A stretch of DNA of 64,000 bases from Wohlfahrtiimonas chitiniclastica DSM 18708 (GTDB lineage Bacteria > Pseudomonadota > Gammaproteobacteria > Cardiobacteriales > Wohlfahrtiimonadaceae), in NCBI RefSeq assembly GCF_000375345.1, contig NZ_AQXD01000001.1:450600-514599 (forward strand). Direction: 5' to 3'. How positions within the stretch are numbered: position 1 is the first letter of the stretch; the number at the start of each line of letters is the position of its first letter. A model generated the notes under the pieces. That model did not search any database and had not been told where the DNA came from. It saw only the letters and a program-made list of their open reading frames with translations. Position numbers and translations under genes: made by a program. Of the stretch, positions 1 to 64,000 are shown piece by piece.

Positions 1-1088
1 CGGCATCTAAGCAAGTGATGGATTCAGGTGCAGATCCTTATGCATTATTAGAAGCTTTGATTGAGGCTTTCCATCAATTGACGCTGTTACAAATTGATGC
101 CAGCTTTATTGATTTAGATGATACGCATCAAGATGCATGGCAAGCGCTGGCAACGGCGATGAGTGCAGAAGATCTCCAACTGTATTATCAAATTGCACTT
201 CATGGCCGCAAAGATTTAGAAATGCATCCTGAGCCATTGATTGGGCTTGAGATGACATTGCTGCGCATGTTGCTCTTTACACCAAAAGGTGCGCCACAAA
301 AATCATCCGCGCCGTCCGTCAAAACGCAGCCATCTACAACGCCGATTGTCCATGCACCGCAAAGGCACAATGAACCGACAGTTTCATTGGCGACATTGTT
401 AGATGAGGTACAAGCTGCGCCAGAGGTTGTTACTAAAGTTGAGCCTGTTGCAGAGCCGCCTGTGGTTGAAGAAATAAAAATAGCAGAGCCAACGCCTGAG
501 ATAGAACCTGAGCCTGAAATCATACCTATGAATGATGCACCTACGATGGATGATGTGCCGCCGTGGATTGATGCTGAGCAATATGAATCCATCACAGCGG
601 TTGCGCTAGAACCCATTGAGCCAGAAATTGCAGTGCCTGTGGCATCAACGCCTGCTGAATCGGTCGCTGCTAGATCTCAAGCCGATTATCCTTTAAATAA
701 CAATGAAGATTGGCTTGAAATTGTGCGCAATCTATCCATTTCAGGATTGACGCTGGGCATTGTTCGTAACTTAGTGCTCGAACGATTTTCCGATGATTGG
801 TTGGTGCTAAAACGCTCAAGAGAAGATCATGCCTTTAACATTCCGGATGCCGAAGCAAACATTGCAAAAGCGGTGAGTGAGCTTCTTGGTCGCGACATTC
901 GTTGCTCCATTGTGGCCACAGAACAGATGATTGAAGAGGATGATTTTAATCATCGGGCCGAAAAAGAGTTAGAAGCGCGTAAAGTGCAAGTGTTGGCTGA
1001 CATTCATGCGGATCCTGTTGTGCAATTTTTGGTCAATACGTGTGATGCAGAAGTGTTAGATTCAACCCTTAAGCTCAAACACGAATAG
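1..1088 (+). CDS. dnaX: DNA polymerase III subunit tau, C-terminal part (partial)
   Basis: C-terminal part of the clamp-loader subunit tau; the 5' part lies outside the window, and the frame is open back to the first bases. The sequence LYYQIALHGRKDL followed by GLEMTLLRMLLF matches the end of DnaX domain III, the oligomerisation domain of the clamp loader. It is followed by a long acidic, proline-rich linker rich in EPEP and PEI, equivalent to domain IV. A folded C-terminal region beginning near NNNEDWLEIV corresponds to domain V, which binds the polymerase alpha subunit. The position directly upstream of ybaB-recR is the classical dnaX-ybaB-recR order. Any gamma frameshift site would lie upstream of the window edge or in the linker; I see no clear A-rich slippery heptamer in the visible part. 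Confidence 0.93.
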   Translation, partial: ASKQVMDSGADPYALLEALIEAFHQLTLLQIDASFIDLDDTHQDAWQALATAMSAEDLQLYYQIALHGRKDLEMHPEPLIGLEMTLLRMLLFTPKGAPQKSSAPSVKTQPSTTPIVHAPQRHNEPTVSLATLLDEVQAAPEVVTKVEPVAEPPVVEEIKIAEPTPEIEPEPEIIPMNDAPTMDDVPPWIDAEQYESITAVALEPIEPEIAVPVASTPAESVAARSQADYPLNNNEDWLEIVRNLSISGLTLGIVRNLVLERFSDDWLVLKRSREDHAFNIPDAEANIAKAVSELLGRDIRCSIVATEQMIEEDDFNHRAEKELEARKVQVLADIHADPVVQFLVNTCDAEVLDSTLKLKHE

Positions 1089-1123
1089 TGTATAATACAA
1101 TTTTTTAATCAAGGAAAACGATT

Positions 1124-1456
1124 ATGATGATGAAAGGCGGAATTGCTGGGATGATGAAAAAAGCCCAGAAAATGCAAGAAGATATGGTGAAAGCACAAGA
1201 AGAATTGGCGGACATCTCTGTGACGGGTGAATCTGGTGCAGGTTTAGTGAAAATCGAAATGTCTTGCCGCCACGTTGTGCGTAAAATTGAAATTGATGAT
1301 TCATTGTTATCAGATGATAAAGAGATGCTTGAAGATTTAATCGGTGCAGCGTTTAACGATGCATTGGCGAAAGTTGAAGTGGCTTCTCAAGAAAAAATGA
1401 AATCTGTGACCGGTGGCTTTGAATTGCCAGCGGGCATGAAATTGCCTGGTTTTTAA
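1124..1456 (+). CDS. ybaB: YbaB/EbfC family nucleoid-associated protein
   Basis: Small (110 aa) DNA-binding nucleoid protein of the YbaB/EbfC family. The family signature [11 protein letters not shown] is present, followed by the typical [17 protein letters not shown] helix and the C-terminal [10 protein letters not shown]. The start is the first of three consecutive ATG codons, preceded by AAGGAAAA. The stop codon overlaps the recR start (TAATG), so the two are probably translationally coupled. The family is thought to act in replication restart and recombination together with RecR, based on the conserved gene pairing. Confidence 0.96.
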
Positions 1457-2061
1457 TGAGCCATACACTGTATCCGAAAGCCCTTAAAGCATTGGTGGAT
1501 GCCTTAAGGGTTTTGCCCGGTGTGGGGCAAAAGTCAGCGCTGAGAATGGCGCTGCATTTGCTTGAGCGCAATCGAACGGGTGCTTTGCAGCTGAGCGAAG
1601 CCATTACGGGTGCATTGAATCACATACAAAAATGCAGCATTTGCCGCAATTTATCTGATGAGGCTGTGTGTTCGATCTGCCAAGATCCAAAGCGCGATGA
1701 ATCATTGTTGTGTGTGGTGGAAAACCCGATGGATGTGTTTGCACTTTCCCAATCGGTGGATTATAAAGGTCGTTACTTTGTGCTTATGGGCAATTTATCA
1801 CCGTTAGATGGCATTGGCCCTGAAGAAGTGGGGCTTGATCTGCTTGAAGCGCGCTTGCGTGAAGGAGTGATCAAAGAGCTGATTTTAGCCACCAATCCAA
1901 CGGTTGAAGGTGAAGCGACGGCGTTTTACATTGATGAAATGGCCAAGCCCTATCAAGTGATCGTCACCCGCATTGCACATGGCGTGCCAATGGGCGGCGA
2001 ACTTGAATATTTAGACAGCGGCACATTGTCCCATGCATTCAGAGCAAGACAAAGATTTTAA
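1456..2061 (+). CDS. recR: recombination mediator protein RecR
   Basis: RecR (201 aa) works with RecO/RecF to load RecA on SSB-coated single-stranded DNA gaps. Visible features are an N-terminal helix-hairpin-helix ([11 protein letters not shown], about residues 20-30) and a four-cysteine zinc finger at C60, C63, C72 and C75. A Toprim domain with [12 protein letters not shown] follows, then the conserved [15 protein letters not shown] at the C-terminus. Length is normal for the family. The start overlaps the ybaB stop by one base, and the gene ends immediately before the strong ribosome-binding site of hinT. Confidence 0.97.
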
Positions 2062-2072
2062 GGAGGTGAATC

Positions 2073-2414
2073 ATGAGTACCATTTTTACCAAAATTATTA
2101 ATAAAGAGATTCCGGCCACCATCGTCTATGAAGATGATCAAGTGTTGGCGTTTCGTGACATTGATCCAAAAGCACCTGAACACATTTTGGTGATCCCTAA
2201 AAAAGAGATTCCAACAGTCAATGACATTGACGAAGCCGATGCTGCACTTGTGGGGCAGCTGTTTTTAGCGGCGAAAAAGATCGCCAAAGAGCTCGGCTTT
2301 GCGGACAATGGTTACCGTTTGGTGATGAACTGCAATGAAGATGGCGGTCAAACAGTGCATCACATTCACATGCACATTTTAGCAGGTCGTCGTTTGAACT
2401 GGCCTCCAGGTTAA
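2073..2414 (+). CDS. hinT: HIT family purine nucleoside phosphoramidase (HinT-like)
   Basis: Cytosolic histidine-triad hydrolase (113 aa) that cleaves AMP-lysine-type phosphoramidates. The triad H97-I-H99-M-H101 is intact, preceded by the usual [10 protein letters not shown] and followed by [11 protein letters not shown]. The start is set by an excellent AAGGAGGTGA ribosome-binding site just after the recR stop. It sits between recR and apt in a tight same-strand run, probably one transcript. Confidence 0.94.
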
Positions 2415-2424
2415 TGGCAATCGT

Positions 2425-2937
2425 ATGAATTTAAAAGATTATATCATCAGCATTCCAGATCATCCGTTACCGGGGATCATTTTTAGAGACATCTCGCCAC
2501 TGCTTGGCAATGGTGAAGCGTATCGTTATGCCACCAATCAAATCGTTGATTACGCGAAATCGAAAGGTGTGCAAAAGATCGTTGGGCCAGAAGCACGTGG
2601 TTTCATTGTGGGTTGTCCTGTGGCGTATGCCATGGATGTGGGCTTTGTGCCTGCCCGTAAAAAAGGTAAATTACCCCGTGAAACAGAGTGTGTGGAATAT
2701 GCCTTAGAATATGGCACTGCCCTCATTGAGCTTCATAAAGATGCCATCAAACCTGGTGAAAAGGTATTGATCTGTGATGATTTACTCGCCACAGGCGGTA
2801 CAATTGCTGCGGTGATTGAGTTGGTTGAAAAGCTCGGTGGCATTGTAGTGGGCTGTGCGTTCTTAGTGGAACTGACAGAGCTCAATGGTCGCGAGAAGAT
2901 CAAGCAGTATGATACGTTGACTTTGATGGAATTTTAG
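2425..2937 (+). CDS. apt: adenine phosphoribosyltransferase
   Basis: Converts adenine and PRPP to AMP (purine salvage), cytosolic. The 170-residue length is typical. The PRPP-binding loop [13 protein letters not shown] lies at about residues 114-126, the preceding GPEARGF element is present, and RKKGKLP matches the flexible loop over the active site. The start ATG is 10 bases after the hinT stop with a poor Shine-Dalgarno, suggesting coupling with hinT. Confidence 0.96.
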
Positions 2938-2980
2938 TCAGATTTTGGCCAATGGATTGAAGAAGATTTAGGTTACGCCC

Positions 2981-5425
2981 TTGAAAACAATACGTCAGCG
3001 AAACAAACTATACATTGCCCTTGTGATTGGGTTAATACAAGCGCCTGTGATGGCTCAAACACCGCAAACGGGTGCTTTAGGCGTTTGCCGCATCAGCCCG
3101 TTGAAGCAATATTTACAGCCGACTGATCAAGTGATTGAGGATGGCACGGTTTATCTCTCAGGAAATACTGCTGACAGTGATGAGCGTTATGCCAATGTCG
3201 AAGGCGATATTGTGGCGTATTATGGCAACAGCCGCGTTGATGCCAGTCGCATCACGCTAGATCGCACAACCAATGTCTTATCTGGCCATGATCAAAACAT
3301 CCGTTATGCCTCTGATTCTGTGGTGCTTGAGTCTAAAAGCTTCACCTCTCGCCTCAATGATAAAGAGTACGAAGGTGATGATGTCACCTACTATTTACAC
3401 CAAGCGGAAGCGCAAGGGCGCGCGAAATATGCCATCAGCCGTCAGATTGCAAAAACCGCGGATTTCCAAGGTGTGACCTATTCAACGTGCCCAACGGATG
3501 AAGAGGTGTGGCAGTTGTCCGCAGCCGATCTTCATTTAGATGAAAACACAGGGCGCGGCATTGCCAAACATGCCAAATTTGCACTCTTTGGCGTCCCGAT
3601 TTTATACACGCCATACTTTTCATTCCCCATTGATGATCGTCGACAAACGGGCTTTTTATTCCCCACAATCTCTTATGATCGCGATGGTGGCTTATCTGTC
3701 CGTGCACCTTACTATTTAAATTTAGCGCCGAATTATGATGTGACGTTAAATCCCGGATTTTATACGCGCCGCGGTTTGATTTTAGGGGCAGAAGCTCGCT
3801 ATTTAAACACCTGGCAAAATTCAGTGTTCCGTTTTGATTTTTTGCCGGATGATCGTCGGTTTAAAAATCAAGAGCGTGCCCGCATTGCTGCGAATGATCC
3901 GAAAGATCCCTATAGCAAAAAACTGCATTCAACGCGTTGGTCAGTGTTTTTCAATCAGCAGTTGAATTTGATGCCAAAATTGCGTGGGCGCATCTTATTT
4001 CAACAAGTGTCTGATCATCGCTATGTGGAAGACATTCAAGATGCTGTCGGCTTATTGACTGAAACAAACTTAGAGCGCGTGGCAGAACTCACTTATTCAG
4101 ATCGCAATTGGCAGAGCACATTGCGTGTGCAGCACTATCAAGTGCTTGATAAGGTGATCATTCCTGATGCGCCTTATGCGCGCATGCCACAATGGTTATT
4201 AAGTGGCGAATGGGAACAAAATGGCATCATTTATGGTGGGAATGTGGAGGCTGTACAATTTAGAACCCACATTAAGCCAAATGATCGTAATAAAGCGCGC
4301 CCAAAATCTGCGACGCGCATTGATTTATTGCCGTATGTGGGCTTTCGTTTAGAAAATTCTTGGGGCTTTTTTGAGCCAAAATTGGCCTATCGCTACACTC
4401 ATTATGATTTAGATTATCAAGACATCAATGGCGTTGCACCGAATAAACCCCATAATTTGCACCGCGGCACCTCCATTTTCAGTATTGATACAGGAATTGC
4501 CTTAGAGCGTGATGTGAGCTTTAGCCATTTATTTGGTGGCGGGAACTTCATTCAAACATTAGAACCCCGTTTATTTTACTTGAATGTGCCATATCGTCGT
4601 CAATCAGACATTCCAATTTTTGACACCGGCAACATTACACCAAGCTATGACAATCTGTTTGCCACCAACCAATTTACTGGTGCCGATCGTCAGAGCAATG
4701 CCAATCAGCTCACAACTGCGCTCACCACACGTTTTATTAATGATGAAACGGGTGTGGAGCATTTTAGATTGTCTTTAGGACAAATTTATTATTTTGATCA
4801 ACCACGCATCACCATTAACCAAGACTTATTGCCGAAAAATGAGTGCCTGAAGGATTATGAAAATAATCATCGACCAGGCATTGGGGCAATTAAATGCCAA
4901 AGTGGCCGTCATTCAGAATGGTTTGTGGAAAATCACATTGTCTTTTCCAGTGATTTCAGTTCTCGAGTCATTTGGCAATGGTCACCGGATGCCAAGCGCA
5001 CCACGCGATTATCGTATGACTTACGCTATCAGCCTGAGCCTCGTAAAATCATTAACATTGCACAGCGCTATGATCGCACCTTGACAGGTACGCAAAAAGA
5101 TTGGGTGACGAACCAAATTGATATCACATCCTTCTGGGAAGTGAATAATAACTGGGCAGTGGTGGGGCGCTATAACTATTCATTAGAAGAGCGCCGCATG
5201 AATGATTCTTATGTGGGCTTTGAATACAGTGATTGCTGCGTGGCAACGCGTGTGGCAGCTCGTTATTATCGCAGTAATTTACTTGATGATAAAAAGAGTT
5301 GGAAAGCCTATTTACAGTTTGAATTTAAGGGCTTAGGTAATGTTGGGCAGAGCACAGACTCTTTCTGGGAAGAGAGCATTCCGGGCTATACACCAAAATA
5401 TTTAAGCAATACCCGCGGATTTTAG
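2981..5425 (+). CDS. lptD: LPS-assembly protein LptD
   Basis: Outer-membrane beta-barrel (814 aa) that inserts lipopolysaccharide into the outer leaflet together with LptE. An N-terminal signal peptide ends near APVMAQ. A periplasmic OstA/LptA-like domain covers roughly residues 45-190 and the barrel runs to the C-terminus. Four cysteines expected for the disulfide switch are present: one in GVCRIS, one in YSTCP, and the adjacent pair in YSDCCV. The start must be TTG at 2981, because an in-frame stop lies 12 bases upstream and the next ATG would remove the signal peptide. The gene ends just before a strong bidirectional terminator. Confidence 0.95.
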   Translation: MKTIRQRNKLYIALVIGLIQAPVMAQTPQTGALGVCRISPLKQYLQPTDQVIEDGTVYLSGNTADSDERYANVEGDIVAYYGNSRVDASRITLDRTTNVLSGHDQNIRYASDSVVLESKSFTSRLNDKEYEGDDVTYYLHQAEAQGRAKYAISRQIAKTADFQGVTYSTCPTDEEVWQLSAADLHLDENTGRGIAKHAKFALFGVPILYTPYFSFPIDDRRQTGFLFPTISYDRDGGLSVRAPYYLNLAPNYDVTLNPGFYTRRGLILGAEARYLNTWQNSVFRFDFLPDDRRFKNQERARIAANDPKDPYSKKLHSTRWSVFFNQQLNLMPKLRGRILFQQVSDHRYVEDIQDAVGLLTETNLERVAELTYSDRNWQSTLRVQHYQVLDKVIIPDAPYARMPQWLLSGEWEQNGIIYGGNVEAVQFRTHIKPNDRNKARPKSATRIDLLPYVGFRLENSWGFFEPKLAYRYTHYDLDYQDINGVAPNKPHNLHRGTSIFSIDTGIALERDVSFSHLFGGGNFIQTLEPRLFYLNVPYRRQSDIPIFDTGNITPSYDNLFATNQFTGADRQSNANQLTTALTTRFINDETGVEHFRLSLGQIYYFDQPRITINQDLLPKNECLKDYENNHRPGIGAIKCQSGRHSEWFVENHIVFSSDFSSRVIWQWSPDAKRTTRLSYDLRYQPEPRKIINIAQRYDRTLTGTQKDWVTNQIDITSFWEVNNNWAVVGRYNYSLEERRMNDSYVGFEYSDCCVATRVAARYYRSNLLDDKKSWKAYLQFEFKGLGNVGQSTDSFWEESIPGYTPKYLSNTRGF

Positions 5426-5428
5426 ATC

Positions 5429-5458
5429 AAAAAAGCCCCCACACTGTGGGGGCTTTTT
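5429..5458. terminator. bidirectional rho-independent terminator (lptD / hslU)
   Basis: GC-rich perfect inverted repeat GCCCCCACA/TGTGGGGGC, flanked by A-tract and T-tract on either side. It sits four bases after the lptD stop and 13 bases before the hslU stop, so it can serve both converging transcripts. Confidence 0.93.
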
Positions 5459-5471
5459 GATTCTAATGTAA

Positions 5472-6815
5472 TTAGAGAATGAAGCGGCTTAAATCTTCAT
5501 TGTCAGACAATTCACCGAGAGAATTTTTCACCATGGTTTCATCGATGGTGACGGTTTCGCCACTGCGATCAGACGCTGTGAATGAAATCTCTTCTAGCAA
5601 GTGCTCTAAAATCGTGTGTAAACGACGCGCACCAATGTTTTCTGTTTTTTCATTGACGTTGTAAGCGATTTTAGCAATCTCAGCAATCGCACCATCTGTA
5701 AAGGCAAGTTCGACTTCTTCAGTTTTCAATAAGGCAGTGTATTGCTTGATGAGGGCCGAAGATGGCTCTTTTAAGATGCGTTCAAAATCTTCTGCCGTCA
5801 ATGCATTGAGTTCAACGCGAATCGGTAAACGACCTTGCAATTCAGGAATCAAATCAGAAGGGCGTGCAACATGGAAAGCGCCCGATGCGATGAACAAAAT
5901 GTGATCGGTTTTCACAGGACCATATTTAGTAGAGACGGTGCTGCCTTCAATGATGGGCAATAAATCACGTTGCACACCTTCACGAGAAACATCCGTGCCA
6001 GAGCTTTCGCCGCGGCGGCACACTTTATCGATCTCATCAATGAAAACAATGCCAGTGTTTTCAGCAGCAGCAATGGCTTGTTTTTTCACATCTTCTTCAT
6101 TGACCAAACGGCGGGCTTCTTCATCTTGCGCCGCTTTTAAAGCATCTTTGATTTTCATCTTTTGCTTATGTTTTGGCGTGTTGCCCGTTTGATTGAAGAG
6201 GGATTGCAATTGCTCTGCCATCTCTTCCATGCCAGGAGGCGTCATGATGTTCATGCTTGAAGCATGTTGCTGCGTCAATTCAATTTCAATCTCTTTGTCG
6301 TCTAATTCACCGCGAATGATTTTTTCACGGAATTTTTGACGCGTGGCAGAGTTATCTGTGCTTGGCGCGCTTGGCTCATTGTCAAAACCCACGGATTTAG
6401 GGCGGGGAATGAGCACATCTAAAATGCGTTCAATGGCGGCGTCTTCAGCTTTCGGATGCGCGAGTTTTACAGCATCTTCACGGGCTTTCGTGATGGCAGC
6501 TTCCACTAAATCACGAATGATGGAATCCACTTCACGACCGACATAACCCACTTCCGTGAATTTTGTGGCTTCCACTTTAATGAATGGCGCGTTTGCTAAA
6601 TTGGCCAAACGGCGAGCAATTTCAGTTTTACCAACGCCCGTTGGCCCAATCATTAAGATGTTTTTCGGTGTGATCTCTTTACGCATGTCTCCGGTGACTT
6701 GTTGGCGTCTCCAACGGTTACGTAAAGCAATGGCAACGGCGCGTTTTGCATCGTTTTGTCCCACAATGTAGCGATCGAGTTCTTGAACGATCTCTCTTGG
6801 TGTCATTTCACTCAT
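5472..6815 (-). CDS. hslU: ATP-dependent protease ATPase subunit HslU
   Basis: AAA+ unfoldase (447 aa) that feeds substrates to the HslV peptidase. Walker A GPTGVGKT lies at about residues 57-64. The pore motif is GYVGREV, Walker B is FIDEID, and the sensor and arginine-finger region appears as IASGAF and [10 protein letters not shown]. The C-terminal LSRFIL tail, which inserts into HslV, is intact. The insertion I-domain lies at about residues 110-240. It is nine bases downstream of hslV, in the usual hslV-hslU operon. Confidence 0.97.
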
Positions 6816-6824
6816 GATGTCTTC

Positions 6825-7364
6825 CTAAAATGTTAGCTTTTCAATCGTTTGATTGTGATTGGTGTAGATACAGATGTCCGCGGCAATGCTTAAGCTTTTG
6901 CGCACGACGCTTTCTGCATCTAAATCTGTATTGTCTAAAAGGGCAAGGGCTGCACTTTGTGCAAAGGCACCGCCAGAACCAATGGTGGCCATATTGTGTT
7001 CAGGCTCGATCACATCGCCATTGCCTGAGATCACTAAAATAGCCGTTTCATCTGCCACAATCAATAGCGCCTCTAGGCGACGAAGTTGCTGATCTGTTCG
7101 CCAATCTTTGGCCAATTCGACGGCTGCACGGGTCAATTGACCGTTGTGTTGCTCGAGTTTCGCTTCAAAGCGTTCAAACAAAGTAAAGGCATCGGCTGTA
7201 CCACCTGCAAATCCGGCAATCACTTTTCCATTGTATAAACGACGCACTTTTCTGGCATTGCCCTTCATGACGGTATTGCCTAACGAGACTTGGCCATCGC
7301 CACCGATGACAACTTCATTGCCACGTCTAACTGCGCAGATCGTGGTACCACGATATTGTTCCAT
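6825..7364 (-). CDS. hslV: ATP-dependent protease peptidase subunit HslV
   Basis: Threonine peptidase of the HslVU complex (179 aa from the start chosen here). The catalytic threonine is exposed after removal of a short propeptide: MEQYRG precedes TTICAVRR, with the GDGQVSLGN and [14 protein letters not shown] motifs following. An upstream in-frame ATG at 7388 exists, but AAGGAG sits five bases before the ATG at 7364 and MEQ-type starts are common in this family, so the shorter form is preferred. Expression probably responds to heat shock through the promoter just upstream. Confidence 0.95.
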
Positions 7365-7401
7365 TTGAACTCCTTGTTCATGTTTCATTGACGTCTCATT
7401 A

Positions 7402-7429
7402 AAATGAGGATGGATTTTTCAATTTCAAG
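7402..7429 (-). promoter_or_regulatory. putative sigma32 (heat-shock) promoter for hslVU
   Basis: On the minus strand CTTGAAA (7423-7429) is followed after 13 bases by CCTCATTT (7402-7409). This is close to the sigma32 consensus CTTGAAA / CCCCATNT, with only one mismatch in the -10 element. It lies about 38 bases upstream of the hslV start. hslVU is a classical heat-shock operon, which supports the assignment. Confidence 0.62.
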
Positions 7430-7449
7430 GTGGTCAATGAAAATGGACA

Positions 7450-8166
7450 TCATTTAGACGATTCGTCTGTGTGCTTTTTGCTCAAATTTTGGATCATGGT
7501 GGTGATGTAAACCGTGAAAATGGGGAAGATCGTGATGCCTGCCACCGCTAAAATGGCAGTGCTGATTTTGCCTGCGGTGGTGACAGGAATGATGTTTGAT
7601 CCTAAAGTGGTTGCGGTCATCGATGCCCACCAAATCACATCGCCATAGGTTTTCACTTGTGGGTTGACGGAGATCTCAAAGAGATAAAAGAGCAAAGTTT
7701 GTAGATAGGCAATCGAGAAAAACAGGGTTAAATAGGAGACAAATAACCCAGTAATGCGGTCACTGATGAGGAGTTTAACCAATAAAAAGAGGGCGATGAC
7801 GCCGCGAAAAATCGGTAAAAATTTCAGTAAATAAAAGGCTTGCGTGGAGAGTTCTAAATGAAAATGGTTCAACACATTGATGTAAGGAATGGAGACCAAA
7901 ATCAAAAAGAGATAGCGGCGAAAATACTCTAAGCGATGATCAGAGAGAAAAAAGCCTGACAATAAGTCCAATAAAAAGTAGATGCAGATCCAAAATTGTA
8001 GATTGTTATTGCGGATCAATGTGTTGTTTTGGATGTTCGGAATGTCCACAAGCGTGATGTCAATGATCAACACAATGGATGCAAAGATGGCAAAGAGATA
8101 GAGGATTTTGCGGGCAATCATTTTAAATGTTTCTAAGCCCGTTTTTGGCGTTGTATTGGTGGTCAT
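7450..8166 (-). CDS. ion-channel-like membrane protein with atypical selectivity filter
   Basis: Inner-membrane protein (238 aa) with the plan of the voltage-gated ion channel superfamily. There are about five hydrophobic segments, then a pore-helix motif GDVIWWASMTATTLGS, then a last transmembrane helix (AILAVAGITIFPIFTVYITTM) and a short basic tail. The usual K+ filter TVGYG is replaced by TLGSN, followed by IIPVTTAGK, so it need not be a potassium channel. The fourth segment (LLKFLPIFRGVIALFLLVK) has only sparse positive charges, arguing against strong voltage sensing. No ligand-binding domain follows. It is transcribed alone, upstream of hslVU on the same strand and divergent from the molybdate transporter. 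Confidence 0.7.
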   Translation of the reverse strand: MTTNTTPKTGLETFKMIARKILYLFAIFASIVLIIDITLVDIPNIQNNTLIRNNNLQFWICIYFLLDLLSGFFLSDHRLEYFRRYLFLILVSIPYINVLNHFHLELSTQAFYLLKFLPIFRGVIALFLLVKLLISDRITGLFVSYLTLFFSIAYLQTLLFYLFEISVNPQVKTYGDVIWWASMTATTLGSNIIPVTTAGKISTAILAVAGITIFPIFTVYITTMIQNLSKKHTDESSK

Positions 8167-8240
8167 CGTGGGTCTTTATGATCTCAATCAAAACATGAAA
8201 GCAGTATAGCATTTAATTGCCGGATAAACGTTATGTATTG

Positions 8241-8249
8241 TGATATACT
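8241..8249 (+). promoter_or_regulatory. putative extended -10 promoter for modABC
   Basis: TGATATACT combines an extended -10 (TGn) with a TATACT hexamer (8244-8249), 31 bases before the modA start. No good -35 lies at 16-18 bases, as is common for extended -10 promoters. Confidence 0.4.
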
Positions 8250-8280
8250 CCGCGCAATGATTGAGATCAAAGGGGTCAAT

Positions 8281-9030
8281 ATGAAGCGTTTTCATAAAAC
8301 TTTGGCGCTGACAGCATTGTTGGCGACAACATTGAGTGCAGCATTTGCAGAGTCATTATTTGTCTATTCAGGCGCAGGTCTTAAAAAGCCTATGGAAGAG
8401 ATTGCAGCGGTCTTTGAAAAAAATCATGATGCGACGGTGGAATTTAACTTTGCAGGTTCAGGGCAATTGCTTGCGCAGCTTGCCACCACAGGCAAGGGCG
8501 ATTTGTTCATTGTGGGCTCAGAAGTCTCTTATGAAGCCGCTGAGAAAAAAGGTTTAGTTGGGAACGCTTATGGCATTGCCCATCATACGCCTGCCATTGT
8601 TGTGCTAAAGGGCAATCCTAAAAACATCCAAAGCTTAGAAGATTTAAGTCGCGAAGGCATTAAAGTGATTTTAGGTGAGCCAAAAGCGAATGCGATTGGT
8701 AAAACGGCGCAAGAGATTTTAAAGAAAAATCATTTAGAAAAGATCAATGATAACGTGGTATCAACGGCAAACACTGTCAATGAAATGGCGGTGCAACTCA
8801 CTTTAGGCACGGCAGATGCCATGATTGCCACCATTGATGCAGTGTATCACAACCCAAAAGTTGAGATCATTGAGATTCCGGTTGAACAAAACATTGATCA
8901 AATTGTCACGGGCGGCATTGTCACGTCAACACAATCCCCAGAGTTGTCTAAAGCGTTTATGGATTTAACCGATTCTCCTGAAGGCCGTGAGATTTTTGCG
9001 CGTCATGGTTTTGCCCCTGTGACGGAATGA
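8281..9030 (+). CDS. modA: molybdate (or tungstate) ABC transporter, periplasmic binding protein
   Basis: Periplasmic solute-binding protein (249 aa). The signal peptide MKRFHKTLALTALLATTL ends near AAFAES. The mature start SLFVYSGAGLKKPMEEI, the FAGSGQLLAQLATTGKGDLF segment and VNEMAVQLTLGTADAM follow the ModA/WtpA pattern of oxyanion-binding type II proteins. The start is set by AAAGGGGT before the ATG at 8281; an upstream in-frame ATG would bury the signal peptide. Its stop overlaps the permease start (ATGA). The ModD homolog and molybdenum enzyme downstream favour molybdate, but tungstate cannot be excluded from sequence alone. Confidence 0.85.
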   Translation: MKRFHKTLALTALLATTLSAAFAESLFVYSGAGLKKPMEEIAAVFEKNHDATVEFNFAGSGQLLAQLATTGKGDLFIVGSEVSYEAAEKKGLVGNAYGIAHHTPAIVVLKGNPKNIQSLEDLSREGIKVILGEPKANAIGKTAQEILKKNHLEKINDNVVSTANTVNEMAVQLTLGTADAMIATIDAVYHNPKVEIIEIPVEQNIDQIVTGGIVTSTQSPELSKAFMDLTDSPEGREIFARHGFAPVTE

Positions 9031-9803
9031 TTCGATCACTCTTTTATCTATTTGTCATGTTGGTGGCGCTTTTTATCGTTGCGCCACTTTTAATGTTGAT
9101 GAAAGAGGGTATGGCACAATTGCCCACGGCGATTCAGTCAAAAGAGGTACAATTTGCCATTGCATTGAGTTTAAAAACCTCGATCATCTCCACCATCATT
9201 TGCCTCATGTTAGCGGCACCGATTGCCCAATTTTTGCATCAATGTCGATTTAAGCACTATGTGATGCCTTTTCTTTATTTGCCATTGGCATTGCCACACA
9301 TTGTTTCGGGTGTGGCTTTGCTCCTTTTTTTTGGTCATTTGGGCATTGGTGGATTTTTAGAGCGCCATTTTAATCTCGCCTTTGTGTTCACTGAAAAGGG
9401 CATCATGTTGGCGCAAGTGTTTGTGAATCTCCCCTTTGCCATTCAATTATTGGCGGTGGGGCTTGAGCGATTAAATGGGCGTCAGCTCTTTGTGGCGCGC
9501 ACACTTGGTGCCTCAAAATGGCAATGTTTTTATCATGTCACATTACCACTACTCAAAAGTACGTTGATTGCCACAGTGATTTTGACATGGTCACGTGCCC
9601 TTGGCGAATTTGGCGCAGTGATTATGGTGGCGGGCGCAACGCGCATGAAAACAGAAATTCTACCCACATCCATTATGCTGAATCTATCAACCGGCGAGCT
9701 CGATTTAGCGATGGCAATTGCGGTGATTTTAATGATGATCTCTTTAACATGCTCTTTAATCTTTGAATATGCTTTTAGGGGACGCCGTGCTGACGCTCGA
9801 TGA
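9027..9803 (+). CDS. modB: molybdate ABC transporter permease
   Basis: Inner-membrane permease (258 aa) with about six transmembrane helices. The cytoplasmic EAA-type loop RTLGASKWQCFYHVTLPLLKS, which docks on the ATPase, is followed by RALGEFGAVIMVAGA, a hallmark of molybdate/sulfate permeases. It overlaps modA by four bases and modC by 17 bases, so the three are translated as one unit. Confidence 0.88.
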   Translation: MIRSLFYLFVMLVALFIVAPLLMLMKEGMAQLPTAIQSKEVQFAIALSLKTSIISTIICLMLAAPIAQFLHQCRFKHYVMPFLYLPLALPHIVSGVALLLFFGHLGIGGFLERHFNLAFVFTEKGIMLAQVFVNLPFAIQLLAVGLERLNGRQLFVARTLGASKWQCFYHVTLPLLKSTLIATVILTWSRALGEFGAVIMVAGATRMKTEILPTSIMLNLSTGELDLAMAIAVILMMISLTCSLIFEYAFRGRRADAR

Positions 9804-10485
9804 ACTTTGCCTTAATGTTGGGGCATTTACCTTAGACAATATTTCACTTGCATTAAAACCAGGCGATTATTGCGTCATTTTAGGGCGCACAGGGTCAGGT
9901 AAAACATTATTGTTAGAATCGATCGCAGGGCGTTATTCCCAATTGACAGGATCAATCACGCTCAATGAACAATCTTTATCAAAAATGCCCGTGGAAGCAC
10001 GCAACATTGGCTTTGTGTATCAGCATTTTGAGCTTTTTAACCATTTAACTGTGCGAGAAAATATTGCTTTTCCCTTAAAAATGCGCAAAGTGCCCATGGC
10101 ACGGCAACAGAATCGTACCCTTAAGATTGCAAATGAATTGGGCATTGCCCATTTATTAGATTCAGCCATCACACATTTAAGTGGCGGTGAGCGTCAGCGC
10201 GTTGCCTTGGCGCGGGCACTGATTTTTGAGCCCGAGCTTTTATTGTTAGATGAGCCCACCAGCGCCCTTGATTATGTGACGCGCCATGAAATGCGCCGCG
10301 TGCTGCATCACATTCATCGCACAACTTCGCCCATTATTGTGCATGTCACCCATGACATCAGCGAGGCGCTGGCGTTGGCCACACACATTGGCGTGATGAA
10401 AAATGGGCGTTTAATCCATTTTTATCCCCTCACCGATGCCTTAAAAGCAGACGGCGAGGCACGATTATTTGAGCAATTGACTTAA
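9787..10485 (+). CDS. modC: molybdate ABC transporter ATP-binding protein
   Basis: ABC ATPase (232 aa from this start). Walker A GRTGSGKT, Q-loop YQHFELF, signature LSGGERQRVALARAL, Walker B LLLLDEPTSALD and the switch histidine in HVTHD are all intact. It lacks the C-terminal TOBE/Mop molybdate-sensing domain of E. coli ModC (about 350 aa), so it is a short-form subunit. The GTG at 9787 is preferred because AGGGG lies six bases upstream; TTG at 9763 or ATG at 9769 are alternatives that would overlap modB further. Confidence 0.86.
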   Translation: MLTLDELCLNVGAFTLDNISLALKPGDYCVILGRTGSGKTLLLESIAGRYSQLTGSITLNEQSLSKMPVEARNIGFVYQHFELFNHLTVRENIAFPLKMRKVPMARQQNRTLKIANELGIAHLLDSAITHLSGGERQRVALARALIFEPELLLLDEPTSALDYVTRHEMRRVLHHIHRTTSPIIVHVTHDISEALALATHIGVMKNGRLIHFYPLTDALKADGEARLFEQLT

Positions 10486-10498
10486 AAAAGGAGTGATG

Positions 10499-11338
10499 AT
10501 GTTCATGACCACCGAAGAGATGGAGCGCTTCATCCGTGAAGATGTGCCATATATTGATTTAACCTCAACACTACTCGGGATTGAGCAAGCCCCAACAGAA
10601 ATTCAATACATGACACGCAGTGGCGGTGTTGTGGCGGGCACTGAGATTGTGGCAAAACTGTGTGAGCGTTTAGGCATTGAAGTTTTGAGTATGAAACCTT
10701 CAGGTACACGCATTCATGCCTGTGATCAGTTATTGACGGCCAAAGGGCGGGGCGATTCCATTCATACCCTCTGGAAAGTTGGGCAAAACATTTTAGATTA
10801 CACCTCAGGCGTTGCGAGCACCACGCGTAAAATGGTGGACATTTGCCAACAAGCGCCTCAAAAAGTGGCACTGTTGACCACGCGTAAAAGCATTCCCGGG
10901 ACAAAAGCGCTTGCCATTAATGGCATTGTGGCAGGAGGCGCTGTGCCACATCGTTTGGGTTTATCAGAAACCATTTTGATCTTTAAGCAGCACCGTCAAT
11001 TTTTTAAAGATGATGCAGCGCTCAGTGACCGATTGTCGGAGATTCGTCATTTGACCTGCGAGAAAAAGATCGTCATTGAGGCGGATCATTTAGAAGAAGC
11101 CATTCGCTTTGCAAAAATGCCCATCGATGCCATTCAGTTTGATAAATTAACGCCAGAGCAATTGAGTACAGCCGTCATGCACATGCGCGCGCACCATCCT
11201 CAATTGACATTATTAGGCGCAGGTGGCATTAACTTAAGCAACATTGAAGCTTACGCGCAAACAGGAGTGGATGGCTTGGTGACCACAGCGCCGTACTATG
11301 CCAAAGCGCTTGACATAAAAGTCAATATTTTGTCCTAA
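10499..11338 (+). CDS. modD: ModD-like protein (nicotinate-nucleotide pyrophosphorylase fold)
   Basis: Homolog of quinolinate phosphoribosyltransferase (NadC) of the ModD type, about 279 aa. The N-terminal EDVPYIDLTSTLLGI and the barrel segments SGVASTTRKMVDICQ, LLTTRKSIPGTKALAINGIVAGGAVPHR (split motif) and LLGAGGINLSNIEAYAQTGVDGLVTTAPY show the family. ModD genes accompany molybdate transporters in several proteobacteria, but their function is not established. AAAAGGAG ends five bases before the ATG at 10499; other ATGs at 10496 and 10505 are possible. It starts 13 bases after modC, so it is in the same operon. Confidence 0.8.
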   Translation: MFMTTEEMERFIREDVPYIDLTSTLLGIEQAPTEIQYMTRSGGVVAGTEIVAKLCERLGIEVLSMKPSGTRIHACDQLLTAKGRGDSIHTLWKVGQNILDYTSGVASTTRKMVDICQQAPQKVALLTTRKSIPGTKALAINGIVAGGAVPHRLGLSETILIFKQHRQFFKDDAALSDRLSEIRHLTCEKKIVIEADHLEEAIRFAKMPIDAIQFDKLTPEQLSTAVMHMRAHHPQLTLLGAGGINLSNIEAYAQTGVDGLVTTAPYYAKALDIKVNILS

Positions 11339-11447
11339 TCTGCATAATATTTGATTGAAGTATACGGAATATGTACGCAATTTTTGCATAATAGCTTAGA
11401 ATAGCGAACTTTCTATTGTACTTGAGCATTCATTTTTGAGGTAATGC

Positions 11448-13076
11448 ATGGATTGGCAACAAATACTCTTCCAATTTCTAGGTGGACTGGGCCTGTTTCT
11501 TTTTGCAATCAAATTTATGGGCGATGGGCTTCAAAAGTCAGCGGGTAACCGCCTTCGCACCATTTTAGATCGCTTTACCACAAACCCATTTATGGGGATT
11601 TTGGCAGGTATTTTTGTCACAGTACTCATTCAATCAAGCTCTGGCACCACGGTGATTACGGTGGGGCTTGTGAGCGCAGGATTAATGACTTTGCGTCAAG
11701 CGATTGGCGTCATCATGGGAGCAAACATTGGCACCACGGTGACGGCATTCATCATCGGGATCGACATTGGTGAGTACGCCTATCCGATTTTATTGATGGG
11801 TTCAGTGATGCTCTTTTTCTTCAAAAAAACGAGTGTGCAAAACTTAGGGCAAATCTTCTTTGGCTTTGGTGGCTTGTTCATCGGGCTTGATTTGATGAGT
11901 AGTGGATTGGCGCCATTGCGGGAATTGCCGCTCTTTACTCAACTCATTTTAGAGATGAGTCACAGCCCGATTTTAAGCGTTTTTGTGGGTACTGTGTTTA
12001 CCTTGATTGTGCAATCTTCAAGTGCCACCATTGGGATTTTGCAAGGCTTGTATGCTGAAAATTTGATTTCACTGCAAGGCGCATTGCCTGTGCTCTTTGG
12101 GGATAACATTGGGACAACGATTACAGCGGTATTGGCAGCAATTGGCGCGACTGTGATTGCAAAGCGTGCGGCAGCCATTCATGTGTTATTTAATGTGCTT
12201 GGTGCGGTGATTTTCCTTATTTTCCTGGGGCCATACACGCATTTTATCATGTGGGTCACCGGGCAATTGGCGCTTGAACCTAAAATGCAGATCGCCTTTG
12301 CACACGGGACATTTAACTTAGTCAATACATTGATTCAATTGCCATTCATTGGCCTTTGGGCTTATTTGGTGACAAAACTCTTGCCAGAGCGCGAAAAACC
12401 TCATGAAAAAGTGGCGCTCTATTTAGATGAAACCATCATTGAAAAATCCCCAAGCATTGCCATTGGGCAAGCGAAAAAAGAGCTCATTCATATGGGGAAT
12501 TTGAGCATCGATGGTTTAAAACGTTCTCTTGAATACCTAAAAACCAACAATATGGATGATGCGGCATTTGGACGCATTTTAGAGAAGAATATCAATATAT
12601 TGGATGAAGAGATCACTCGCTATTTGGTGAAAATTTTCCCTCATTCAATCACGCCCCAAGATTCAAATGATCTACAAGCAATGCTCAACTTAGTGTGTGA
12701 CATCGAGCGCATTGGCGATCACTTTGAAAACATCATCGAGCAGATCGATTATATGGGTGAGCACAACATTACCTTGAGTGACGATGCGAAAAATGAGGTC
12801 TTTGAGATGTTTGAACTCACCATTCGCTCGGTTGAGCTGGCCATCACGGCGTTAGATAAGACCGATTTATCAAAAGCGCGCCGCGTTTATGAGTTAGAAG
12901 ATGAGATCGATGATATGGAGCGTTATTTGCGTAAGCAACACATTCGCCGCCTCAATCATGGGGAATGTACGCCAAAATCTGGTTTAACGTATACAGATTT
13001 AATCTCAAATCTTGAGCGCATTGGTGATCACGCCCACAACATTGCTGAGATGCTCTTTGAGAAACATCAACATTAA
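11448..13076 (+). CDS. Na/Pi cotransporter family protein with C-terminal PhoU-like domain
   Basis: Sodium-phosphate cotransporter (542 aa) of the NptA/YjbB type. Two inverted QSSS repeats, IQSSSGTTVITVG and VQSSSATIGILQG, form the transport core together with GANIGTTVTA and GDNIGTTITAVL. A PhoU-like helical region occupies the C-terminal ~220 residues (two repeats around LVCDIERIGDHFENI and LISNLERIGDHAHNI). The start is supported by TTGAGGTAA before the ATG. It probably imports or exports phosphate across the inner membrane, with the PhoU region regulatory. It lies between the molybdate operon and the molybdenum enzyme without an obvious functional link. Confidence 0.9.
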   Translation: MDWQQILFQFLGGLGLFLFAIKFMGDGLQKSAGNRLRTILDRFTTNPFMGILAGIFVTVLIQSSSGTTVITVGLVSAGLMTLRQAIGVIMGANIGTTVTAFIIGIDIGEYAYPILLMGSVMLFFFKKTSVQNLGQIFFGFGGLFIGLDLMSSGLAPLRELPLFTQLILEMSHSPILSVFVGTVFTLIVQSSSATIGILQGLYAENLISLQGALPVLFGDNIGTTITAVLAAIGATVIAKRAAAIHVLFNVLGAVIFLIFLGPYTHFIMWVTGQLALEPKMQIAFAHGTFNLVNTLIQLPFIGLWAYLVTKLLPEREKPHEKVALYLDETIIEKSPSIAIGQAKKELIHMGNLSIDGLKRSLEYLKTNNMDDAAFGRILEKNINILDEEITRYLVKIFPHSITPQDSNDLQAMLNLVCDIERIGDHFENIIEQIDYMGEHNITLSDDAKNEVFEMFELTIRSVELAITALDKTDLSKARRVYELEDEIDDMERYLRKQHIRRLNHGECTPKSGLTYTDLISNLERIGDHAHNIAEMLFEKHQH

Positions 13077-13145
13077 CGGAATTATCTAGCAACTCAATCA
13101 AGCCTCTTCTATACTGAGTGAACATCATTCATTAGGAGAGGCTTT

Positions 13146-16067
13146 ATGGTTGTGGACATTTCTCGGCGTGGATTCATAAAATTGGGCACCGTTGCCGGCA
13201 TCACCTTGATGATTGGGCGCTTGCCAACGGCAAATGCCACACAAGTCAATTCAGGGCCCTCATCCACCGATTGGATGGGCAAAAATGGTCAAGCAAAATT
13301 CAGATGGGATGGCATTCGTAAAGTCACGGGGCAAAAGAACTTTGCGCGTGATTATCGTGCCCGTGATTTAGAGGGGTGGCCAGATCAGCAGTGTTATGCA
13401 TTGATGCTCAAAGTCACCAAGGCAGATCGCACCTTTGAAGGGGTGGATTTATCTGTGCTGGGGGATCTTCAGCCAGATCGTTTGATCCTGCAAGAGGATT
13501 TGGTGCGCGATGGCTTTAACATTCCGCAAGATACGAGCATGGGTAAAGGCTTTTATGGGCAAAATATTTTACTGCCAAAAGGCATGACGTCGCCCATTTT
13601 AGGTCATCCTGTGGCGATTTTAATTTATAAGGATTTCCCGCGCTTTAATGCTGCTGAGCGCCTATTGCAATTTGATGACAGCGTCATTCAATATGGTGAA
13701 GTGACGGGCATTCGACCTTTTAATAACTATGGGGCGGCGCGTTATGTGCGCATTGGTGGGGCAACACCGTATGATCCATCAGTGTTTTCGCCGTATCAAG
13801 ATGCCGCCATTAAAGGTAAGTTTAAGGGCAATGCTGTGATTTGGCCACCTGAGGCAAAGCCGGATGATACGATGGTGCCAAGCTTTTTCCATAAGGATCG
13901 GGGCGGCGGTTTTTTACATGCCTTGCAACAAGCCCATCAAAAACCTGAGACGCAAAATAAAGGGATGGAGCATGCACAGGACATTGCGCAAATGGTTGAG
14001 GCTGCGAAAAATGATCCCAATAAATTTGTGTTAGAGCGCCATGGCTTTTCTCAATCCATTGATCCTTGCGCATTAGAGCCCGATAACTGCAATGTTTGGT
14101 TTGATGAACAAACAAAAACATTGCACATTTTAACCGCCACGCAATCCCCAGCTGGGGTTGCGAACATGGCAGCCGATTTAGTAAAGCATAATCAAACAGT
14201 GGATGTGAAAAACATTGTCCTACTCACTGGTTCAACAGTGGGTTATGGCTCTAAAGATTACTCTGTGTTCCCCATTTATGCGATGGCGGCGAGCTTTTAC
14301 AGCGACGGATTACCGGTTCGCATGGCCAATAATCGCTATGATCAATTTCAAATGGGCATGAAGCGCCATTCAGTGGAGATGGACGTCACCATTGTGGGAG
14401 ATAAAACCACTGGAAAATTTGAGATTCTCAAAGGTACCTACAACTGTAATGGCGGCGGGCGTGAGAATTTATCTGTGGCGGTGTCCCATGTGGCGGTGCG
14501 CGGTGCGCAGTCCATCTATTATTTTCCAAAATCTGACCTCACCGCATTAGCGATGGCAACGCCAGCGGTGGAAGCAGGATCGATGCGCGGCTTTGGCTCA
14601 TTGCAATCGATGGCCATTACAGAAATGATGGTGGATGAATTGTCCGAGATCTTAAAGATCGACCCGATGATGCTGCGTCGCAATAATGCGATGCTCGAAG
14701 GGTATCCAAATACGCAAGGGGGCATCATTGCGGGTGATCCACGCAATGTGGAGATGCTCAATTTAGCAGAACAGCATCCGATGTGGCAAAATCGCATGCG
14801 CGATAAAATTCGTTATGAAGCCAATCATCCAGGATTTTTATATGGTGTGGGATTTGCGCAGGTGCAGCAGGTGTATGGCTCAAGTGGTGTGCCCACCATT
14901 TTATCTTTGTCCTTTGATGCAGAAGGTCAGCTCACTATGCGCCATTGTATGCAGGAGATCGGGACGGGCGGCACAACTGCTCAACAAGTGATGGTGTGGC
15001 AGGCGCTCAGTAAAGCACCCGATGTGGTGGAGTTTGGGGTGACAGAATTCCCTGAATTGCCTTTACACACAAGCTGGGCAGATCAAAAGAAACAAGATGA
15101 GTTGGCTAAACATGATCCTTATTGGACGCCGGGCATAATTCCGGACATGAGTTCCTCAAGTGGTGTGTATTACATTGGCTTTGGCACGCGTCAAGCGGGT
15201 AAATTCTTATTGGAAAATAGTTTATGGCCAGCCGCTAAAGCCATTTGGAGTCAAGGTGTGGGCGGTGGCTCGATGAACAGCTTGAATCTATCGTTATCTG
15301 ATTTACGCGTCACAGAGCTTGGCATTGGCGGTGGCGGCATGAAGCCCATTCCCTTTGAAGTACTGGCGAAAAAAGCTCATGAAATGGGTCTGATTACAGG
15401 CGTTGCTGTGCATGCTTATTCAAGTTGGCAATGGGCGCGGGCTGATTTTGACATCCCAACGGTGGGCGCTTGTCATCTACCGTTAGATGCATTGGCTGTG
15501 CAATATGGTGAAGGTGCACCTAAGCATTTACGGGATCAAATGACCACAGGTGGTTTTCATTTCATTGCCCGTAAAGAGGCATTTTTCCCGCCCACAGATC
15601 GTGGCGGTGCTGATCCCACAACCGTGACCCCTGCGGCATGTTTGGTGGCGCTTGCCATTAATCAAGGCACGGGGGCGGTGCAAATTTTGCGTCATCATAT
15701 GCTCATGAGTCCTGGGAAAATGATTGTGCCACAGTTGGTTTCTGGGCAGATTCAAGGTGGGACAGCGATGGGCATTGGGCATGCATTGATGGAAGAATTG
15801 CCCTTGTATGATGATGGTCCTGGCAATGGTACCTGGAACTTTAACCGGTATATTTTACCGCGCGCTAAAGATGTGGCAGTGTGGCAACAAAGCACAGACT
15901 TTTTACCGCCATTGTCAGAAACATCACCACCAAAAGGCATGGCGGAACTTGGCATGATTCCGATTTTGCCAGCAATTGGCAATGCAATTGCCCATGCAAC
16001 AGGGCATCGCTTTTATGAATTTCCGATCACTGCAGAGAAGATTAAGCGCGTGCTACAAGCAAAGTAG
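13146..16067 (+). CDS. Tat-exported molybdenum hydroxylase, molybdopterin-binding large subunit (xanthine dehydrogenase family)
   Basis: Large subunit of a xanthine dehydrogenase/isoquinoline 1-oxidoreductase-type enzyme (973 aa). The N-terminus has a twin-arginine signal (SRRGFIKLG) followed by a hydrophobic stretch and ANA, indicating export folded to the periplasm. Family motifs include SMRGFGSLQSMAITEMMVDE, the IGTGGTTAQQV cofactor segment and, near the end, PKGMAELGM carrying the expected catalytic glutamate. The usual GGGFGxK element appears as TVGYGSK, a divergent form. No [2Fe-2S] small subunit or FAD subunit is encoded next to it, although most relatives need the former. Molybdate uptake genes lie upstream and MocA downstream, both consistent with a Mo cofactor. 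Substrate unknown. Confidence 0.82.
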   Translation: MVVDISRRGFIKLGTVAGITLMIGRLPTANATQVNSGPSSTDWMGKNGQAKFRWDGIRKVTGQKNFARDYRARDLEGWPDQQCYALMLKVTKADRTFEGVDLSVLGDLQPDRLILQEDLVRDGFNIPQDTSMGKGFYGQNILLPKGMTSPILGHPVAILIYKDFPRFNAAERLLQFDDSVIQYGEVTGIRPFNNYGAARYVRIGGATPYDPSVFSPYQDAAIKGKFKGNAVIWPPEAKPDDTMVPSFFHKDRGGGFLHALQQAHQKPETQNKGMEHAQDIAQMVEAAKNDPNKFVLERHGFSQSIDPCALEPDNCNVWFDEQTKTLHILTATQSPAGVANMAADLVKHNQTVDVKNIVLLTGSTVGYGSKDYSVFPIYAMAASFYSDGLPVRMANNRYDQFQMGMKRHSVEMDVTIVGDKTTGKFEILKGTYNCNGGGRENLSVAVSHVAVRGAQSIYYFPKSDLTALAMATPAVEAGSMRGFGSLQSMAITEMMVDELSEILKIDPMMLRRNNAMLEGYPNTQGGIIAGDPRNVEMLNLAEQHPMWQNRMRDKIRYEANHPGFLYGVGFAQVQQVYGSSGVPTILSLSFDAEGQLTMRHCMQEIGTGGTTAQQVMVWQALSKAPDVVEFGVTEFPELPLHTSWADQKKQDELAKHDPYWTPGIIPDMSSSSGVYYIGFGTRQAGKFLLENSLWPAAKAIWSQGVGGGSMNSLNLSLSDLRVTELGIGGGGMKPIPFEVLAKKAHEMGLITGVAVHAYSSWQWARADFDIPTVGACHLPLDALAVQYGEGAPKHLRDQMTTGGFHFIARKEAFFPPTDRGGADPTTVTPAACLVALAINQGTGAVQILRHHMLMSPGKMIVPQLVSGQIQGGTAMGIGHALMEELPLYDDGPGNGTWNFNRYILPRAKDVAVWQQSTDFLPPLSETSPPKGMAELGMIPILPAIGNAIAHATGHRFYEFPITAEKIKRVLQAK

Positions 16068-16628
16068 ATCGTTAGGGCGGTCGATGTCATAAATGGCGCC
16101 AAAATCATCCGTGTCGATCAAATGGCAAGTGTGTGCTTTGACAATTGCACTTGCCCCTTGATCGCCTGTCAGTTGCTTTAATTCAGGAAATAAACTCTGA
16201 TCAAACCCCACAGGATGTCCTGCTTGACCTTGATAAATCGGGCGGGCAATCGGGTATTTAGTCAGGGCATTTTTAACCTTTGTGAGGGTCACGGGCTGAA
16301 TGTAGGGTAAATCCGCCGGTAAAATCAGGATGCCTGTTGTATTGTTAGGCAAGGCTTGAATGCCTTGGCGGATGCTCTCGCCCATGCCATCGCTTTCGAT
16401 GATTTGAATGGGGCTGCCCAATGTTTGTGCCAATGCAATGACATCCGCTTCTTCTTGATTGACCACAATCAAAATCTCATCAGCGTTGAAGGATTTTAAC
16501 GTGGCTTGATGGGTTGTGGCTAAAATAGTACGCTCAAAGTGTGGCGGTAAATGGCACAATTTATGTACATTGTGCAGAGCTTTAAAACGGCGACTGTGGC
16601 CAGCGGCAAGCAGTAATAGACGGATCAT
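16053..16628 (-). CDS. mocA: MocA-like molybdenum cofactor cytidylyltransferase
   Basis: Nucleotidyltransferase of the MobA/MocA fold (191 aa from this start). The nucleotide-binding N-terminus LLLLAAGHSRRF is present, with the LPADLPYIQPVTL (LP-DxP) metal/nucleotide motif and GHPVGFDQSLFPELKQLTGDQGA, typical of the MocA side of the family. MocA attaches CMP to molybdopterin to give the MCD cofactor used by xanthine-dehydrogenase-type enzymes. The segment after the glycine-rich loop (KALHNVHKL) differs from the usual KLL pattern. ATG at 16628 is chosen because it places LLAAGHS at the very N-terminus; an in-frame upstream ATG exists at 16670. The 3' end overlaps the convergent hydroxylase gene by 15 bases. 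Confidence 0.8.
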   Translation of the reverse strand: MIRLLLLAAGHSRRFKALHNVHKLCHLPPHFERTILATTHQATLKSFNADEILIVVNQEEADVIALAQTLGSPIQIIESDGMGESIRQGIQALPNNTTGILILPADLPYIQPVTLTKVKNALTKYPIARPIYQGQAGHPVGFDQSLFPELKQLTGDQGASAIVKAHTCHLIDTDDFGAIYDIDRPNDLLCL

Positions 16629-16792
16629 AGATACTTTTGACTCACGCAAAGGGTTACCTAACGGTAACACAGATCCTTAAATAAAGGGGATGAATCATTG
16701 AAATGGATAAAAGTCCTTTGAATTATTTAAAAAAATCATGGCAAAATTTATATAATAAATAATTGATTTATATTAATTAAATGAATAATTGG

Positions 16793-16822
16793 TATACATC
16801 GGGTAACTTGTGGCGCTATAAT
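16793..16822 (+). promoter_or_regulatory. putative promoter upstream of the semialdehyde dehydrogenase gene
   Basis: TATAAT (16817-16822) with TATACA 18 bases upstream as a 4/6 match to the -35 consensus. It lies in the 390-base AT-rich gap after mocA. A transcript from here would have a leader of about 190 bases. Besides this promoter and the inverted repeat at 16942-16968 I see nothing else recognisable in the gap. Confidence 0.4.
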
Positions 16823-16941
16823 GACTCGACTCTCTTGTAGGTGGTCGGTAATTTAGCCGATTTCCAAACAATATTTTATTGAGAAATGACTCATAAAATG
16901 GAGGGGGGTCTTAATTTGAAGATTTAATTTATTTCTCAGGC

Positions 16942-16968
16942 TGATTTAAAGATTAACTTTTTAAATCA
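16942..16968. repeat. perfect 9-bp inverted repeat (operator or leader hairpin candidate)
   Basis: TGATTTAAA and TTTAAATCA are exact reverse complements separated by nine bases, 50 bases before the start codon at 17019. It could be a regulator binding site or an AU-rich leader hairpin. It lacks a GC-rich stem, so it is not a terminator. Confidence 0.45.
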
Positions 16969-17018
16969 ACCACTGAAGAAGTATAGTCAAGTATCTTTTC
17001 TATTGATAGGAGTCAATC

Positions 17019-18410
17019 ATGGCATTCGCAACAGTTAATCCTTACACCAATGAACTCGTTAAAGAATTCCCAAGCGCGACAGAAGCAGAGATTGTTTCTG
17101 CCATCGACAAAGCGGATGCAGCATTCCAAAGCTGGAAAAACTTACCCGTTGCAGAACGTGTGAGCATTTTAGGCAAAGCGGCTAAACATTTGCGTGACAA
17201 CATCGATGAGCATGCCAAACTCATCACTTTAGAAATGGGTAAAGTGTTTGCTGAGTCTAAAGCAGAAGTGGAATTGTCTGCACAAATTTTAGAATATTAC
17301 GTAAAACACGCAGAAGAACAATTACAACCACGTAAACTTCCTGTGATGGATCCTGCGGAAGGTGAAGCTTCTTTGGTGTACGAGCCTTTAGGCGTATTGC
17401 TTGCCATCGAACCTTGGAACTTCCCGTATTATCAAGTGGCGCGTATTTTGGCACCGCAATTGTCAGCGGGTAATACATTGATTTTAAAACATGCTTCAAA
17501 CGTACCACAATGTGCTGCGGCGTTTGAAAAAATGATGTTAGAAGTGGGCTTGCCTGAAGGCGTGTTCATCAACTTATTTGCTGAGCATCATCATGTGGAA
17601 ACCATTTTACAAGATCCACGCGTGTGTGGCGTTGCATTGACAGGTTCTGAATTTGCAGGTTCTGCCGTTGCACAAGTTGCGGGTAAACACCTTAAAAAAT
17701 CCATCATGGAATTAGGCGGCGCGGATGCATTTGTGGTATTAGACGATGCGGACATTGAAAAAACTGCCAAATGGGGCGTGTTTGGCCGTCATTGGAATGG
17801 TGGTCAAGTGTGTGTATCTTCTAAACGCATGATTGTGGATGCAAAAGTGTATGATGAATATTTAGAAAAATACACAGCAGGCGTGGCGGCATTGAAAGCA
17901 GGTGATCCGATGGATCCTGCCACACAATTGGCACCATTGTCTTCACAACGTGCGAAAGATGGTTTATTAAAACAGATCGAAGAAGCCGTTAAACACGGTG
18001 CAACAGCGATTGAAGTGGGCGAAAAAGTTCCAGTTCAAGGTTGCTTTGTTCAACCCACCATTTTAACAAATGTGACGCCAGACAATCCTGCGTACTATCA
18101 AGAGTTCTTTGGCCCTGTGTCCATGATCTTTAAAGCGAAAGATGAAGCCGATGCCATTCGCATTGCCAACGATTCACCTTTCGGCTTAGGCGGTTCTGTC
18201 TTTACATCTGACAATGAACGTGGCCGCAAAGTGGCACATCAAATCTCAACAGGTATGGTGTTTGTGAATCATCCAACCATGGTGAAAGCAGACTTACCAT
18301 TTGGCGGTGTACGTCGCTCAGGCTTTGGTCGTGAATTGATCGATTTAGGCTTAAAAGAGTTCGTGAACCAAAAATTAGTGGACATCGTGGACATTGATGC
18401 ACCGTTCTAA
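17019..18410 (+). CDS. NAD(P)-dependent succinate-semialdehyde dehydrogenase-like aldehyde dehydrogenase
   Basis: Aldehyde dehydrogenase (463 aa) closest in pattern to the Sad/YneI-GabD1 group, which oxidises succinate semialdehyde to succinate. The cofactor loop ALTGSEFAGSAVAQVAG, the general-base motif MELGGADAFVVLDDADI and the catalytic cysteine in GGQVCVSSKR are present, as is the C-terminal PFGGVRRSGFGRE. TGATAGGAGT gives a good ribosome-binding site. It is monocistronic between a long upstream gap and a strong terminator. A second, different SSADH (gabD) is encoded at 27.4 kb, so this may serve another route or aldehyde. Confidence 0.86.
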   Translation: MAFATVNPYTNELVKEFPSATEAEIVSAIDKADAAFQSWKNLPVAERVSILGKAAKHLRDNIDEHAKLITLEMGKVFAESKAEVELSAQILEYYVKHAEEQLQPRKLPVMDPAEGEASLVYEPLGVLLAIEPWNFPYYQVARILAPQLSAGNTLILKHASNVPQCAAAFEKMMLEVGLPEGVFINLFAEHHHVETILQDPRVCGVALTGSEFAGSAVAQVAGKHLKKSIMELGGADAFVVLDDADIEKTAKWGVFGRHWNGGQVCVSSKRMIVDAKVYDEYLEKYTAGVAALKAGDPMDPATQLAPLSSQRAKDGLLKQIEEAVKHGATAIEVGEKVPVQGCFVQPTILTNVTPDNPAYYQEFFGPVSMIFKAKDEADAIRIANDSPFGLGGSVFTSDNERGRKVAHQISTGMVFVNHPTMVKADLPFGGVRRSGFGRELIDLGLKEFVNQKLVDIVDIDAPF

Positions 18411-18435
18411 GCATTAAGTTTTTGAGATGATAGAG

Positions 18436-18458
18436 AGCCTCCTTCGGGAGGCTTTTTT
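18436..18458 (+). terminator. rho-independent terminator
   Basis: AGCCTCC, a TTCG tetraloop, then GGAGGCT and a run of T. A textbook intrinsic terminator 26 bases after the aldehyde dehydrogenase stop. Confidence 0.95.
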
Positions 18459-18485
18459 GTATCTTCTGAATTTGTGGCTTATATT
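18457..18485 (+). promoter_or_regulatory. putative promoter for yddG
   Basis: TTGTAT (18457-18462) and TATATT (18480-18485) with a 17-base spacer, directly after the terminator and about 20 bases before the yddG start. It would give a very short leader of about 12 bases. Confidence 0.4.
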
Positions 18486-18504
18486 GATGCCAAGAGGAGG
18501 ATTT

Positions 18505-19386
18505 ATGAATCGACAAACAGCAACATGGGTTGGGCTCAGCGCGATTGTGCTGTGGAGTGCCAATGTGGGATTGCTTCGCCAAGTGGCGGTGCATTTTGGG
18601 GCAGTGGGCGGTGCGGCGTTAACATATTCAGTGGCGACAGTTTTTTTGCTCATCACGCTTGCACGCCCAAGCATCCAGGCCTTTACTAAAACGTATCTCA
18701 TTTGGGGCAGCCTCTTATTTGTGGCGTATGAAGTCTGTTTTTCGCTCGCCATTGGTTATGCAAATACGGCAGAGCAAGCCATTGAAGTGGGCATGGTCAA
18801 TTATCTGTGGCCAACCTTTACCATTGTGGCGGCGATTTTATTCAATCATCAAAAAAGTAATCTTTGGATCATTCCGGGATTCATTGTGTCATGTGCAGGC
18901 ATTGTGTGGATTTTAGGGGGTGAAGCGGGCATCAGTGTATCGATGATGCTAGATAACATCAGTGATAATCCCTTAAGTTATGGTTTAGCTTTTGTGGGTG
19001 CAGTGATTTGGGCAGCCTATTGCATTGTGACGGCAAGGCTTGCAAAGGGGCAAAATGGCATCACGCTCTTTTTCTTATTAGTGGCAATCACCTTATGGTT
19101 GCAATATGGATTGACGGGGCAATCAAACATTGAGTTCAGTTGGGTGGGCGCAGGTTATTTATTGATGGCAGGCGCGGCGATGGGATTTGGTTATGCCGCA
19201 TGGAATGTGGGCATTTTACATGGCAATGTCACATTGCTGGCCACTGCATCGTACTTTGTGCCAGTTTTGTCTGCTGTGTTGGCGGCGATTTTATTAAGCG
19301 CACCGTTGTCTTTTTCCTTCTGGATGGGTGTTGTGTTGGTGTGTTTAGGGTCGATCATCTGTTTGTGGTCCACACGTCATGCATAA
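18505..19386 (+). CDS. yddG: YddG-like aromatic amino acid exporter (DMT/EamA family)
   Basis: Inner-membrane drug/metabolite transporter (293 aa) with ten predicted helices in two EamA repeats. The N-terminus TATWVGLSAIVLWSANVGLL, the EVGMVNYLWPTFTI segment and the C-terminal YGAAWNVGILHGN-like stretch (here GYAAWNVGILHGN) resemble YddG, which exports aromatic amino acids and related compounds. The ATG at 18505 follows AGAGGAGG. Upstream in-frame starts would begin inside the preceding terminator. Confidence 0.83.
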   Translation: MNRQTATWVGLSAIVLWSANVGLLRQVAVHFGAVGGAALTYSVATVFLLITLARPSIQAFTKTYLIWGSLLFVAYEVCFSLAIGYANTAEQAIEVGMVNYLWPTFTIVAAILFNHQKSNLWIIPGFIVSCAGIVWILGGEAGISVSMMLDNISDNPLSYGLAFVGAVIWAAYCIVTARLAKGQNGITLFFLLVAITLWLQYGLTGQSNIEFSWVGAGYLLMAGAAMGFGYAAWNVGILHGNVTLLATASYFVPVLSAVLAAILLSAPLSFSFWMGVVLVCLGSIICLWSTRHA

Positions 19387-19411
19387 AAAATCCCGCACGA
19401 GGCGGGATTTT
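19387..19411. terminator. bidirectional rho-independent terminator (yddG / cydB)
   Basis: AAAATCCCGC and GCGGGATTTT form a 10-bp stem with a five-base loop, starting at the base after the yddG stop and 20 bases beyond the cydB stop on the other strand. Confidence 0.9.
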
Positions 19412-19430
19412 ATTCATCAGAATCAGTTAA

Positions 19431-20447
19431 TTAGTAACCGACGTGATGATCATGCTCAATTTTACCTTTAAAGATGCGATGCACATAGAATGTATATGCA
19501 AGGATCATTGGCAATACAATCGCAACACCCCATAAGGTGAATTCTAATGACGCAGGGGCTGCACTTGCTTCCCAGATGGTCAATTTACCTAAGATGATGT
19601 CAGGGAAGATGCTGTATGAGAAACCAATGAAGGCACACAATACAATCAATACCGCACATAAGTAAGGCACCCAGTCATATTGGAAGGTATTGTCCACAGC
19701 GATTTTAGGCAACATACGGAAGATGATGAAGGCTAAAATCACACAGGCCAATGGCACAGGTGCTAAATAAATGATGTTCGGGAATGTGAACCATTTATTG
19801 TACACAGTGGTGCTCACAAGTGGCGTTGCCGCAGAGATCAATACGATCGCTAAGAAGGCTAAGAAAATGCTGTTTCTGACAGTTTTAATTGCCATTTGGC
19901 GGATGTGATCTTTAGATTTAAAGATCAACCATGCTGAGCCTAACAACGCATAACCAAAGCAAACAGAAATGCCCACTAAAATGGCGAATGCCCAGCCACC
20001 TAAAGAGGTGTCTAAACCTGTGGCATATAAACCCACCATCACGCCTTGTGACAAGGTCGCAACGTATGAACCGATGGAGAACAATGCATCCCATAAACCT
20101 CTGTGATGCTCTTTTGCTGTGTTACGGAAGTCAAATGCTGCACCGCGTAAAATTAAGCCGCCAAGCATCAACACAGTCGGAATGTAAAGGGTCACTAAAA
20201 TGTCGCCATATGCTTTAGGGAAAGCAATGAAGATGACGCCAATTCCAAGGACGATCCAAGTTTCGTTCGCATCCCAAAATGGGTCAATCGTTGCCACCAT
20301 AGAATCGCGATCCGCACGATTTTTCACAAATGGGAACAATAAGCCCACGCCTAAGTCATAACCATCGAAAATGATGTAAAAGAAGACCGCCGCTGCCATT
20401 AAAAAGGCAAATATGACGGGTAGAATTGTTGCTGCATCCATGACCAT
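19431..20447 (-). CDS. cydB: cytochrome bd-type ubiquinol oxidase subunit II
   Basis: Membrane subunit (338 aa) of a bd-family quinol oxidase. The motifs FYIIFDGYDLGVGLLFPF near the N-terminus and ILRGAAFDFRNTA are characteristic of subunit II, with about eight transmembrane helices. The C-terminal HDHHVGY tail is His-rich. AAGGAG seven bases upstream supports the ATG at 20447. It is separated from cydA by two bases. No small CydX-like gene is visible downstream before the terminator. Confidence 0.93.
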   Translation of the reverse strand: MVMDAATILPVIFAFLMAAAVFFYIIFDGYDLGVGLLFPFVKNRADRDSMVATIDPFWDANETWIVLGIGVIFIAFPKAYGDILVTLYIPTVLMLGGLILRGAAFDFRNTAKEHHRGLWDALFSIGSYVATLSQGVMVGLYATGLDTSLGGWAFAILVGISVCFGYALLGSAWLIFKSKDHIRQMAIKTVRNSIFLAFLAIVLISAATPLVSTTVYNKWFTFPNIIYLAPVPLACVILAFIIFRMLPKIAVDNTFQYDWVPYLCAVLIVLCAFIGFSYSIFPDIILGKLTIWEASAAPASLEFTLWGVAIVLPMILAYTFYVHRIFKGKIEHDHHVGY

Positions 20448-20449
20448 GA

Positions 20450-21772
20450 TTATGCTCCTTGTTTCGCAGTGTTATTTTTGATGGCTTTGTGTGTCATATA
20501 AAACAATACAGATAAGTAGCTCACTAAGATGAAGGCATAAAGTAAGCCGTACATTAACAATGAAGAGATCATCACTGTCATGCCGTGAGGTGCTGCGGCA
20601 TCTGCTGTTTTAAGCACGCCATACACTAACCAAGGTTGACGACCAATTTCTGTCACATACCAACCGGCAATGACAGCGATCCAGCCTGAGAATGTCATGG
20701 CCACTAAGCCTTTTAACATCCAGTTAGACACTTCTTTTTTGCGCCACAATTGGAAAGCTGCAATCCATGAAGCAAAGAGCATTAAGAAGCCAATGCCCAC
20801 CATGATTCTAAAACTCCAGAAGACTTTTGCCACAGGTGGATGTTCTGCGAATGTGTTTAAACCACGGATTTCGCCATCCCATGTATGGGTTAAAATCAAG
20901 CTGCCTAAATGTGGCACCGCAAGGTCAAATTTATTTGAACGGGTCGCTTCATCAGGGAATGCAATGAGGTTTAATGCAGCGGGTGCTTCTGTTTCCCAGA
21001 TGGCTTCGATGGCGGCTAATTTATCCGGTTGATGTTTTAACACCAATAAACCAGACATGTCACCCACAAAGATTTGTACAGGGATCAAAATGGCAGCCAC
21101 AACCACACCTAAATGCATCGCGTGACGAGTGCCTGCAGCGCGGTCACCTTTAAGCATACGGTATGCAGAGATACCAGCAACGATGAAGGCTGCTGTTAAG
21201 CCAGAGGCCAATAACATGTGCGCTAAGCGAGTCAAGAAGCTTGGGTTGAAAATCACTTCCCACCAGCTTGTGACATGGGCAACGCCATCGATCATTTCAT
21301 AACCGGCTGGGGTTTGCATCCAAGAGTTCAATGCAATGATCCAGAAAGCTGAGAACGATGTACCCACCGCCACTAAAACTGTCGCGATGTTGTGTGTACG
21401 ATCAGAGACGCGGTTTTGACCAAAGAGCATCACACCTAAGAATGTGGCCTCTAAGAAGAACGCAGTCAATACTTCATAGCCCAATAACGGCCCTGCAATA
21501 TTACCCACGGTTTCCATAAAGCCCGGCCAGTTTGTACCAAATTGGAAGCTCATGGTCACGCCTGTCACCACACCAATGGCGAAGCTCAACGCAAAGATTT
21601 TAACCCAGAAGTTATACGCATTTAACCAAGACTGATCTTGCGTTTTCTGATAACGTAGTTTAAAAAATAAAAGCATCCATGCCAATGCGATGTTAATGCT
21701 TGGAAAGATGATGTGAAATGTAATATTAATGGCAAATTGTATCCGTGCCAGTACGGTTGGATCTAGTTCCAT
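20450..21772 (-). CDS. cydA: cytochrome bd-type ubiquinol oxidase subunit I (short Q-loop)
   Basis: Haem-carrying subunit (440 aa). Visible ligands are the histidine in NITFHIIFP (haem b595), the histidine in LTRLAHMLLA and methionine in FRIMVG (haem b558). The quinol-site region GWYVTEIGRQPW is present. At 440 residues it is much shorter than E. coli CydA, so it has the short Q-loop seen in CioA-type, often cyanide-insensitive oxidases. Cyanide insensitivity cannot be read from sequence alone. It transfers electrons from ubiquinol to oxygen at high affinity. The divergent gene on its 5' side is a small lipoprotein; the 183-base gap is AT-rich with no motif I can assign. Confidence 0.93.
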   Translation of the reverse strand: MELDPTVLARIQFAINITFHIIFPSINIALAWMLLFFKLRYQKTQDQSWLNAYNFWVKIFALSFAIGVVTGVTMSFQFGTNWPGFMETVGNIAGPLLGYEVLTAFFLEATFLGVMLFGQNRVSDRTHNIATVLVAVGTSFSAFWIIALNSWMQTPAGYEMIDGVAHVTSWWEVIFNPSFLTRLAHMLLASGLTAAFIVAGISAYRMLKGDRAAGTRHAMHLGVVVAAILIPVQIFVGDMSGLLVLKHQPDKLAAIEAIWETEAPAALNLIAFPDEATRSNKFDLAVPHLGSLILTHTWDGEIRGLNTFAEHPPVAKVFWSFRIMVGIGFLMLFASWIAAFQLWRKKEVSNWMLKGLVAMTFSGWIAVIAGWYVTEIGRQPWLVYGVLKTADAAAPHGMTVMISSLLMYGLLYAFILVSYLSVLFYMTHKAIKNNTAKQGA

Positions 21773-21955
21773 TTTTGAACCTTTAATTTACAGTGGGGGA
21801 GGGCCAACATTATAGGATATTTTTATAGAATAGGGGGAGGCTTTCTATAAAAAAACTTTTATTTTGTCGTATTTTCGAACAATTTTGTAAAAATTGTGTA
21901 GATTGTTTAAGGGCTTATCCATAAAAACGGTAAAATTGATCAAGGAGACAGAATC

Positions 21956-22213
21956 ATGAACCATATCAAAAAAGTGTTAATTTCTTTAGGCATTGTGAGC
22001 CTTGTGGCTGCGTGTGCATCGAATGATCCTTATCGTGATCGTGGCACCCGTGAAAATGTGGTGTCAGGTGCATTGATTGGGACGGCTGTGGGCGCTGGCG
22101 TGGGTGCATTGTCGAGCAAAAAACATCGTGGTCGCAATGCAGCGATTGGCGCAGGCATTGGGGCAGCGGCAGGGGCGACGACAGGTGCTGTGGCAACACA
22201 ACGCACTTATTAA
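21956..22213 (+). CDS. small glycine-zipper lipoprotein
   Basis: An 85-residue precursor with a lipoprotein signal ending LVAAC, giving a mature protein of about 65 residues. The body is a glycine zipper: GALIGTAVGAGVGAL and AAIGAGIGAAAGATTGAV flank a short basic loop (SKKHRGRN). Such proteins form helical hairpins in membranes, but their roles are mostly unknown. AAGGAG precedes the start. It sits directly upstream of an OmpA-type lipoprotein with the same zipper, suggesting related functions or an ancient duplication. Confidence 0.78.
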   Translation: MNHIKKVLISLGIVSLVAACASNDPYRDRGTRENVVSGALIGTAVGAGVGALSSKKHRGRNAAIGAGIGAAAGATTGAVATQRTY

Positions 22214-22243
22214 TTGATTCATCATCATTAGAATGGAAGAACT

Positions 22244-22894
22244 ATGAAAAAAATTGTGATGGCATTTTCGATGTCTGCATTGGTGCTGGCAGGGTGTACA
22301 ACAAATCCTTACACAGGACAAGAGCAAGCCGCCGACAGTGGTGTAGGTGCCGCCATCGGTGCAATTGTGGGGGCAGGCATTGGAGCTTTATCAGATAAAG
22401 GTAAACCAGGACGCGGCGCTTTAATTGGTGCCGCAGGCGGCGCTGCAGTGGGCGGAGGCATTGGTTATTATTTGGATCAGCAGGAAGCGAAATTGCGCCA
22501 AAGCTTAGAAGGGACAGGCGTGAGCGTCACGCGTTATCCGGATCGCATTGTATTGAATATGCCGAACAGTTTAACGTTTGACACCAGCAGTTCTGTCCTT
22601 AAACCCTTTGGCGTACAAACCTTAAAAAGCGTGGCGGCTGTGTTAAAAGAGTACAACAAAACCGGCGCGCGCATTGTGGGTTATACAGATTCCACGGGCA
22701 CCATGGCCATCAATCAGCGCTTATCAAATGAGCGTGCACAAAGTGTGGCCAATGCATTGGTATTGCAAGGCATCAGTGCGGCACGTTTAACCACGTATGG
22801 GGCAGGTCCTAGCGATCCGATTGCCTCAAATGCAACGCCTGAAGGGCGCGCGCAAAATCGCCGCGTAGAGATCACGTTGTATCCTTTACAATAA
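22244..22894 (+). CDS. OmpA-family lipoprotein with glycine zipper (YiaD-like)
   Basis: Outer-membrane lipoprotein (216 aa). The lipobox is LVLAGC; a glycine-zipper region (GVGAAIGAIVGAGIGAL and ALIGAAGGAAVGGGIGYY) spans about residues 35-80. A C-terminal OmpA/MotB peptidoglycan-binding domain runs from about residue 100. The conserved VGYTDSTGTMAINQRLSNERAQSVANAL contains the aspartate and arginine expected to bind diaminopimelate (motif split for length: D in GYTD, R in NRRVEI). It probably anchors the outer membrane to the cell wall. It is followed by a terminator. Confidence 0.9.
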   Translation: MKKIVMAFSMSALVLAGCTTNPYTGQEQAADSGVGAAIGAIVGAGIGALSDKGKPGRGALIGAAGGAAVGGGIGYYLDQQEAKLRQSLEGTGVSVTRYPDRIVLNMPNSLTFDTSSSVLKPFGVQTLKSVAAVLKEYNKTGARIVGYTDSTGTMAINQRLSNERAQSVANALVLQGISAARLTTYGAGPSDPIASNATPEGRAQNRRVEITLYPLQ

Positions 22895-22905
22895 CTATAA
22901 TTAAG

Positions 22906-22936
22906 CGGCGCTGACATTGAGTGGGCGCCGTTTTTA
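22906..22936 (+). terminator. rho-independent terminator
   Basis: CGGCGC and GCGCCG pair across a 13-base loop, followed by TTTTTATT. It lies 11 bases after the lipoprotein stop. Confidence 0.82.
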
Positions 22937-22951
22937 TTGATGCATGTGGTT

Positions 22952-24424
22952 TTAATGATTCTCTTCAATATAACCCAAAATTTCTCCAGCTTTAATGGCA
23001 ATCCAGAGCTCGACAATATCTGCCGTTGAATTGGTGGCGCGCGTTGTAATCTCCTGAATCTTTTGCATGCGATAGACTAAAGTTTGTTTATGGATGTGCA
23101 GCTGTTTAGCGGTTTTCTCCCAAGCGCGATCATTTTCTAAAAAGACCTTTAACGTGTGCACATAGCGCGTATTTTTCTGCTGATCTTGTTGATACAGTGC
23201 CCCTAAATTGAGCTCAAAAATGCGCTCAGCATCTTGTAAATTTTTTGGCAATGTATAGCGACTATAATTTTGCTTGGCATAATGCTGCACAGGCAGAGCA
23301 TCTGTGGTGTTTTTATATGCAAGCTTTGCTTCTGCAAAGGCATCGTTGATGCGTTTGATCTGTTTGATGGGATCACTGATGCCCATGTACTCAAAAAGAT
23401 TGGTGAGCTTTTCAACATTGTGTGCCTCTGTCAGTAAAAACACGCGCTGCTTTTGAAAGAGGCACAAACCGCGGATGGCAAATTTAAAAAAGACTTTTTG
23501 ATAATTAATGTCAGGCTTCGGTTTAGCGATGATGGCAATGCAATTATCAATGCTCACATTGTAATTTGGCAGCTTTTTCTCAATATACGCATCACTGATG
23601 CGCTCATTTAAAATGTCGTCTAAAAACTCGCTCGAGAGCAAACTGCGTTGATAGGAGTTCTCTTTACGCATCTCGATGTATAAGCTAAAGAGCAGGGTTA
23701 AGCTTTGCAATAATTCACTACTGATATTGCTATCCTCGACCACAAGGCTGATGCCGTGGGATTTTAATGGGATGATATTCAGCGTGGGGGCAGTTTTTTG
23801 GTAAATTTTTTGCGGCACATCGCTGTGCAGATCAAGGGTGGATAAAAGCTTTAAGCGCGTTTCACTCAATGGTTCAAAGCTGAACAATGTCTCTTTCGGA
23901 TTGATGCTATTGACCAAATCAATGGGCATGTTTAAAAGGGCAGTGACGCGCGCGGTGAGCTCTTGCACATTGTGCTCACGAATCAACTCTTTGGAGTGCT
24001 CATATAATAATTTGACCAACTGATTGTTGATCACTTCTTTTTTGTCTTTATTGGCCTCAATGATGATTTTAGCGATCTCAATAAAGGGCACGTGATAATC
24101 AATGAATAGCACAGGGAAATCATATTGATCCGCCACTTCAATCAGCATTTTAAGGTCTTTAGGTGCACTCATGTGAGTGGAGATCATCAATCCTGCTAAA
24201 TCTGCGTGGATCAACCGCATGATGTAGTCTTTTTGTTTTAAACCATTTTTTGGAATACCAAGACCGGTGGTCATGATTAAGTGGTTGGGCAATACCCATT
24301 CGCTGGGGTTTTCTAATTCTGAGGTGTGTGCCCAGACAATTTTTCGGTGGGCACCTTTGTGACCGCCCATTAATTCTATCTTCAGCTCAGGTTTATCGAT
24401 TAAATCACGAATGGTGAGTTGCAT
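22952..24424 (-). CDS. PucR-family transcriptional regulator
   Basis: Regulator of 490 aa with the PucR plan. An N-terminal PucR ligand domain begins TIRDLIDKPELKIELMGG and contains PVLFIDYHVPFIEI. A middle GGDEF-like degenerate domain follows. The C-terminal helix-turn-helix is WEKTAKQLHIHKQTLVYRMQKI, ending near residue 470. Family members control purine, GABA, proline or polyamine catabolism. It is transcribed divergently from an amino-acid permease-gabT-gabD set, across a gap with a perfect palindrome, so it likely regulates those genes and itself. The effector cannot be told from sequence. Confidence 0.86.
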   Translation of the reverse strand: MQLTIRDLIDKPELKIELMGGHKGAHRKIVWAHTSELENPSEWVLPNHLIMTTGLGIPKNGLKQKDYIMRLIHADLAGLMISTHMSAPKDLKMLIEVADQYDFPVLFIDYHVPFIEIAKIIIEANKDKKEVINNQLVKLLYEHSKELIREHNVQELTARVTALLNMPIDLVNSINPKETLFSFEPLSETRLKLLSTLDLHSDVPQKIYQKTAPTLNIIPLKSHGISLVVEDSNISSELLQSLTLLFSLYIEMRKENSYQRSLLSSEFLDDILNERISDAYIEKKLPNYNVSIDNCIAIIAKPKPDINYQKVFFKFAIRGLCLFQKQRVFLLTEAHNVEKLTNLFEYMGISDPIKQIKRINDAFAEAKLAYKNTTDALPVQHYAKQNYSRYTLPKNLQDAERIFELNLGALYQQDQQKNTRYVHTLKVFLENDRAWEKTAKQLHIHKQTLVYRMQKIQEITTRATNSTADIVELWIAIKAGEILGYIEENH

Positions 24425-24443
24425 GTTACGCCTTTAAAATGAA

Positions 24444-24470
24444 TCATACGATCGTATGAATTTATCATAC
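24444..24470. promoter_or_regulatory. palindromic operator candidate in the pucR-gab intergenic region
   Basis: TCATACGATCGTATGA is a perfect 16-bp palindrome at 24444-24459, 20 bases from the regulator start. A further half-site TCATAC lies at 24465-24470. The spacing of one full site plus a half-site two helical turns away fits cooperative binding of a dimeric regulator, most likely the adjacent PucR protein. Confidence 0.6.
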
Positions 24471-24490
24471 ATTTCATTATTTTTATCTAA

Positions 24491-24519
24491 TTGTTATGAA
24501 ATGAAGAACGCAATACTAT
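24491..24519 (+). promoter_or_regulatory. putative promoter for the permease-gabT-gabD transcript
   Basis: TTGTTA (24491-24496) and TACTAT (24514-24519) with a 17-base spacer, each a 4/6 match. It lies just downstream of the palindrome, so a bound regulator would sit at about -50 to -80. The leader to the start at 24686 would be about 160 bases. Confidence 0.4.
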
Positions 24520-24685
24520 CGAATCAGTGATAAGAACTGAGTTTTGAAAGGATGGAATGGCTATAGTGATTTGAAAATATGTGAAATTTTTTATTCATAA
24601 ATGTATTGTGAGACTTCAGAATAGCTACAAATGGCAAATAATAATCAAGAAGCTCATCAAAGTAACAGGGGAACGAGGAGAAAAT

Positions 24686-26011
24686 ATGAGGACTGTGAGT
24701 ATGGAAGGATTAGCAAAGCCTTCAAACCAAGAGATCAGCGCAGACAGCGTTGAAGGACAGGAGACGGAGACATTAGTCACCAAAAAATTAACATTGCTAG
24801 AAGGCGTGGCCATGATTGTGGGCACGAACATTGGTGCAGGTGTATTGGCCATCCCGTATGCATCGCGCAATTCAGGCTTTTTGCCACTCTTTTTGTGGCT
24901 CATCATCATTGGCATCATCACCACGATCACGATGCTTTATGTGGCAGAATCTTCGCTTCGCACCAAAGCACACCATCAATTGAGCGGGCTTGCACGTAAA
25001 TATGTGGGTAAAGTGGGTTCATGGCTCATTTTTATCTCAATTTTTGCCAATACAACGGGCGCATTGATTGCTTATATGGCGGGCAGTGGCCGATTAATGA
25101 ATGTGTTGTTTGGCATTCCGAATCAGCTCGGCAGCATTTTGTTTGCCATTCCGGCGGTTGGCATTTTATATGCAGGGCTCAAAGCCATTGGTAAAGGGGA
25201 AAAATACATTAGTATTACGATGGTGGCACTCATTTTAGTGCTCTCTTTTTCCACCATTTTCAATGTGAATACAAAAATTGAACACTTGATGGAAGGGCGC
25301 TGGTCTTACATGATCCCCATCATCTATTTAGTGGTGTTCAGCTATTCTGCACAATACATTGTGCCAGAGATTGCCCGCGGCCTTGCCCATAAGCCTAAAG
25401 CGTTGCCAAAAGCCATCATGATCGGCATGGCGTGTACATTCATCTTATTGACAACTGTGGCATTGTCTGTGATTTCATTAGCTGGCATTGAAGGCGTGGA
25501 TGAAATTGCCACCATCACTTGGGGTAAATATTTAGGTGCGTGGGCAGCTTTGATTGCCAACTTCTTTGCACTGTGTGCGATGCTCACCTCCTATTGGGGT
25601 TTGGCTGGCAGCTACTTTACCAACATTTTTGATCAATTTAAGTTAGGTTCAGAAACGCATAAGCTTCGTCGTTTAACTGTGCTTGCTGTGATCTGTGTGC
25701 CGCCCTTTATTTTGGCATATCGTGAAATGGTTTCATTTGGTCGTGCGCTTGAATTTGCCGGTGCAGTGGGCGGTGTGATTTTAGCCATTTTACCCATCAT
25801 TATGTTGAAAAATGCTCGTAAAAACGGAGACATTCAACCCGATTGGCAGTGCAATCGTTTGATCACAAGCGTGCCTGTGCAAACGATCATCGTGACCCTT
25901 TATGTTTTTGCGGCGCTCTACGCCGTCAGTGATTTGCTCTATAACATCAATCTATTGCCAACCCCAGTAGAAGAGATGCTCGTGAGTCTTAATGTGTTCA
26001 TCCCAAAATAA
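24686..26011 (+). CDS. amino acid permease (AAAP/HAAAP-like), probable GABA or related amino acid uptake
   Basis: Inner-membrane transporter of 441 aa from this start, with about 11 helices. The first helix carries VAMIVGTNIGAGVLAIPYA, the unwound-helix motif typical of the hydroxy/aromatic amino acid permease family in the APC superfamily. ATG at 24686 is preferred because GAGGAG lies five bases upstream; the open frame extends further upstream but only through low-complexity sequence. Position directly upstream of gabT-gabD suggests GABA or a precursor as substrate, but family members usually carry aromatic or hydroxy amino acids, so this is inference from context. Confidence 0.78.
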   Translation: MRTVSMEGLAKPSNQEISADSVEGQETETLVTKKLTLLEGVAMIVGTNIGAGVLAIPYASRNSGFLPLFLWLIIIGIITTITMLYVAESSLRTKAHHQLSGLARKYVGKVGSWLIFISIFANTTGALIAYMAGSGRLMNVLFGIPNQLGSILFAIPAVGILYAGLKAIGKGEKYISITMVALILVLSFSTIFNVNTKIEHLMEGRWSYMIPIIYLVVFSYSAQYIVPEIARGLAHKPKALPKAIMIGMACTFILLTTVALSVISLAGIEGVDEIATITWGKYLGAWAALIANFFALCAMLTSYWGLAGSYFTNIFDQFKLGSETHKLRRLTVLAVICVPPFILAYREMVSFGRALEFAGAVGGVILAILPIIMLKNARKNGDIQPDWQCNRLITSVPVQTIIVTLYVFAALYAVSDLLYNINLLPTPVEEMLVSLNVFIPK

Positions 26012-26067
26012 TAACGATCGACACGACAACCATTTTATTGAATTGATTTAAATCTAAGGAGTTTCAA

Positions 26068-27360
26068 ATGAGTACTTTACCTGAATTGCGCGAAGAATAT
26101 GTGGCTCGCGGTGTCAGCACTGGCAACTTAAATGTGGCAAAAAGCGCTAAAAATTCAATCATCATCACGAAAGATGGCAAAGAGTTCATTGACTTTGCAG
26201 GCGCCATTGGCGTGATGAACGTGGGGCACAGCCATCCTAAAGTGATCGAAGCGATCAAAGCACAAGTGGAACACTTCACGCATCCTGGTTTTAACGTCAT
26301 CATGTATGAAGGTTATGTGGAAGTGTGCCGCCGTTTGTGTGAAATCACCGCAGGGGATCACAAGAAAAAAGCATTGTTATTAAACTCAGGCGCGGAAGCG
26401 GTTGAAAATGCGGTGAAAATTTCTCGTAAATACACAGGCAGAAGCGGTGTTGTGGTCTTTAACCGCGCATTCCACGGTCGCACAAACTTAACGATGGGCA
26501 TGACGAGTAAAGTGAAACCTTATAAAGAAGGTTTTGGTCCATTTAACTCTGATGTTTTCCAAGCACCGTTCCCATTTGTCTATGAACGTCCAAGCCGCAT
26601 GACGGAAGATGAGTACATCGATGAAGTGATCGCACGTTTTAAAGAGTTCTTTAAAGGCACCGTGTGCCCAAGTATGATTGCATGTGTGGTGATGGAACCT
26701 GTACAAGGCGAAGGCGGCTTCATCATTCCACCGAAACGCTTTGTTGAGTTCGTGTATAACTTCTGTCAAGAACATGGCATTGTGTTTGTGGCCGATGAAA
26801 TTCAAGCCGGTTTTTGCCGTACCGGTAAACTCTTTGCGATGGAACACTTTGGCATTGTGCCAGATTTAATGACCACGTCTAAATCCTTAGCGGCAGGCAT
26901 GCCATTGAGTGCTGTGGTTGGGCGCGCTGAAATCATCAATGAACCGACAGCAGGTCAATTAGGTGGCACATTTGCCGGTAACCCGATTGCCTGTGCAGCA
27001 GCCCTTGCTGTGATGGACATTGTGGAAGAAGAGTCATTGAATGAAAAATCAGAAGCATTGGGCGCGAAGCTTGAAGCCTTCTTGGTTGAGATGCAAAAAG
27101 ATTATTCATTCATTGGCGACATCCGTCGTTTAGGTGCGATGGTTGCGGCAGAGTTGACTGATCCTGCCACAGGTTTAGCGGACTCAAAACGCACGAGCAT
27201 CATCACAAAATATGCGAACGACAATGGATTATTGTTATTATCAGCAGGCTTACACGGCAATGTCATTCGCTTCTTGTCACCTTTGACCATCACTGATGAA
27301 GAATTGGCTAAGGGTTTAGCGATTCTCAAAGATGCATTAGCAGAAGCGAGCAAACAGTAG
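26068..27360 (+). CDS. gabT: 4-aminobutyrate aminotransferase
   Basis: PLP enzyme (430 aa) that transfers the amino group of GABA to 2-oxoglutarate, giving succinate semialdehyde and glutamate. Visible motifs are NSGAEAVENAVKISRKYTGR, FNRAFHGRTNLTMG, the PLP-binding VADEIQAGFCRTG and the Schiff-base lysine in TTSKSLAAGMPLS. AAGGAG precedes the start. The product feeds gabD, encoded 15 bases downstream. Related aminotransferases (5-aminovalerate, putrescine) are similar, but the gabD partner supports GABA. Confidence 0.92.
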   Translation: MSTLPELREEYVARGVSTGNLNVAKSAKNSIIITKDGKEFIDFAGAIGVMNVGHSHPKVIEAIKAQVEHFTHPGFNVIMYEGYVEVCRRLCEITAGDHKKKALLLNSGAEAVENAVKISRKYTGRSGVVVFNRAFHGRTNLTMGMTSKVKPYKEGFGPFNSDVFQAPFPFVYERPSRMTEDEYIDEVIARFKEFFKGTVCPSMIACVVMEPVQGEGGFIIPPKRFVEFVYNFCQEHGIVFVADEIQAGFCRTGKLFAMEHFGIVPDLMTTSKSLAAGMPLSAVVGRAEIINEPTAGQLGGTFAGNPIACAAALAVMDIVEEESLNEKSEALGAKLEAFLVEMQKDYSFIGDIRRLGAMVAAELTDPATGLADSKRTSIITKYANDNGLLLLSAGLHGNVIRFLSPLTITDEELAKGLAILKDALAEASKQ

Positions 27361-27375
27361 GAAGGATGAATTTCA

Positions 27376-28764
27376 ATGAATGAATTAAAGGTTTACAATC
27401 CCGCAACGGGCGATCTATTGGCGCAACTAGCAATGGACAGCACGGAGCTGATTGAAACAAAACTCAAAGCAGGGCATGATGCCTTAACGGCATGGCGCAA
27501 CACTTCGGCCTATGAGCGATCGGCATTATTGACAAAATGGGCAGCGCTCATTGTGGCCAATAAAGCTGAGATTGCCAAAATCATGACGGAAGAGAATGGT
27601 AAACCATTGAAAGAATCCCTCGGTGAAGTGGACTACGCTGTGAGTTACTTAACGTGGTATGCAGAAGAGGCCAAACGCATTTATGGTCGCACCATTCCGG
27701 CAAGCTCAACGAATAAGCGCTTGATTGTCACACGCCAAGGTTTAGGTTTAGTGGCAGCGATCACGCCTTGGAACTTTCCGGCGGCGATGATGACGCGTAA
27801 AGCAGGGCCTGCATTGGCAGCCGGCTGTACGTTTATCGTCAAACCTGCGGAAGATACGCCATTGACCATGATTCGATTGGTGGAATTAGCGCATGAAGCA
27901 GGCATCCCAAAAGATGTATTGCAATGCGTGATCGGTTATGGTCATGAGGTGGGTCCTGTATTTACCGCAAGCCCATATGTGCGCAAAATCACCTTTACCG
28001 GTTCAACGCCAGTGGGTAAACGCCTCATCAGTGAGAGCGCGGCAACGGTCAAACATATGTCGATGGAGTTAGGCGGACATGCGCCGTTCATCATCTGTGA
28101 AGATGCGGACATCGATTATGTGGTTGAGCAAGCGATGGCTTCAAAATTCAGAAATGCAGGGCAAACATGCGTTTGTGCGAACCGTTTCATTGTGCATCAA
28201 TCTGTGCTTGCAGAGTTCAGTGAGAAGTTTGCTAAAGCTGCCCGCGCCCTTAAAATGGGTAATGGGATGGATGAAGCCACAGACATTGGTCCACTCATCA
28301 ATCAAAAAGGCTTTGATAAAGTGGTCTTTCAAATTGAGGATGCCAAAGCTAAAGGCGCCACAGTTTTAGCGGGCGGCAATAGCTTTGCTGATCACGATAA
28401 GGGCACGTATTTTGTGGAACCCACTGTGCTGAGCAATGTCACGCTTGATATGAACATCATGTCAGAAGAGACATTTGGCCCAATCGCCCCCATCATTGCT
28501 TATGAAAACTTAGAAGATGCCATTGCCATCGCCAATGGTACGCCATTTGGTTTGGCGGCTTATTTCTTCACGGATAACTATAAGCGCGGCATTTATCTAC
28601 AAGATCAACTCGATTTTGGGATTATAGGCTGGAATGATGGATTGCCAAGTGCTGCTCAAGTGCCATTTGGTGGTTTTAAAGAGAGTGGACTCGGTCGTGA
28701 AGGCGGCATTGAAGGCATCGAGCCTTATTTGGAAACAAAATACCTTTCAATTGGTCAGTTGTAA
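27376..28764 (+). CDS. gabD: succinate-semialdehyde dehydrogenase GabD
   Basis: Aldehyde dehydrogenase (462 aa) oxidising succinate semialdehyde to succinate with NAD(P). Features are [23 protein letters not shown], the cofactor loop [11 protein letters not shown], the base motif [18 protein letters not shown] and the catalytic cysteine in [10 protein letters not shown], a form typical of GabD. The end [15 protein letters not shown] is intact. It completes the GABA shunt to the TCA cycle with gabT and is closed by a terminator. It is distinct from the Sad-like paralog at 17 kb. Confidence 0.93.
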
Positions 28765-28791
28765 TTTTTTTCATTGAGTCGTACCTAGATT

Positions 28792-28817
28792 GATCCCACG
28801 TTGTGGGATCTTTTTTT
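28792..28817 (+). terminator. rho-independent terminator
   Basis: GATCCCAC and GTGGGATC with a three-base loop, followed by seven T. It closes the gab operon. Confidence 0.93.
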
Positions 28818-28861
28818 ATTTTATGGTTTAATATGCAACTTTTTTAGAATCACAAGGCATT

Positions 28862-29860
28862 ATGATCATAAACATTCAGGCATTAAGAGCTTTTGCTGCC
28901 ATTATAGTGGTGCTATTTCATGCGCATTTTGCTGTTGAACACCAAGATTTTGAATGGAGTGCATGGGACATCTTAACATTAAACGTAAGGAAATGGGGTT
29001 CATTTGGCGTGGATCTATTTTTCATTATTTCTGGCTATTTAATGTTTATGATTAACGATAAAAAACCTCGATCACCCTGTGCTTTTATGTTGAATCGTAT
29101 TGAAAGAATTGTACCGATGTATTGGTTTTTAACGCTTTCACTATTTATGATTTATCATTTAATTCCCGCTTTTTTTTCAGATATGGAATATGGTTTTGGA
29201 AAATTGATCAGTTCTTTATCATTTGTGAGTATGCATTTTCATTATGACTTTCCAGCATTATATGTTGGTTGGACATTAGAGTATGAAATGACATTTTATG
29301 CATTATTTGCACTGACATTATGCATGACGATGACACAGTATAAACGATGGTGTGTATTAACATTTATCATGATTGTATGCGTTGTTTTTGGATTATATCG
29401 TTCTGTTGCATTAGAATTTATCTTAGGTGGAGCAATTTTTATAGGTATGCAATGGGGGCGTACAAAATTTTCTTGGCATCAGAAGCATGTATATTGGTTA
29501 TTATTTTTATTGAGTTTTTGTTTTGTGATGATTGTCCCTAAACCTAGTGATGCATGGCGCTTTATGATATGGGGCATACCAGCAGCCATTATGTTTATAT
29601 CAATATTATTGGTGCATGATTTAAAATCTAAAGTGTTGCAGCAATTAGGCAATGCATCTTATTCCATCTATCTTATGCAGGTGCCAATGTTGCCATTAGG
29701 TATTAAGGCCTTTGCGCAATGGATGCCAAATACAGATGGCTTGATTGTATTTTTAGTATTGACCATCTTATCAATTTTAGCTGGGTATATTTGTTATTGG
29801 GTAATTGAACGGCCACTTAATGCATTTTGCCAGTATCTATTGATCAAACGAGCATCATAA
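28862..29860 (+). CDS. acyltransferase 3 family membrane protein
   Basis: Integral membrane O-acyltransferase (332 aa, about ten helices) of the OafA/YrhL family, which acylates surface polysaccharides, peptidoglycan or small molecules. The start NIQALRAFAAIIVVLFHAH carries the conserved RAxAxxxVxxFH histidine; SFGVDLFFIISGYLMF, the second motif, and LGNASYSIYLMQVP near the C-terminus are also typical. It is clearly more AT-rich than its neighbours, with many ATA and TTA codons, and is flanked by terminators on both sides. It looks like a single-gene acquisition. Substrate unknown. Confidence 0.86.
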   Translation: MIINIQALRAFAAIIVVLFHAHFAVEHQDFEWSAWDILTLNVRKWGSFGVDLFFIISGYLMFMINDKKPRSPCAFMLNRIERIVPMYWFLTLSLFMIYHLIPAFFSDMEYGFGKLISSLSFVSMHFHYDFPALYVGWTLEYEMTFYALFALTLCMTMTQYKRWCVLTFIMIVCVVFGLYRSVALEFILGGAIFIGMQWGRTKFSWHQKHVYWLLFLLSFCFVMIVPKPSDAWRFMIWGIPAAIMFISILLVHDLKSKVLQQLGNASYSIYLMQVPMLPLGIKAFAQWMPNTDGLIVFLVLTILSILAGYICYWVIERPLNAFCQYLLIKRAS

Positions 29861-29864
29861 TAAA

Positions 29865-29890
29865 AAAGCCCCAATTTCAATTGGGGCTTT
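29865..29890. terminator. bidirectional rho-independent terminator
   Basis: AAAGCCCCAA and TTGGGGCTTT with a six-base loop, between the acyltransferase (plus) and the LysM gene (minus). Confidence 0.9.
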
Positions 29891-29910
29891 AGCATTAACG
29901 CATCATCACA

Positions 29911-31008
29911 TTAGTGATTGTTATAATCTGAATAAGGTGTGACAGCCATCATGTCTTGCTGAATCGGTTTAGCCGCTTCAATCACAATGGCTAAGCTCAT
30001 GCGATCAAACACTTTATACACCATCACCATGCCAGCGGCTTGTCCAGGAATGCGTAAACGCTTGCTTGGATCTAATGGATCATTTTTATAAATGTCCGGT
30101 TGTTGCACCAAAAGTAAATCGCCTGGAGATAAACCTGCATCTAATCCTTTGTCTAACACCACATTCCCACCTGCAGCGACGCTTTTGAGCATGCCTGGGG
30201 TATTGACCACCTGGGCTTCAGTTTTTTGTGGGGCAGATTTAGGCTCAAAGTATAAGTTGCCAATGTTACTTGTTTGAGGCTTAGGCACCACATATTGTCC
30301 TGGCGTGATGCCGCGGTTCACTGTACTTTTGATGTAAACAGTGGAAATGCCATCTTTAACATTTTCCACAACGATTTCACCGGTTTTGATCAATTCAGTC
30401 CCGATGTCCACATCTTTTTTCTTTTTGCCTTTGCTGATGTCATCAAGCTTTAAGCCTTTATGTGTGATGCCACGCTCATATACGTTGTAAGTTTGACCCG
30501 GCTGCAAATCACCTTTAATGAAAGCTTTAAGGTTCACATGCCCCGTTAAACGGTTGTCTTCAAACGCCACCACATACGGTAAAGATTTAAGGCTTGCCGC
30601 ATCGACAATTTCCATGTCCACAAATTTACCGCGTAGGTAATCATAAGAGATCACAGGTAAACCTAAATCAATGGGCACTTCGCGCATTTCAGGAGAGAGT
30701 TTAACGGTTTTAAGTCCGCCTTGCTGTTTCGCGCTGCCACCTTTGAAGTTGCGCTGATAGATAATCTTGCCATTTTTGATACTAAATTCATCACCTGGAT
30801 AGATGCGATTAGGGTTCTTCACTTGAGGATTGCTTTTCCACAATTGACGCCATTCCCATGGGGCATCTGTGTACTTTTTCGCAATGCTCCATAAGGAATC
30901 TCCTGGCTGCACCACATAGTGTTGTGGGGCATCAGGTTTGAGCGTTGCCGCCATGGAAAGGGATGCGCACAACAAGCCAGTTGCAATGAGCAGGCGCTTT
31001 ATATTCAT
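29911..31008 (-). CDS. LysM-domain exported protein
   Basis: Exported protein (365 aa) with a signal peptide ending SLSMAA. One LysM peptidoglycan-binding module follows (HYVVQPGDSLWSIAKKYTDAPWEWRQLW, residues about 30-80, ending IYPGDEF). The remaining ~270 residues form beta-rich repeats with two GQY/PGD-type segments (RGITPGQYVV, GLSPGDLLLV). Proteins of this type are commonly encoded divergently from def-fmt in gammaproteobacteria, as here. Probably a cell-wall-associated protein; enzymatic activity is not evident. Confidence 0.87.
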   Translation of the reverse strand: MNIKRLLIATGLLCASLSMAATLKPDAPQHYVVQPGDSLWSIAKKYTDAPWEWRQLWKSNPQVKNPNRIYPGDEFSIKNGKIIYQRNFKGGSAKQQGGLKTVKLSPEMREVPIDLGLPVISYDYLRGKFVDMEIVDAASLKSLPYVVAFEDNRLTGHVNLKAFIKGDLQPGQTYNVYERGITHKGLKLDDISKGKKKKDVDIGTELIKTGEIVVENVKDGISTVYIKSTVNRGITPGQYVVPKPQTSNIGNLYFEPKSAPQKTEAQVVNTPGMLKSVAAGGNVVLDKGLDAGLSPGDLLLVQQPDIYKNDPLDPSKRLRIPGQAAGMVMVYKVFDRMSLAIVIEAAKPIQQDMMAVTPYSDYNNH

Positions 31009-31167
31009 AAATTATCCTTATTAATATTAATGCAAACAAAAATTTGATAAGATTATCTGAATTTTTTGAGCGTTTAGCAAGCCACCTGACCAAATTTAAG
31101 GCGAGCGGTGAGCGCTTCAAATCAGCGGTTTTTTTATTTTTTGATATGAATGGGTAGTTTTTAATCA

Positions 31168-31686
31168 ATGTCTAAACTTGATGTAATTTATGTGCCACAT
31201 GAGACGCTGCGTCAAACCGCAAGCGTTGTTACCACTTTTGATAAGGATTTGTATGAGTTAGCTAACGGAATGTTAGAGACCATGTATGAGAATAATGGCA
31301 TCGGCTTAGCGGCCAATCAGGTCAATGATCTGCGTCGCATTTTTGTCACCGACTGTACAGAAGAAAAGAACGATCCTATGATCTACATCAATCCTGAGAT
31401 CATTTGGGAATCTGAGGATGTGGCAGAATCAGAAGAGGGCTGTTTATCCTTGCCAAGCATTTACAGTGGCCCAATTGAGCGTCCATTTGCCGTTAAAATC
31501 CGCGCACAAGACATTCACGGCGATTTCTTTGAGCGCGAAGCTGAAGATCTATTAGCCCGCTGTATGCAACATGAATTAGACCATTTAAATGGCATCTTAT
31601 TCATTGACTATTTATCTCGCTTGAAACGTGAACGCGCATTGAAAAAACTCGAAAAATATCTCAAAGATATGGAGAAAAAGCGATAA
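31168..31686 (+). CDS. def: peptide deformylase
   Basis: Removes the formyl group from the N-terminal methionine of new proteins (172 aa). The three family motifs are present: GIGLAANQ, EEGCLSLP (metal-binding cysteine) and MQHELDHLNG (two metal-binding histidines and the catalytic glutamate). The start codon has a poor Shine-Dalgarno. The stop overlaps the fmt start (TAATG). The 159-base gap to the divergent LysM gene is AT-rich with a TTAATATTAA palindrome, but no clear regulator site. Confidence 0.97.
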   Translation: MSKLDVIYVPHETLRQTASVVTTFDKDLYELANGMLETMYENNGIGLAANQVNDLRRIFVTDCTEEKNDPMIYINPEIIWESEDVAESEEGCLSLPSIYSGPIERPFAVKIRAQDIHGDFFEREAEDLLARCMQHELDHLNGILFIDYLSRLKRERALKKLEKYLKDMEKKR

Positions 31687-32627
31687 TGACAGCACCGAAC
31701 GCAACAAGAGTGATCTTTGCGGGCACGCCAGAATTTTCAACTGGCACACTGCAAGCTTTAATCGATGCAGGTTACAATGTGGTTGCGGCATATACGCAGC
31801 CTGATCGCCCGAAAGGTCGTGGGAAAAAATTGGCAAAAAGCCCCGTTAAAGAGTTGGCAGAAAGCCACAATATTCCTGTGTATCAGCCATTGAGCCTTCG
31901 TCAAGAAGAGGCGCAAGCAGAACTTGCCGCCCTCAATGCCGATGTGATGATTGTGGTGGCGTATGGTTTGATTTTGCCAGAAGCTGTGCTATCGACACCG
32001 AAAAAGGGCTGCATTAATATTCATGCCTCTTTATTGCCAAGATGGCGCGGTGCTGCGCCCATTCAGCGCTGCATTGAAGCGGGTGATGCTGAAACGGGCA
32101 TTGCCATTATGCAGATGGATAAAGGCTTAGATACTGGCGCCGTATGGCGTGAGGCAAAAGTTGCCATCACAGAAACCATGACCGCGGGTCAATTGCATGA
32201 TGCATTGAAAAGTGTTGGTGCAAATCTTCTCATTGAAACATTGCCAACGATTTTAGCAGGCGATGCTCAACCGGTGGCGCAACCTGAGGCTGGCGTGACT
32301 TATGCAGAAAAATTGACGAAAGAAGAGGCGAAAATCATTTGGTCAGAGCCTTCTGAGATCATTGATCGTAAAGTGCGTGCCTTTAATCCTGTGCCTTCTG
32401 CCCACACTTCGTGGCAAGGTCAGTTATTAAAAATTTGGCAAACGCGTTTGACAGATCAAGCAAGCACTCGTGCACCTGGAACATTAGAAGTGCGTGAGGG
32501 CGCTTTGTTTGTTCACACGGGCAGCACACAACTAGAAATCATCGAACTACAACTTGCGGGCAAAAAAGCAATGCTTGCACGTGACTTTATCAAAGGCACG
32601 TCACTTCATTTAGAGGAACTAATTTAA
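31686..32627 (+). CDS. fmt: methionyl-tRNA formyltransferase
   Basis: Formylates initiator Met-tRNA using 10-formyl-THF (313 aa). The catalytic region NIHASLLPRWRGAAPIQ carries the asparagine and histidine of the active site; AYTQPDRPKGRGKKL is the tRNA-contacting loop. A C-terminal OB-like domain begins near VRAFNPVPSAHT. It overlaps def by one base and directly abuts rsmB, the conserved def-fmt-rsmB operon. Confidence 0.97.
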   Translation: MTAPNATRVIFAGTPEFSTGTLQALIDAGYNVVAAYTQPDRPKGRGKKLAKSPVKELAESHNIPVYQPLSLRQEEAQAELAALNADVMIVVAYGLILPEAVLSTPKKGCINIHASLLPRWRGAAPIQRCIEAGDAETGIAIMQMDKGLDTGAVWREAKVAITETMTAGQLHDALKSVGANLLIETLPTILAGDAQPVAQPEAGVTYAEKLTKEEAKIIWSEPSEIIDRKVRAFNPVPSAHTSWQGQLLKIWQTRLTDQASTRAPGTLEVREGALFVHTGSTQLEIIELQLAGKKAMLARDFIKGTSLHLEELI

Positions 32628-34157
32628 ATGACAACCGATACCACTCTAAATGGCGTAAAAGTTAGCTACAAGCCAAAATCAGAGAAAAAAGCTGAACCAA
32701 AAAAAAGTCGTGATTTTTCTCGCGATGGACAAAAACGTGTGCATTATGGCAAAGGGCAGTCAAAGCCTTCTCGCCCATCGCGCACCCATAAGTCACGCAC
32801 GCAATCTGCAGCGCCAGATAAAAATTACAGCCCCATGAGCCATTTGCTTAAAGATCCGCGTTATTGCGCCATTGATATTTTGCACAAAGTGGAAAAAGGG
32901 CAATCGTTGTCTGAATTGCTCGCCACAGAAATGCGTGAGCTCAATGACAGTAATCAGCGTTTTGTGCAGCATTTGGTGTACGGTGCATTGCGTCACTTTG
33001 ATGTGTTGAGTTTTCAATTGACGCACTATTTACAAAAGCCCATTAAATCCACAGAGCGCCAAGTTTACTTAGCGTTATTGTTAGCCATGTATGAAATCAC
33101 AGAGATGAACACCGCTGAATACGCAGCTGTGAACAACTGGGTGGCATTGATCCGCGCGATGAATAAAGAGTGGGCAGTGGGCTTAACGAATGGCATTTTG
33201 CGTAAAGTGTTGCGTGAAGGTTTGCAACCATTGCCGAAAAATACTGCCAAAGTCTCGTTACCTAAATGGTTGTCTGAAAGTTTAATTAGCCATTGGGGCG
33301 TTGAGAAAGCATGCGCAATTGCAGAGCAATTCATGCAGCATCCACCGATGACCATTCGCGTCAATCCTTTACAATCGACGCGTGATGCTTATTCAGCATT
33401 GTTAGACGATGCTGGCGTTGATCATCAAGTGCATGCCCATTCTGATTCTGCCATTGTCTTGACTGAAGCGGTACCGGTGTCTGTGTTGCCACATTTTGAT
33501 GAAGGCATGAGCTCTGTGCAAGATGCAAGTGCGCAACTTGCAGCGGTATTGATCAATCCGCAAAATGATGATGTGATTGTCGATGCCTGTGCAGCGCCGG
33601 GCGGTAAAACGGTGGCAATGCTTGAACGCAATCCTGAATTGACGAAAATTTACGCCATTGACAGCGTGAGCAACCGTTTAAAACGTGTGCAAGAAAACGT
33701 TACGCGCGTGTTTCAAGATGAATTGGCAGATAAAGTGGTGTTATCCGCGAACCATTTTGAAAACTTCACAGCCGATGAAGCGGTGGATGCCATTTTATTA
33801 GATGTGCCATGTTCAGCAACGGGCATCATTCACCGTCATCCGGACATTAAACGCTTGCGTCAGCCAACAGACATTGCCGTGCTTGCTCAAACACAAGCGG
33901 ATTTATTAGATCATGCTTGGTCAATGCTTAAAGTGGGCGGTCGTTTGTTGTATTCCACATGTTCGATTTTAAAAGAAGAGAACGAAGGGCAGATGCAAGC
34001 CTTCTTTGCCGCCCACAGTGATGCCAAAGAGTGTGAATTGTCCTTACCTTTTGCAGAGCGTGAAGCGTATGGCTATCAGATTTTGCCTGTATTCTCTGAG
34101 CAAGCGGAAAAAATGGATGGCTTTTATTACTGTTTAATCGAAAAGATTGATGGCTAA
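32628..34157 (+). CDS. rsmB: 16S rRNA (cytosine-5)-methyltransferase RsmB with basic N-terminal extension
   Basis: Methylates C967 of 16S rRNA (509 aa). After a lysine/arginine-rich, probably disordered extension of about 75 residues (for example KSEKKAEPKKSRDF), a NusB-like RNA-binding domain and the SAM methyltransferase domain follow. SAM and catalytic motifs are DACAAPGGKTVAM, LDVPCSATGIIHRHPDI and the catalytic cysteine in YSTCSILKEE. E. coli RsmB is about 430 residues, so the extension accounts for the extra length. The start ATG follows the fmt stop without any gap; a start at a later ATG (MSHLLKD) would give a normal-length protein and cannot be excluded. Confidence 0.92.
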   Translation: MTTDTTLNGVKVSYKPKSEKKAEPKKSRDFSRDGQKRVHYGKGQSKPSRPSRTHKSRTQSAAPDKNYSPMSHLLKDPRYCAIDILHKVEKGQSLSELLATEMRELNDSNQRFVQHLVYGALRHFDVLSFQLTHYLQKPIKSTERQVYLALLLAMYEITEMNTAEYAAVNNWVALIRAMNKEWAVGLTNGILRKVLREGLQPLPKNTAKVSLPKWLSESLISHWGVEKACAIAEQFMQHPPMTIRVNPLQSTRDAYSALLDDAGVDHQVHAHSDSAIVLTEAVPVSVLPHFDEGMSSVQDASAQLAAVLINPQNDDVIVDACAAPGGKTVAMLERNPELTKIYAIDSVSNRLKRVQENVTRVFQDELADKVVLSANHFENFTADEAVDAILLDVPCSATGIIHRHPDIKRLRQPTDIAVLAQTQADLLDHAWSMLKVGGRLLYSTCSILKEENEGQMQAFFAAHSDAKECELSLPFAEREAYGYQILPVFSEQAEKMDGFYYCLIEKIDG

Positions 34158-34710
34158 ACGCATCGGATGGTTGATCGTATTGTTAAGCTCATGGTTATCC
34201 ATGAGCTTTGCGAATGAGTTTATGATTTCTTCGGTATTCGTGAAAAACGGGCGCGAGGAGAACAGTTATAAAATCGCCATCGATGCCACCATCGAAATGA
34301 GTAAAGACCAAATACAGATGCTCGAAAATGGCATTCCCCTCACGTTTACCTACACTTTTGTGGTGGAGGAAAAAGTGGGGCTTGTTTGGTTAGAAGGGGA
34401 CAATCCGCCCAAAAATTACAGCTTTGTCATCGCCTATAACGCATTAACGCGGCAATATGTGGTGCATGCAGAGCAGAGTAAAAAATATGAGAATTTCCCC
34501 ACATTAACATTAGCGCTCGCATACATTGCTGAGCCTAAAAATTTTCGCATTAAAATTGCCCATCGAAAGGCAGACAAGATTTATCGTGGTGGCGTGCGCT
34601 TAAAACTCAACATTGATGAGTTGCCAACGCCGCTACGCATCCCGGCATATTTGTCGAGTGATTGGAATTTAGATACAGGTTGGAAGTATTGGGAGTTTGC
34701 TAAATGGTAA
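34150..34710 (+). CDS. DUF4390 family exported protein
   Basis: Hypothetical protein (186 aa) with an N-terminal signal/anchor (IGWLIVLLSSWLSMSFAN). The beta-rich remainder, with FTYTFVVEEKVGLVW and YIAEPKNFRIKIAHRK, matches the DUF4390 family, which is typically encoded between rsmB and ntrY. Function unknown; the genomic pairing suggests a periplasmic partner of the NtrY sensor. It overlaps rsmB by eight bases and ntrY by seven. ATG at 34150 is chosen over an adjacent TTG. Confidence 0.85.
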   Translation: MAKRIGWLIVLLSSWLSMSFANEFMISSVFVKNGREENSYKIAIDATIEMSKDQIQMLENGIPLTFTYTFVVEEKVGLVWLEGDNPPKNYSFVIAYNALTRQYVVHAEQSKKYENFPTLTLALAYIAEPKNFRIKIAHRKADKIYRGGVRLKLNIDELPTPLRIPAYLSSDWNLDTGWKYWEFAKW

Positions 34711-36848
34711 GAAGAACAAAAAAAGAGAGCATCATCCCTCTATTCATCTTATCGATGTTGTTGGTGATCATCTTAGGGATGATGAGCCAATCGTTAGAAT
34801 CTGTGTCAAAGTACTCAGATAACTTTATTTGGTTATTGGCAGCCGGCGGCATCTGCTTTTTGCTCCTGATTTTCTTTGTGGGGCATTACTTGGTGAAACT
34901 TGTGCGCATTTATCGCAAAGGTTACATCGGTTCGCGCTTAAATGTGCGCATGATGCTGTTTTTCTCTGGGATTTCGCTGTTGCCCTTGGCGATTTTGCTC
35001 TATTTCTCCATTACGATGGTGTATAAGGGCATTGACAGCTGGTTTGATGCCTCGCTAGATAAAGGCTTTGAGGATGCTTTGGCGTTGTCGCGCTCCTCGT
35101 TAGACATTCGCCGTGTGGATGCTTTAAATTTGACGCAATCCACAGGTGAGCGCTTAATGACATTGCCCTTTACGGATTTGAGTTTTTACATCGAAAATGT
35201 GCGCGAAAACATCAATGCGATGGAGCTTTCCGTCTTTGATGGTCATGGCAATGTGGTGGCCTTTGCCTCCAGTGACTTTGATAAAGTGATGCCAGAGCGC
35301 CCGAATGATGTGATTCTCATGAGTGTGGCGCAAGGCATGGAGTATGTGGTGCTAGAACAAGTCTCTGACTCGCAATTGCGCGTGCGCGTGGTGACTAAAA
35401 TTGCAGAAAATTTGCCCTATATTTTGCAAGCCTTTTATGAAATTCCGGATAAATACACAGAGTTGGCAAACTCCACAAAAAATTCTGTGGAATATTATAA
35501 GCAGTTTAAATCCTTAAGGGCACCCTTAAAAATGAACCTATTGGTGATTTTAGGGCTCGTGGCGTTGTTGTCGATTTTATTGGCGCTTGGGGGTTCATTT
35601 TTTGCCTCTCGCCGTTTGGTCAATCCGATTCGTGATCTCTCCATTGCCACAAAAGCGGTGGCAGAAGGTGATTTAGAGCGCAAAATTAAAGTCAAATCTC
35701 GTGATGAAATTGGCTTTTTAACGTCATCTTTTAATGAAATGACGCAAAAACTCAAGCATGCCCATGAAGTGGCGCAAAAGTCCCAAGGTTTGTTAGAAGC
35801 TGAGCGTGCTCATTTAGCCTCCCTGTTAGAAAAGCTCTCGAGCGGCGTTTTAGTGATCGATGAGCTTGGTAAAGTGCGCGTGTTTAATAATGCGGCATTG
35901 ACCATTTTAGGGGTGATGGAAGAGGATTTAGACCATTTAACCCTAGCATCGTTAAAAGATGCGCCAGAAGCATTAAGAAGCTTCATTGTGCCGCTCTTTG
36001 AGCATCTAAAAAACACCACTGAAAAAGAGTGGCGTACGGAGATCAGTCGTTATCACAATGGTTCACAGCAGATTTTATCGGTGCGCGGTTCAGAAGAGAA
36101 TGATCAAATTGGTTTAAAAGGCGGTAAAATTGTGGTGTTTGATGACATCACCCAACTCATCAGCGGTGAACGTGAATCGGCTTGGAGTGAAGTGGCGCGC
36201 CGTTTAGCCCACGAGATCAAAAACCCATTGACGCCAATTCAGCTCTCGGCTGAGCGCATGAAGCTGCGTTTTTCTGAAAAAATGGTGGATAAAGATAAAG
36301 AGATCATCGATAAATCCACAGAAACCATCATCGCGCAGGTTAAAGCGCTTAAAACCATGGTGGATGATTTCAGTCAATATGCGAAAAGCTCACAGCAGCA
36401 GTTGGTGGAGCTTGATTTGAAAAAGCTCGTCAAAGAGGTGATGTATCTTTATCAGGATTATCCGGCGGCGCTTGAGATTCGCACGATGCTGACGGACGCG
36501 CCTGCTTATATTCTTGGCGACAGCTTGCGTTTGCGTCAGTTATTGCATAACTTAGTGAAAAATGCCATTGAAGCCTGCCCAGATCAAACGGGGGAGATTG
36601 ATGTCTCCTTAACGAGTGATGATGATTGGGTGGTGCTGAAAATTAAAGATACCGGCATTGGTTTTGATCAGGATCAGATGGCGAAGATTTTTGAGCCATA
36701 TGTCACCACAAAATCAAAGGGAACAGGATTGGGGCTTGCCATTGTCAAAAAGATCATTGAAGAGCATCATGGTAAGATCGCCATCTATTCAGAAGGTAAA
36801 ATGATGGGGGCTGAAGTTGTGATTCAGCTGCCGAAAATAGTGAAATAG
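34704..36848 (+). CDS. ntrY: NtrY-like sensor histidine kinase
   Basis: Membrane sensor kinase (714 aa). Four hydrophobic segments lie in the N-terminal ~320 residues with a periplasmic region between, then a HAMP domain ([20 protein letters not shown]). A PAS domain starts near [18 protein letters not shown]. The HisKA phosphoacceptor is the histidine in [15 protein letters not shown], and the ATPase domain shows [19 protein letters not shown] and [11 protein letters not shown]. NtrY usually pairs with the regulator NtrX, which is normally the next gene; here argH follows directly, so the partner must lie elsewhere or be missing. Confidence 0.92.
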
Positions 36849-36864
36849 TCAAAAAGGATTTAGG

Positions 36865-38250
36865 ATGTCTGAACAAAAAGTCAATCAACAGTGGGGCGGT
36901 CGTTTTTCAGAAAGCACAGATGCATTTGTGCAAGCATTTACGGCATCGGTACAATTTGATCAACGCATGTATAAAGAAGACATTGCCGGCTCAAAAGCCC
37001 ATGCAGAGATGTTGCATCGCCAAAACATCTTATCAAAAAAAGATTTTGATTTGATCATCAAAGGTTTAAATGAAGTGCAAGCCGCGATTGAAGCAGGTAC
37101 ATTTGAATGGTCAGTTGCCCTTGAAGATGTGCACATGAACATTGAATCTGCCTTGACTGGCAAAATTGGCATTGCGGGTAAGCGTTTGCATACAGGGCGT
37201 TCACGCAATGATCAGGTGGCGACGGACATTCGCTTATGGCTTCGCAACACGTTAGATTTAATCGATGCAGAGTTAAAACGTTTACAGTTGGGCATTTTAG
37301 ATTTAGCGGCGCGTGAATATGACACCATCATGCCGGGCTTTACCCATTTACAAGTGGCGCAACCGATCACTTTTGGACATCATTTGATGGCGTGGTTTGA
37401 AATGATCAAGCGCGACCGTTCACGTTTTGCCGATTGCCGTGCACGCATGAACTATTCACCGCTTGGCGCTGCAGCATTAGCGGGCACAACGTATCCGATT
37501 GATCGCCACATTTCGGCTGAGTTATTGGGCTTTGATGCACCGACAGAAAACTCATTAGATTCCGTATCTGATCGTGACTTTGCCATTGAGTTTGCAAGTA
37601 GCGCAAGCATCATGATGATGCATTTATCGCGTTTTTCTGAAGAGTTGGTGTTGTGGTCAACGCCTGCTTTTGATTTCATTGATTTACCCGATCGCTTCTG
37701 TACGGGTTCATCGATCATGCCGCAAAAGAAAAATCCGGATGTACCTGAATTGGTGCGCGGTAAATCAGGGCGCGTGTTTGGTCATTTGATGGGTTTACTC
37801 ACATTGATGAAAAGTCAGCCATTGGCGTACAACAAAGACAATCAAGAGGATAAAGAGCCCATTTTTGACATTGCAGATACTGTATTGGGTTCTGTGCGTG
37901 CATTTGCGGATATGGTGCCTGCCATCATCGCGAAAAAAGAGAACATGTATTTGCGCACAAAATTGGGTTTCTCAACGGCAACGGATTTAGCTGATTACTT
38001 AGTGCGTAAAGGCATGCCCTTTAGAGATGCGCATGAAGTGGTGGGTAAAGCTGTGAAATTGGGCGTGGACACGGCGCGTGATCTCTCTGAAATGAGTTTA
38101 GATGAGTTGCGCAGTTTTTCTGACTTAATCGATGCGGATGTGTTTGAGTGCTTAACTCTTGAGGGCTCTGTCAATGCACGCAATCACTTTGGCGGCACTG
38201 CGCCAAATCAAGTGAAGGCTGCCATTGAGCGCGCTAAGGCTGTGATTTAG
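36865..38250 (+). CDS. argH: argininosuccinate lyase
   Basis: Last step of arginine synthesis: argininosuccinate to arginine and fumarate (461 aa). Family motifs are [19 protein letters not shown], the [12 protein letters not shown] segment, [11 protein letters not shown] and the superfamily signature [12 protein letters not shown] containing the catalytic serine. AAAGGA precedes the start 16 bases after ntrY. The 3' end overlaps the convergent comEC by 17 bases, with no hairpin terminator visible there. Confidence 0.97.
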
Positions 38251-40393
38251 TCATCCACCAATAGTGATGTGAGGCTGCCATCTTGACATGATGGCGGCCT
38301 TTTTTAATGTTGATCATAATTGCGCCATCATAGGCATTGTGGATATTTAAAGGTGAATGATTCTTATGCACTGTTTTTGTGGAAGCAATGAGCGTTGCAT
38401 CCCAATGGTTCGGAATGACCAATTGACCGGATCGTCCTTTATTGGGCATCAATAAAATATCCGGCGCAGGCAGTTTTGTTAAGGCTTGCCATTCGCGCGG
38501 TGTCATCATATTTGACAATAACCAAATGCGCTGATCATCGAGTGTCACCTCAAAAGCGCAACTTGTGTGAACGGGTAAGGGCATAATGGAGAGATGATTG
38601 CCATTATAATGATAATCCTGACAGGCTGTGGCATCCTCCATGAGTGGCATTAAACTTTGATGGGCAATGACAGGCGCATCAGGAAATTGCCGGCGAATGG
38701 TTTTTGTGCCGCCAATGTGTTGCTGATTGCGTAGGCTTAAAATGATGCCATCTAAGTGTTCAATGCCAAGTGAATTGAGGGTGGGCAATATGGTGCTTTT
38801 TGCGGCTTCAAAACCTCTAAAATAAGGGCCCGTATCATAAAGAACCGTTTGTTCATCGCTCTCTAATAAGACCGATAAGCCTTCACCCACAGGAAAAATA
38901 TAGAGCCGATTGTGAGGGCTTGGGAAGTTGATCCCACAGAGGCAACTCATAGCGATCAGCCCCGCGATTCCTTTAACCTTCCAACCATAACGAGTGAGTA
39001 ACATTAAAGCACACACAGTGAGCACAATCGCCCATATCATCGGAATGTGTGGCACGGTGATGTGGCTATAAGGAATGTCATTCATCACTTTTAAAAATTG
39101 TAGTAAATGGGTGAGCCCCCAATCACTTAACTGTAAGAAAAAGTCTGCAATGCTTGGGAAGATGGGCAGCAGCACAACGCCCATCAATAAGGGCGGCAAA
39201 ATACAGAGCGTCGTCCATGGGATGGCCAATAAATTGGTCAGGGGACTGATGAGGGAAATTTCATTGAAAAAGCTTGCCACAATTGGCATGGCCAATAGAC
39301 TGATGATCAATTGTGTGAGCAATAACATCACAATAAAGGGCAACTTAAAGCGGCTGAGTAACATTAAAATGAGTACGGCAGTAAACGAAAGCCAAAGCCC
39401 AACTGTCAATACAGAAAATGGCGCGAGGATTAAGACAATCAGTAATGCAGTCGCAAGGCCTGATAGGTTAAAGATGGGGTAGCGCCAGAGGAGTGTCAGC
39501 ATAAAGATCGCAAACATAATGAGGGCGCGCTCTGTCGGTAAGCTCATGCCAGCTAATAAGGCATAGCCAAAAGCGATGAGAAGGCTGAATACCGCAGCGA
39601 TTTGATAAGGTGCAGGACGCGTAATCATGCCAAGGCCAAAAAGTGTTCTGAGCATCACAAAACACCACAGCGCCACAAATGTTAAGTGTAATCCTGAAAT
39701 GGAGACCAAATGAATGGTGCCAGTTTGCCGAAGGAGCGACCAGGTATCTTGTGGGATCTTTTGCGTCATTCCAACGGTGAGCGCTGCCATTAAATCCCCA
39801 TTTTGATAATGGTGCGCCGTGAGTTCATCTGCAATGTGTGTACGCAATGTCGTGATGGCATCACTGGGTTGAACTTCTGTCAGTTGTGCATGATTCGCTA
39901 AATTTGCTGTGGCAATGCGGTTTTTTGATAAATGTTGTAAGCGCTGCGGTAGGGTGTGAAAGGATGCTTTGGCGCGATTAGGTTTGAGCATCAATTGTGC
40001 TTCGTAAATGGCAGAGAGTGCAATCGGTTGCGTCTTTGGTACATTATATAAACGAAACGCGAGATTTTTAAAGGCAGCCGGTTCAATTATACGTGCTTCT
40101 AACGCATGGCTTTCAGGATAATATGCCGTGACTTGAAATTGATAAGTGTCTTGATGAGGGAGGCTAGAAAAGGCCGATTGATAATGGAGCAGTTTGGGGA
40201 TGGCAAGGAGGCTTGCAAGCAGTAAACCTGTGAGGATGAGGCATAAATTCAAACGATATTTGGCAAGAAAAACCGCAAGGATGGCCAATAGAATGGTGAG
40301 GCAAAGCAGAGAGAGGATCAGTGTTGTGAAGCTTAAAGGAAAGAAGATGATGGCGACTAAACTGAACAAGGTGGTTAAGGATAGTGCAATCAT
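38234..40393 (-). CDS. comEC: ComEC/Rec2 family DNA uptake channel protein
   Basis: Large polytopic membrane protein (719 aa) that carries transforming DNA across the inner membrane. N-terminal helices and a DUF4131/OB-like region are followed by the Competence domain ([20 protein letters not shown], the family hallmark) with many helices. A C-terminal metallo-beta-lactamase-like domain begins at [19 protein letters not shown]. In that domain the usual HxxHxDxDH metal motif reads [11 protein letters not shown], so most ligands are absent. The ATG at 40393 has AGAGG seven bases upstream. Suggests natural competence, if the remaining com/pil genes exist elsewhere. Confidence 0.88.
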
Positions 40394-40409
40394 CTTCAAG
40401 CCTCTTGAG

Positions 40410-41003
40410 TTATTGCGCCGCCTTGTTGATGGCGCGAATGGTGCGTAAAATCGCTAGGCGCTCTGGTTTAGAGAGCAAACAGCGGGACAAGCGTTTGTCC
40501 ATCAAATAAGGTTTGAGTGGACCTTTGTCTTTTTTATCCACACATAATGCCAATGCGTATTGACGGGCAGGATCATCGGTTTTAACGATGAGGGGACCCG
40601 TTTCACCAGGGAATTCTGCATTGATCACTTGCGTGGTGCCCACAGGCCAACGATAACTGACTTTTGTCATCACACTGCCACGCAAACTTTTACCCGAATA
40701 GATGTTTTGGATGGGCACAAGCACCGGCACCACTTTTTTATCTTTAATGGAGTAAAGATATTTGAGTTTTTTGAGGTTAAACAGTGCAAAGACGATTAAA
40801 AACGCCACCGCTAAAACAGAGAGCGCCACAAAGCGCACAGCAATTGCACCGCTGAACATAAACACGCCGATGATGCCAAGCATCAACGCCACTAAACAGA
40901 CCAAGCTATAAAAGCGTACTGAACGACCAATGCTGATGTGTAAGCGGCGGTCTGGAAAGCTCGCTTTGATCATTTCATTACATTTACCGATATCATAAGC
41001 CAT
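40410..41003 (-). CDS. hypothetical two-helix membrane protein
   Basis: I do not recognise this 197-residue protein. It has an N-terminal cytoplasmic stretch, two adjacent transmembrane helices (about residues 29-52 and 56-76), then a soluble basic domain with YRWPVGTTQVINAEFPGETGP, which may be a small beta domain. The C-terminus is Lys/Arg-rich. AAAGGAT precedes the start. It is 16 bases upstream of comEC on the same strand, probably co-transcribed. Confidence 0.7.
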   Translation of the reverse strand: MAYDIGKCNEMIKASFPDRRLHISIGRSVRFYSLVCLVALMLGIIGVFMFSGAIAVRFVALSVLAVAFLIVFALFNLKKLKYLYSIKDKKVVPVLVPIQNIYSGKSLRGSVMTKVSYRWPVGTTQVINAEFPGETGPLIVKTDDPARQYALALCVDKKDKGPLKPYLMDKRLSRCLLSKPERLAILRTIRAINKAAQ

Positions 41004-41075
41004 ATTTTATCCTTTGTTAGACTATTATACTTTAACTTAGTACCGTCATATTTTAACCTATTTATTGGCAATTTT

Positions 41076-41864
41076 TTATGCCCCTTGCAAAATATATTGT
41101 ATAAAGCGCTCTGGCTGTTCCTCGGGCATGAGATGGTCGCACTCTGGCAATGAACCTGAGCCTGTCAGGAGGCATGCTTTAGGGAGATGATCCATCAAGG
41201 CTTTTGAGGCTAAACGAAAAATGACTCGGGAATGTTCCCCCCAACAGATGCGCACTGGTACAGGAAAAGTGCTCAATGTCTCTGGATGAATTGGTTCGGG
41301 CTCGGCTTGTGTCAATAAACGCGAGACGGTATGAGCATTGTCTAATTTAATGGCTTGAATGCGTGGCGATTGATCCTGTAACTTGAGGTGATGCGCGCTG
41401 CATGATTGGACAAAGGCATCGACAGCATCTGTCGGATGTTGACTGCGCAGTGCTTTGATGACAGGCGACATCATTTTGTGTAGATCACGGCTGAAAGCTT
41501 TAAGGGCAGCTGCATCCTCTTCTAAGCCATAACTTGGCACAATGCAATCATATAAATAGAGAGCTTTAAATAGATGCGGTGCTTTCAGGGCGGCAAGGAG
41601 GGCGACATGACAACTGTATGACCACGCCACAAGGGTGACAGGTTGCGTAAAGTTCTGCGCGCAATGTTCAATCAATTGATCACTATGGATGCGGGTATTG
41701 AAATGCGCAGCGTCAATGTTCGCGCCATCTATGCCGGCGCCAGATAATGTATGGGTGAATACAGACCCATCGAGATGGGCATTTTGTATGGGCTCAAAGG
41801 TGCGCTCATCACCTAAAATGCCATGGAGCAGTAAAAAGGGTGAATCCATAGATGGTAAAGGCAT
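41076..41864 (-). CDS. alpha/beta hydrolase, candidate pimeloyl-ACP methyl ester esterase (BioH role)
   Basis: Cytosolic alpha/beta hydrolase (262 aa). The oxyanion-hole segment is LLLHGILGD. The nucleophile elbow is AWSYSCH, a serine in the A-x-S-x-S form rather than GxSxG. The likely acid is in WGEHS and the histidine in CDHLMPEE. ATG at 41864 is chosen because AGAGAG lies six bases upstream. It diverges from bioF-bioC across a BirA-type operator whose minus-strand promoter points into this gene. Biotin synthesis by BioC needs an esterase to remove the methyl group, and this role is filled by unrelated hydrolases in different bacteria. Function by context is inference. Confidence 0.68.
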   Translation of the reverse strand: MPLPSMDSPFLLLHGILGDERTFEPIQNAHLDGSVFTHTLSGAGIDGANIDAAHFNTRIHSDQLIEHCAQNFTQPVTLVAWSYSCHVALLAALKAPHLFKALYLYDCIVPSYGLEEDAAALKAFSRDLHKMMSPVIKALRSQHPTDAVDAFVQSCSAHHLKLQDQSPRIQAIKLDNAHTVSRLLTQAEPEPIHPETLSTFPVPVRICWGEHSRVIFRLASKALMDHLPKACLLTGSGSLPECDHLMPEEQPERFIQYILQGA

Positions 41865-41878
41865 AATCAACTCTCTTT

Positions 41879-41911
41879 TTGTGAACTTGAAAATTATATA
41901 TGGGTTTACAT
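41879..41911. promoter_or_regulatory. BirA-type biotin operator
   Basis: TTGTGAACT (41879-41887) and GGTTTACAT (41903-41911) are separated by 15 bases. They match the gammaproteobacterial BirA consensus TTGTAAACC / GGTTTACAA in 7/9 and 8/9 positions with appropriate spacing. It lies between divergent biotin genes, as bioO does in E. coli. Confidence 0.72.
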
Positions 41912-41922
41912 CACAATGCCAA
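41893..41922 (-). promoter_or_regulatory. divergent promoter for the alpha/beta hydrolase, inside the BirA operator
   Basis: On the minus strand TTGGCA (41917-41922) and TATAAT (41893-41898) are separated by 18 bases. The -10 lies between the two operator half-sites, so the operator would control this promoter as well as bioF. Confidence 0.62.
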
Positions 41923-41934
41923 TTGACCTATGAT
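41905..41934 (+). promoter_or_regulatory. bioF promoter overlapping the BirA operator
   Basis: TTTACA (41905-41910) and TATGAT (41929-41934), each 5/6 to consensus, with an 18-base spacer. The -35 hexamer is part of the right operator half-site, so BirA binding would block it. Confidence 0.65.
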
Positions 41935-41965
41935 AGCCGTTCTTTGAGCATTGAAAAGTAATCTT

Positions 41966-43129
41966 ATGAACAAATGGGCAACACGAATCGCGCAAACGCT
42001 TGCTGAGCGCACCACTCTAGATGCATATCGAAGACGGCGCAGCATGCAGAGTTTGCCAAACAATCAATTGGTGGTGGAAGGGCGTCGTTATCTCAATTTT
42101 GCAGCGAATGATTATTTAGGGCTCAGTCACTCATTGCCGCTCATTGCTGCATGGCAAGAGGGTGCGGCATTGTATGGCGTGGGCAGTGGCGGATCAGGTT
42201 TGGTGACAGGTTACCAAGCGCCACTAGAGAATTTAGAAGCAAAATTAGCCGATTGGTTGGGTTATGAGCGCGCGATTGTGTATCCCTCTGGGTTTTCTGT
42301 CAATCAAGCAGTGATCAAAGCATTGATTGATAAAGATGATTGGATCATTGCTGATAAATTGAGTCATGCCTCTTTACTAGAAGCGGCGATGTTGGCAAAA
42401 GGCACCTTAAAGCGTTTTGTCCACAATGATGTGTCTGCCTTGATTCAGCAATTAGACAAAGCGCATGAACATGAAGCGGCGAGCCTTGTGATCACAGAGG
42501 GTATCTTTAGCATGGATGGCGATGAGGCGCCGCTTAAAGATATGGCAACTGTCGCGGAAGTGACGCCAGATTGCTTATGGATGGTGGACGATGCCCACGG
42601 CATTGGCGTCAATGGACGAGAAGGGCGCGGCACGTGTGATGCTCAAGGCGTGAAACCTGATCTATTGATCGTAACCTTTGGGAAAGCGTTTGGTTTAAAT
42701 GGCGCAGCATTGTTGTGCTCAGATGCAATGGCAGAGTACTTTACGCAAGTGTCTCGTCCATTGATTTATAGCACCGCCATTTCACCGGCACATGCGCATG
42801 CGTTATCCAAAGCGGTTGATTTGATCCGTAAAATGGATGCAGAACGCGCCCATTTACAAGCCTTGATTGCCCACTTTAAAAAAGAGATGGCGGCGCTTGG
42901 CATTGAAAATGCGTCCAACAGCCCCATTCAGCCGGTGATCATTGGTAGCAACGAGGCAAGTTTGCGTGTGTCAGATGCTTTGAAAAGTCGTAACATTTGG
43001 GCAACGGCCATTCGTCCGCCCACCGTACCGCCAAACAGCGCCCGCATTCGCATTACTTTAAATGCTGCGCACAGCTTTGAACAAGTCGATCAACTCATTG
43101 AGGCCATGCACCATGCGCTTAGCCGATAA
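41966..43129 (+). CDS. bioF: 8-amino-7-oxononanoate synthase
   Basis: PLP enzyme (387 aa) condensing pimeloyl-ACP with alanine in biotin synthesis. Motifs include NFAANDYLGLSHSLP, GVGSGGSGLVTGY, the VDDAHGIGVNGREGRG segment and the PLP lysine in VTFGKAFGLNGAA. ATG at 41966 is preferred over a TTG five codons upstream. The gene overlaps bioC by 17 bases. bioA, bioB and bioD are not in the window. Confidence 0.95.
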   Translation: MNKWATRIAQTLAERTTLDAYRRRRSMQSLPNNQLVVEGRRYLNFAANDYLGLSHSLPLIAAWQEGAALYGVGSGGSGLVTGYQAPLENLEAKLADWLGYERAIVYPSGFSVNQAVIKALIDKDDWIIADKLSHASLLEAAMLAKGTLKRFVHNDVSALIQQLDKAHEHEAASLVITEGIFSMDGDEAPLKDMATVAEVTPDCLWMVDDAHGIGVNGREGRGTCDAQGVKPDLLIVTFGKAFGLNGAALLCSDAMAEYFTQVSRPLIYSTAISPAHAHALSKAVDLIRKMDAERAHLQALIAHFKKEMAALGIENASNSPIQPVIIGSNEASLRVSDALKSRNIWATAIRPPTVPPNSARIRITLNAAHSFEQVDQLIEAMHHALSR

Positions 43130-43880
43130 ATCCCAAGTGGCCACTGCATTTGGGCGCGCTGCACACTCTTATGACATGGCGGCAACTGTACAAAAAACAG
43201 TGGCGGATGCCTTAATGGCACAATTAACTGCGCAAGTGCCGCTTGATCAAGCGTGTGTGTTAGATGCTGGCTGCGGCACCGGTTACATCAGTCATGCTTT
43301 GAAAAATCGGGGCGCAGCACATGTGACGGCGCTTGATCTGTCTGATGCCATGCTCACACAAGCGATGCTCAAAGCATCTGCTCACGACTATGTGCAAGGG
43401 GACATTGAATCTCTACCTTTGCCAAGTGATGCATTTGATGCGGTCATCAGCAGTTTAGCGGTGCAGTGGTGCCATGATTTACCGCGTGCGCTCTCTGAGT
43501 TGGTGCGTGTGTTAAAGCCGGGCGGCCGATTGTATGTGGCAACATTGGCAGATCCAACATTGCATGAGCTTAAAAAAGCATGGCAAGCGGTGGATGATGC
43601 GCAGCATGTGGTGGATTTTTTGCCCGTAGCTAATATTGAATCGGCGGCAGAGGGTTTAGGCCGCACTGTCCGATGTCATCATTATTGTGAAGTTTTGACA
43701 TTTTCTGGCATTTTTCCGCTCTTAAAAAGTTTACAAGGCATTGGCGCGACTGCCATTGACCGCACACATAAAGGTTTGATGGGTAAAGTGCAGCTGCAAA
43801 CCTTAGCCTGTGCTTATCCTCAGCACGCGACAGGCTTGCCATTGAGTTATTATGTGACTGAAATTATTATCATAAAATAA
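43113..43880 (+). CDS. bioC: malonyl-ACP O-methyltransferase BioC
   Basis: SAM-dependent methyltransferase (255 aa) that methylates malonyl-ACP to start pimelate synthesis on the fatty-acid machinery. The N-terminus SQVATAFGRAAHSYDMAATVQ is a BioC hallmark; VLDAGCGTGYIS binds SAM, followed by ALDLSDAML and RVLKPGGRLYVATL. ATG at 43113 follows GAGG at nine bases and overlaps the end of bioF. A BioH-type esterase is then needed later in the pathway. Confidence 0.92.
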   Translation: MRLADKSQVATAFGRAAHSYDMAATVQKTVADALMAQLTAQVPLDQACVLDAGCGTGYISHALKNRGAAHVTALDLSDAMLTQAMLKASAHDYVQGDIESLPLPSDAFDAVISSLAVQWCHDLPRALSELVRVLKPGGRLYVATLADPTLHELKKAWQAVDDAQHVVDFLPVANIESAAEGLGRTVRCHHYCEVLTFSGIFPLLKSLQGIGATAIDRTHKGLMGKVQLQTLACAYPQHATGLPLSYYVTEIIIIK

Positions 43881-43882
43881 TC

Positions 43883-43922
43883 AAATGCCCATTTTATGGT
43901 CAGTTAAATGGGCATTTTTGCT
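43883..43922 (+). terminator. rho-independent terminator after bioC
   Basis: AAATGCCCATTT and AAATGGGCATTT are a perfect 12-bp inverted repeat with an 11-base loop, followed by TT. It separates the biotin operon from purE. Confidence 0.85.
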
Positions 43923-43977
43923 GGTGTCTGTAAAGATAATTAAATTATTTTATTTTACAAATAAAGACAAAATTGTA

Positions 43978-44006
43978 TTTACATTTTTAAGCCGAACCCC
44001 TATAAT
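43978..44006 (+). promoter_or_regulatory. purE promoter
   Basis: TTTACA and a perfect TATAAT (44001-44006) with a 17-base spacer, about 35 bases of leader before purE. No E. coli-type PurR box is visible around it. Confidence 0.75.
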
Positions 44007-44047
44007 CTAGCGCTTCCGATAGACTTGCATTATTTAAAGTTTGTGAG

Positions 44048-44542
44048 ATGAAAAATCCAAAAGTTGCAGTAATTATGGGCAGTCAAAGCGACTTGCCAAC
44101 CATGCAGTTTGCGATCGACATATTAGTCGAGTTTGATGTCCCTCACCACGTGCAAGTAGTATCCGCACATCGTACCCCTGAGTTAATGTTTGAATTTGCC
44201 ACATCTGCGGTTGATCGAGGTTTTTCTGTGATCATAGCGGGCGCGGGCGGTGCTGCACATTTACCGGGCATGGTGGCGGCATTGACTACACTACCTGTGA
44301 TTGGCGTCCCTGTTGAGAGCAAAGCCCTCAAAGGGATGGACTCCTTATTATCCATCGTACAAATGCCTGGCGGCGTCCCTGTGGCTACTGTTGCCATCGG
44401 CACAGCCGGCGCGAAAAATGCGGGCTTATTGGCCACACAAATGTTAGCGATCGCTGATCCGACATTGCGAGATCGTTTACAGAAGTACAGAAATGATCAG
44501 CGTGATTCTGTACTCCAACAAAAAATTAATATTGGAGAATAG
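44048..44542 (+). CDS. purE: 5-(carboxyamino)imidazole ribonucleotide mutase PurE
   Basis: Converts N5-CAIR to CAIR (164 aa). The N-terminal [11 protein letters not shown] and SAHRTPE motifs contain the active-site serine, aspartate and histidine; [25 protein letters not shown] follows. It is the first gene of the pur operon and is followed without a gap by purK. Confidence 0.96.
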
Positions 44543-45670
44543 ATGATGAGATGCATTTTACCTAATCAAACAATCGGCATTATAGGAGGCGGTCAGTTAG
44601 GTAAGATGCTTGCAGCAGCAGCTAACCGCATGGGTTACCTCACGGCTGTCTATGATCCATCATTGCATGCACCGGCGTTTTCCATCGCCCATCAATACAC
44701 CATTGGTCAGTTTGACGACTATGAAGCCCTCAATCAGTTTGTGGCTAAGTGTGATGTGGTGACCTATGAATTTGAAAACATCAATGCCGACCTCGTCAAG
44801 CGCCTTAATGAACAATACAACAATATTCCCCAAGGACATTTTCCCCTTTGGATGACGCAAAATCGTATGCGTGAGAAAGAGCATATCGTCAATGCAGGTT
44901 TGCCTGTACCGCCAATCGTCATGGTGGACAGCTTAGGCGATGAATGGCTTGGGCTGCCAGAGAAATTAGGTTTCCCATTTGTGGTGAAAACCTCAGAAGG
45001 TGGTTATGACGGTAAAGGGCAAGCCGTAGTGCGTTCGCGTGAAGATTTACCGAATAAACTCTTTGCCTTGATGGATTCATCCGTCATTGCTGAAGCTTTT
45101 GTGGATTATGACTTTGAAGCCTCCATCATTGGCGTTCGCGGGCAAGATGGCGAGTTTGTCACTTTCCCTGTGGCGCGCAATGAGCACATCAATAATATTT
45201 TACATTGCTCCATTGCCTCGATGGATGAATCGGAAGATTTAACAGAACGCTTACACACAATGCTCAAAAACCTCATGGAAAAATATGATGTGGTGGGCAT
45301 TTTAGCGATGGAAGTGTTTGTGAAGGGCGATGAGATTTATGTTAATGAATTGGCACCGCGCCCACATAACTCAGGGCATTACACCATTGAAGGCTGTACG
45401 ACGAGCCAATTTGAGCAAGCAATCCGTGCTGTGTGTGGCTTGCCTTTAGGCTGCACCACGCTTCGCCAAACCACGATCATGTATAACTTGCTTGGCCAAC
45501 ACATCGAACCCTTGATGACCTATTTACCCCATTTATCGCGCAATGGCCATGTCCATTTGTACGGTAAAAAAGAGAACAAATTTAATCGCAAAGTCGGTCA
45601 TGTGACCTTTACGTGCGATCAACAGACGCAGGAATTTTCTCACGCTGTTTTTACTCATCAGGAGGAGTAA
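44543..45670 (+). CDS. purK: N5-carboxyaminoimidazole ribonucleotide synthase PurK
   Basis: ATP-grasp enzyme (375 aa) making N5-CAIR from AIR and bicarbonate. [10 protein letters not shown] near the start, [17 protein letters not shown] (ATP-grasp) and [18 protein letters not shown] are diagnostic. GGAGAAT precedes two adjacent ATG codons, the first of which abuts the purE stop. The stop overlaps the purC start (TAATG). Confidence 0.96.
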
Positions 45671-46383
45671 TGAAAAACGCATTGTTGTACGAAGGAAAAG
45701 CAAAACAAATCTATTCAACGAATAACCCAGATGAAGTGATCATCTATTATAAAGATGATGCCACTGCAGGTAATGGCGCGAAAAAGGCGCAGTTTGAAGA
45801 TAAAGGTCGCTTGAATTCTGAGATTTCTCGCATGATTTTTGCTCAATTGATGAAAGATGGCATCAAAACTCACCTCATCAAAGCTGTCAATGAGCGTGAA
45901 CAGTTGTGTCATAAAGTGGACATCATTTTATTGGAAGCGATTGTGCGTAACATTGCGGCGGGCTCGCTGGTTAAACGCATTGGTTTAACCGAAGGCGAGA
46001 CACTCAATCCACCGATTTTAGAGTTCTGCTATAAAAATGATGCATTCAATGATCCATTAATCAATGATGATCACGCCATTGCCCTTGGTTTAGCCACGCA
46101 AGAAGAGTTGAATCACATGCGCAGCGAAATGCTCAAAATCAATGAGTTTTTAAAAGCCTTGTGGTTAGAAGTGGGCATTGATTTGGTGGACTTTAAAATC
46201 GAATTTGGCCGCATGAAAGATGGCACCATCGTCTTAGCCGATGAGATCAGCCCAGACACTTGCCGCTTATGGGACAGCAAAACCCATGAAAAATTGGATA
46301 AAGATCGCTTCCGTCAAGACATGGGTGGCGTGATCGAAGCGTATCAAGAAATTCATCGTCGTTTAGAGGAACGCTCCGAATGA
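45670..46383 (+). CDS. purC: phosphoribosylaminoimidazole-succinocarboxamide synthase PurC
   Basis: SAICAR synthetase (237 aa). [13 protein letters not shown] at the N-terminus, [21 protein letters not shown] and [12 protein letters not shown] are all canonical. ATG at 45670 follows a perfect AGGAGG; an upstream in-frame start inside purK is rejected. It overlaps purK by one base and purF by four. Confidence 0.97.
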
Positions 46384-47780
46384 GCATGAAACAACTGAAT
46401 GAAGAATGCGGCGTTTTTGCTGTTTCAGGGAATCCTGAAGCGGCAACGCTGACTTATTATGGCTTGCATGCATTGCAACATCGCGGGCAAGAGAGTGCAG
46501 GGATCGCAACATTGACAGAGGATGGCAAAATCATCTGCGTGAAAGGGGAAGGCTTATTAACTGAAGTCTTTGCAGATCCAAAAAAATTACAAAGTTTAGT
46601 GGGTGCAACAGCCATTGGCCATGTGCGCTATCCCACAAACAGCTCACGCGGTGTGATCAATGCGCATCCAATCGTTTTGAGCACCACAGATGAAACCATT
46701 GCCATTGCCTTTAATGGCGCATTGACGAATTCTGATGAGTTAAAAGTGCGCTTAGAAAAAGAGGGCAGCGTGTTTCATTCCTCCGGGGAAACAGAGCTTT
46801 TAGGACATTTGTTGCGTCGTTGTACAGGCACATTTTTAGAGCGCTTAAAGCAGAGTTTATTGCAGATTGAAGGCGCGTATAGCTATACAGTGCTGCATGA
46901 CAGCGGTTTATATGTGGCGCGTGATCCGCACGGCATCCGTCCATTATCGATGGGGAAAATGCCAAGCGGCGGTTATGTGTTTGCTTCAGAAACCTGTGCA
47001 TTTGACATTGTCGGTGCAGCGTTTGTGCGTGATGTAGAACCGGGTGAAGTGATCACCATTGACAATGGCGAAGTGATCTCAAGCTTTTTAGAGACAGAGC
47101 GCACCCATGCCCTTTGCATGATGGAATATGTCTATTTCTCGCGCCCTGACAGTGATTTAGAGGGTAAAAATGTGCATGCTGTTCGTAAACGCAGCGGCAT
47201 TGAGCTCTTCAAAGAGGCGCACATTGATGCAGACATCGTCATTGGCGTGCCAGATTCAAGCATCTCTGCCGCCATTGGTTATGCAGAAGCGTCAGGTTTG
47301 CCGAATGAAATGGGGCTCATTAAGAATCGTTACATCGGGCGCACATTCATTCAGCCCACCCAAGAACTGCGTGAGCGCGGTGTGCGCATGAAGATCTCTG
47401 CCATCAGCAGCATTGTGAAAGATAAGCGCGTCATTTTGATCGATGACTCGATTGTGCGTGGTACGACAAGTAAACGCATTGCATCTTTACTTCGCACCGC
47501 AGGCGCAAAAGAGATTCACATGCGTGTGTCTTCCCCGATTTTTAAATATCCATGTTATTACGGCGTCGATGCCACAAATCCGCGTGAGTTATTGGCGCAG
47601 CATCAAAAAACGGTGGAAGATATGCGCCGTTACATTGATGTGGATTCCTTAGCATTTTTAAGTCCCGAAGGTTTAATCAAAGCGACAGGGCACTCTGCGG
47701 ATCGCGGTGAAAATTGCGGTTTGTGCATGGGTTGTTTCACCAACCATTATCCCACGAATATTCAGTTTAATGAGGCATAA
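46380..47780 (+). CDS. purF: amidophosphoribosyltransferase, Bacillus-type with propeptide and [4Fe-4S] cysteines
   Basis: First committed step of purine synthesis, PRPP and glutamine to phosphoribosylamine (466 aa). The N-terminus MSMKQLNEE precedes the catalytic cysteine C10 (CGVFAVSG), so the enzyme must be processed, as in Bacillus subtilis. Cysteines matching the [4Fe-4S] cluster ligands are present in ALCMMEY, KYPCYYG and CGLCMGC. The PRPP motif is [16 protein letters not shown]. coli PurF begins directly with MCG and has no cluster, so this is an unusual type for a gammaproteobacterium. Its start overlaps purC (ATGA). Confidence 0.95.
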
Positions 47781-48791
47781 ATGAGTCAAGCATATAAAGA
47801 AGCAGGCGTAAACTTAGAAGCAGGCTATGAGTCTGTTGAGCGCATCAAAAAACATGTGATGAGCACCATGCGTTTTGGCGCGATGAATCTCTTTGGGGAT
47901 TTTGGTGGGGCGTTTGACTTATCTGAATTGGGATATCAAAAGCCAGTATTAGTGTCAGGCACCGATGGCGTTGGCACCAAATTAAAATTGGCCTTTGAGA
48001 TGAACATTCATGACACCATCGGTATTGATGCTGTTGCAATGTGTGTGAATGACATCTTAACGCAAGGCGCTGAGCCTCTATTCTTTTTAGATTACATTGC
48101 ATGCGGCGCGAACAATCCGGCACAAATTGAAGCGATTGTTGCTGGTGTGGCAGAAGGTTGCCGACAATCAAATGCCACATTGCTTGGCGGTGAAACCGCA
48201 GAGATGCCAGGTTTTTACCAAGATGGCGAATATGACATTGCAGGCTTTGCAGTGGGCGCGGTTGAAAAAGATGAGCGCATCACAAAAGAGAACGTAAAAG
48301 TGGGCGATGTGATCATTGGCTTGCCATCAAGCGGTGTTCACAGCAATGGCTTCTCATTGGTGCGCCACATCATTAAAAATCATGGTTTATCTTTGCATGA
48401 AACGTATCCGGGCTTTGATCGCTCACTTGGGGAAGTGTTATTGACCCCAACGATGCTGTATGTGCGTCCTGTTTTAGAGTTATTGAAAGCAGCTAAAGTC
48501 CACGCAATGGTGCACATCACCGGTGGTGGTTTTTATGAAAACGTACCGCGTGCATTGCCTGAAGGCATGGGCGCTGAGTTTGTTAAAGGCTCATGGGACA
48601 TGCCGGCCATTTTCCCATTTTTACAAGAAACAGCCAACATCCCTGAAGAAGAGATGTACAGCGTCTTTAACATGGGGATCGGCTTTATGTTGATGGTGGC
48701 TAAAGAGGATGCTGAACGCATTCTTGCCCACAATGCAGATGCGAAAATCATCGGTAAAGTGACAGATTCCGGGCAAATCACCTTCCAATAA
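47781..48791 (+). CDS. purM: phosphoribosylformylglycinamidine cyclo-ligase PurM
   Basis: AIR synthetase (336 aa). Motifs are [24 protein letters not shown] and [16 protein letters not shown], followed by [16 protein letters not shown]. It abuts the purF stop. A terminator-like hairpin follows the gene, before purN. Confidence 0.96.
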
Positions 48792-48798
48792 TTCAATC

Positions 48799-48826
48799 AC
48801 CCCAAATCCTCTGTATTTGGGGTTTT
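48799..48826 (+). terminator. terminator-like hairpin inside the pur operon (purM/purN)
   Basis: ACCCCAAAT and ATTTGGGGT (9 bp) with a seven-base loop, followed by TTTC. The short T-tract suggests partial termination or an mRNA-processing end rather than a full stop, as the same-strand purN starts 19 bases later. Confidence 0.6.
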
Positions 48827-48844
48827 CATTTAAATGGATGAATC

Positions 48845-49417
48845 ATGACGAAAATTGCAGTGTTTGGTTCAGGCAGCGGAACCAACTTTGATGCCATTAT
48901 GAAATGGATCAACAATGGCAAATTACAAGCTGAAGTTGTTTTAGTGGTGTGTGATCAAAAAGGTGCGGGCATCATTGAAAAAGCTGAACGTGAAGGGTTA
49001 GAAACTTTTGTTTTTAGTGCCAAAGATTATGCCTCTAAAGCAGAATATGAAGCTGTATTGGTTGAAAAAATGCGCCAGCTTGGCGTTCAATGGGTGGTGC
49101 TTGCAGGTTTTATGCGTTTAGTTGGGGAGACTTTATTAAATGCTTATCCACGCCATATCATCAATATCCATCCTTCATTATTGCCAGACTATAAAGGCAA
49201 AGATGCCATTGGCCAAGCGTATCGCGCAAAGGCAACAAAAATCGGTGTCACCATTCATTATGTGGATGAAGGTATGGACACTGGCGAAATCATCGCCCAA
49301 AAAGCCATTGAATTAACAGGCAATGAGTCACTTGAGGAAGTGGCGTACATGATCCATGCCGTCGAGCATGGATTGTATCCTGCCACTTTAGAAATGTTGT
49401 TTACAAAGGAGAAGTAG
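48845..49417 (+). CDS. purN: phosphoribosylglycinamide formyltransferase PurN
   Basis: GAR transformylase using 10-formyl-THF (190 aa). [13 protein letters not shown] starts the protein, and the catalytic segment [20 protein letters not shown] includes the asparagine and histidine; the aspartate is in [11 protein letters not shown]. The Shine-Dalgarno is weak (GGATGA). It is followed after two bases by purH. Confidence 0.96.
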
Positions 49418-49419
49418 TT

Positions 49420-50961
49420 GTGTCTACAAAGCGTGCATTATTAAGCGTCAGCGATAAAGCTGGTATTGTTGAATTTGCTCAATCGTTGGCGAACTTGGGC
49501 TATGAGCTCATCTCAACAGGTGGGACAAAAAAAGCCATTTTTGATGCAGGCATTGCCGTCAAAGACATTTCAGAGATCACAGAATTCCCTGAAATGATGG
49601 ATGGCCGTGTGAAAACGTTGCATCCAAAAGTGCACGGCGGCTTATTGTCCATTCGCGGCAATGCAGACCATACAAAAGCGATGGCGGACAATGGCATTGA
49701 GTACATCGATTTGGTGTGTGTGAATTTGTATCCTTTTAAAGAGACGATTTCTAAACCAGGCGTGACGTATCAAGACGCGATTGAGAACATCGACATTGGC
49801 GGCCCTTCTATGTTGCGCTCTGCGGCTAAAAACCATGCATTTGTGACCGTGGTGACAGATCCTGCCGATTATGCAGTGGTGATCGAAGAGATCAAAGCAA
49901 ATGGTGACACCACCTTTGAAACCCGTCAGCGTTTAGCCCTTAAAGTGTTTCAAACCACCGCGGCATATGATGCATTGATTGCCGATTACTTCGCGCGCAC
50001 ATTAGGCGATGCATTCCCTGAAAAATTGACATTAACGTTTGAAAAACAGCAAGCGCTTCGTTATGGGGAAAACCCACATCAAGCCGCGGCGTTTTATCGC
50101 ACGCCCTTAGCAGAAAGCAATGCCCTTGCATATGCCAAGCAATTGCATGGTAAAGAGCTCTCTTACAACAACATTCAAGATGGTAATGCGGCTGTGAACA
50201 TCATGCTTGAATATAAAGAGCCTGTGGTGGTTGCTGTCAAGCACATGAATCCATGTGGCGTTGGCACCGGTTCAACTTTGTTTGAAGCATGGACAAAGGC
50301 TTTTGAAGCCGATTCCACCTCCATTTTCGGTGGCATCATTGCCACGAATCAGGTGATTGATGCACAAACAGCGACAGAAATGAGCAAGATTTTCTTAGAG
50401 ATCATCATTGCGCCTGCATTCACATCCGAAGCGCGTGAGATTTTAGAAGCGAAGAAAAATATTCGTTTATTGGAAAATCCTGCGATGGTTTCTGAGCTTG
50501 ATGGTGAATACACCACAACAGCGGTCAATGGCGGTTTATTGGTGCAAACGAAAGATCGTGGTGCCATTAACTTCGATGACTTTGAGATTGTCACAGAACG
50601 CGCGCCAACGAATGAAGAGAAAGAAGCCTTGCTCTTTGCTTGGAAAGTGGTGAAACATGTGAAATCAAATGCCATTGTCGTTGCTAAAGCGGGGCAAACA
50701 TTGGGCATTGGCGCCGGTCAAATGAATCGTGTGGGCGCAGCTAAAATCGCTTTAGAGCAAGCGGGCAGTGAAGCTGAAGGCAATGTATTGGCATCGGATG
50801 CATTTTTCCCAATGGCAGACACATTAGAGATCGCGGCCAAAGCAGGCATTAAAGCCATCATTCAACCGGGCGGTTCCATCAAGGATCAAGATTCGATTGA
50901 TGTGGCCAATCAATACGGCATTGCCATGGTCTTTACGAAAAAGCGTCACTTTAAACACTAA
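49420..50961 (+). CDS. purH: bifunctional AICAR transformylase / IMP cyclohydrolase PurH
   Basis: Catalyses the last two steps to IMP (513 aa). The N-terminal cyclohydrolase domain carries [16 protein letters not shown] and [14 protein letters not shown]; the transformylase domain carries KHMNPCGVG and the C-terminal [12 protein letters not shown]. The start is GTG at 49420 with AAAGGAG eight bases upstream; no ATG is suitably placed. purD, its common neighbour, is displaced 3.9 kb downstream. Confidence 0.97.
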
Positions 50962-50978
50962 TATGAGTTAAAACGGTC

Positions 50979-51027
50979 ACCGAGGATGATGGCAATTCCC
51001 TCAAGCAAAGGCGCCATCATCCTCGGT
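50979..51027. repeat. 15-bp perfect inverted repeat after purH
   Basis: ACCGAGGATGATGGC (50979-50993) and its exact reverse complement (51013-51027) are separated by 19 bases, beginning 17 bases after the purH stop. The stem is strong, but no T-tract follows on either strand. It may be a rho-independent-like 3' end stabiliser or a protein site rather than an intrinsic terminator. Confidence 0.7.
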
Positions 51028-51397
51028 TGGCAGTGCAATGCTGCCTAATGCCGATTGTATCATCCATCTTTAGCATCATCTTCCCCCATTTTTATATGAT
51101 CATTTCTCTTTATGAGGCTCATAGACAAGCTTTATTGCGCTTGTTATTCGCGCCAAATCCTTGTCATATAAAGATATATATAGCGAAAATGTGGTTAAAA
51201 TCTATACAAACTGCCATTTTTATGGGGCAATGGCCAATTTATTGATGCATTCAGTATTTTATGGAATCAATCAATTATTGAAACATTAAAAGCCATGGGT
51301 AAAAGGTCTTTATTACATTGTTGTTACAAACTAGTCGATTGAAAAATAAGAAATATATAGTAATTTTGTGCACTTTGTATCCGATTTTACTGACTAA

Positions 51398-51428
51398 TTA
51401 TCAAACAATAATGATTGCTGTTTGATAA
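51398..51428. repeat. 10-bp perfect inverted repeat
   Basis: TTATCAAACA and TGTTTGATAA separated by 11 bases, in the non-coding region upstream of the amine oxidase. It could be a regulator binding site; a poly-A follows on the right, so a terminator in the plus direction is unlikely. Confidence 0.5.
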
Positions 51429-51622
51429 AAAAATGCCAGAAATATGACAATTATCCTTTGTTTAATTAACGATTTTTTTGATCTTAAAAATTTATATTTA
51501 GTCAATGATATAAATCAAAAAACTACTGTTTTTTATCAACTATTTTAAAGTCAAGTTTTTAAGTATTTGAAAAATAATAATAAAATGCGTATAAAAATTT
51601 AGCATGTCTTTCAAAATCACTG

Positions 51623-51631
51623 TGCTATGAT
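51623..51631 (+). promoter_or_regulatory. putative extended -10 promoter for the amine oxidase-cytochrome c operon
   Basis: TGCTATGAT combines TGn with TATGAT (51626-51631). No good -35 is spaced correctly. The transcript would have a leader of about 110 bases containing the hairpin at 51639-51658. Confidence 0.42.
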
Positions 51632-51746
51632 CCGCTGCCTGTGCTCTTGGTGGCACAGTTAGAATTTATTGTTTTGATGCTTGTCATGAAAATGAACTGT
51701 TTTTAGTGATAAATGTCAAGCAAATGTCAGAGTAGTGAGGAAAATT

Positions 51747-53327
51747 ATGGCTGAACAGGCTACAGAAATGAAGCGTCGCGACCTTTTAAAAATGATCGGT
51801 GCGACGGCCGGTGGATTTGCACTTTACAATTCCATGATGGCGTTTGGATTCATGAACAACAGTGATTTCAAAGGCACACCAGATTTAAGCAATGCACCTA
51901 AAGGCGCAACTGTCCTCGTATTAGGGGCAGGTCTTGCAGGTTTAGTGTCTGCTTATGAGCTTAAAAAAGCGGGTTACAATGTTAAGATCTTAGACTTTAA
52001 TGACCGAGTCGGTGGTCGTGCATGGTCTTTACGTGGTGGCGACGTTTACACTGAGTTAGGTGGTCATACACAAAAATGTGAATTTGACGAAGGTTTATAT
52101 TTAAATCCTGGTCCTTGGCGCATTCCTTACCATCACCAAGGTTATTTACATTATGCACGTGAGTTTGGCGTAGAAATGCAACCGTTCCAACAAGTGAACC
52201 AAAATGCATACTTACACAACTCTCAAGCATTTGGTGGCAAACCACAAAGATACCGTGAGATCTTCTCTGATTTCCGTGGTTACACCAATGAATTATTGGC
52301 CAAATCCATCAACCAAAATCAATTGGATGAAGCGGTCACTAAAGAAAACAAAGAAATGTTGTTAGAGTCCATCAAAGAGTGGGGCGGTTTAGATAAAAAC
52401 TATCGCTACACAGGACCTAGCGGTTCACCATTCCGTGGTTGGGCACAAGATGCGAATGCAACACATGACAACATTCCATCGACACCTTTAGATTTCAATG
52501 ACGTATTGTCTTCACGCTTATGGTCAGCATTGAACATGCATTTCGATTATGAATATGCATCCACAATCTTCCAACCCAAAGGCGGTATGGATCAATTACC
52601 TAAAGCGATTGCTAAAGGTTTGATGTCCAACATTCGTTTGAACTCTAAAGTGACTAAATTGATCCAAGACGATAAAGGCGTAACTGTTACGTACTTAGAT
52701 CGTGCCAATGGTGATAAAGAGATGGTGGAAACAGCAGATTACTGCGTATGTACCATTCCATTCTCAATTTTAGCGCAGATTCCAAACAACTTAAGCGCGC
52801 CAGTGAAAAGCGGTATCGCAGCGGTGCATTATGCCACAAGCTTTAAAGCGGGTATCCAATTCAAGCGTCGCTTCTGGGAAGAAGATGAACAAATCTATGG
52901 TGGCGTAACATTCACTGATTTACCGATTGGTCAGATCTCTTACCCAAGCACAGATTACCTCTCAAAAGGTAAAGGTGTGGTGTTAGGTTCTTACTTGTTC
53001 GGCATCAACTCTTTTGAATTCTCTGCAAAAACACCTGAAGAGCGCATGAAAAAAGTGATGGAAAACTTCCAAAAAATCCATCCTCAAGCGGTTAAAGAGT
53101 TTGACAATGGTATTTCTGTGGCATGGCATCGTCAGCCATCAACCTTAGGTTGTTATGGTTTATGGACAGAAGATACACGTGCTAAGCATTTCAAAAATGT
53201 CTCCACGATGGACAACCGCGTAGTATTGGCAGGTGAGCATGTTTCTTACATCCCTGCATGGCAAGAAGGTGCGATTTTATCTGCACTCGAAGCCATTGGC
53301 CAATTACACGCAAGAGCATCAAAATAA
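51747..53327 (+). CDS. Tat-exported flavin-dependent amine oxidase/dehydrogenase
   Basis: FAD-dependent amine oxidoreductase (526 aa) of the monoamine-oxidase family. The N-terminus carries a twin-arginine-like signal KRRDLLKMIGATAGGFALY, implying periplasmic location with FAD already bound. The dinucleotide-binding motif is VLVLGAGLAGLVSAYELKKAG; DRVGGRAWSLRGG and the C-terminal VVLAGEHVSYIPAWQEGAILSAL complete the FAD site (both shown in part). The start at 51747 follows GAGGA. It is 15 bases upstream of a c-type cytochrome gene. This suggests a dehydrogenase passing electrons to cytochrome c rather than to oxygen, as known for the nicotine-degrading pair NicA2/CycN. Substrate unknown. Confidence 0.85.
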   Translation: MAEQATEMKRRDLLKMIGATAGGFALYNSMMAFGFMNNSDFKGTPDLSNAPKGATVLVLGAGLAGLVSAYELKKAGYNVKILDFNDRVGGRAWSLRGGDVYTELGGHTQKCEFDEGLYLNPGPWRIPYHHQGYLHYAREFGVEMQPFQQVNQNAYLHNSQAFGGKPQRYREIFSDFRGYTNELLAKSINQNQLDEAVTKENKEMLLESIKEWGGLDKNYRYTGPSGSPFRGWAQDANATHDNIPSTPLDFNDVLSSRLWSALNMHFDYEYASTIFQPKGGMDQLPKAIAKGLMSNIRLNSKVTKLIQDDKGVTVTYLDRANGDKEMVETADYCVCTIPFSILAQIPNNLSAPVKSGIAAVHYATSFKAGIQFKRRFWEEDEQIYGGVTFTDLPIGQISYPSTDYLSKGKGVVLGSYLFGINSFEFSAKTPEERMKKVMENFQKIHPQAVKEFDNGISVAWHRQPSTLGCYGLWTEDTRAKHFKNVSTMDNRVVLAGEHVSYIPAWQEGAILSALEAIGQLHARASK

Positions 53328-53342
53328 TCTGAGGACGATGAA

Positions 53343-53756
53343 ATGAAAAAACTTCTTTTAGGCACGGCTTTATTCAGCTTAATGAGCAGTCTTGTATTTG
53401 CTGATGGTGCAGGCGGTGTGAACGATAAAACTGTGATCACAAAACGCGATGGCGCAGAAATCTATGCAGTTTCTTGTGCAGGTTGCCACATGCCAGATGG
53501 TAAAGGTGCAGTCGGCGCAGGTTTCTACCCAAGCCTTGTGAACAACCCTAAATTACAACAACCTGCTTACCCAAGCATTGTTGTATTGTATGGCTTGCAT
53601 GGCATGCCAGCATTAGGTGGCATTTTAGATGATGAACAAATCGCAAACGTTGTGAACTATGTGCGTTCAAACTTTAACGGCATCGATAAAGGCATCACAG
53701 CGAAAGATGTGACACCAATGCGTGTGAAAGATTATCAATATAACGACTTGAACTAA
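53343..53756 (+). CDS. periplasmic monohaem cytochrome c
   Basis: Exported class I cytochrome c (137 aa). Signal peptide MKKLLLGTALFSLMSSLVFA, one haem site CAGCH at about residues 45-49 and the distal methionine in HGMPALGG. It is in an operon with the flavin amine oxidase and ends at a strong terminator, so it is probably the dedicated electron acceptor of that enzyme. Confidence 0.9.
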   Translation: MKKLLLGTALFSLMSSLVFADGAGGVNDKTVITKRDGAEIYAVSCAGCHMPDGKGAVGAGFYPSLVNNPKLQQPAYPSIVVLYGLHGMPALGGILDDEQIANVVNYVRSNFNGIDKGITAKDVTPMRVKDYQYNDLN

Positions 53757-53780
53757 CAGTTCGGTCAAACGATGATCCTA

Positions 53781-53811
53781 AGGCAACCTCTGATGAGGTT
53801 GCCTTTTTTTA
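53781..53811 (+). terminator. rho-independent terminator
   Basis: AGGCAACCTC and GAGGTTGCCT with loop TGAT, followed by a run of T. It closes the amine oxidase-cytochrome c operon. Confidence 0.95.
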
Positions 53812-53840
53812 CATCATCTCTCAATTATTCATCAAATAAA

Positions 53841-53849
53841 TGGTATGAT
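53841..53849 (+). promoter_or_regulatory. putative extended -10 promoter for the mrr-like gene
   Basis: TGGTATGAT, an extended -10 with TATGAT, 42 bases before a small open reading frame that precedes the nuclease gene. Confidence 0.4.
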
Positions 53850-53890
53850 GTTCACCTTTGATGAACCTGATTGTTGTCAATAGGATGAAT

Positions 53891-53950
53891 ATGCCGCAAC
53901 CGCCGAATTCTCTTGTATTCGATGACCCTGTGATGAATGGGGGCATTTAA
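53891..53950 (+). CDS. 19-residue leader ORF upstream of the mrr-like gene
   Basis: ATG at 53891 preceded by AGGA opens a 19-codon frame (begins MPQPPNSLVFDDP) ending TAA three bases before the nuclease start. The stop region TAAGG also supplies the only Shine-Dalgarno-like bases near that start. Translation of the leader could therefore couple to the nuclease. It may be a genuine leader peptide or a chance frame. Confidence 0.35.
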   Translation: MPQPPNSLVFDDPVMNGGI

Positions 53951-53953
53951 GGC

Positions 53954-54853
53954 ATGCTGCCGAGTTATCAAGATTTAATGTTACCAATCTTGCAATGCGT
54001 CGCTCAGCACACATCCATCAGTACGCGCGCGCTCAGCGATGTACTTGTCGAACAACTTAATATTCCTGAAAAAGCCCGTCAACAAAAATTAAAAAGTGGG
54101 CAACTTGTCCTCACCAACCGCATCAGTTGGGCGTCGATTTATTTAAGAAAAAGTGGCTTATTAGAATCGAAAGCTCGCGGCATGCTGAGCATCACCAAAG
54201 CGGGTCGACGCATCGCTAAAGATGCAGACATTGACGCCATCAATAACCAGTTTTTGATGCAATTCCCATCCTTTGCAGCTTTTATGCAAGCCTCGCGTGC
54301 GCCACAAATCCCAAAAGAAAAAGAGGTGGATCGTACAAGTTTAGAGCGCTTAGAGGCTGCGCATCATGAAATCAACACACAATTGGCGTTGAGCTTAAAA
54401 GAGAAGATTCTTTCCGCATCGCCTGCATTTTTTGAAAAACTGGTGATTGAACTGCTTTTGGCCATGGGTTACGGTGGCTCAATGGAGGATGCAGGGGCTG
54501 TGATCGGACAAACGGGTGATGGCGGCATTGATGGCATCATTAAAGCCGACCGCTTGGGGTTAGATAATATCTATGTGCAAGCCAAACGTTGGCAAGGCAC
54601 TGTGGGTGAGCCTGCCATTCGTGACTTTGTGGGGGCATTGACAGGTTATCATGGCGCAAATAAAGGGGTGTTCATCACCACCGGTAAGTTTTCTAAAAAT
54701 GCTCAAAAGTTCTTCCCAAAAAATGGTGCAAAAGTGGTGCTCGTGGATGGGGAACTTTTAACGAAATTGATGATTGAGTACAACATAGGTGTCAGCGATC
54801 AGCAAGCATACGTAGTAAAAACAATTGATATTGACTTTTTTGACAGTGAGTAG
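53954..54853 (+). CDS. mrr: Mrr-type restriction endonuclease
   Basis: Nuclease (299 aa) with the Mrr plan. An N-terminal winged-helix DNA-binding domain runs over about residues 5-90 (ISWASIYLRKSGLLESKARG). The C-terminal PD-(D/E)xK catalytic domain begins near SPAFFEKLVIELLLAMGYGG; the catalytic core is GDGGIDGII followed by VQAKRW (D and QAK). Mrr enzymes cut methylated foreign DNA. No methyltransferase gene lies nearby, as expected for a modification-dependent enzyme. It lies between the cytochrome c gene and purD. Confidence 0.9.
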   Translation: MLPSYQDLMLPILQCVAQHTSISTRALSDVLVEQLNIPEKARQQKLKSGQLVLTNRISWASIYLRKSGLLESKARGMLSITKAGRRIAKDADIDAINNQFLMQFPSFAAFMQASRAPQIPKEKEVDRTSLERLEAAHHEINTQLALSLKEKILSASPAFFEKLVIELLLAMGYGGSMEDAGAVIGQTGDGGIDGIIKADRLGLDNIYVQAKRWQGTVGEPAIRDFVGALTGYHGANKGVFITTGKFSKNAQKFFPKNGAKVVLVDGELLTKLMIEYNIGVSDQQAYVVKTIDIDFFDSE

Positions 54854-54856
54854 TGA

Positions 54857-56119
54857 ATGATGAAAATTTTAATCGTGGGTAAAGGCGGGCGTGAGCACGC
54901 ATTGGCATGGAAAGTGAAACAAAGCGCTCAAGTATCAGAAGTGTATGTGGCGCCTGGCAATGTGGGCATGAAAGATGTGGCGCACCTTGTGAACATCAAT
55001 GAAACGGCGAGCGATGAGCTGGCAAACTGGGCAGAAGCGAATGCGATTGATTTGGTGATCATTGGCCCTGAATCGAGTTTAGTGGCAGGTGTGGCCGATC
55101 AAATGCAAGCGCGCGGCATTAAAGTGTGGGGGCCAACACAGGCAGCCGCACAAATTGAGGGCAGTAAAGATTTTGCCAAAGTGATCATGAATTGCTATGG
55201 TGTGCCAACCGCTGCGCACCAAACCTTTACACAAGTGGATGAGGCGCTTTCGTACCTTGAAAAAGTGGGTGTGCCGATTGTGATCAAAGCCGATGGTTTA
55301 GCCGCGGGTAAAGGTGTTGTGTTGCCACAAACGATGGATGAAGCCAAAGCGTGTGTGGTGGATATGTTAGAAGACAATCGCTTTGGGGACGCTGGCGCGC
55401 GCATCGTGATTGAAGAGTTTTTAGAGGGCAATGAATATTCCCTCATGTGCTTTGTGCATGGCAACAAAGTGGTGCCGATGATGATGGCGCAAGATCACAA
55501 ACGTGCATATGACAATGATGAAGGCCCGAACACAGGTGGAATGGGGGCTTATGCGCCATGCTTTACAGCAGAGAGTGAAGAGACTGCGATTGCTGTCAAA
55601 ACCATCATGCAGCCGGTGGCCGATGGCTTAGTGAAGGAAGGCATGCCCTTTACAGGCTTTTTGTATGGCGGCTTGATTTTAACGAAAGAGGGCTTTAAAA
55701 CCATTGAGTTTAATGCGCGCTTTGGCGATCCTGAAGCTGAAGTGATTTTACCGCTCTTAGAAAGCGATTTGGTTGATGTGATTTTGTCGATGTTAAGTGA
55801 CAATCACGTGCCAAGCGTTGCGTGGAAATCAGGCTATTGCGTGGGTGTTGTGCTCGCATCAAAAGGTTATCCTGAGCAGCCTGAAACAGGTTATCCATTG
55901 AAAACTTTGGCAGTGGATGAATCCATTAATATGATTTTCAATGCAGGCGTTGCAGAAAAAGCAGGGCAATTGGTGTCAAATGGTGGGCGCATTTTGGTGG
56001 CGACAGGTTTAGGCGAAACCTTTGATGAAGCCAAAGCTCATGCGTATGCCTTGATGAAAGAGATCGAAACTGAGGGCACATTCTACCGTACAGACATTGG
56101 TCATCGTTTTAAGGGCTAA
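54857..56119 (+). CDS. purD: phosphoribosylamine-glycine ligase PurD
   Basis: GAR synthetase (420 aa), an ATP-grasp enzyme. MKILIVGKGGREHALAWK at the start and GPESSLVAGVAD are typical. The ATP-grasp core is VIKADGLAAGKGVVLP and DHKRAYDNDEGPNTGGMGAY, with FNARFGDPEAEVILPLL. It lies three bases after mrr, so it is co-transcribed with it, although functionally it belongs to the pur operon upstream. Confidence 0.96.
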   Translation: MMKILIVGKGGREHALAWKVKQSAQVSEVYVAPGNVGMKDVAHLVNINETASDELANWAEANAIDLVIIGPESSLVAGVADQMQARGIKVWGPTQAAAQIEGSKDFAKVIMNCYGVPTAAHQTFTQVDEALSYLEKVGVPIVIKADGLAAGKGVVLPQTMDEAKACVVDMLEDNRFGDAGARIVIEEFLEGNEYSLMCFVHGNKVVPMMMAQDHKRAYDNDEGPNTGGMGAYAPCFTAESEETAIAVKTIMQPVADGLVKEGMPFTGFLYGGLILTKEGFKTIEFNARFGDPEAEVILPLLESDLVDVILSMLSDNHVPSVAWKSGYCVGVVLASKGYPEQPETGYPLKTLAVDESINMIFNAGVAEKAGQLVSNGGRILVATGLGETFDEAKAHAYALMKEIETEGTFYRTDIGHRFKG

Positions 56120-56134
56120 TGTTAATATGCGATC

Positions 56135-56161
56135 AAGCCGATACAATCGTATCGGCTTTTT
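56135..56161. terminator. rho-independent terminator after purD
   Basis: AAGCCGATAC and GTATCGGCTT with loop AATC, followed by TTT. It may also serve the convergent O-antigen ligase-like gene, which ends seven bases away. Confidence 0.9.
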
Positions 56162-56167
56162 GATGCG

Positions 56168-57565
56168 CTATTTTGATTCACTTGGCCAAGCGATGATGGG
56201 ATTGTACTGCCAAGTTGCGGGGCCAAAGGCTCTATTGATGAGCATCGGATCATCTGTGGCATCCGTTTCTCGTGAGAGCATTTCATGGCGAATGTATGGC
56301 CATGCATAATATGTACTGAGCATGATGAGAATACTGGCAATGACGGCCAAACCTTTATGGCCATCAACATAAATTACAGGGGCAAGAGGCTGAGCGGTTG
56401 ATGTGCTCGGCAGTGCCGCATAAGCATAGGCCATCAACATTAAAGTCAGCCATTGACTGATGGGGTAAATTAAGGAGCCAGACAACGCACCATTACTCAT
56501 CAATACAAAAACACTGACCCAAAGCCAAGCCGGCAGTTGATCCGCATATGACAGCAAGCGCACCAATAAATAGAGGCACAATAAATTGAGCATCAGCCCC
56601 ATTAAGCCCATCTCAGCCAGCCAATAGAGCATGAAACTATGGGGGTGAGCCAATTGATTGCCATCTTCGAAGATAAAATGACCTGCACCCATGCCAACGT
56701 ACACATTGTCCATGAAGGATTGTAAGGAGAAAAGATACAAATCTATCCGACCCGATGAGCTTGTGCGAGCTAAACCATGCATTTGTGCATCTTGCAGCAT
56801 CAAAACATTAAAGACCACATATAAAGTGAATGCGCAAATGACTGTCATTAAGGGCAATGTTAACGCAGCGCGTTTATGTTGTCCTAAGACCATAATGAGG
56901 AGTATTCCGATGGTGAGGGACAGTAAAACGGCGCGAGCACCATCATAGAAAAAAACGAAGAGGTATAAGGTGCTTAAAATAAAAATCCATGGTGTGAAGC
57001 GTTGATTGGCGAGAAAGCCCGGGCGCAACCATAAAATCATGAGTAACGGCAACAGTGCATCATTAAAATAACGAATGTTGCCAAAGGTATTGTGCCCAAC
57101 GCTTGTGTAAGTTGGGTCAGTGATTTGAATCATAACACTGGTGAAAAGATAAATAATGCTGGGAATGGGCGTTAATGCAATGACCGCAAGGGCATGATTG
57201 AACCAAGCTTGATCTTTTTTGAATGCCATTGCAAAGTAGAGAAACGCCATCACCAATAGAATATTGAGGCTTAAGGTTAAATATGCCGTCACATTATGAA
57301 TGCCAAAGATCAGCAACAGCACATAACAACCATTGATCAGCGCGGCGATTTTTAGGGCATGGCGGTGGTGACGCAGTTCAGTACTCGGCAACAGGATGAG
57401 CCCGACGGCACTGAACAGCAATAAAATGATCTCCCCCATGCGCCATTCATTGTAATAATCATCAATCCAAGGATTGAGGTCGATCCCTGCAAACGAACCA
57501 AAGAGCCAAATGAGCGTGAGATAAATGATGATGCGATGCAATACTAAATGTGTCCCCTTTGTCAT
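56168..57565 (-). CDS. O-antigen ligase / polymerase family membrane protein
   Basis: Polytopic inner-membrane protein (465 aa, about 11-12 helices) with a Wzy_C-like domain. The large periplasmic loop contains GAGHFIFEDGNQLAHPHSFM followed by LYWLAEMGLMGL, where the histidines and glutamate match the catalytic region of O-antigen ligases (WaaL), O-oligosaccharyltransferases (PglL) and Wzy polymerases. Which of the three it is cannot be told here; no sugar-nucleotide or glycosyltransferase genes are nearby. It is the second gene after selD on the minus strand. Confidence 0.78.
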   Translation of the reverse strand: MTKGTHLVLHRIIIYLTLIWLFGSFAGIDLNPWIDDYYNEWRMGEIILLLFSAVGLILLPSTELRHHRHALKIAALINGCYVLLLIFGIHNVTAYLTLSLNILLVMAFLYFAMAFKKDQAWFNHALAVIALTPIPSIIYLFTSVMIQITDPTYTSVGHNTFGNIRYFNDALLPLLMILWLRPGFLANQRFTPWIFILSTLYLFVFFYDGARAVLLSLTIGILLIMVLGQHKRAALTLPLMTVICAFTLYVVFNVLMLQDAQMHGLARTSSSGRIDLYLFSLQSFMDNVYVGMGAGHFIFEDGNQLAHPHSFMLYWLAEMGLMGLMLNLLCLYLLVRLLSYADQLPAWLWVSVFVLMSNGALSGSLIYPISQWLTLMLMAYAYAALPSTSTAQPLAPVIYVDGHKGLAVIASILIMLSTYYAWPYIRHEMLSRETDATDDPMLINRAFGPATWQYNPIIAWPSESK

Positions 57566-57606
57566 GGTGTGCCTTGTTATCTTTTTTGTTTAGGCATGTA
57601 GTATAA

Positions 57607-57632
57607 GCCATAGCTTCATCAGAGACTATGGC
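57607..57632. repeat. hairpin between selD and the O-antigen ligase-like gene
   Basis: GCCATAG and CTATGGC with a 12-base loop. No T-tract follows in the minus direction, so termination here is doubtful. Confidence 0.4.
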
Positions 57633-57639
57633 ACCACCA

Positions 57640-58680
57640 TTATTTTAGGATGATTTTATGGGCTTGTGGGGCAATGATGTGGCCAATGGGCTCTAAATGG
57701 CCAAGCCCTTCCTCTTTGCACAACGCCTGGAAGTCATCAATATGATCGCCGCTTACAGACACTAATAAACCGCCACTTGTTTGCGGATCACCCAGAAGAT
57801 GTTGATAAGCGTCAAATTGATCATTATGCGTCACTAAATGCTCGTAACTTGCCAAGTTTTTAAAGGTACCGCCTGGCATTGATCCTAAAGCCTCATAATG
57901 GCGCACAGAATCAATGAGCGGAATGTTTGCGCAATCGAGCTCAATGCTGACATTGCTGCCTTCGGTCATCTCAGAGAGATGGCCAATCAATCCAAAACCT
58001 GTGACATCTGTCATGGCATGCACATAAGGCTCAAGGGCAAATCGTGCACCGGCTTGATTGAGCTCTACCATAATGTCACGGGCAGTGAATTGATCTTCAC
58101 TGCGCAGTAAACCACGTTTTTCTGCGGTGGTTAAGATGCCAATGCCAATGGGTTTGGTTAAAAAGATGGCATCGCCCACTTGTGCGGTGTCATTGCGTTG
58201 TAAATGCGCTTTGTCCACAATGCCTGTCACCGCTAAACCAAAAATTGGTTCAGGTGCATCGATGGAATGGCCGCCTGCTAAAATGATGCCAGCGGCTTCA
58301 CAGGTGGCGCGTCCGCCTGCAATCACGGTGCGTGCAACTTCTGGGGGGAGTTTTTGAGAAGGCCAGCCTAAAATCGCAATCGCCATGATGGGTTTACCGC
58401 CCATCGCATAGACATCGCTGATGGCATTTGTGGCTGCGATGCGCCCAAAATCAAAGGGATCGTCCACAATTGGCATGAAAAAGTCCGTGGTTGAGATAAT
58501 CCCCGTCGTTGCATCGATGCCATAAACCGCAGCATCATCGCGTGACTGGTTGCCCACCCATAAATTCGGATCAGAGGTTTGTATGCCACTGCCTGTCAAT
58601 ATCTCCCCAAGAACCTTGGGATCTAATTTACAGCCTCATCCGGCGCCGTGGCTATATTGCGTTAATTTTATCTCAGACAT
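57640..58680 (-). CDS. selD: selenide, water dikinase SelD containing selenocysteine (in-frame UGA)
   Basis: Makes selenophosphate from selenide and ATP (346 aa with Sec). The frame starts at ATG 58680 and reads [20 protein letters not shown]; the UGA at 58636-58638 (codon 15) falls exactly where SelD has its catalytic Cys or Sec (E. coli GAGCGCK). The rest is canonical: [52 protein letters not shown] and [11 protein letters not shown]. If the UGA is read as stop, only an N-terminally truncated protein from about 58599 would be annotated. A SECIS-like hairpin follows the UGA. The gene requires selA, selB and selC elsewhere. The Shine-Dalgarno (AAAGG) is close to the ATG. Confidence 0.93.
58606..58638 (-). 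promoter_or_regulatory. bacterial SECIS-like element of selD
   Basis: Beginning at the UGA codon (58638-58636), a hairpin CCCAAG-GTT-CTTGGG (58620-58606) starts 15 bases downstream. The apical loop contains G and U, as SelB-binding loops of bacterial SECIS elements do, and lies about 20 bases after the UGA, within the usual range. Confidence 0.75.
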
Positions 58681-58704
58681 TACCTTTTCAATCCCATAAG
58701 AATA

Positions 58705-58727
58705 GGTTAAAGTTTAGCACTTTAACC
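58705..58727. repeat. 9-bp perfect inverted repeat between selD and nadK
   Basis: GGTTAAAGT and ACTTTAACC separated by five bases, in the 66-base gap between the divergent selD and nadK genes. It lies where both promoters must be, which suggests an operator. Confidence 0.55.
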
Positions 58728-58746
58728 ACTGATATACGAAGCCGAT

Positions 58747-59619
58747 ATGAACAATTTTAACAAAATTGCTTTGGTGAGCCGAAACAACGTAAGCAATCCA
58801 TCGTTTGCTAAAGTGATGAAAACGGCTGAGGCCATCTTTGAGCGCAATGGTTGTGCAACGGTCACCTTGGCCTTGCCCCCGAATGATAGCGCTGAATCTA
58901 AGCAATTGCTAGAAGATCGCGTGAAAGATTGTGATTTGATCATCATCTTTGGCGGCGATGGGACATTTTTAGGCATTGCCCGTAAGGCGTGCCATTTAGA
59001 CATTCCATTTTTAGGCATCAATTTAGGACGCTTAGGCTTTTTGACGGACATCCGCGAAACAGAGCTTGAAGAGAGTTTAATTCACATCTTAAAAGGTGAA
59101 TATAAAACGGAGGATCGTGAGCTCATTCGTGTGAAAATCCCCGGTAAATTCGACTCTTTTGCCTTAAATGATGTGGTGATTCATCAGCGCAGCATCTCTC
59201 GCATGATCGAGCTTGATGTGTTTGTGGATGATAAATATTTAACCAGCTATTGGGCCGATGGCGTGATTTTTGCAACGCCCACAGGCTCAACGGCTTATGC
59301 ATTGTCATCGGGCGGGCCTTTGGTTTATCCATCATTGTCTGCTGTGCTTGTGGTGCCCATTTCACCGCATACCTTCAGCCATCGCCCGATTGTGTTGCCC
59401 ACGAATTTAAAAATCAAAGTGGCATTGAAAGAGAGCGTGCGCCATGAAGTGAGCGTCAGTTGCGATGGGCAAGTGGTGTTTGATTTTGATAAGGGTGATG
59501 AGCTTGAACTTATTAGTAATGCCTCAAAAATCACACTGGTGCATCCTGAAAACTACAACTACTTTGAAATTTTACGTGCAAAATTAAACTGGGGTCATCA
59601 CCCTGAGAGAGAACGATAA
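58747..59619 (+). CDS. nadK: NAD kinase
   Basis: Phosphorylates NAD to NADP (290 aa), cytosolic. The motif FGGDGTFLGIAR contains the GGDGT catalytic element; GINLGRLGFLTDI, the NDVVIHQR (NE/D) motif and TPTGSTAYALSSGGPLV are all present. The Shine-Dalgarno is weak. The next gene starts two bases after the stop, so the two are co-transcribed. Confidence 0.96.
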   Translation: MNNFNKIALVSRNNVSNPSFAKVMKTAEAIFERNGCATVTLALPPNDSAESKQLLEDRVKDCDLIIIFGGDGTFLGIARKACHLDIPFLGINLGRLGFLTDIRETELEESLIHILKGEYKTEDRELIRVKIPGKFDSFALNDVVIHQRSISRMIELDVFVDDKYLTSYWADGVIFATPTGSTAYALSSGGPLVYPSLSAVLVVPISPHTFSHRPIVLPTNLKIKVALKESVRHEVSVSCDGQVVFDFDKGDELELISNASKITLVHPENYNYFEILRAKLNWGHHPERER

Positions 59620-59621
59620 TT

Positions 59622-60059
59622 ATGGACCATTCCACATTTGTGCACCCTGTGTTGGGTGAATTGACCTATGAAGCCGCTTTACAAGGCTATGCAGGCAGCA
59701 TTGAGTTGTCAGACATGCCCCTTAAAATTAACCTGGTGGGCGATGCATTAGAAGCAGAAGCTTTAGGTGATCGCTTATTGGCATTCCTAGAAAGTGAAGC
59801 CTTTGAAGATGCTTTCATTGCAGGATTAGAGGCATTATTGACCCTTAAAAACCGCGATTGGCTCAGCGAAGGGGAAGCAGAATACACATTAGAGGAGTTT
59901 TTTGACTTTGTCTCCCTCGATGCGATTGTGATGCATTCAGATAAAATTGAGTTATATACTGATGATTTAGAGCTTTTATGGCGCAACCGTGCCATTTTGA
60001 GTTTTGATTATGATTATCAGCTCATTAATGTGCACATTGAGGAGCACATCAGTTTTTAA
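59622..60059 (+). CDS. hypothetical acidic protein
   Basis: I do not recognise this 145-residue protein with certainty. It begins FVHPVLGELTYEAALQGYAG, then a region rich in Glu/Ala (EAEALGDRLLAFLESEAFEDAF), and ends with beta-strand-like acidic sequence LSFDYDYQLINVHIEEHI. It has no signal peptide, cysteine or transmembrane segment. The start resembles the DUF2262 group of small proteins (LGxLxYd pattern), but this is a weak guess. It is co-transcribed with nadK and ends at a terminator. Confidence 0.7.
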   Translation: MDHSTFVHPVLGELTYEAALQGYAGSIELSDMPLKINLVGDALEAEALGDRLLAFLESEAFEDAFIAGLEALLTLKNRDWLSEGEAEYTLEEFFDFVSLDAIVMHSDKIELYTDDLELLWRNRAILSFDYDYQLINVHIEEHISF

Positions 60060-60066
60060 GCAGTAA

Positions 60067-60090
60067 AAAAAGCAGCGTTTGCTGCTTTTT
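60067..60090. terminator. bidirectional rho-independent terminator
   Basis: AAAAAGCAGC and GCTGCTTTTT with loop GTTT, between the hypothetical gene (plus) and the NlpC/P60 gene (minus). Confidence 0.9.
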
Positions 60091-60098
60091 TATTGTGA

Positions 60099-60704
60099 CT
60101 AGGTATTGAGTGCCACTTGCGTGCTTTTGCTTTGTTGCACGCGGCGTGCTTGATAAAAACGTTGTTTCCAATATTTGTCATTCAATGAAGAGGTCATCAC
60201 GCCTTTAGAGGTTGAGGCGTGGATGAATTGATTGTTCCCATTGTAAATGCCCACATGAAGACCAGTGCGATTTTGTCCCCAATTGGTTTTAAAGAAGATG
60301 AGATCGCCGGGTTTTAAATCCTCTTTTGCGATCTGAATGCCCACAGATTTTTGTGCGATCGTTGTGCGTGGTATGGCAATGGCAAATTTATCTGTAAAGG
60401 TGCGCTGCACAAAGGCAGAGCAATCGATGCCATTTAAAGAGTTGCCGCCTAATTTATAGGGCGTGCCTTTCCATTGTTTTAATTGATTTTGCAGTGCCGT
60501 GGTGACAACGTGGCTGTCTCTTAAGGCTGCGGGTGCGGCGCTGACCGTCACATTTGTTTTTGCGACAGGTTTTGCTTTAGGTTGAGCGCTTGTGGCAACG
60601 CTTGCTTGAGCAACAATCGGGGCGCTTTTTTGTGTCTGTGTACTTGCGCAACCCACCGTTAAAAGGGATACCAGGGCAACCGAAAAAATCTTATTCATAA
60701 TCAT
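60099..60704 (-). CDS. NlpC/P60 (C40) family lipoprotein, probable murein hydrolase
   Basis: Lipoprotein (201 aa) with lipobox LTVGC, a Ala/Lys-rich linker and a C-terminal NlpC/P60 cysteine peptidase domain. The catalytic cysteine is in GIDCSAFVQ, the first histidine in GLHVGIYNG and the third polar residue in FIHAS. Family members cut peptide stems of peptidoglycan (endopeptidase), here at the outer membrane or periplasm. ATG at 60704 or 60698 may be used. The start codon lies within the right arm of an RNA hairpin (60697-60740), so translation may be regulated. Confidence 0.9.
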   Translation of the reverse strand: MIMNKIFSVALVSLLTVGCASTQTQKSAPIVAQASVATSAQPKAKPVAKTNVTVSAAPAALRDSHVVTTALQNQLKQWKGTPYKLGGNSLNGIDCSAFVQRTFTDKFAIAIPRTTIAQKSVGIQIAKEDLKPGDLIFFKTNWGQNRTGLHVGIYNGNNQFIHASTSKGVMTSSLNDKYWKQRFYQARRVQQSKSTQVALNT

Positions 60705-60740
60705 TCATTCTGCATTGTCTCAAAAGGGATGAATGATTAT
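60697..60740 (-). repeat. 12-bp perfect inverted repeat covering the start of the NlpC/P60 gene
   Basis: ATAATCATTCAT (60697-60708) and ATGAATGATTAT (60729-60740) are exact complements with a 20-base loop. On the minus-strand transcript the 3' arm contains the start codon(s) at 60704 and 60698, so the fold would hide the initiation site. Confidence 0.6.
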
Positions 60741-60741
60741 A

Positions 60742-60763
60742 GATCAGAAAATGATTTCTGATC
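60742..60763. repeat. 9-bp perfect inverted repeat after metA
   Basis: GATCAGAAA and TTTCTGATC with loop ATGA, between metA and the NlpC/P60 gene. No T-tract follows in the minus direction, so if it terminates the metA transcript it would do so weakly. Confidence 0.5.
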
Positions 60764-60791
60764 CATAATTTATACATTTAATCAGGATGAT

Positions 60792-61709
60792 TTACGATTT
60801 TTTTGACGTAAAGTCATAATCTGTCTCTTGATAGACAAAATAATTGAGCCAATTTTGGAAGAAAATGCTCGATGCACTCATCCATCGTGTTTGAATGGCT
60901 TGAGTGGGATCATCATTTTTAAAGTAGTTGCTCGGAATGGTCATCATGCCTAGGGCAGAGTCACGCTGATACTCTTTTAAGAGAGTCTCTTTACCATATT
61001 CAGGATGACCACTCATAAAGACTTGGCGACCCGTTTTTGATGCCACTAAGTGAATGCCAGAGACTTCAGAGCTTGCGATCACCTCTAATTCAGGGTGATT
61101 GCGCGTGGCAATCGGATCACTCTCTGTGTTGCGTGATTGTGGCACATAAAAAAGATCATCCATGCCAATGAGCAGTTTAGAATCGGGTTTTTCTTTGATG
61201 TGTTCAAATACACCTGTTAATTTCTCTTTGAAAATGTTCTTCTCGATGCCATAAAAATACTTCAAGGCCGCTTGGCTGCCCCAACAGATAAAGAGGGAGG
61301 CAAACACATGGGTTTTGCTCCATTCAAAGATTTTGGTCAATTCATCCCAATAGGTCACTTCCTCAAAGTCTAAGAGCTCAATAGGTGCACCTGTGATGAT
61401 CATGCCATCGAAATACTCATCTTCAATGTCGCTGAAAAAACGGTAAAATTCATCTAAATGCACTTGCTTGGTGTTTTTAGAGGTGTGGTTTTCAATGGCC
61501 AGTAGCGTGATGTCCACTTGCAAAATGCCATTACTGAGTTTACTGAGCAATTGGGTTTCTGCGGTGATTTTGTCAGGCATTAAGTTCAAAATACAGATGC
61601 GCACCGGACGAATGTCCTGTGTATTTGCACGCTCTGGATTCATCACAAAGATGCCATGATCTTTGAGAATTTGTGAAGCGGGTAAGTTTTCCGGAATAAT
61701 CACGGGCAT
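60792..61709 (-). CDS. metA: homoserine O-acetyltransferase (MetA family)
   Basis: First committed step of methionine synthesis (305 aa), activating homoserine. Catalytic cysteine lies in FICWGSQAALKYFYG; the glutamate and histidine expected for the triad lie in SGHPEYGKETL. Residue 111 is glutamate (TGAPIE), which in this family specifies acetyl-CoA; succinyl-specific enzymes have glycine there (E. coli TGAPLG). So the product is probably O-acetylhomoserine. AAAAGGAG lies seven bases before the ATG. Expression appears to be controlled by a methionine-codon leader attenuator immediately upstream. Confidence 0.94.
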   Translation of the reverse strand: MPVIIPENLPASQILKDHGIFVMNPERANTQDIRPVRICILNLMPDKITAETQLLSKLSNGILQVDITLLAIENHTSKNTKQVHLDEFYRFFSDIEDEYFDGMIITGAPIELLDFEEVTYWDELTKIFEWSKTHVFASLFICWGSQAALKYFYGIEKNIFKEKLTGVFEHIKEKPDSKLLIGMDDLFYVPQSRNTESDPIATRNHPELEVIASSEVSGIHLVASKTGRQVFMSGHPEYGKETLLKEYQRDSALGMMTIPSNYFKNDDPTQAIQTRWMSASSIFFQNWLNYFVYQETDYDFTSKKS

Positions 61710-61734
61710 GGTTGTTCTCCTTTTATTTCATCCA

Positions 61735-61763
61735 TAAAAAAACCAGAGTGTTGTCACTCTGGT
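61735..61763 (-). terminator. leader (attenuator) terminator upstream of metA
   Basis: On the minus strand ACCAGAGTG, loop ACAA, CACTCTGGT (61763-61742) followed by a run of seven T. It is an intrinsic terminator inside the metA 5' leader, 26 bases before the metA start, so it can only be regulatory. Confidence 0.9.
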
Positions 61764-61841
61764 GGATCAATTTTTGGGTAAAGATGAGCGTTAGAGTGAC
61801 TCTACAGTAAGGTTCGAGAGCCACTCAATTGAGTAACTCTC
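61753..61841 (-). promoter_or_regulatory. alternating RNA segments of the metA attenuator
   Basis: Minus-strand segments: S1 GAGAGTTACTC (61841-61831) pairs with S2 GAGTGGCTCTC (61826-61816), 11 bp including two G-U. S2 can instead pair with S3 AGAGTCACTC (61803-61794), 10 bp with one G-U. S3 GTCACTCT (61800-61793) can pair with S4 AGAGTGAC (61760-61753), 8 bp, which blocks the terminator stem S4:S5. S1 begins at the last base of the leader-peptide stop codon, so a ribosome at the stop would cover S1. Confidence 0.8.
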
Positions 61842-61876
61842 TAAAGCATCATCATTAACGCGGATGGGTGGGTCAT
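61841..61876 (-). CDS. methionine leader peptide of metA
   Basis: An 11-residue frame MTHPSALMMML with three consecutive ATG codons followed by CTT and TAG. It sits about 33 bases after a predicted transcription start and immediately before the attenuator stems. Clustered codons for the end product just before such stems are the hallmark of trp-, his- and leu-type leader peptides. The Shine-Dalgarno is poor (AAAG 14 bases upstream), the weakest point of the case. Confidence 0.75.
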   Translation of the reverse strand: MTHPSALMMML

Positions 61877-61915
61877 GTTTAAGTTTACTTTAGTAACATT
61901 GTTGGACTGAAAAGT

Positions 61916-61944
61916 ATCAAACCATTTCGGATAAAAAGTGTCAA
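61916..61944 (-). promoter_or_regulatory. putative promoter for the metA leader transcript
   Basis: On the minus strand a perfect TTGACA (61944-61939) and TTTGAT (61921-61916) with a 17-base spacer. It overlaps the last bases of hutD and would start the transcript near 61909. Confidence 0.55.
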
Positions 61945-61947
61945 GGG

Positions 61948-62511
61948 CTATTTGAGGTCAATTTCCATTATTAGGCACGAAGCCATTGAAAACGGCGCAT
62001 TAAATTTTATATGCCTCTCATCATGCTCTGAGAAAAAGAGCGCATCTAAGGGCTCAAGCGCTTGTCCATTTAGGGAACATGCCGTCAATGCAATGATGCA
62101 TGTGGTCAAAGAAGATCGCTGATAATCATTGTCTGTAAAATCAATACGCACCATTGAATGACTGGCGTGGCGCGTATCGGTAATGATGCCGCAATCTAAC
62201 GCAGGCTCAACACAATGGATCATTTCCGTAGTGCTTTCACCACTAAAAGTAATGGGTTGCCCTGATTTTGTCAGGGTATGGAGCGCACCATCAATCAATA
62301 GTTCAATCGATTGCCCCGTTAACAGTGCTAAGCTTCTTTGGCAATGCGGGAAATGAGAAAAGGGCCCTGTGTGTTCAACAGATGCCATGCTCACACGCCA
62401 AATGAAGTCATCCATCGTGGCATTTTGGGGATGGATCATCACCTCGCGCGTGGTGCCAAGGCCATTTTTCCAAGGTTTGACCGTTAGGGTGTTAAAGGCG
62501 ATTTTTTGCAT
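61948..62511 (-). CDS. hutD: HutD family protein
   Basis: Cupin-fold protein (187 aa) of the HutD family, linked with histidine utilisation. The N-terminus [18 protein letters not shown] matches the PWKNGGGxTREI signature; [15 protein letters not shown] follows. HutD is proposed to tune flux through the Hut pathway, but its biochemical role is unsettled. It overlaps the preceding ProY/HutT-type permease gene by 20 bases, supporting the Hut link; hutUHIG are not in the window. Confidence 0.87.
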
Positions 62512-63862
62512 GAGGCTTGATCCATAAATAGTAACACACGGTTAAAATTACCAGCCAAATGATGCCAGCATATAAGGCATTGCGCACAGGTGCATAATAG
62601 CCAAGCACGCCCACCACAAAGAGCATAAAGGCAATGGCAAGGGCAGGCCCAATTGGCCAAAAGGGCACTGGGAATTTAAGCTTTGCGATTTCATCTTTGG
62701 TCAATTGTTGACGCATGCCCACTTGAGAGATGAGCACCGTGAGCCACACCCAAACAGTGGCAAAGGTTGCCATCGCTGCGATCACTAAAAATAAACCATC
62801 GTGGAAAAAGTAGTTGAGCACAACACCAATGATCATCACCACAAACATGATGGCGATTGCCACAATCGGTACGCCACTTTTAGAGAGTTTACTCAATGCC
62901 TTGGAGGCTTGACCTTGTTCACTGAGCCCATGCATCATGCGGCCTGCACCAAAGATGTCACTGTTGATGGCGGAGATGGCTGCTGTGATCACCACAATGT
63001 TCAGGAGGTTTGCAGCGTAATCAATGCCCAGACTTTTAAAAATCGTGACAAATGGGCTCGCGCCTAAGCCAATGTGATTCCACGGAAAAAGCGCCATCAG
63101 CACAAGGAGTGCTAAAAAGTAAAAGAGCAGAATTTGCACCGGCACCACATTGATGGACATCGGGATCGTTTTTTCTGGGTTTTCAGCCTCTAATGCAGTG
63201 AGCCCTAAAGTTTCCACACCACCAAATGAGAACACCACAACGGTTAATGATATGATGATGCCTGTGATGCCAAAGGGGGCAAAGCCATCGTGGCTCCACA
63301 GATTGCTAAGGCTTGGGGTGAATTCAAGGGGCACATTTAAATGCATGTGGCTCATGAGAATGTAGCCGCCTGCTATGATCATGGCAATGATGGACACCAC
63401 TTTTAATAGGGAAAGCCAAAAGCCAAGCTCGCCAAACATTTTGACGGCGCACAGATTGATGCCGCATAAAATTAATGTGATGGCCAACGCCCAAATCCAT
63501 GGGGCCACATCGGGGTACCATAAACCCATATAGATGGCAAAAGCGGTGACATCTGCAATGCAGACGAGCGCCATTTCAAATACATACGTCCAACCGGTGA
63601 TAAAACCTGCCAAAGGGCCTAAATATTTGGTGGCATAGGCGCCAAAAGCACCCGGCATCGGGTGGTGCATGATCATCTCACCTAGGGCGCGCATCACCAT
63701 AAAAACGGCGATGCCAGATAAAAAATAGGCGATGAGAACGGCAGGTCCTGCCAATTCAATGGCATTGGCTGAACCATAAAATAGACCGGTGCCCACGGCA
63801 GAACCTAAGCCAATGAATAAAACGTGGCGCGGTGTCAATCCGCGCTTGAGCTGAGTCGCCAT
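62492..63862 (-). CDS. amino acid permease, ProY/HutT type (probable histidine transporter)
   Basis: APC-superfamily permease (456 aa, 12 helices). The first helix has [21 protein letters not shown] and [19 protein letters not shown] follows, both typical of the AAT family (ProY, HutT). AAAGGA precedes the ATG. Coupling with hutD by a 20-base overlap favours histidine as substrate. The regulator HutC and the catabolic genes are not visible here. Confidence 0.86.
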
Positions 63863-63895
63863 AATGTTAATTGTGTCCTTTATTGCTGCGTCGGG

Positions 63896-64000
63896 TTAGG
63901 CTAAATGCCCCATGCTGTAGAGTACGATGAGTGCAGTGACAGAGAGCACCGCCCAACAAATGGCGCCCATTATAATGGGACGAAGACCATTTTTCAGCAA
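63896..64000 (-). CDS. C-terminal end of a membrane protein (partial)
   Basis: The last 34 codons of a gene entering from beyond the window edge: a positively charged turn KNGLRPIIMGAICW followed by one hydrophobic helix and a stop. The GLRPxxxG-W pattern before the final helix resembles the end of YeiH-type putative sulfate exporters, but the fragment is too short to be sure. It is 33 bases upstream of the permease on the same strand. Confidence 0.55.
   Translation of the reverse strand: MLKNGLRPIIMGAICWAVLSVTALIVLYSMGHLA

Follow-up and report, generated by a model that had tools for sequence, protein, structure and literature searches.

The metA gene of Wohlfahrtiimonas chitiniclastica DSM 18708 is preceded by a leader that encodes a short peptide with three consecutive Met codons and that can form a chain of mutually exclusive RNA pairings ending in a terminator, and a paralogous copy of this leader precedes metY. 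We observed this anatomy, its conservation, the second copy and its folding logic across Wohlfahrtiimonas, the one genus within which conservation of the element is known. We propose that transcription of metA is attenuated by a his-type, ribosome-mediated mechanism that responds to charged elongator Met-tRNA, and that the paralogous copy acts likewise on metY, and we put the probability of this reading at about 0.9.

Layout of the metA leader

The metA leader was analysed in a window of 64,000 nt (the whole stretch of DNA under study), which comes from a genome of 1.99 Mb. Its features, in window coordinates, are as follows.

61916..61944, minus strand: probable sigma-70 promoter TTGACA-17-TTTGAT, read directly from the sequence; adjoins the hutD stop codon
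61841..61876, minus strand: leader peptide frame MTHPSALMMML*, 12 codons (ATG ACC CAC CCA TCC GCG TTA ATG ATG ATG CTT TAG)
61847..61855, minus strand: three consecutive Met (ATG) control codons, invariant in 12/12 leaders
61839..61855, minus strand: S0, the Met/Leu/stop region, a possible partner of the 3' half of S3 (S0:S3' helix)
61831..61841, minus strand: S1, GAGAGUUACUC, whose first base is the G of the leader stop TAG
61816..61826, minus strand: S2, partner of S1 or S3 (pairing in the 12-leader alignment)
about 61793..61803, minus strand: S3, partner of S2 or S4, its 3' part pairing with S0 (12-leader alignment)
61753..61763, minus strand: S4, the 5' arm of the terminator or the 3' arm of the antiterminator (terminator scan and alignment)
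61736..61750, minus strand: S5 (61742-61750) and the U-tract (U7) down to 61736 (terminator scan, 9 bp with a T7 tail)
60792..61709, minus strand: metA, homoserine O-acyltransferase, 305 aa (PF04204, E 1.5e-121)

A preliminary description of this DNA had reported the peptide MTHPSALMMML, with three Met codons in a row, in the minus-strand leader of metA, and it was present as stated; so was the abutment of the leader stop codon on S1. The five-segment chain with a U-tract that had been described was right in its coordinates and pair lengths (S1:S2 11 bp, S2:S3 10 bp, S3:S4 8 bp and S4:S5 9 bp), but the sixth segment, S0, had been missed. With S0 included, the layout would be functionally like the six-segment his attenuator. 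S4:S5 was the strongest terminator-like site of the region in the terminator scan, and the Shine-Dalgarno sequence of metA, GGAG, lies between the U7 tract and the gene. The best NCBIfam model for metA was MetA_acetyl, at 419.7 bits and under its cut-off of 460.5 bits. The loci closest to the window's metA belonged to Wohlfahrtiimonas, strain G9077 being 98% identical.

The window's metA leader folded 4.8 SD better than its dinucleotide shuffles. A chain of four long alternative pairings occurred in 0/3000 dinucleotide shuffles for the leader of each of three genomes; under the strict overlap rule used in this test, two of the three real leaders carried the chain and the third fell narrowly short. 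The comparative evidence, which follows, is stronger than that from shuffling. On the other side of the promoter, a HutD-family gene (PF05962; window 61948-62511, minus strand) stops a few bases short of the -35 box of metA. This HutD flank is common to the window and to genome G015, and the other four Wohlfahrtiimonas genomes have a different, AT-rich sequence upstream of the leader.

Conservation of the leader and a second copy upstream of metY

The metA leader element was found in all six Wohlfahrtiimonas genomes searched, though metA identity falls to 80% and the upstream flank differs in four of them. The promoter motif TTGACA-17-TTTGAT/TTTTAT lies ahead of the leader in 6/6 genomes. Across the six metA leaders the peptide body is variable (MTHPSALMMML, MNTTNLQPMMML, MNTTNLQLMMML, MNTLTFQPMMML, MNTNQFQPMMML), while the end MMML is invariant and the stop codon always overlaps S1.

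A covariance model trained on the six metA leaders only was used to search 32 genomes of the order, and it returned one further strong match in each Wohlfahrtiimonas genome (6/6, E 1e-15 to 1e-18). The gene directly after this second copy is metY in five genomes, and in the remaining one the contig breaks off before that point. The product of metY is O-acetylhomoserine sulfhydrylase, the next methionine enzyme (TIGR01326, 576 bits, over the cut-off). The preliminary description, which had dealt with metA, is amended accordingly: the element is not unique to that gene. The metY leader peptides (MNLLFVIEMMML, MNLFVIEMMML, MKFLFVVEMMML) have little in common with those of metA except the MMML end, and their reading frame has undergone conservative changes and the in-frame deletion of a codon, which is what coding sequence would be expected to show. 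In most metY leaders a Shine-Dalgarno-like GGGAACAG or AGGAACAG stands just before the ATG. The weak point conceded earlier, that the metA leader peptide has no good Shine-Dalgarno sequence, thus holds for the metA leader but not for most of its paralogues.

MMML is present in 12/12 leaders, and MMML followed directly by a stop in 6/6 metA and 5/6 metY leaders. The comparison suggested in the preliminary description, a search for runs of ATG codons in related genomes, therefore gave an invariant run, with the alternative pairings kept alongside it. The remaining metY leader is that of the window's own genome (L115:3885-4009, minus strand), where the stop codon reads TGG instead of the TAG of its close relative G015, so that the open frame extends into the stems of the putative attenuator; S0:S3' keeps its pairing at this position as G-U.

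Alternative pairings and the predicted switch

Pairing was assessed in an alignment of the 12 leaders (six metA and six metY). The paired cells amounted to 100% for S1:S2, 96.4% for S2:S3, 97.8% for S3:S4 and 96.3% for S4:S5, compared with 33-50% in slid controls. Compensatory changes in the stems, another check that had been proposed, were seen in part: two terminator pairs (A-U/G-C) and one S1:S2 pair changed on both sides, but no pair of S2:S3 or S3:S4 did so in this alignment, and these two pairings therefore rest on conservation and folding.

The best placed of the other explanations is a metabolite-binding riboswitch (e.g. for SAM) coupled to a terminator, in which the ATG run would be conserved merely through its pairing with the S3 flank. 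A terminator and alternative stems do exist, and in most leaders the S3 flank is indeed a partner of the ATG/Leu/stop stretch: the S0:S3' helix measures 9-21 bp in 10 of the 12, with 21 bp in two metY leaders. In the metA leaders of the window and of G015 it is down to 6 bp, and the minimum-energy fold of the first of these uses GCGUUA:UAACGC in a shifted register. However, the Met codons are still invariant in four metY leaders whose longest S0:S3' helix takes in only 2-3 of the nine Met-codon bases, so that pairing alone does not account for them. Homologous leaders keeping the terminator without the Met codons had been named beforehand as an outcome that would speak against attenuation; the opposite was seen, the codons being kept where their pairing partner was not. 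The frame is also open from a conserved ATG and changes by in-frame indels and conservative substitutions, while the peptide bodies of the paralogues diverge. No Rfam family, SAM/SAH riboswitches and T-box included, matched the Wohlfahrtiimonas leaders at E ≤ 1 (a weak match in L115, E 0.36, falls at the end of metY, away from the leader), and the loops contain no conserved aptamer-like core in the 12-leader alignment. A riboswitch is thus very improbable here.

Somewhat less probable still is a reading at the DNA level, in which blocks of the form GAGTnACTC would serve a hypothetical methionine-gene repressor as operators, the stems arising as a by-product of their palindromes. S1, S2 and S3 each resemble this 9-bp palindrome, and strong model matches occur upstream of metA and metY only. 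Yet S2 and S3 are 10 nt apart in most leaders and 13-15 nt apart in the others, which breaks helical phasing, and the blocks belong to the transcribed part of the leader, well past the -35 and -10 boxes. Operators would also leave unexplained both the U-tract terminator with its compensating changes and the MMML* codons.

Attenuation by the leader peptide is the best explanation. As inferred from the anatomy and the comparison, the leader would be translated, ribosomes would stall on it, and read-through would depend on methionine. With ample Met-tRNA, the ribosome would reach the stop codon, where its leading edge would cover S0 and exactly S1; S2 would then pair with S3, S4 would be free for S5, and RNA polymerase would terminate before metA. 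With scarce Met-tRNA, the ribosome would stall with the first (or second) ATG in the A site, covering S0 and leaving S1 free. In that case S1:S2 would form, S3 would capture S4 before S5 emerges, and transcription would enter metA. In untranslated RNA, S0 would pair with S3 in most leaders, clearly in those of metY, giving termination by default.

These states were compared by folding each leader up to a point just past S4, at the stage where S5 has yet to be made, while a ribosome was taken to mask the RNA to base +15 of the P-site codon. With the ribosome waiting for the first Met codon, S1:S2 and S3:S4 formed, S3:S4 being at least 0.83 in 11/12 leaders; the exception was the G017 metA leader, with S3:S4 at 0.19. 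With the ribosome at the stop codon, its footprint ended exactly at the last base of S1, and S2:S3 was at least 0.86 and S3:S4 at most 0.13 in 12/12 leaders. Folding thus agreed with the alternative pairings put forward in the preliminary description, S2:S3 when Met-tRNA is ample and, in all but one leader, S1:S2 with S3:S4 on stalling. A stall at the third ATG behaved like the stop in 11/12 leaders, and the first one or two ATG codons would therefore be the sensors. Without a ribosome, the metY leaders gave S0:S3' at 0.99-1.00 and S3:S4 at 0, leaving S4 free, so that termination is predicted; the metA leaders were mixed, and the window's own favoured S3:S4. As a positive control, the terminator arm of E. 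coli thrL was sequestered at 0.99 with the ribosome at the Thr codons and at 0.3-0.4 with it near the end. Net sequestration of the S4 arm was only modestly unusual, with 0-17 of 200 shuffled inserts giving a value as large; the specific S3:S4 exchange, rather than net sequestration, is the consistent signal. In the finished transcript at equilibrium, S4:S5 beat S3:S4 in every state, and this calculation is hence uninformative on switching. Read-through must accordingly be kinetic, taking place during transcription, as co-transcriptional models require.

Least probable of all is that attenuation is real but responds to a general slowdown of translation, or to the terminated RNA or peptide acting in trans, instead of to Met-tRNA: any ribosome pause near the stop could shift the pairings, and trans-acting attenuator products are reported for S. 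meliloti trpL (PMC7298713), but it is difficult to see, if methionine specificity is set aside, why triple Met codons should stand before exactly the two enzymes that take homoserine to homocysteine.

Known attenuators and methionine control

Leader-peptide attenuation is textbook for his, trp, thr, leu, ilv and phe. The his attenuator of enterobacteria combines a run of control codons, six alternating segments, a stop codon placed so that the finishing ribosome covers the next segment, and a default terminator. The Wohlfahrtiimonas leaders share with it the codon run, the stop placement and, in most of them, the six segments with alternating pairing; termination by default is predicted for the metY leaders, the metA leaders being mixed. 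They differ in that the control amino acid is methionine, that there are two separate targets instead of one operon, and that the control-codon segment pairs with S3 and not with its immediate neighbour. E. coli thrL showed the same behaviour in masked-ribosome folding and differs by its Thr/Ile codons and fewer segments.

Methionine control in proteobacteria has been attributed to MetJ, MetR, SahR/SamR and SAM/SAH riboswitches, and attenuation and leader peptides go unmentioned in a survey of this control across about 200 proteobacterial genomes (PMC4239095). An RNA element with a terminator does occur upstream of the two equivalent enzymes, metX and metZ, in beta-proteobacteria, but no leader peptide is described for this metXZ element and its conserved regions are pseudoknot-like (PMC4239095). 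The preliminary description knew of no proteobacterial leader that uses Met codons in this way. This stands for the gammaproteobacteria, for which we found no earlier methionine leader or two-gene regulon in full-text searches that covered mainly non-subscription papers. It does not stand more widely, and Wohlfahrtiimonas is not the first methionine leader proposed. For C. jejuni, a 2013 study predicted that the 20-aa MetL, which has three Met codons and lies before metBA, acts as an attenuating leader (PMC3847290), and a 2025 report describes its translation start as seen by Ribo-seq (PMC11955535).

MetL resembles the leaders described here in being a short ORF with three Met codons and in giving an early-terminated RNA before methionine genes (PMC3847290); it differs in belonging to another phylum in current taxonomy, in its metBA target and in its length of 20 aa. 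The searched text of its published descriptions contained no analysis of alternative pairing and no test of regulation. Compared by published descriptions alone, MetL is probably independent of the Wohlfahrtiimonas leaders. In S. lividans, metL before metNIQ has also been proposed as a methionine leader peptide, but its Met codons are scattered (MSTTSDRTPATEATTTPGARCMCRRMCAF), it has no clear terminator and its target is a transporter (PMC8079986). The same full-text searches gave no experiment on the regulatory step for any of these earlier leaders. Set beside the Campylobacter and Streptomyces cases, which are so far predictions only, the present one suggests more than one origin for methionine leaders.

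Other known methionine regulators were searched for as well. MetJ (PF01340) was absent from all 18 genomes of the family, the E. coli control being positive, and no Rfam family, including SAM/SAH riboswitches and T-box, was detected in the 64,000-nt window at gathering thresholds. It is possible, though we would not give it even odds, that metA and metY form a dedicated Met-codon attenuation regulon of two unlinked genes which replaces MetJ and SAM riboswitches in this gammaproteobacterial genus, and which tells a shortage of elongator Met-tRNA (stall, genes on) from a failure of initiation (S0:S3', genes off, at least for metY). If true, such a two-signal regulon would overcome a difficulty peculiar to methionine, which also initiates translation: starvation lowers the charge of both elongator and initiator tRNA, so a ribosome must still be able to start on the leader if it is to stall there. 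The question of initiation versus stalling is made directly testable by the presence of two natural copies in each genome, a single one of which, the metY leader of the window's genome, has lost its stop.

The proposed attenuators seem confined to the genes for the two reactions that convert homoserine into homocysteine. Methionine synthase in the window's genome is encoded at another locus, an operon of MesX (PF08908), MetE-core and a flavin-reductase-like gene (L167, G000:C1 around 290989-293000), and this operon has no Met-codon leader. The MTHFR (PF02219) and MetH-type S-methyltransferase (PF02574) families are absent from the same genome, which together with the MesX/MetE-core operon suggests folate-independent methionine synthesis.

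Among 80 metA genes from diverse taxa, none outside Wohlfahrtiimonas had a Met-run leader of this kind upstream, the metY upstream regions of 32 genomes of the order carried the leader in Wohlfahrtiimonas only, and under strict filters a covariance search matched the window's genome alone among 369 of the class. Weak model matches in sister genera (L121-L123) looked like ordinary terminators, lacked the Met-run frame and were rejected. In most sister-genus genomes metY is followed by metA, and neither has a Met-codon leader. Upstream of metY, sister genera carry a different, highly conserved element of ~70 nt, GCGATATAGCTATTCCTTAAGCG..CTAAGTTTATGTTTCTAATTTTTTGGACTTAGCG (L146-L149, L151, L152, L155-L157, L159, L160). 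Nothing in Rfam matches it, its hairpin arms covary at three pairs, and it is possibly an undescribed methionine-related riboswitch.
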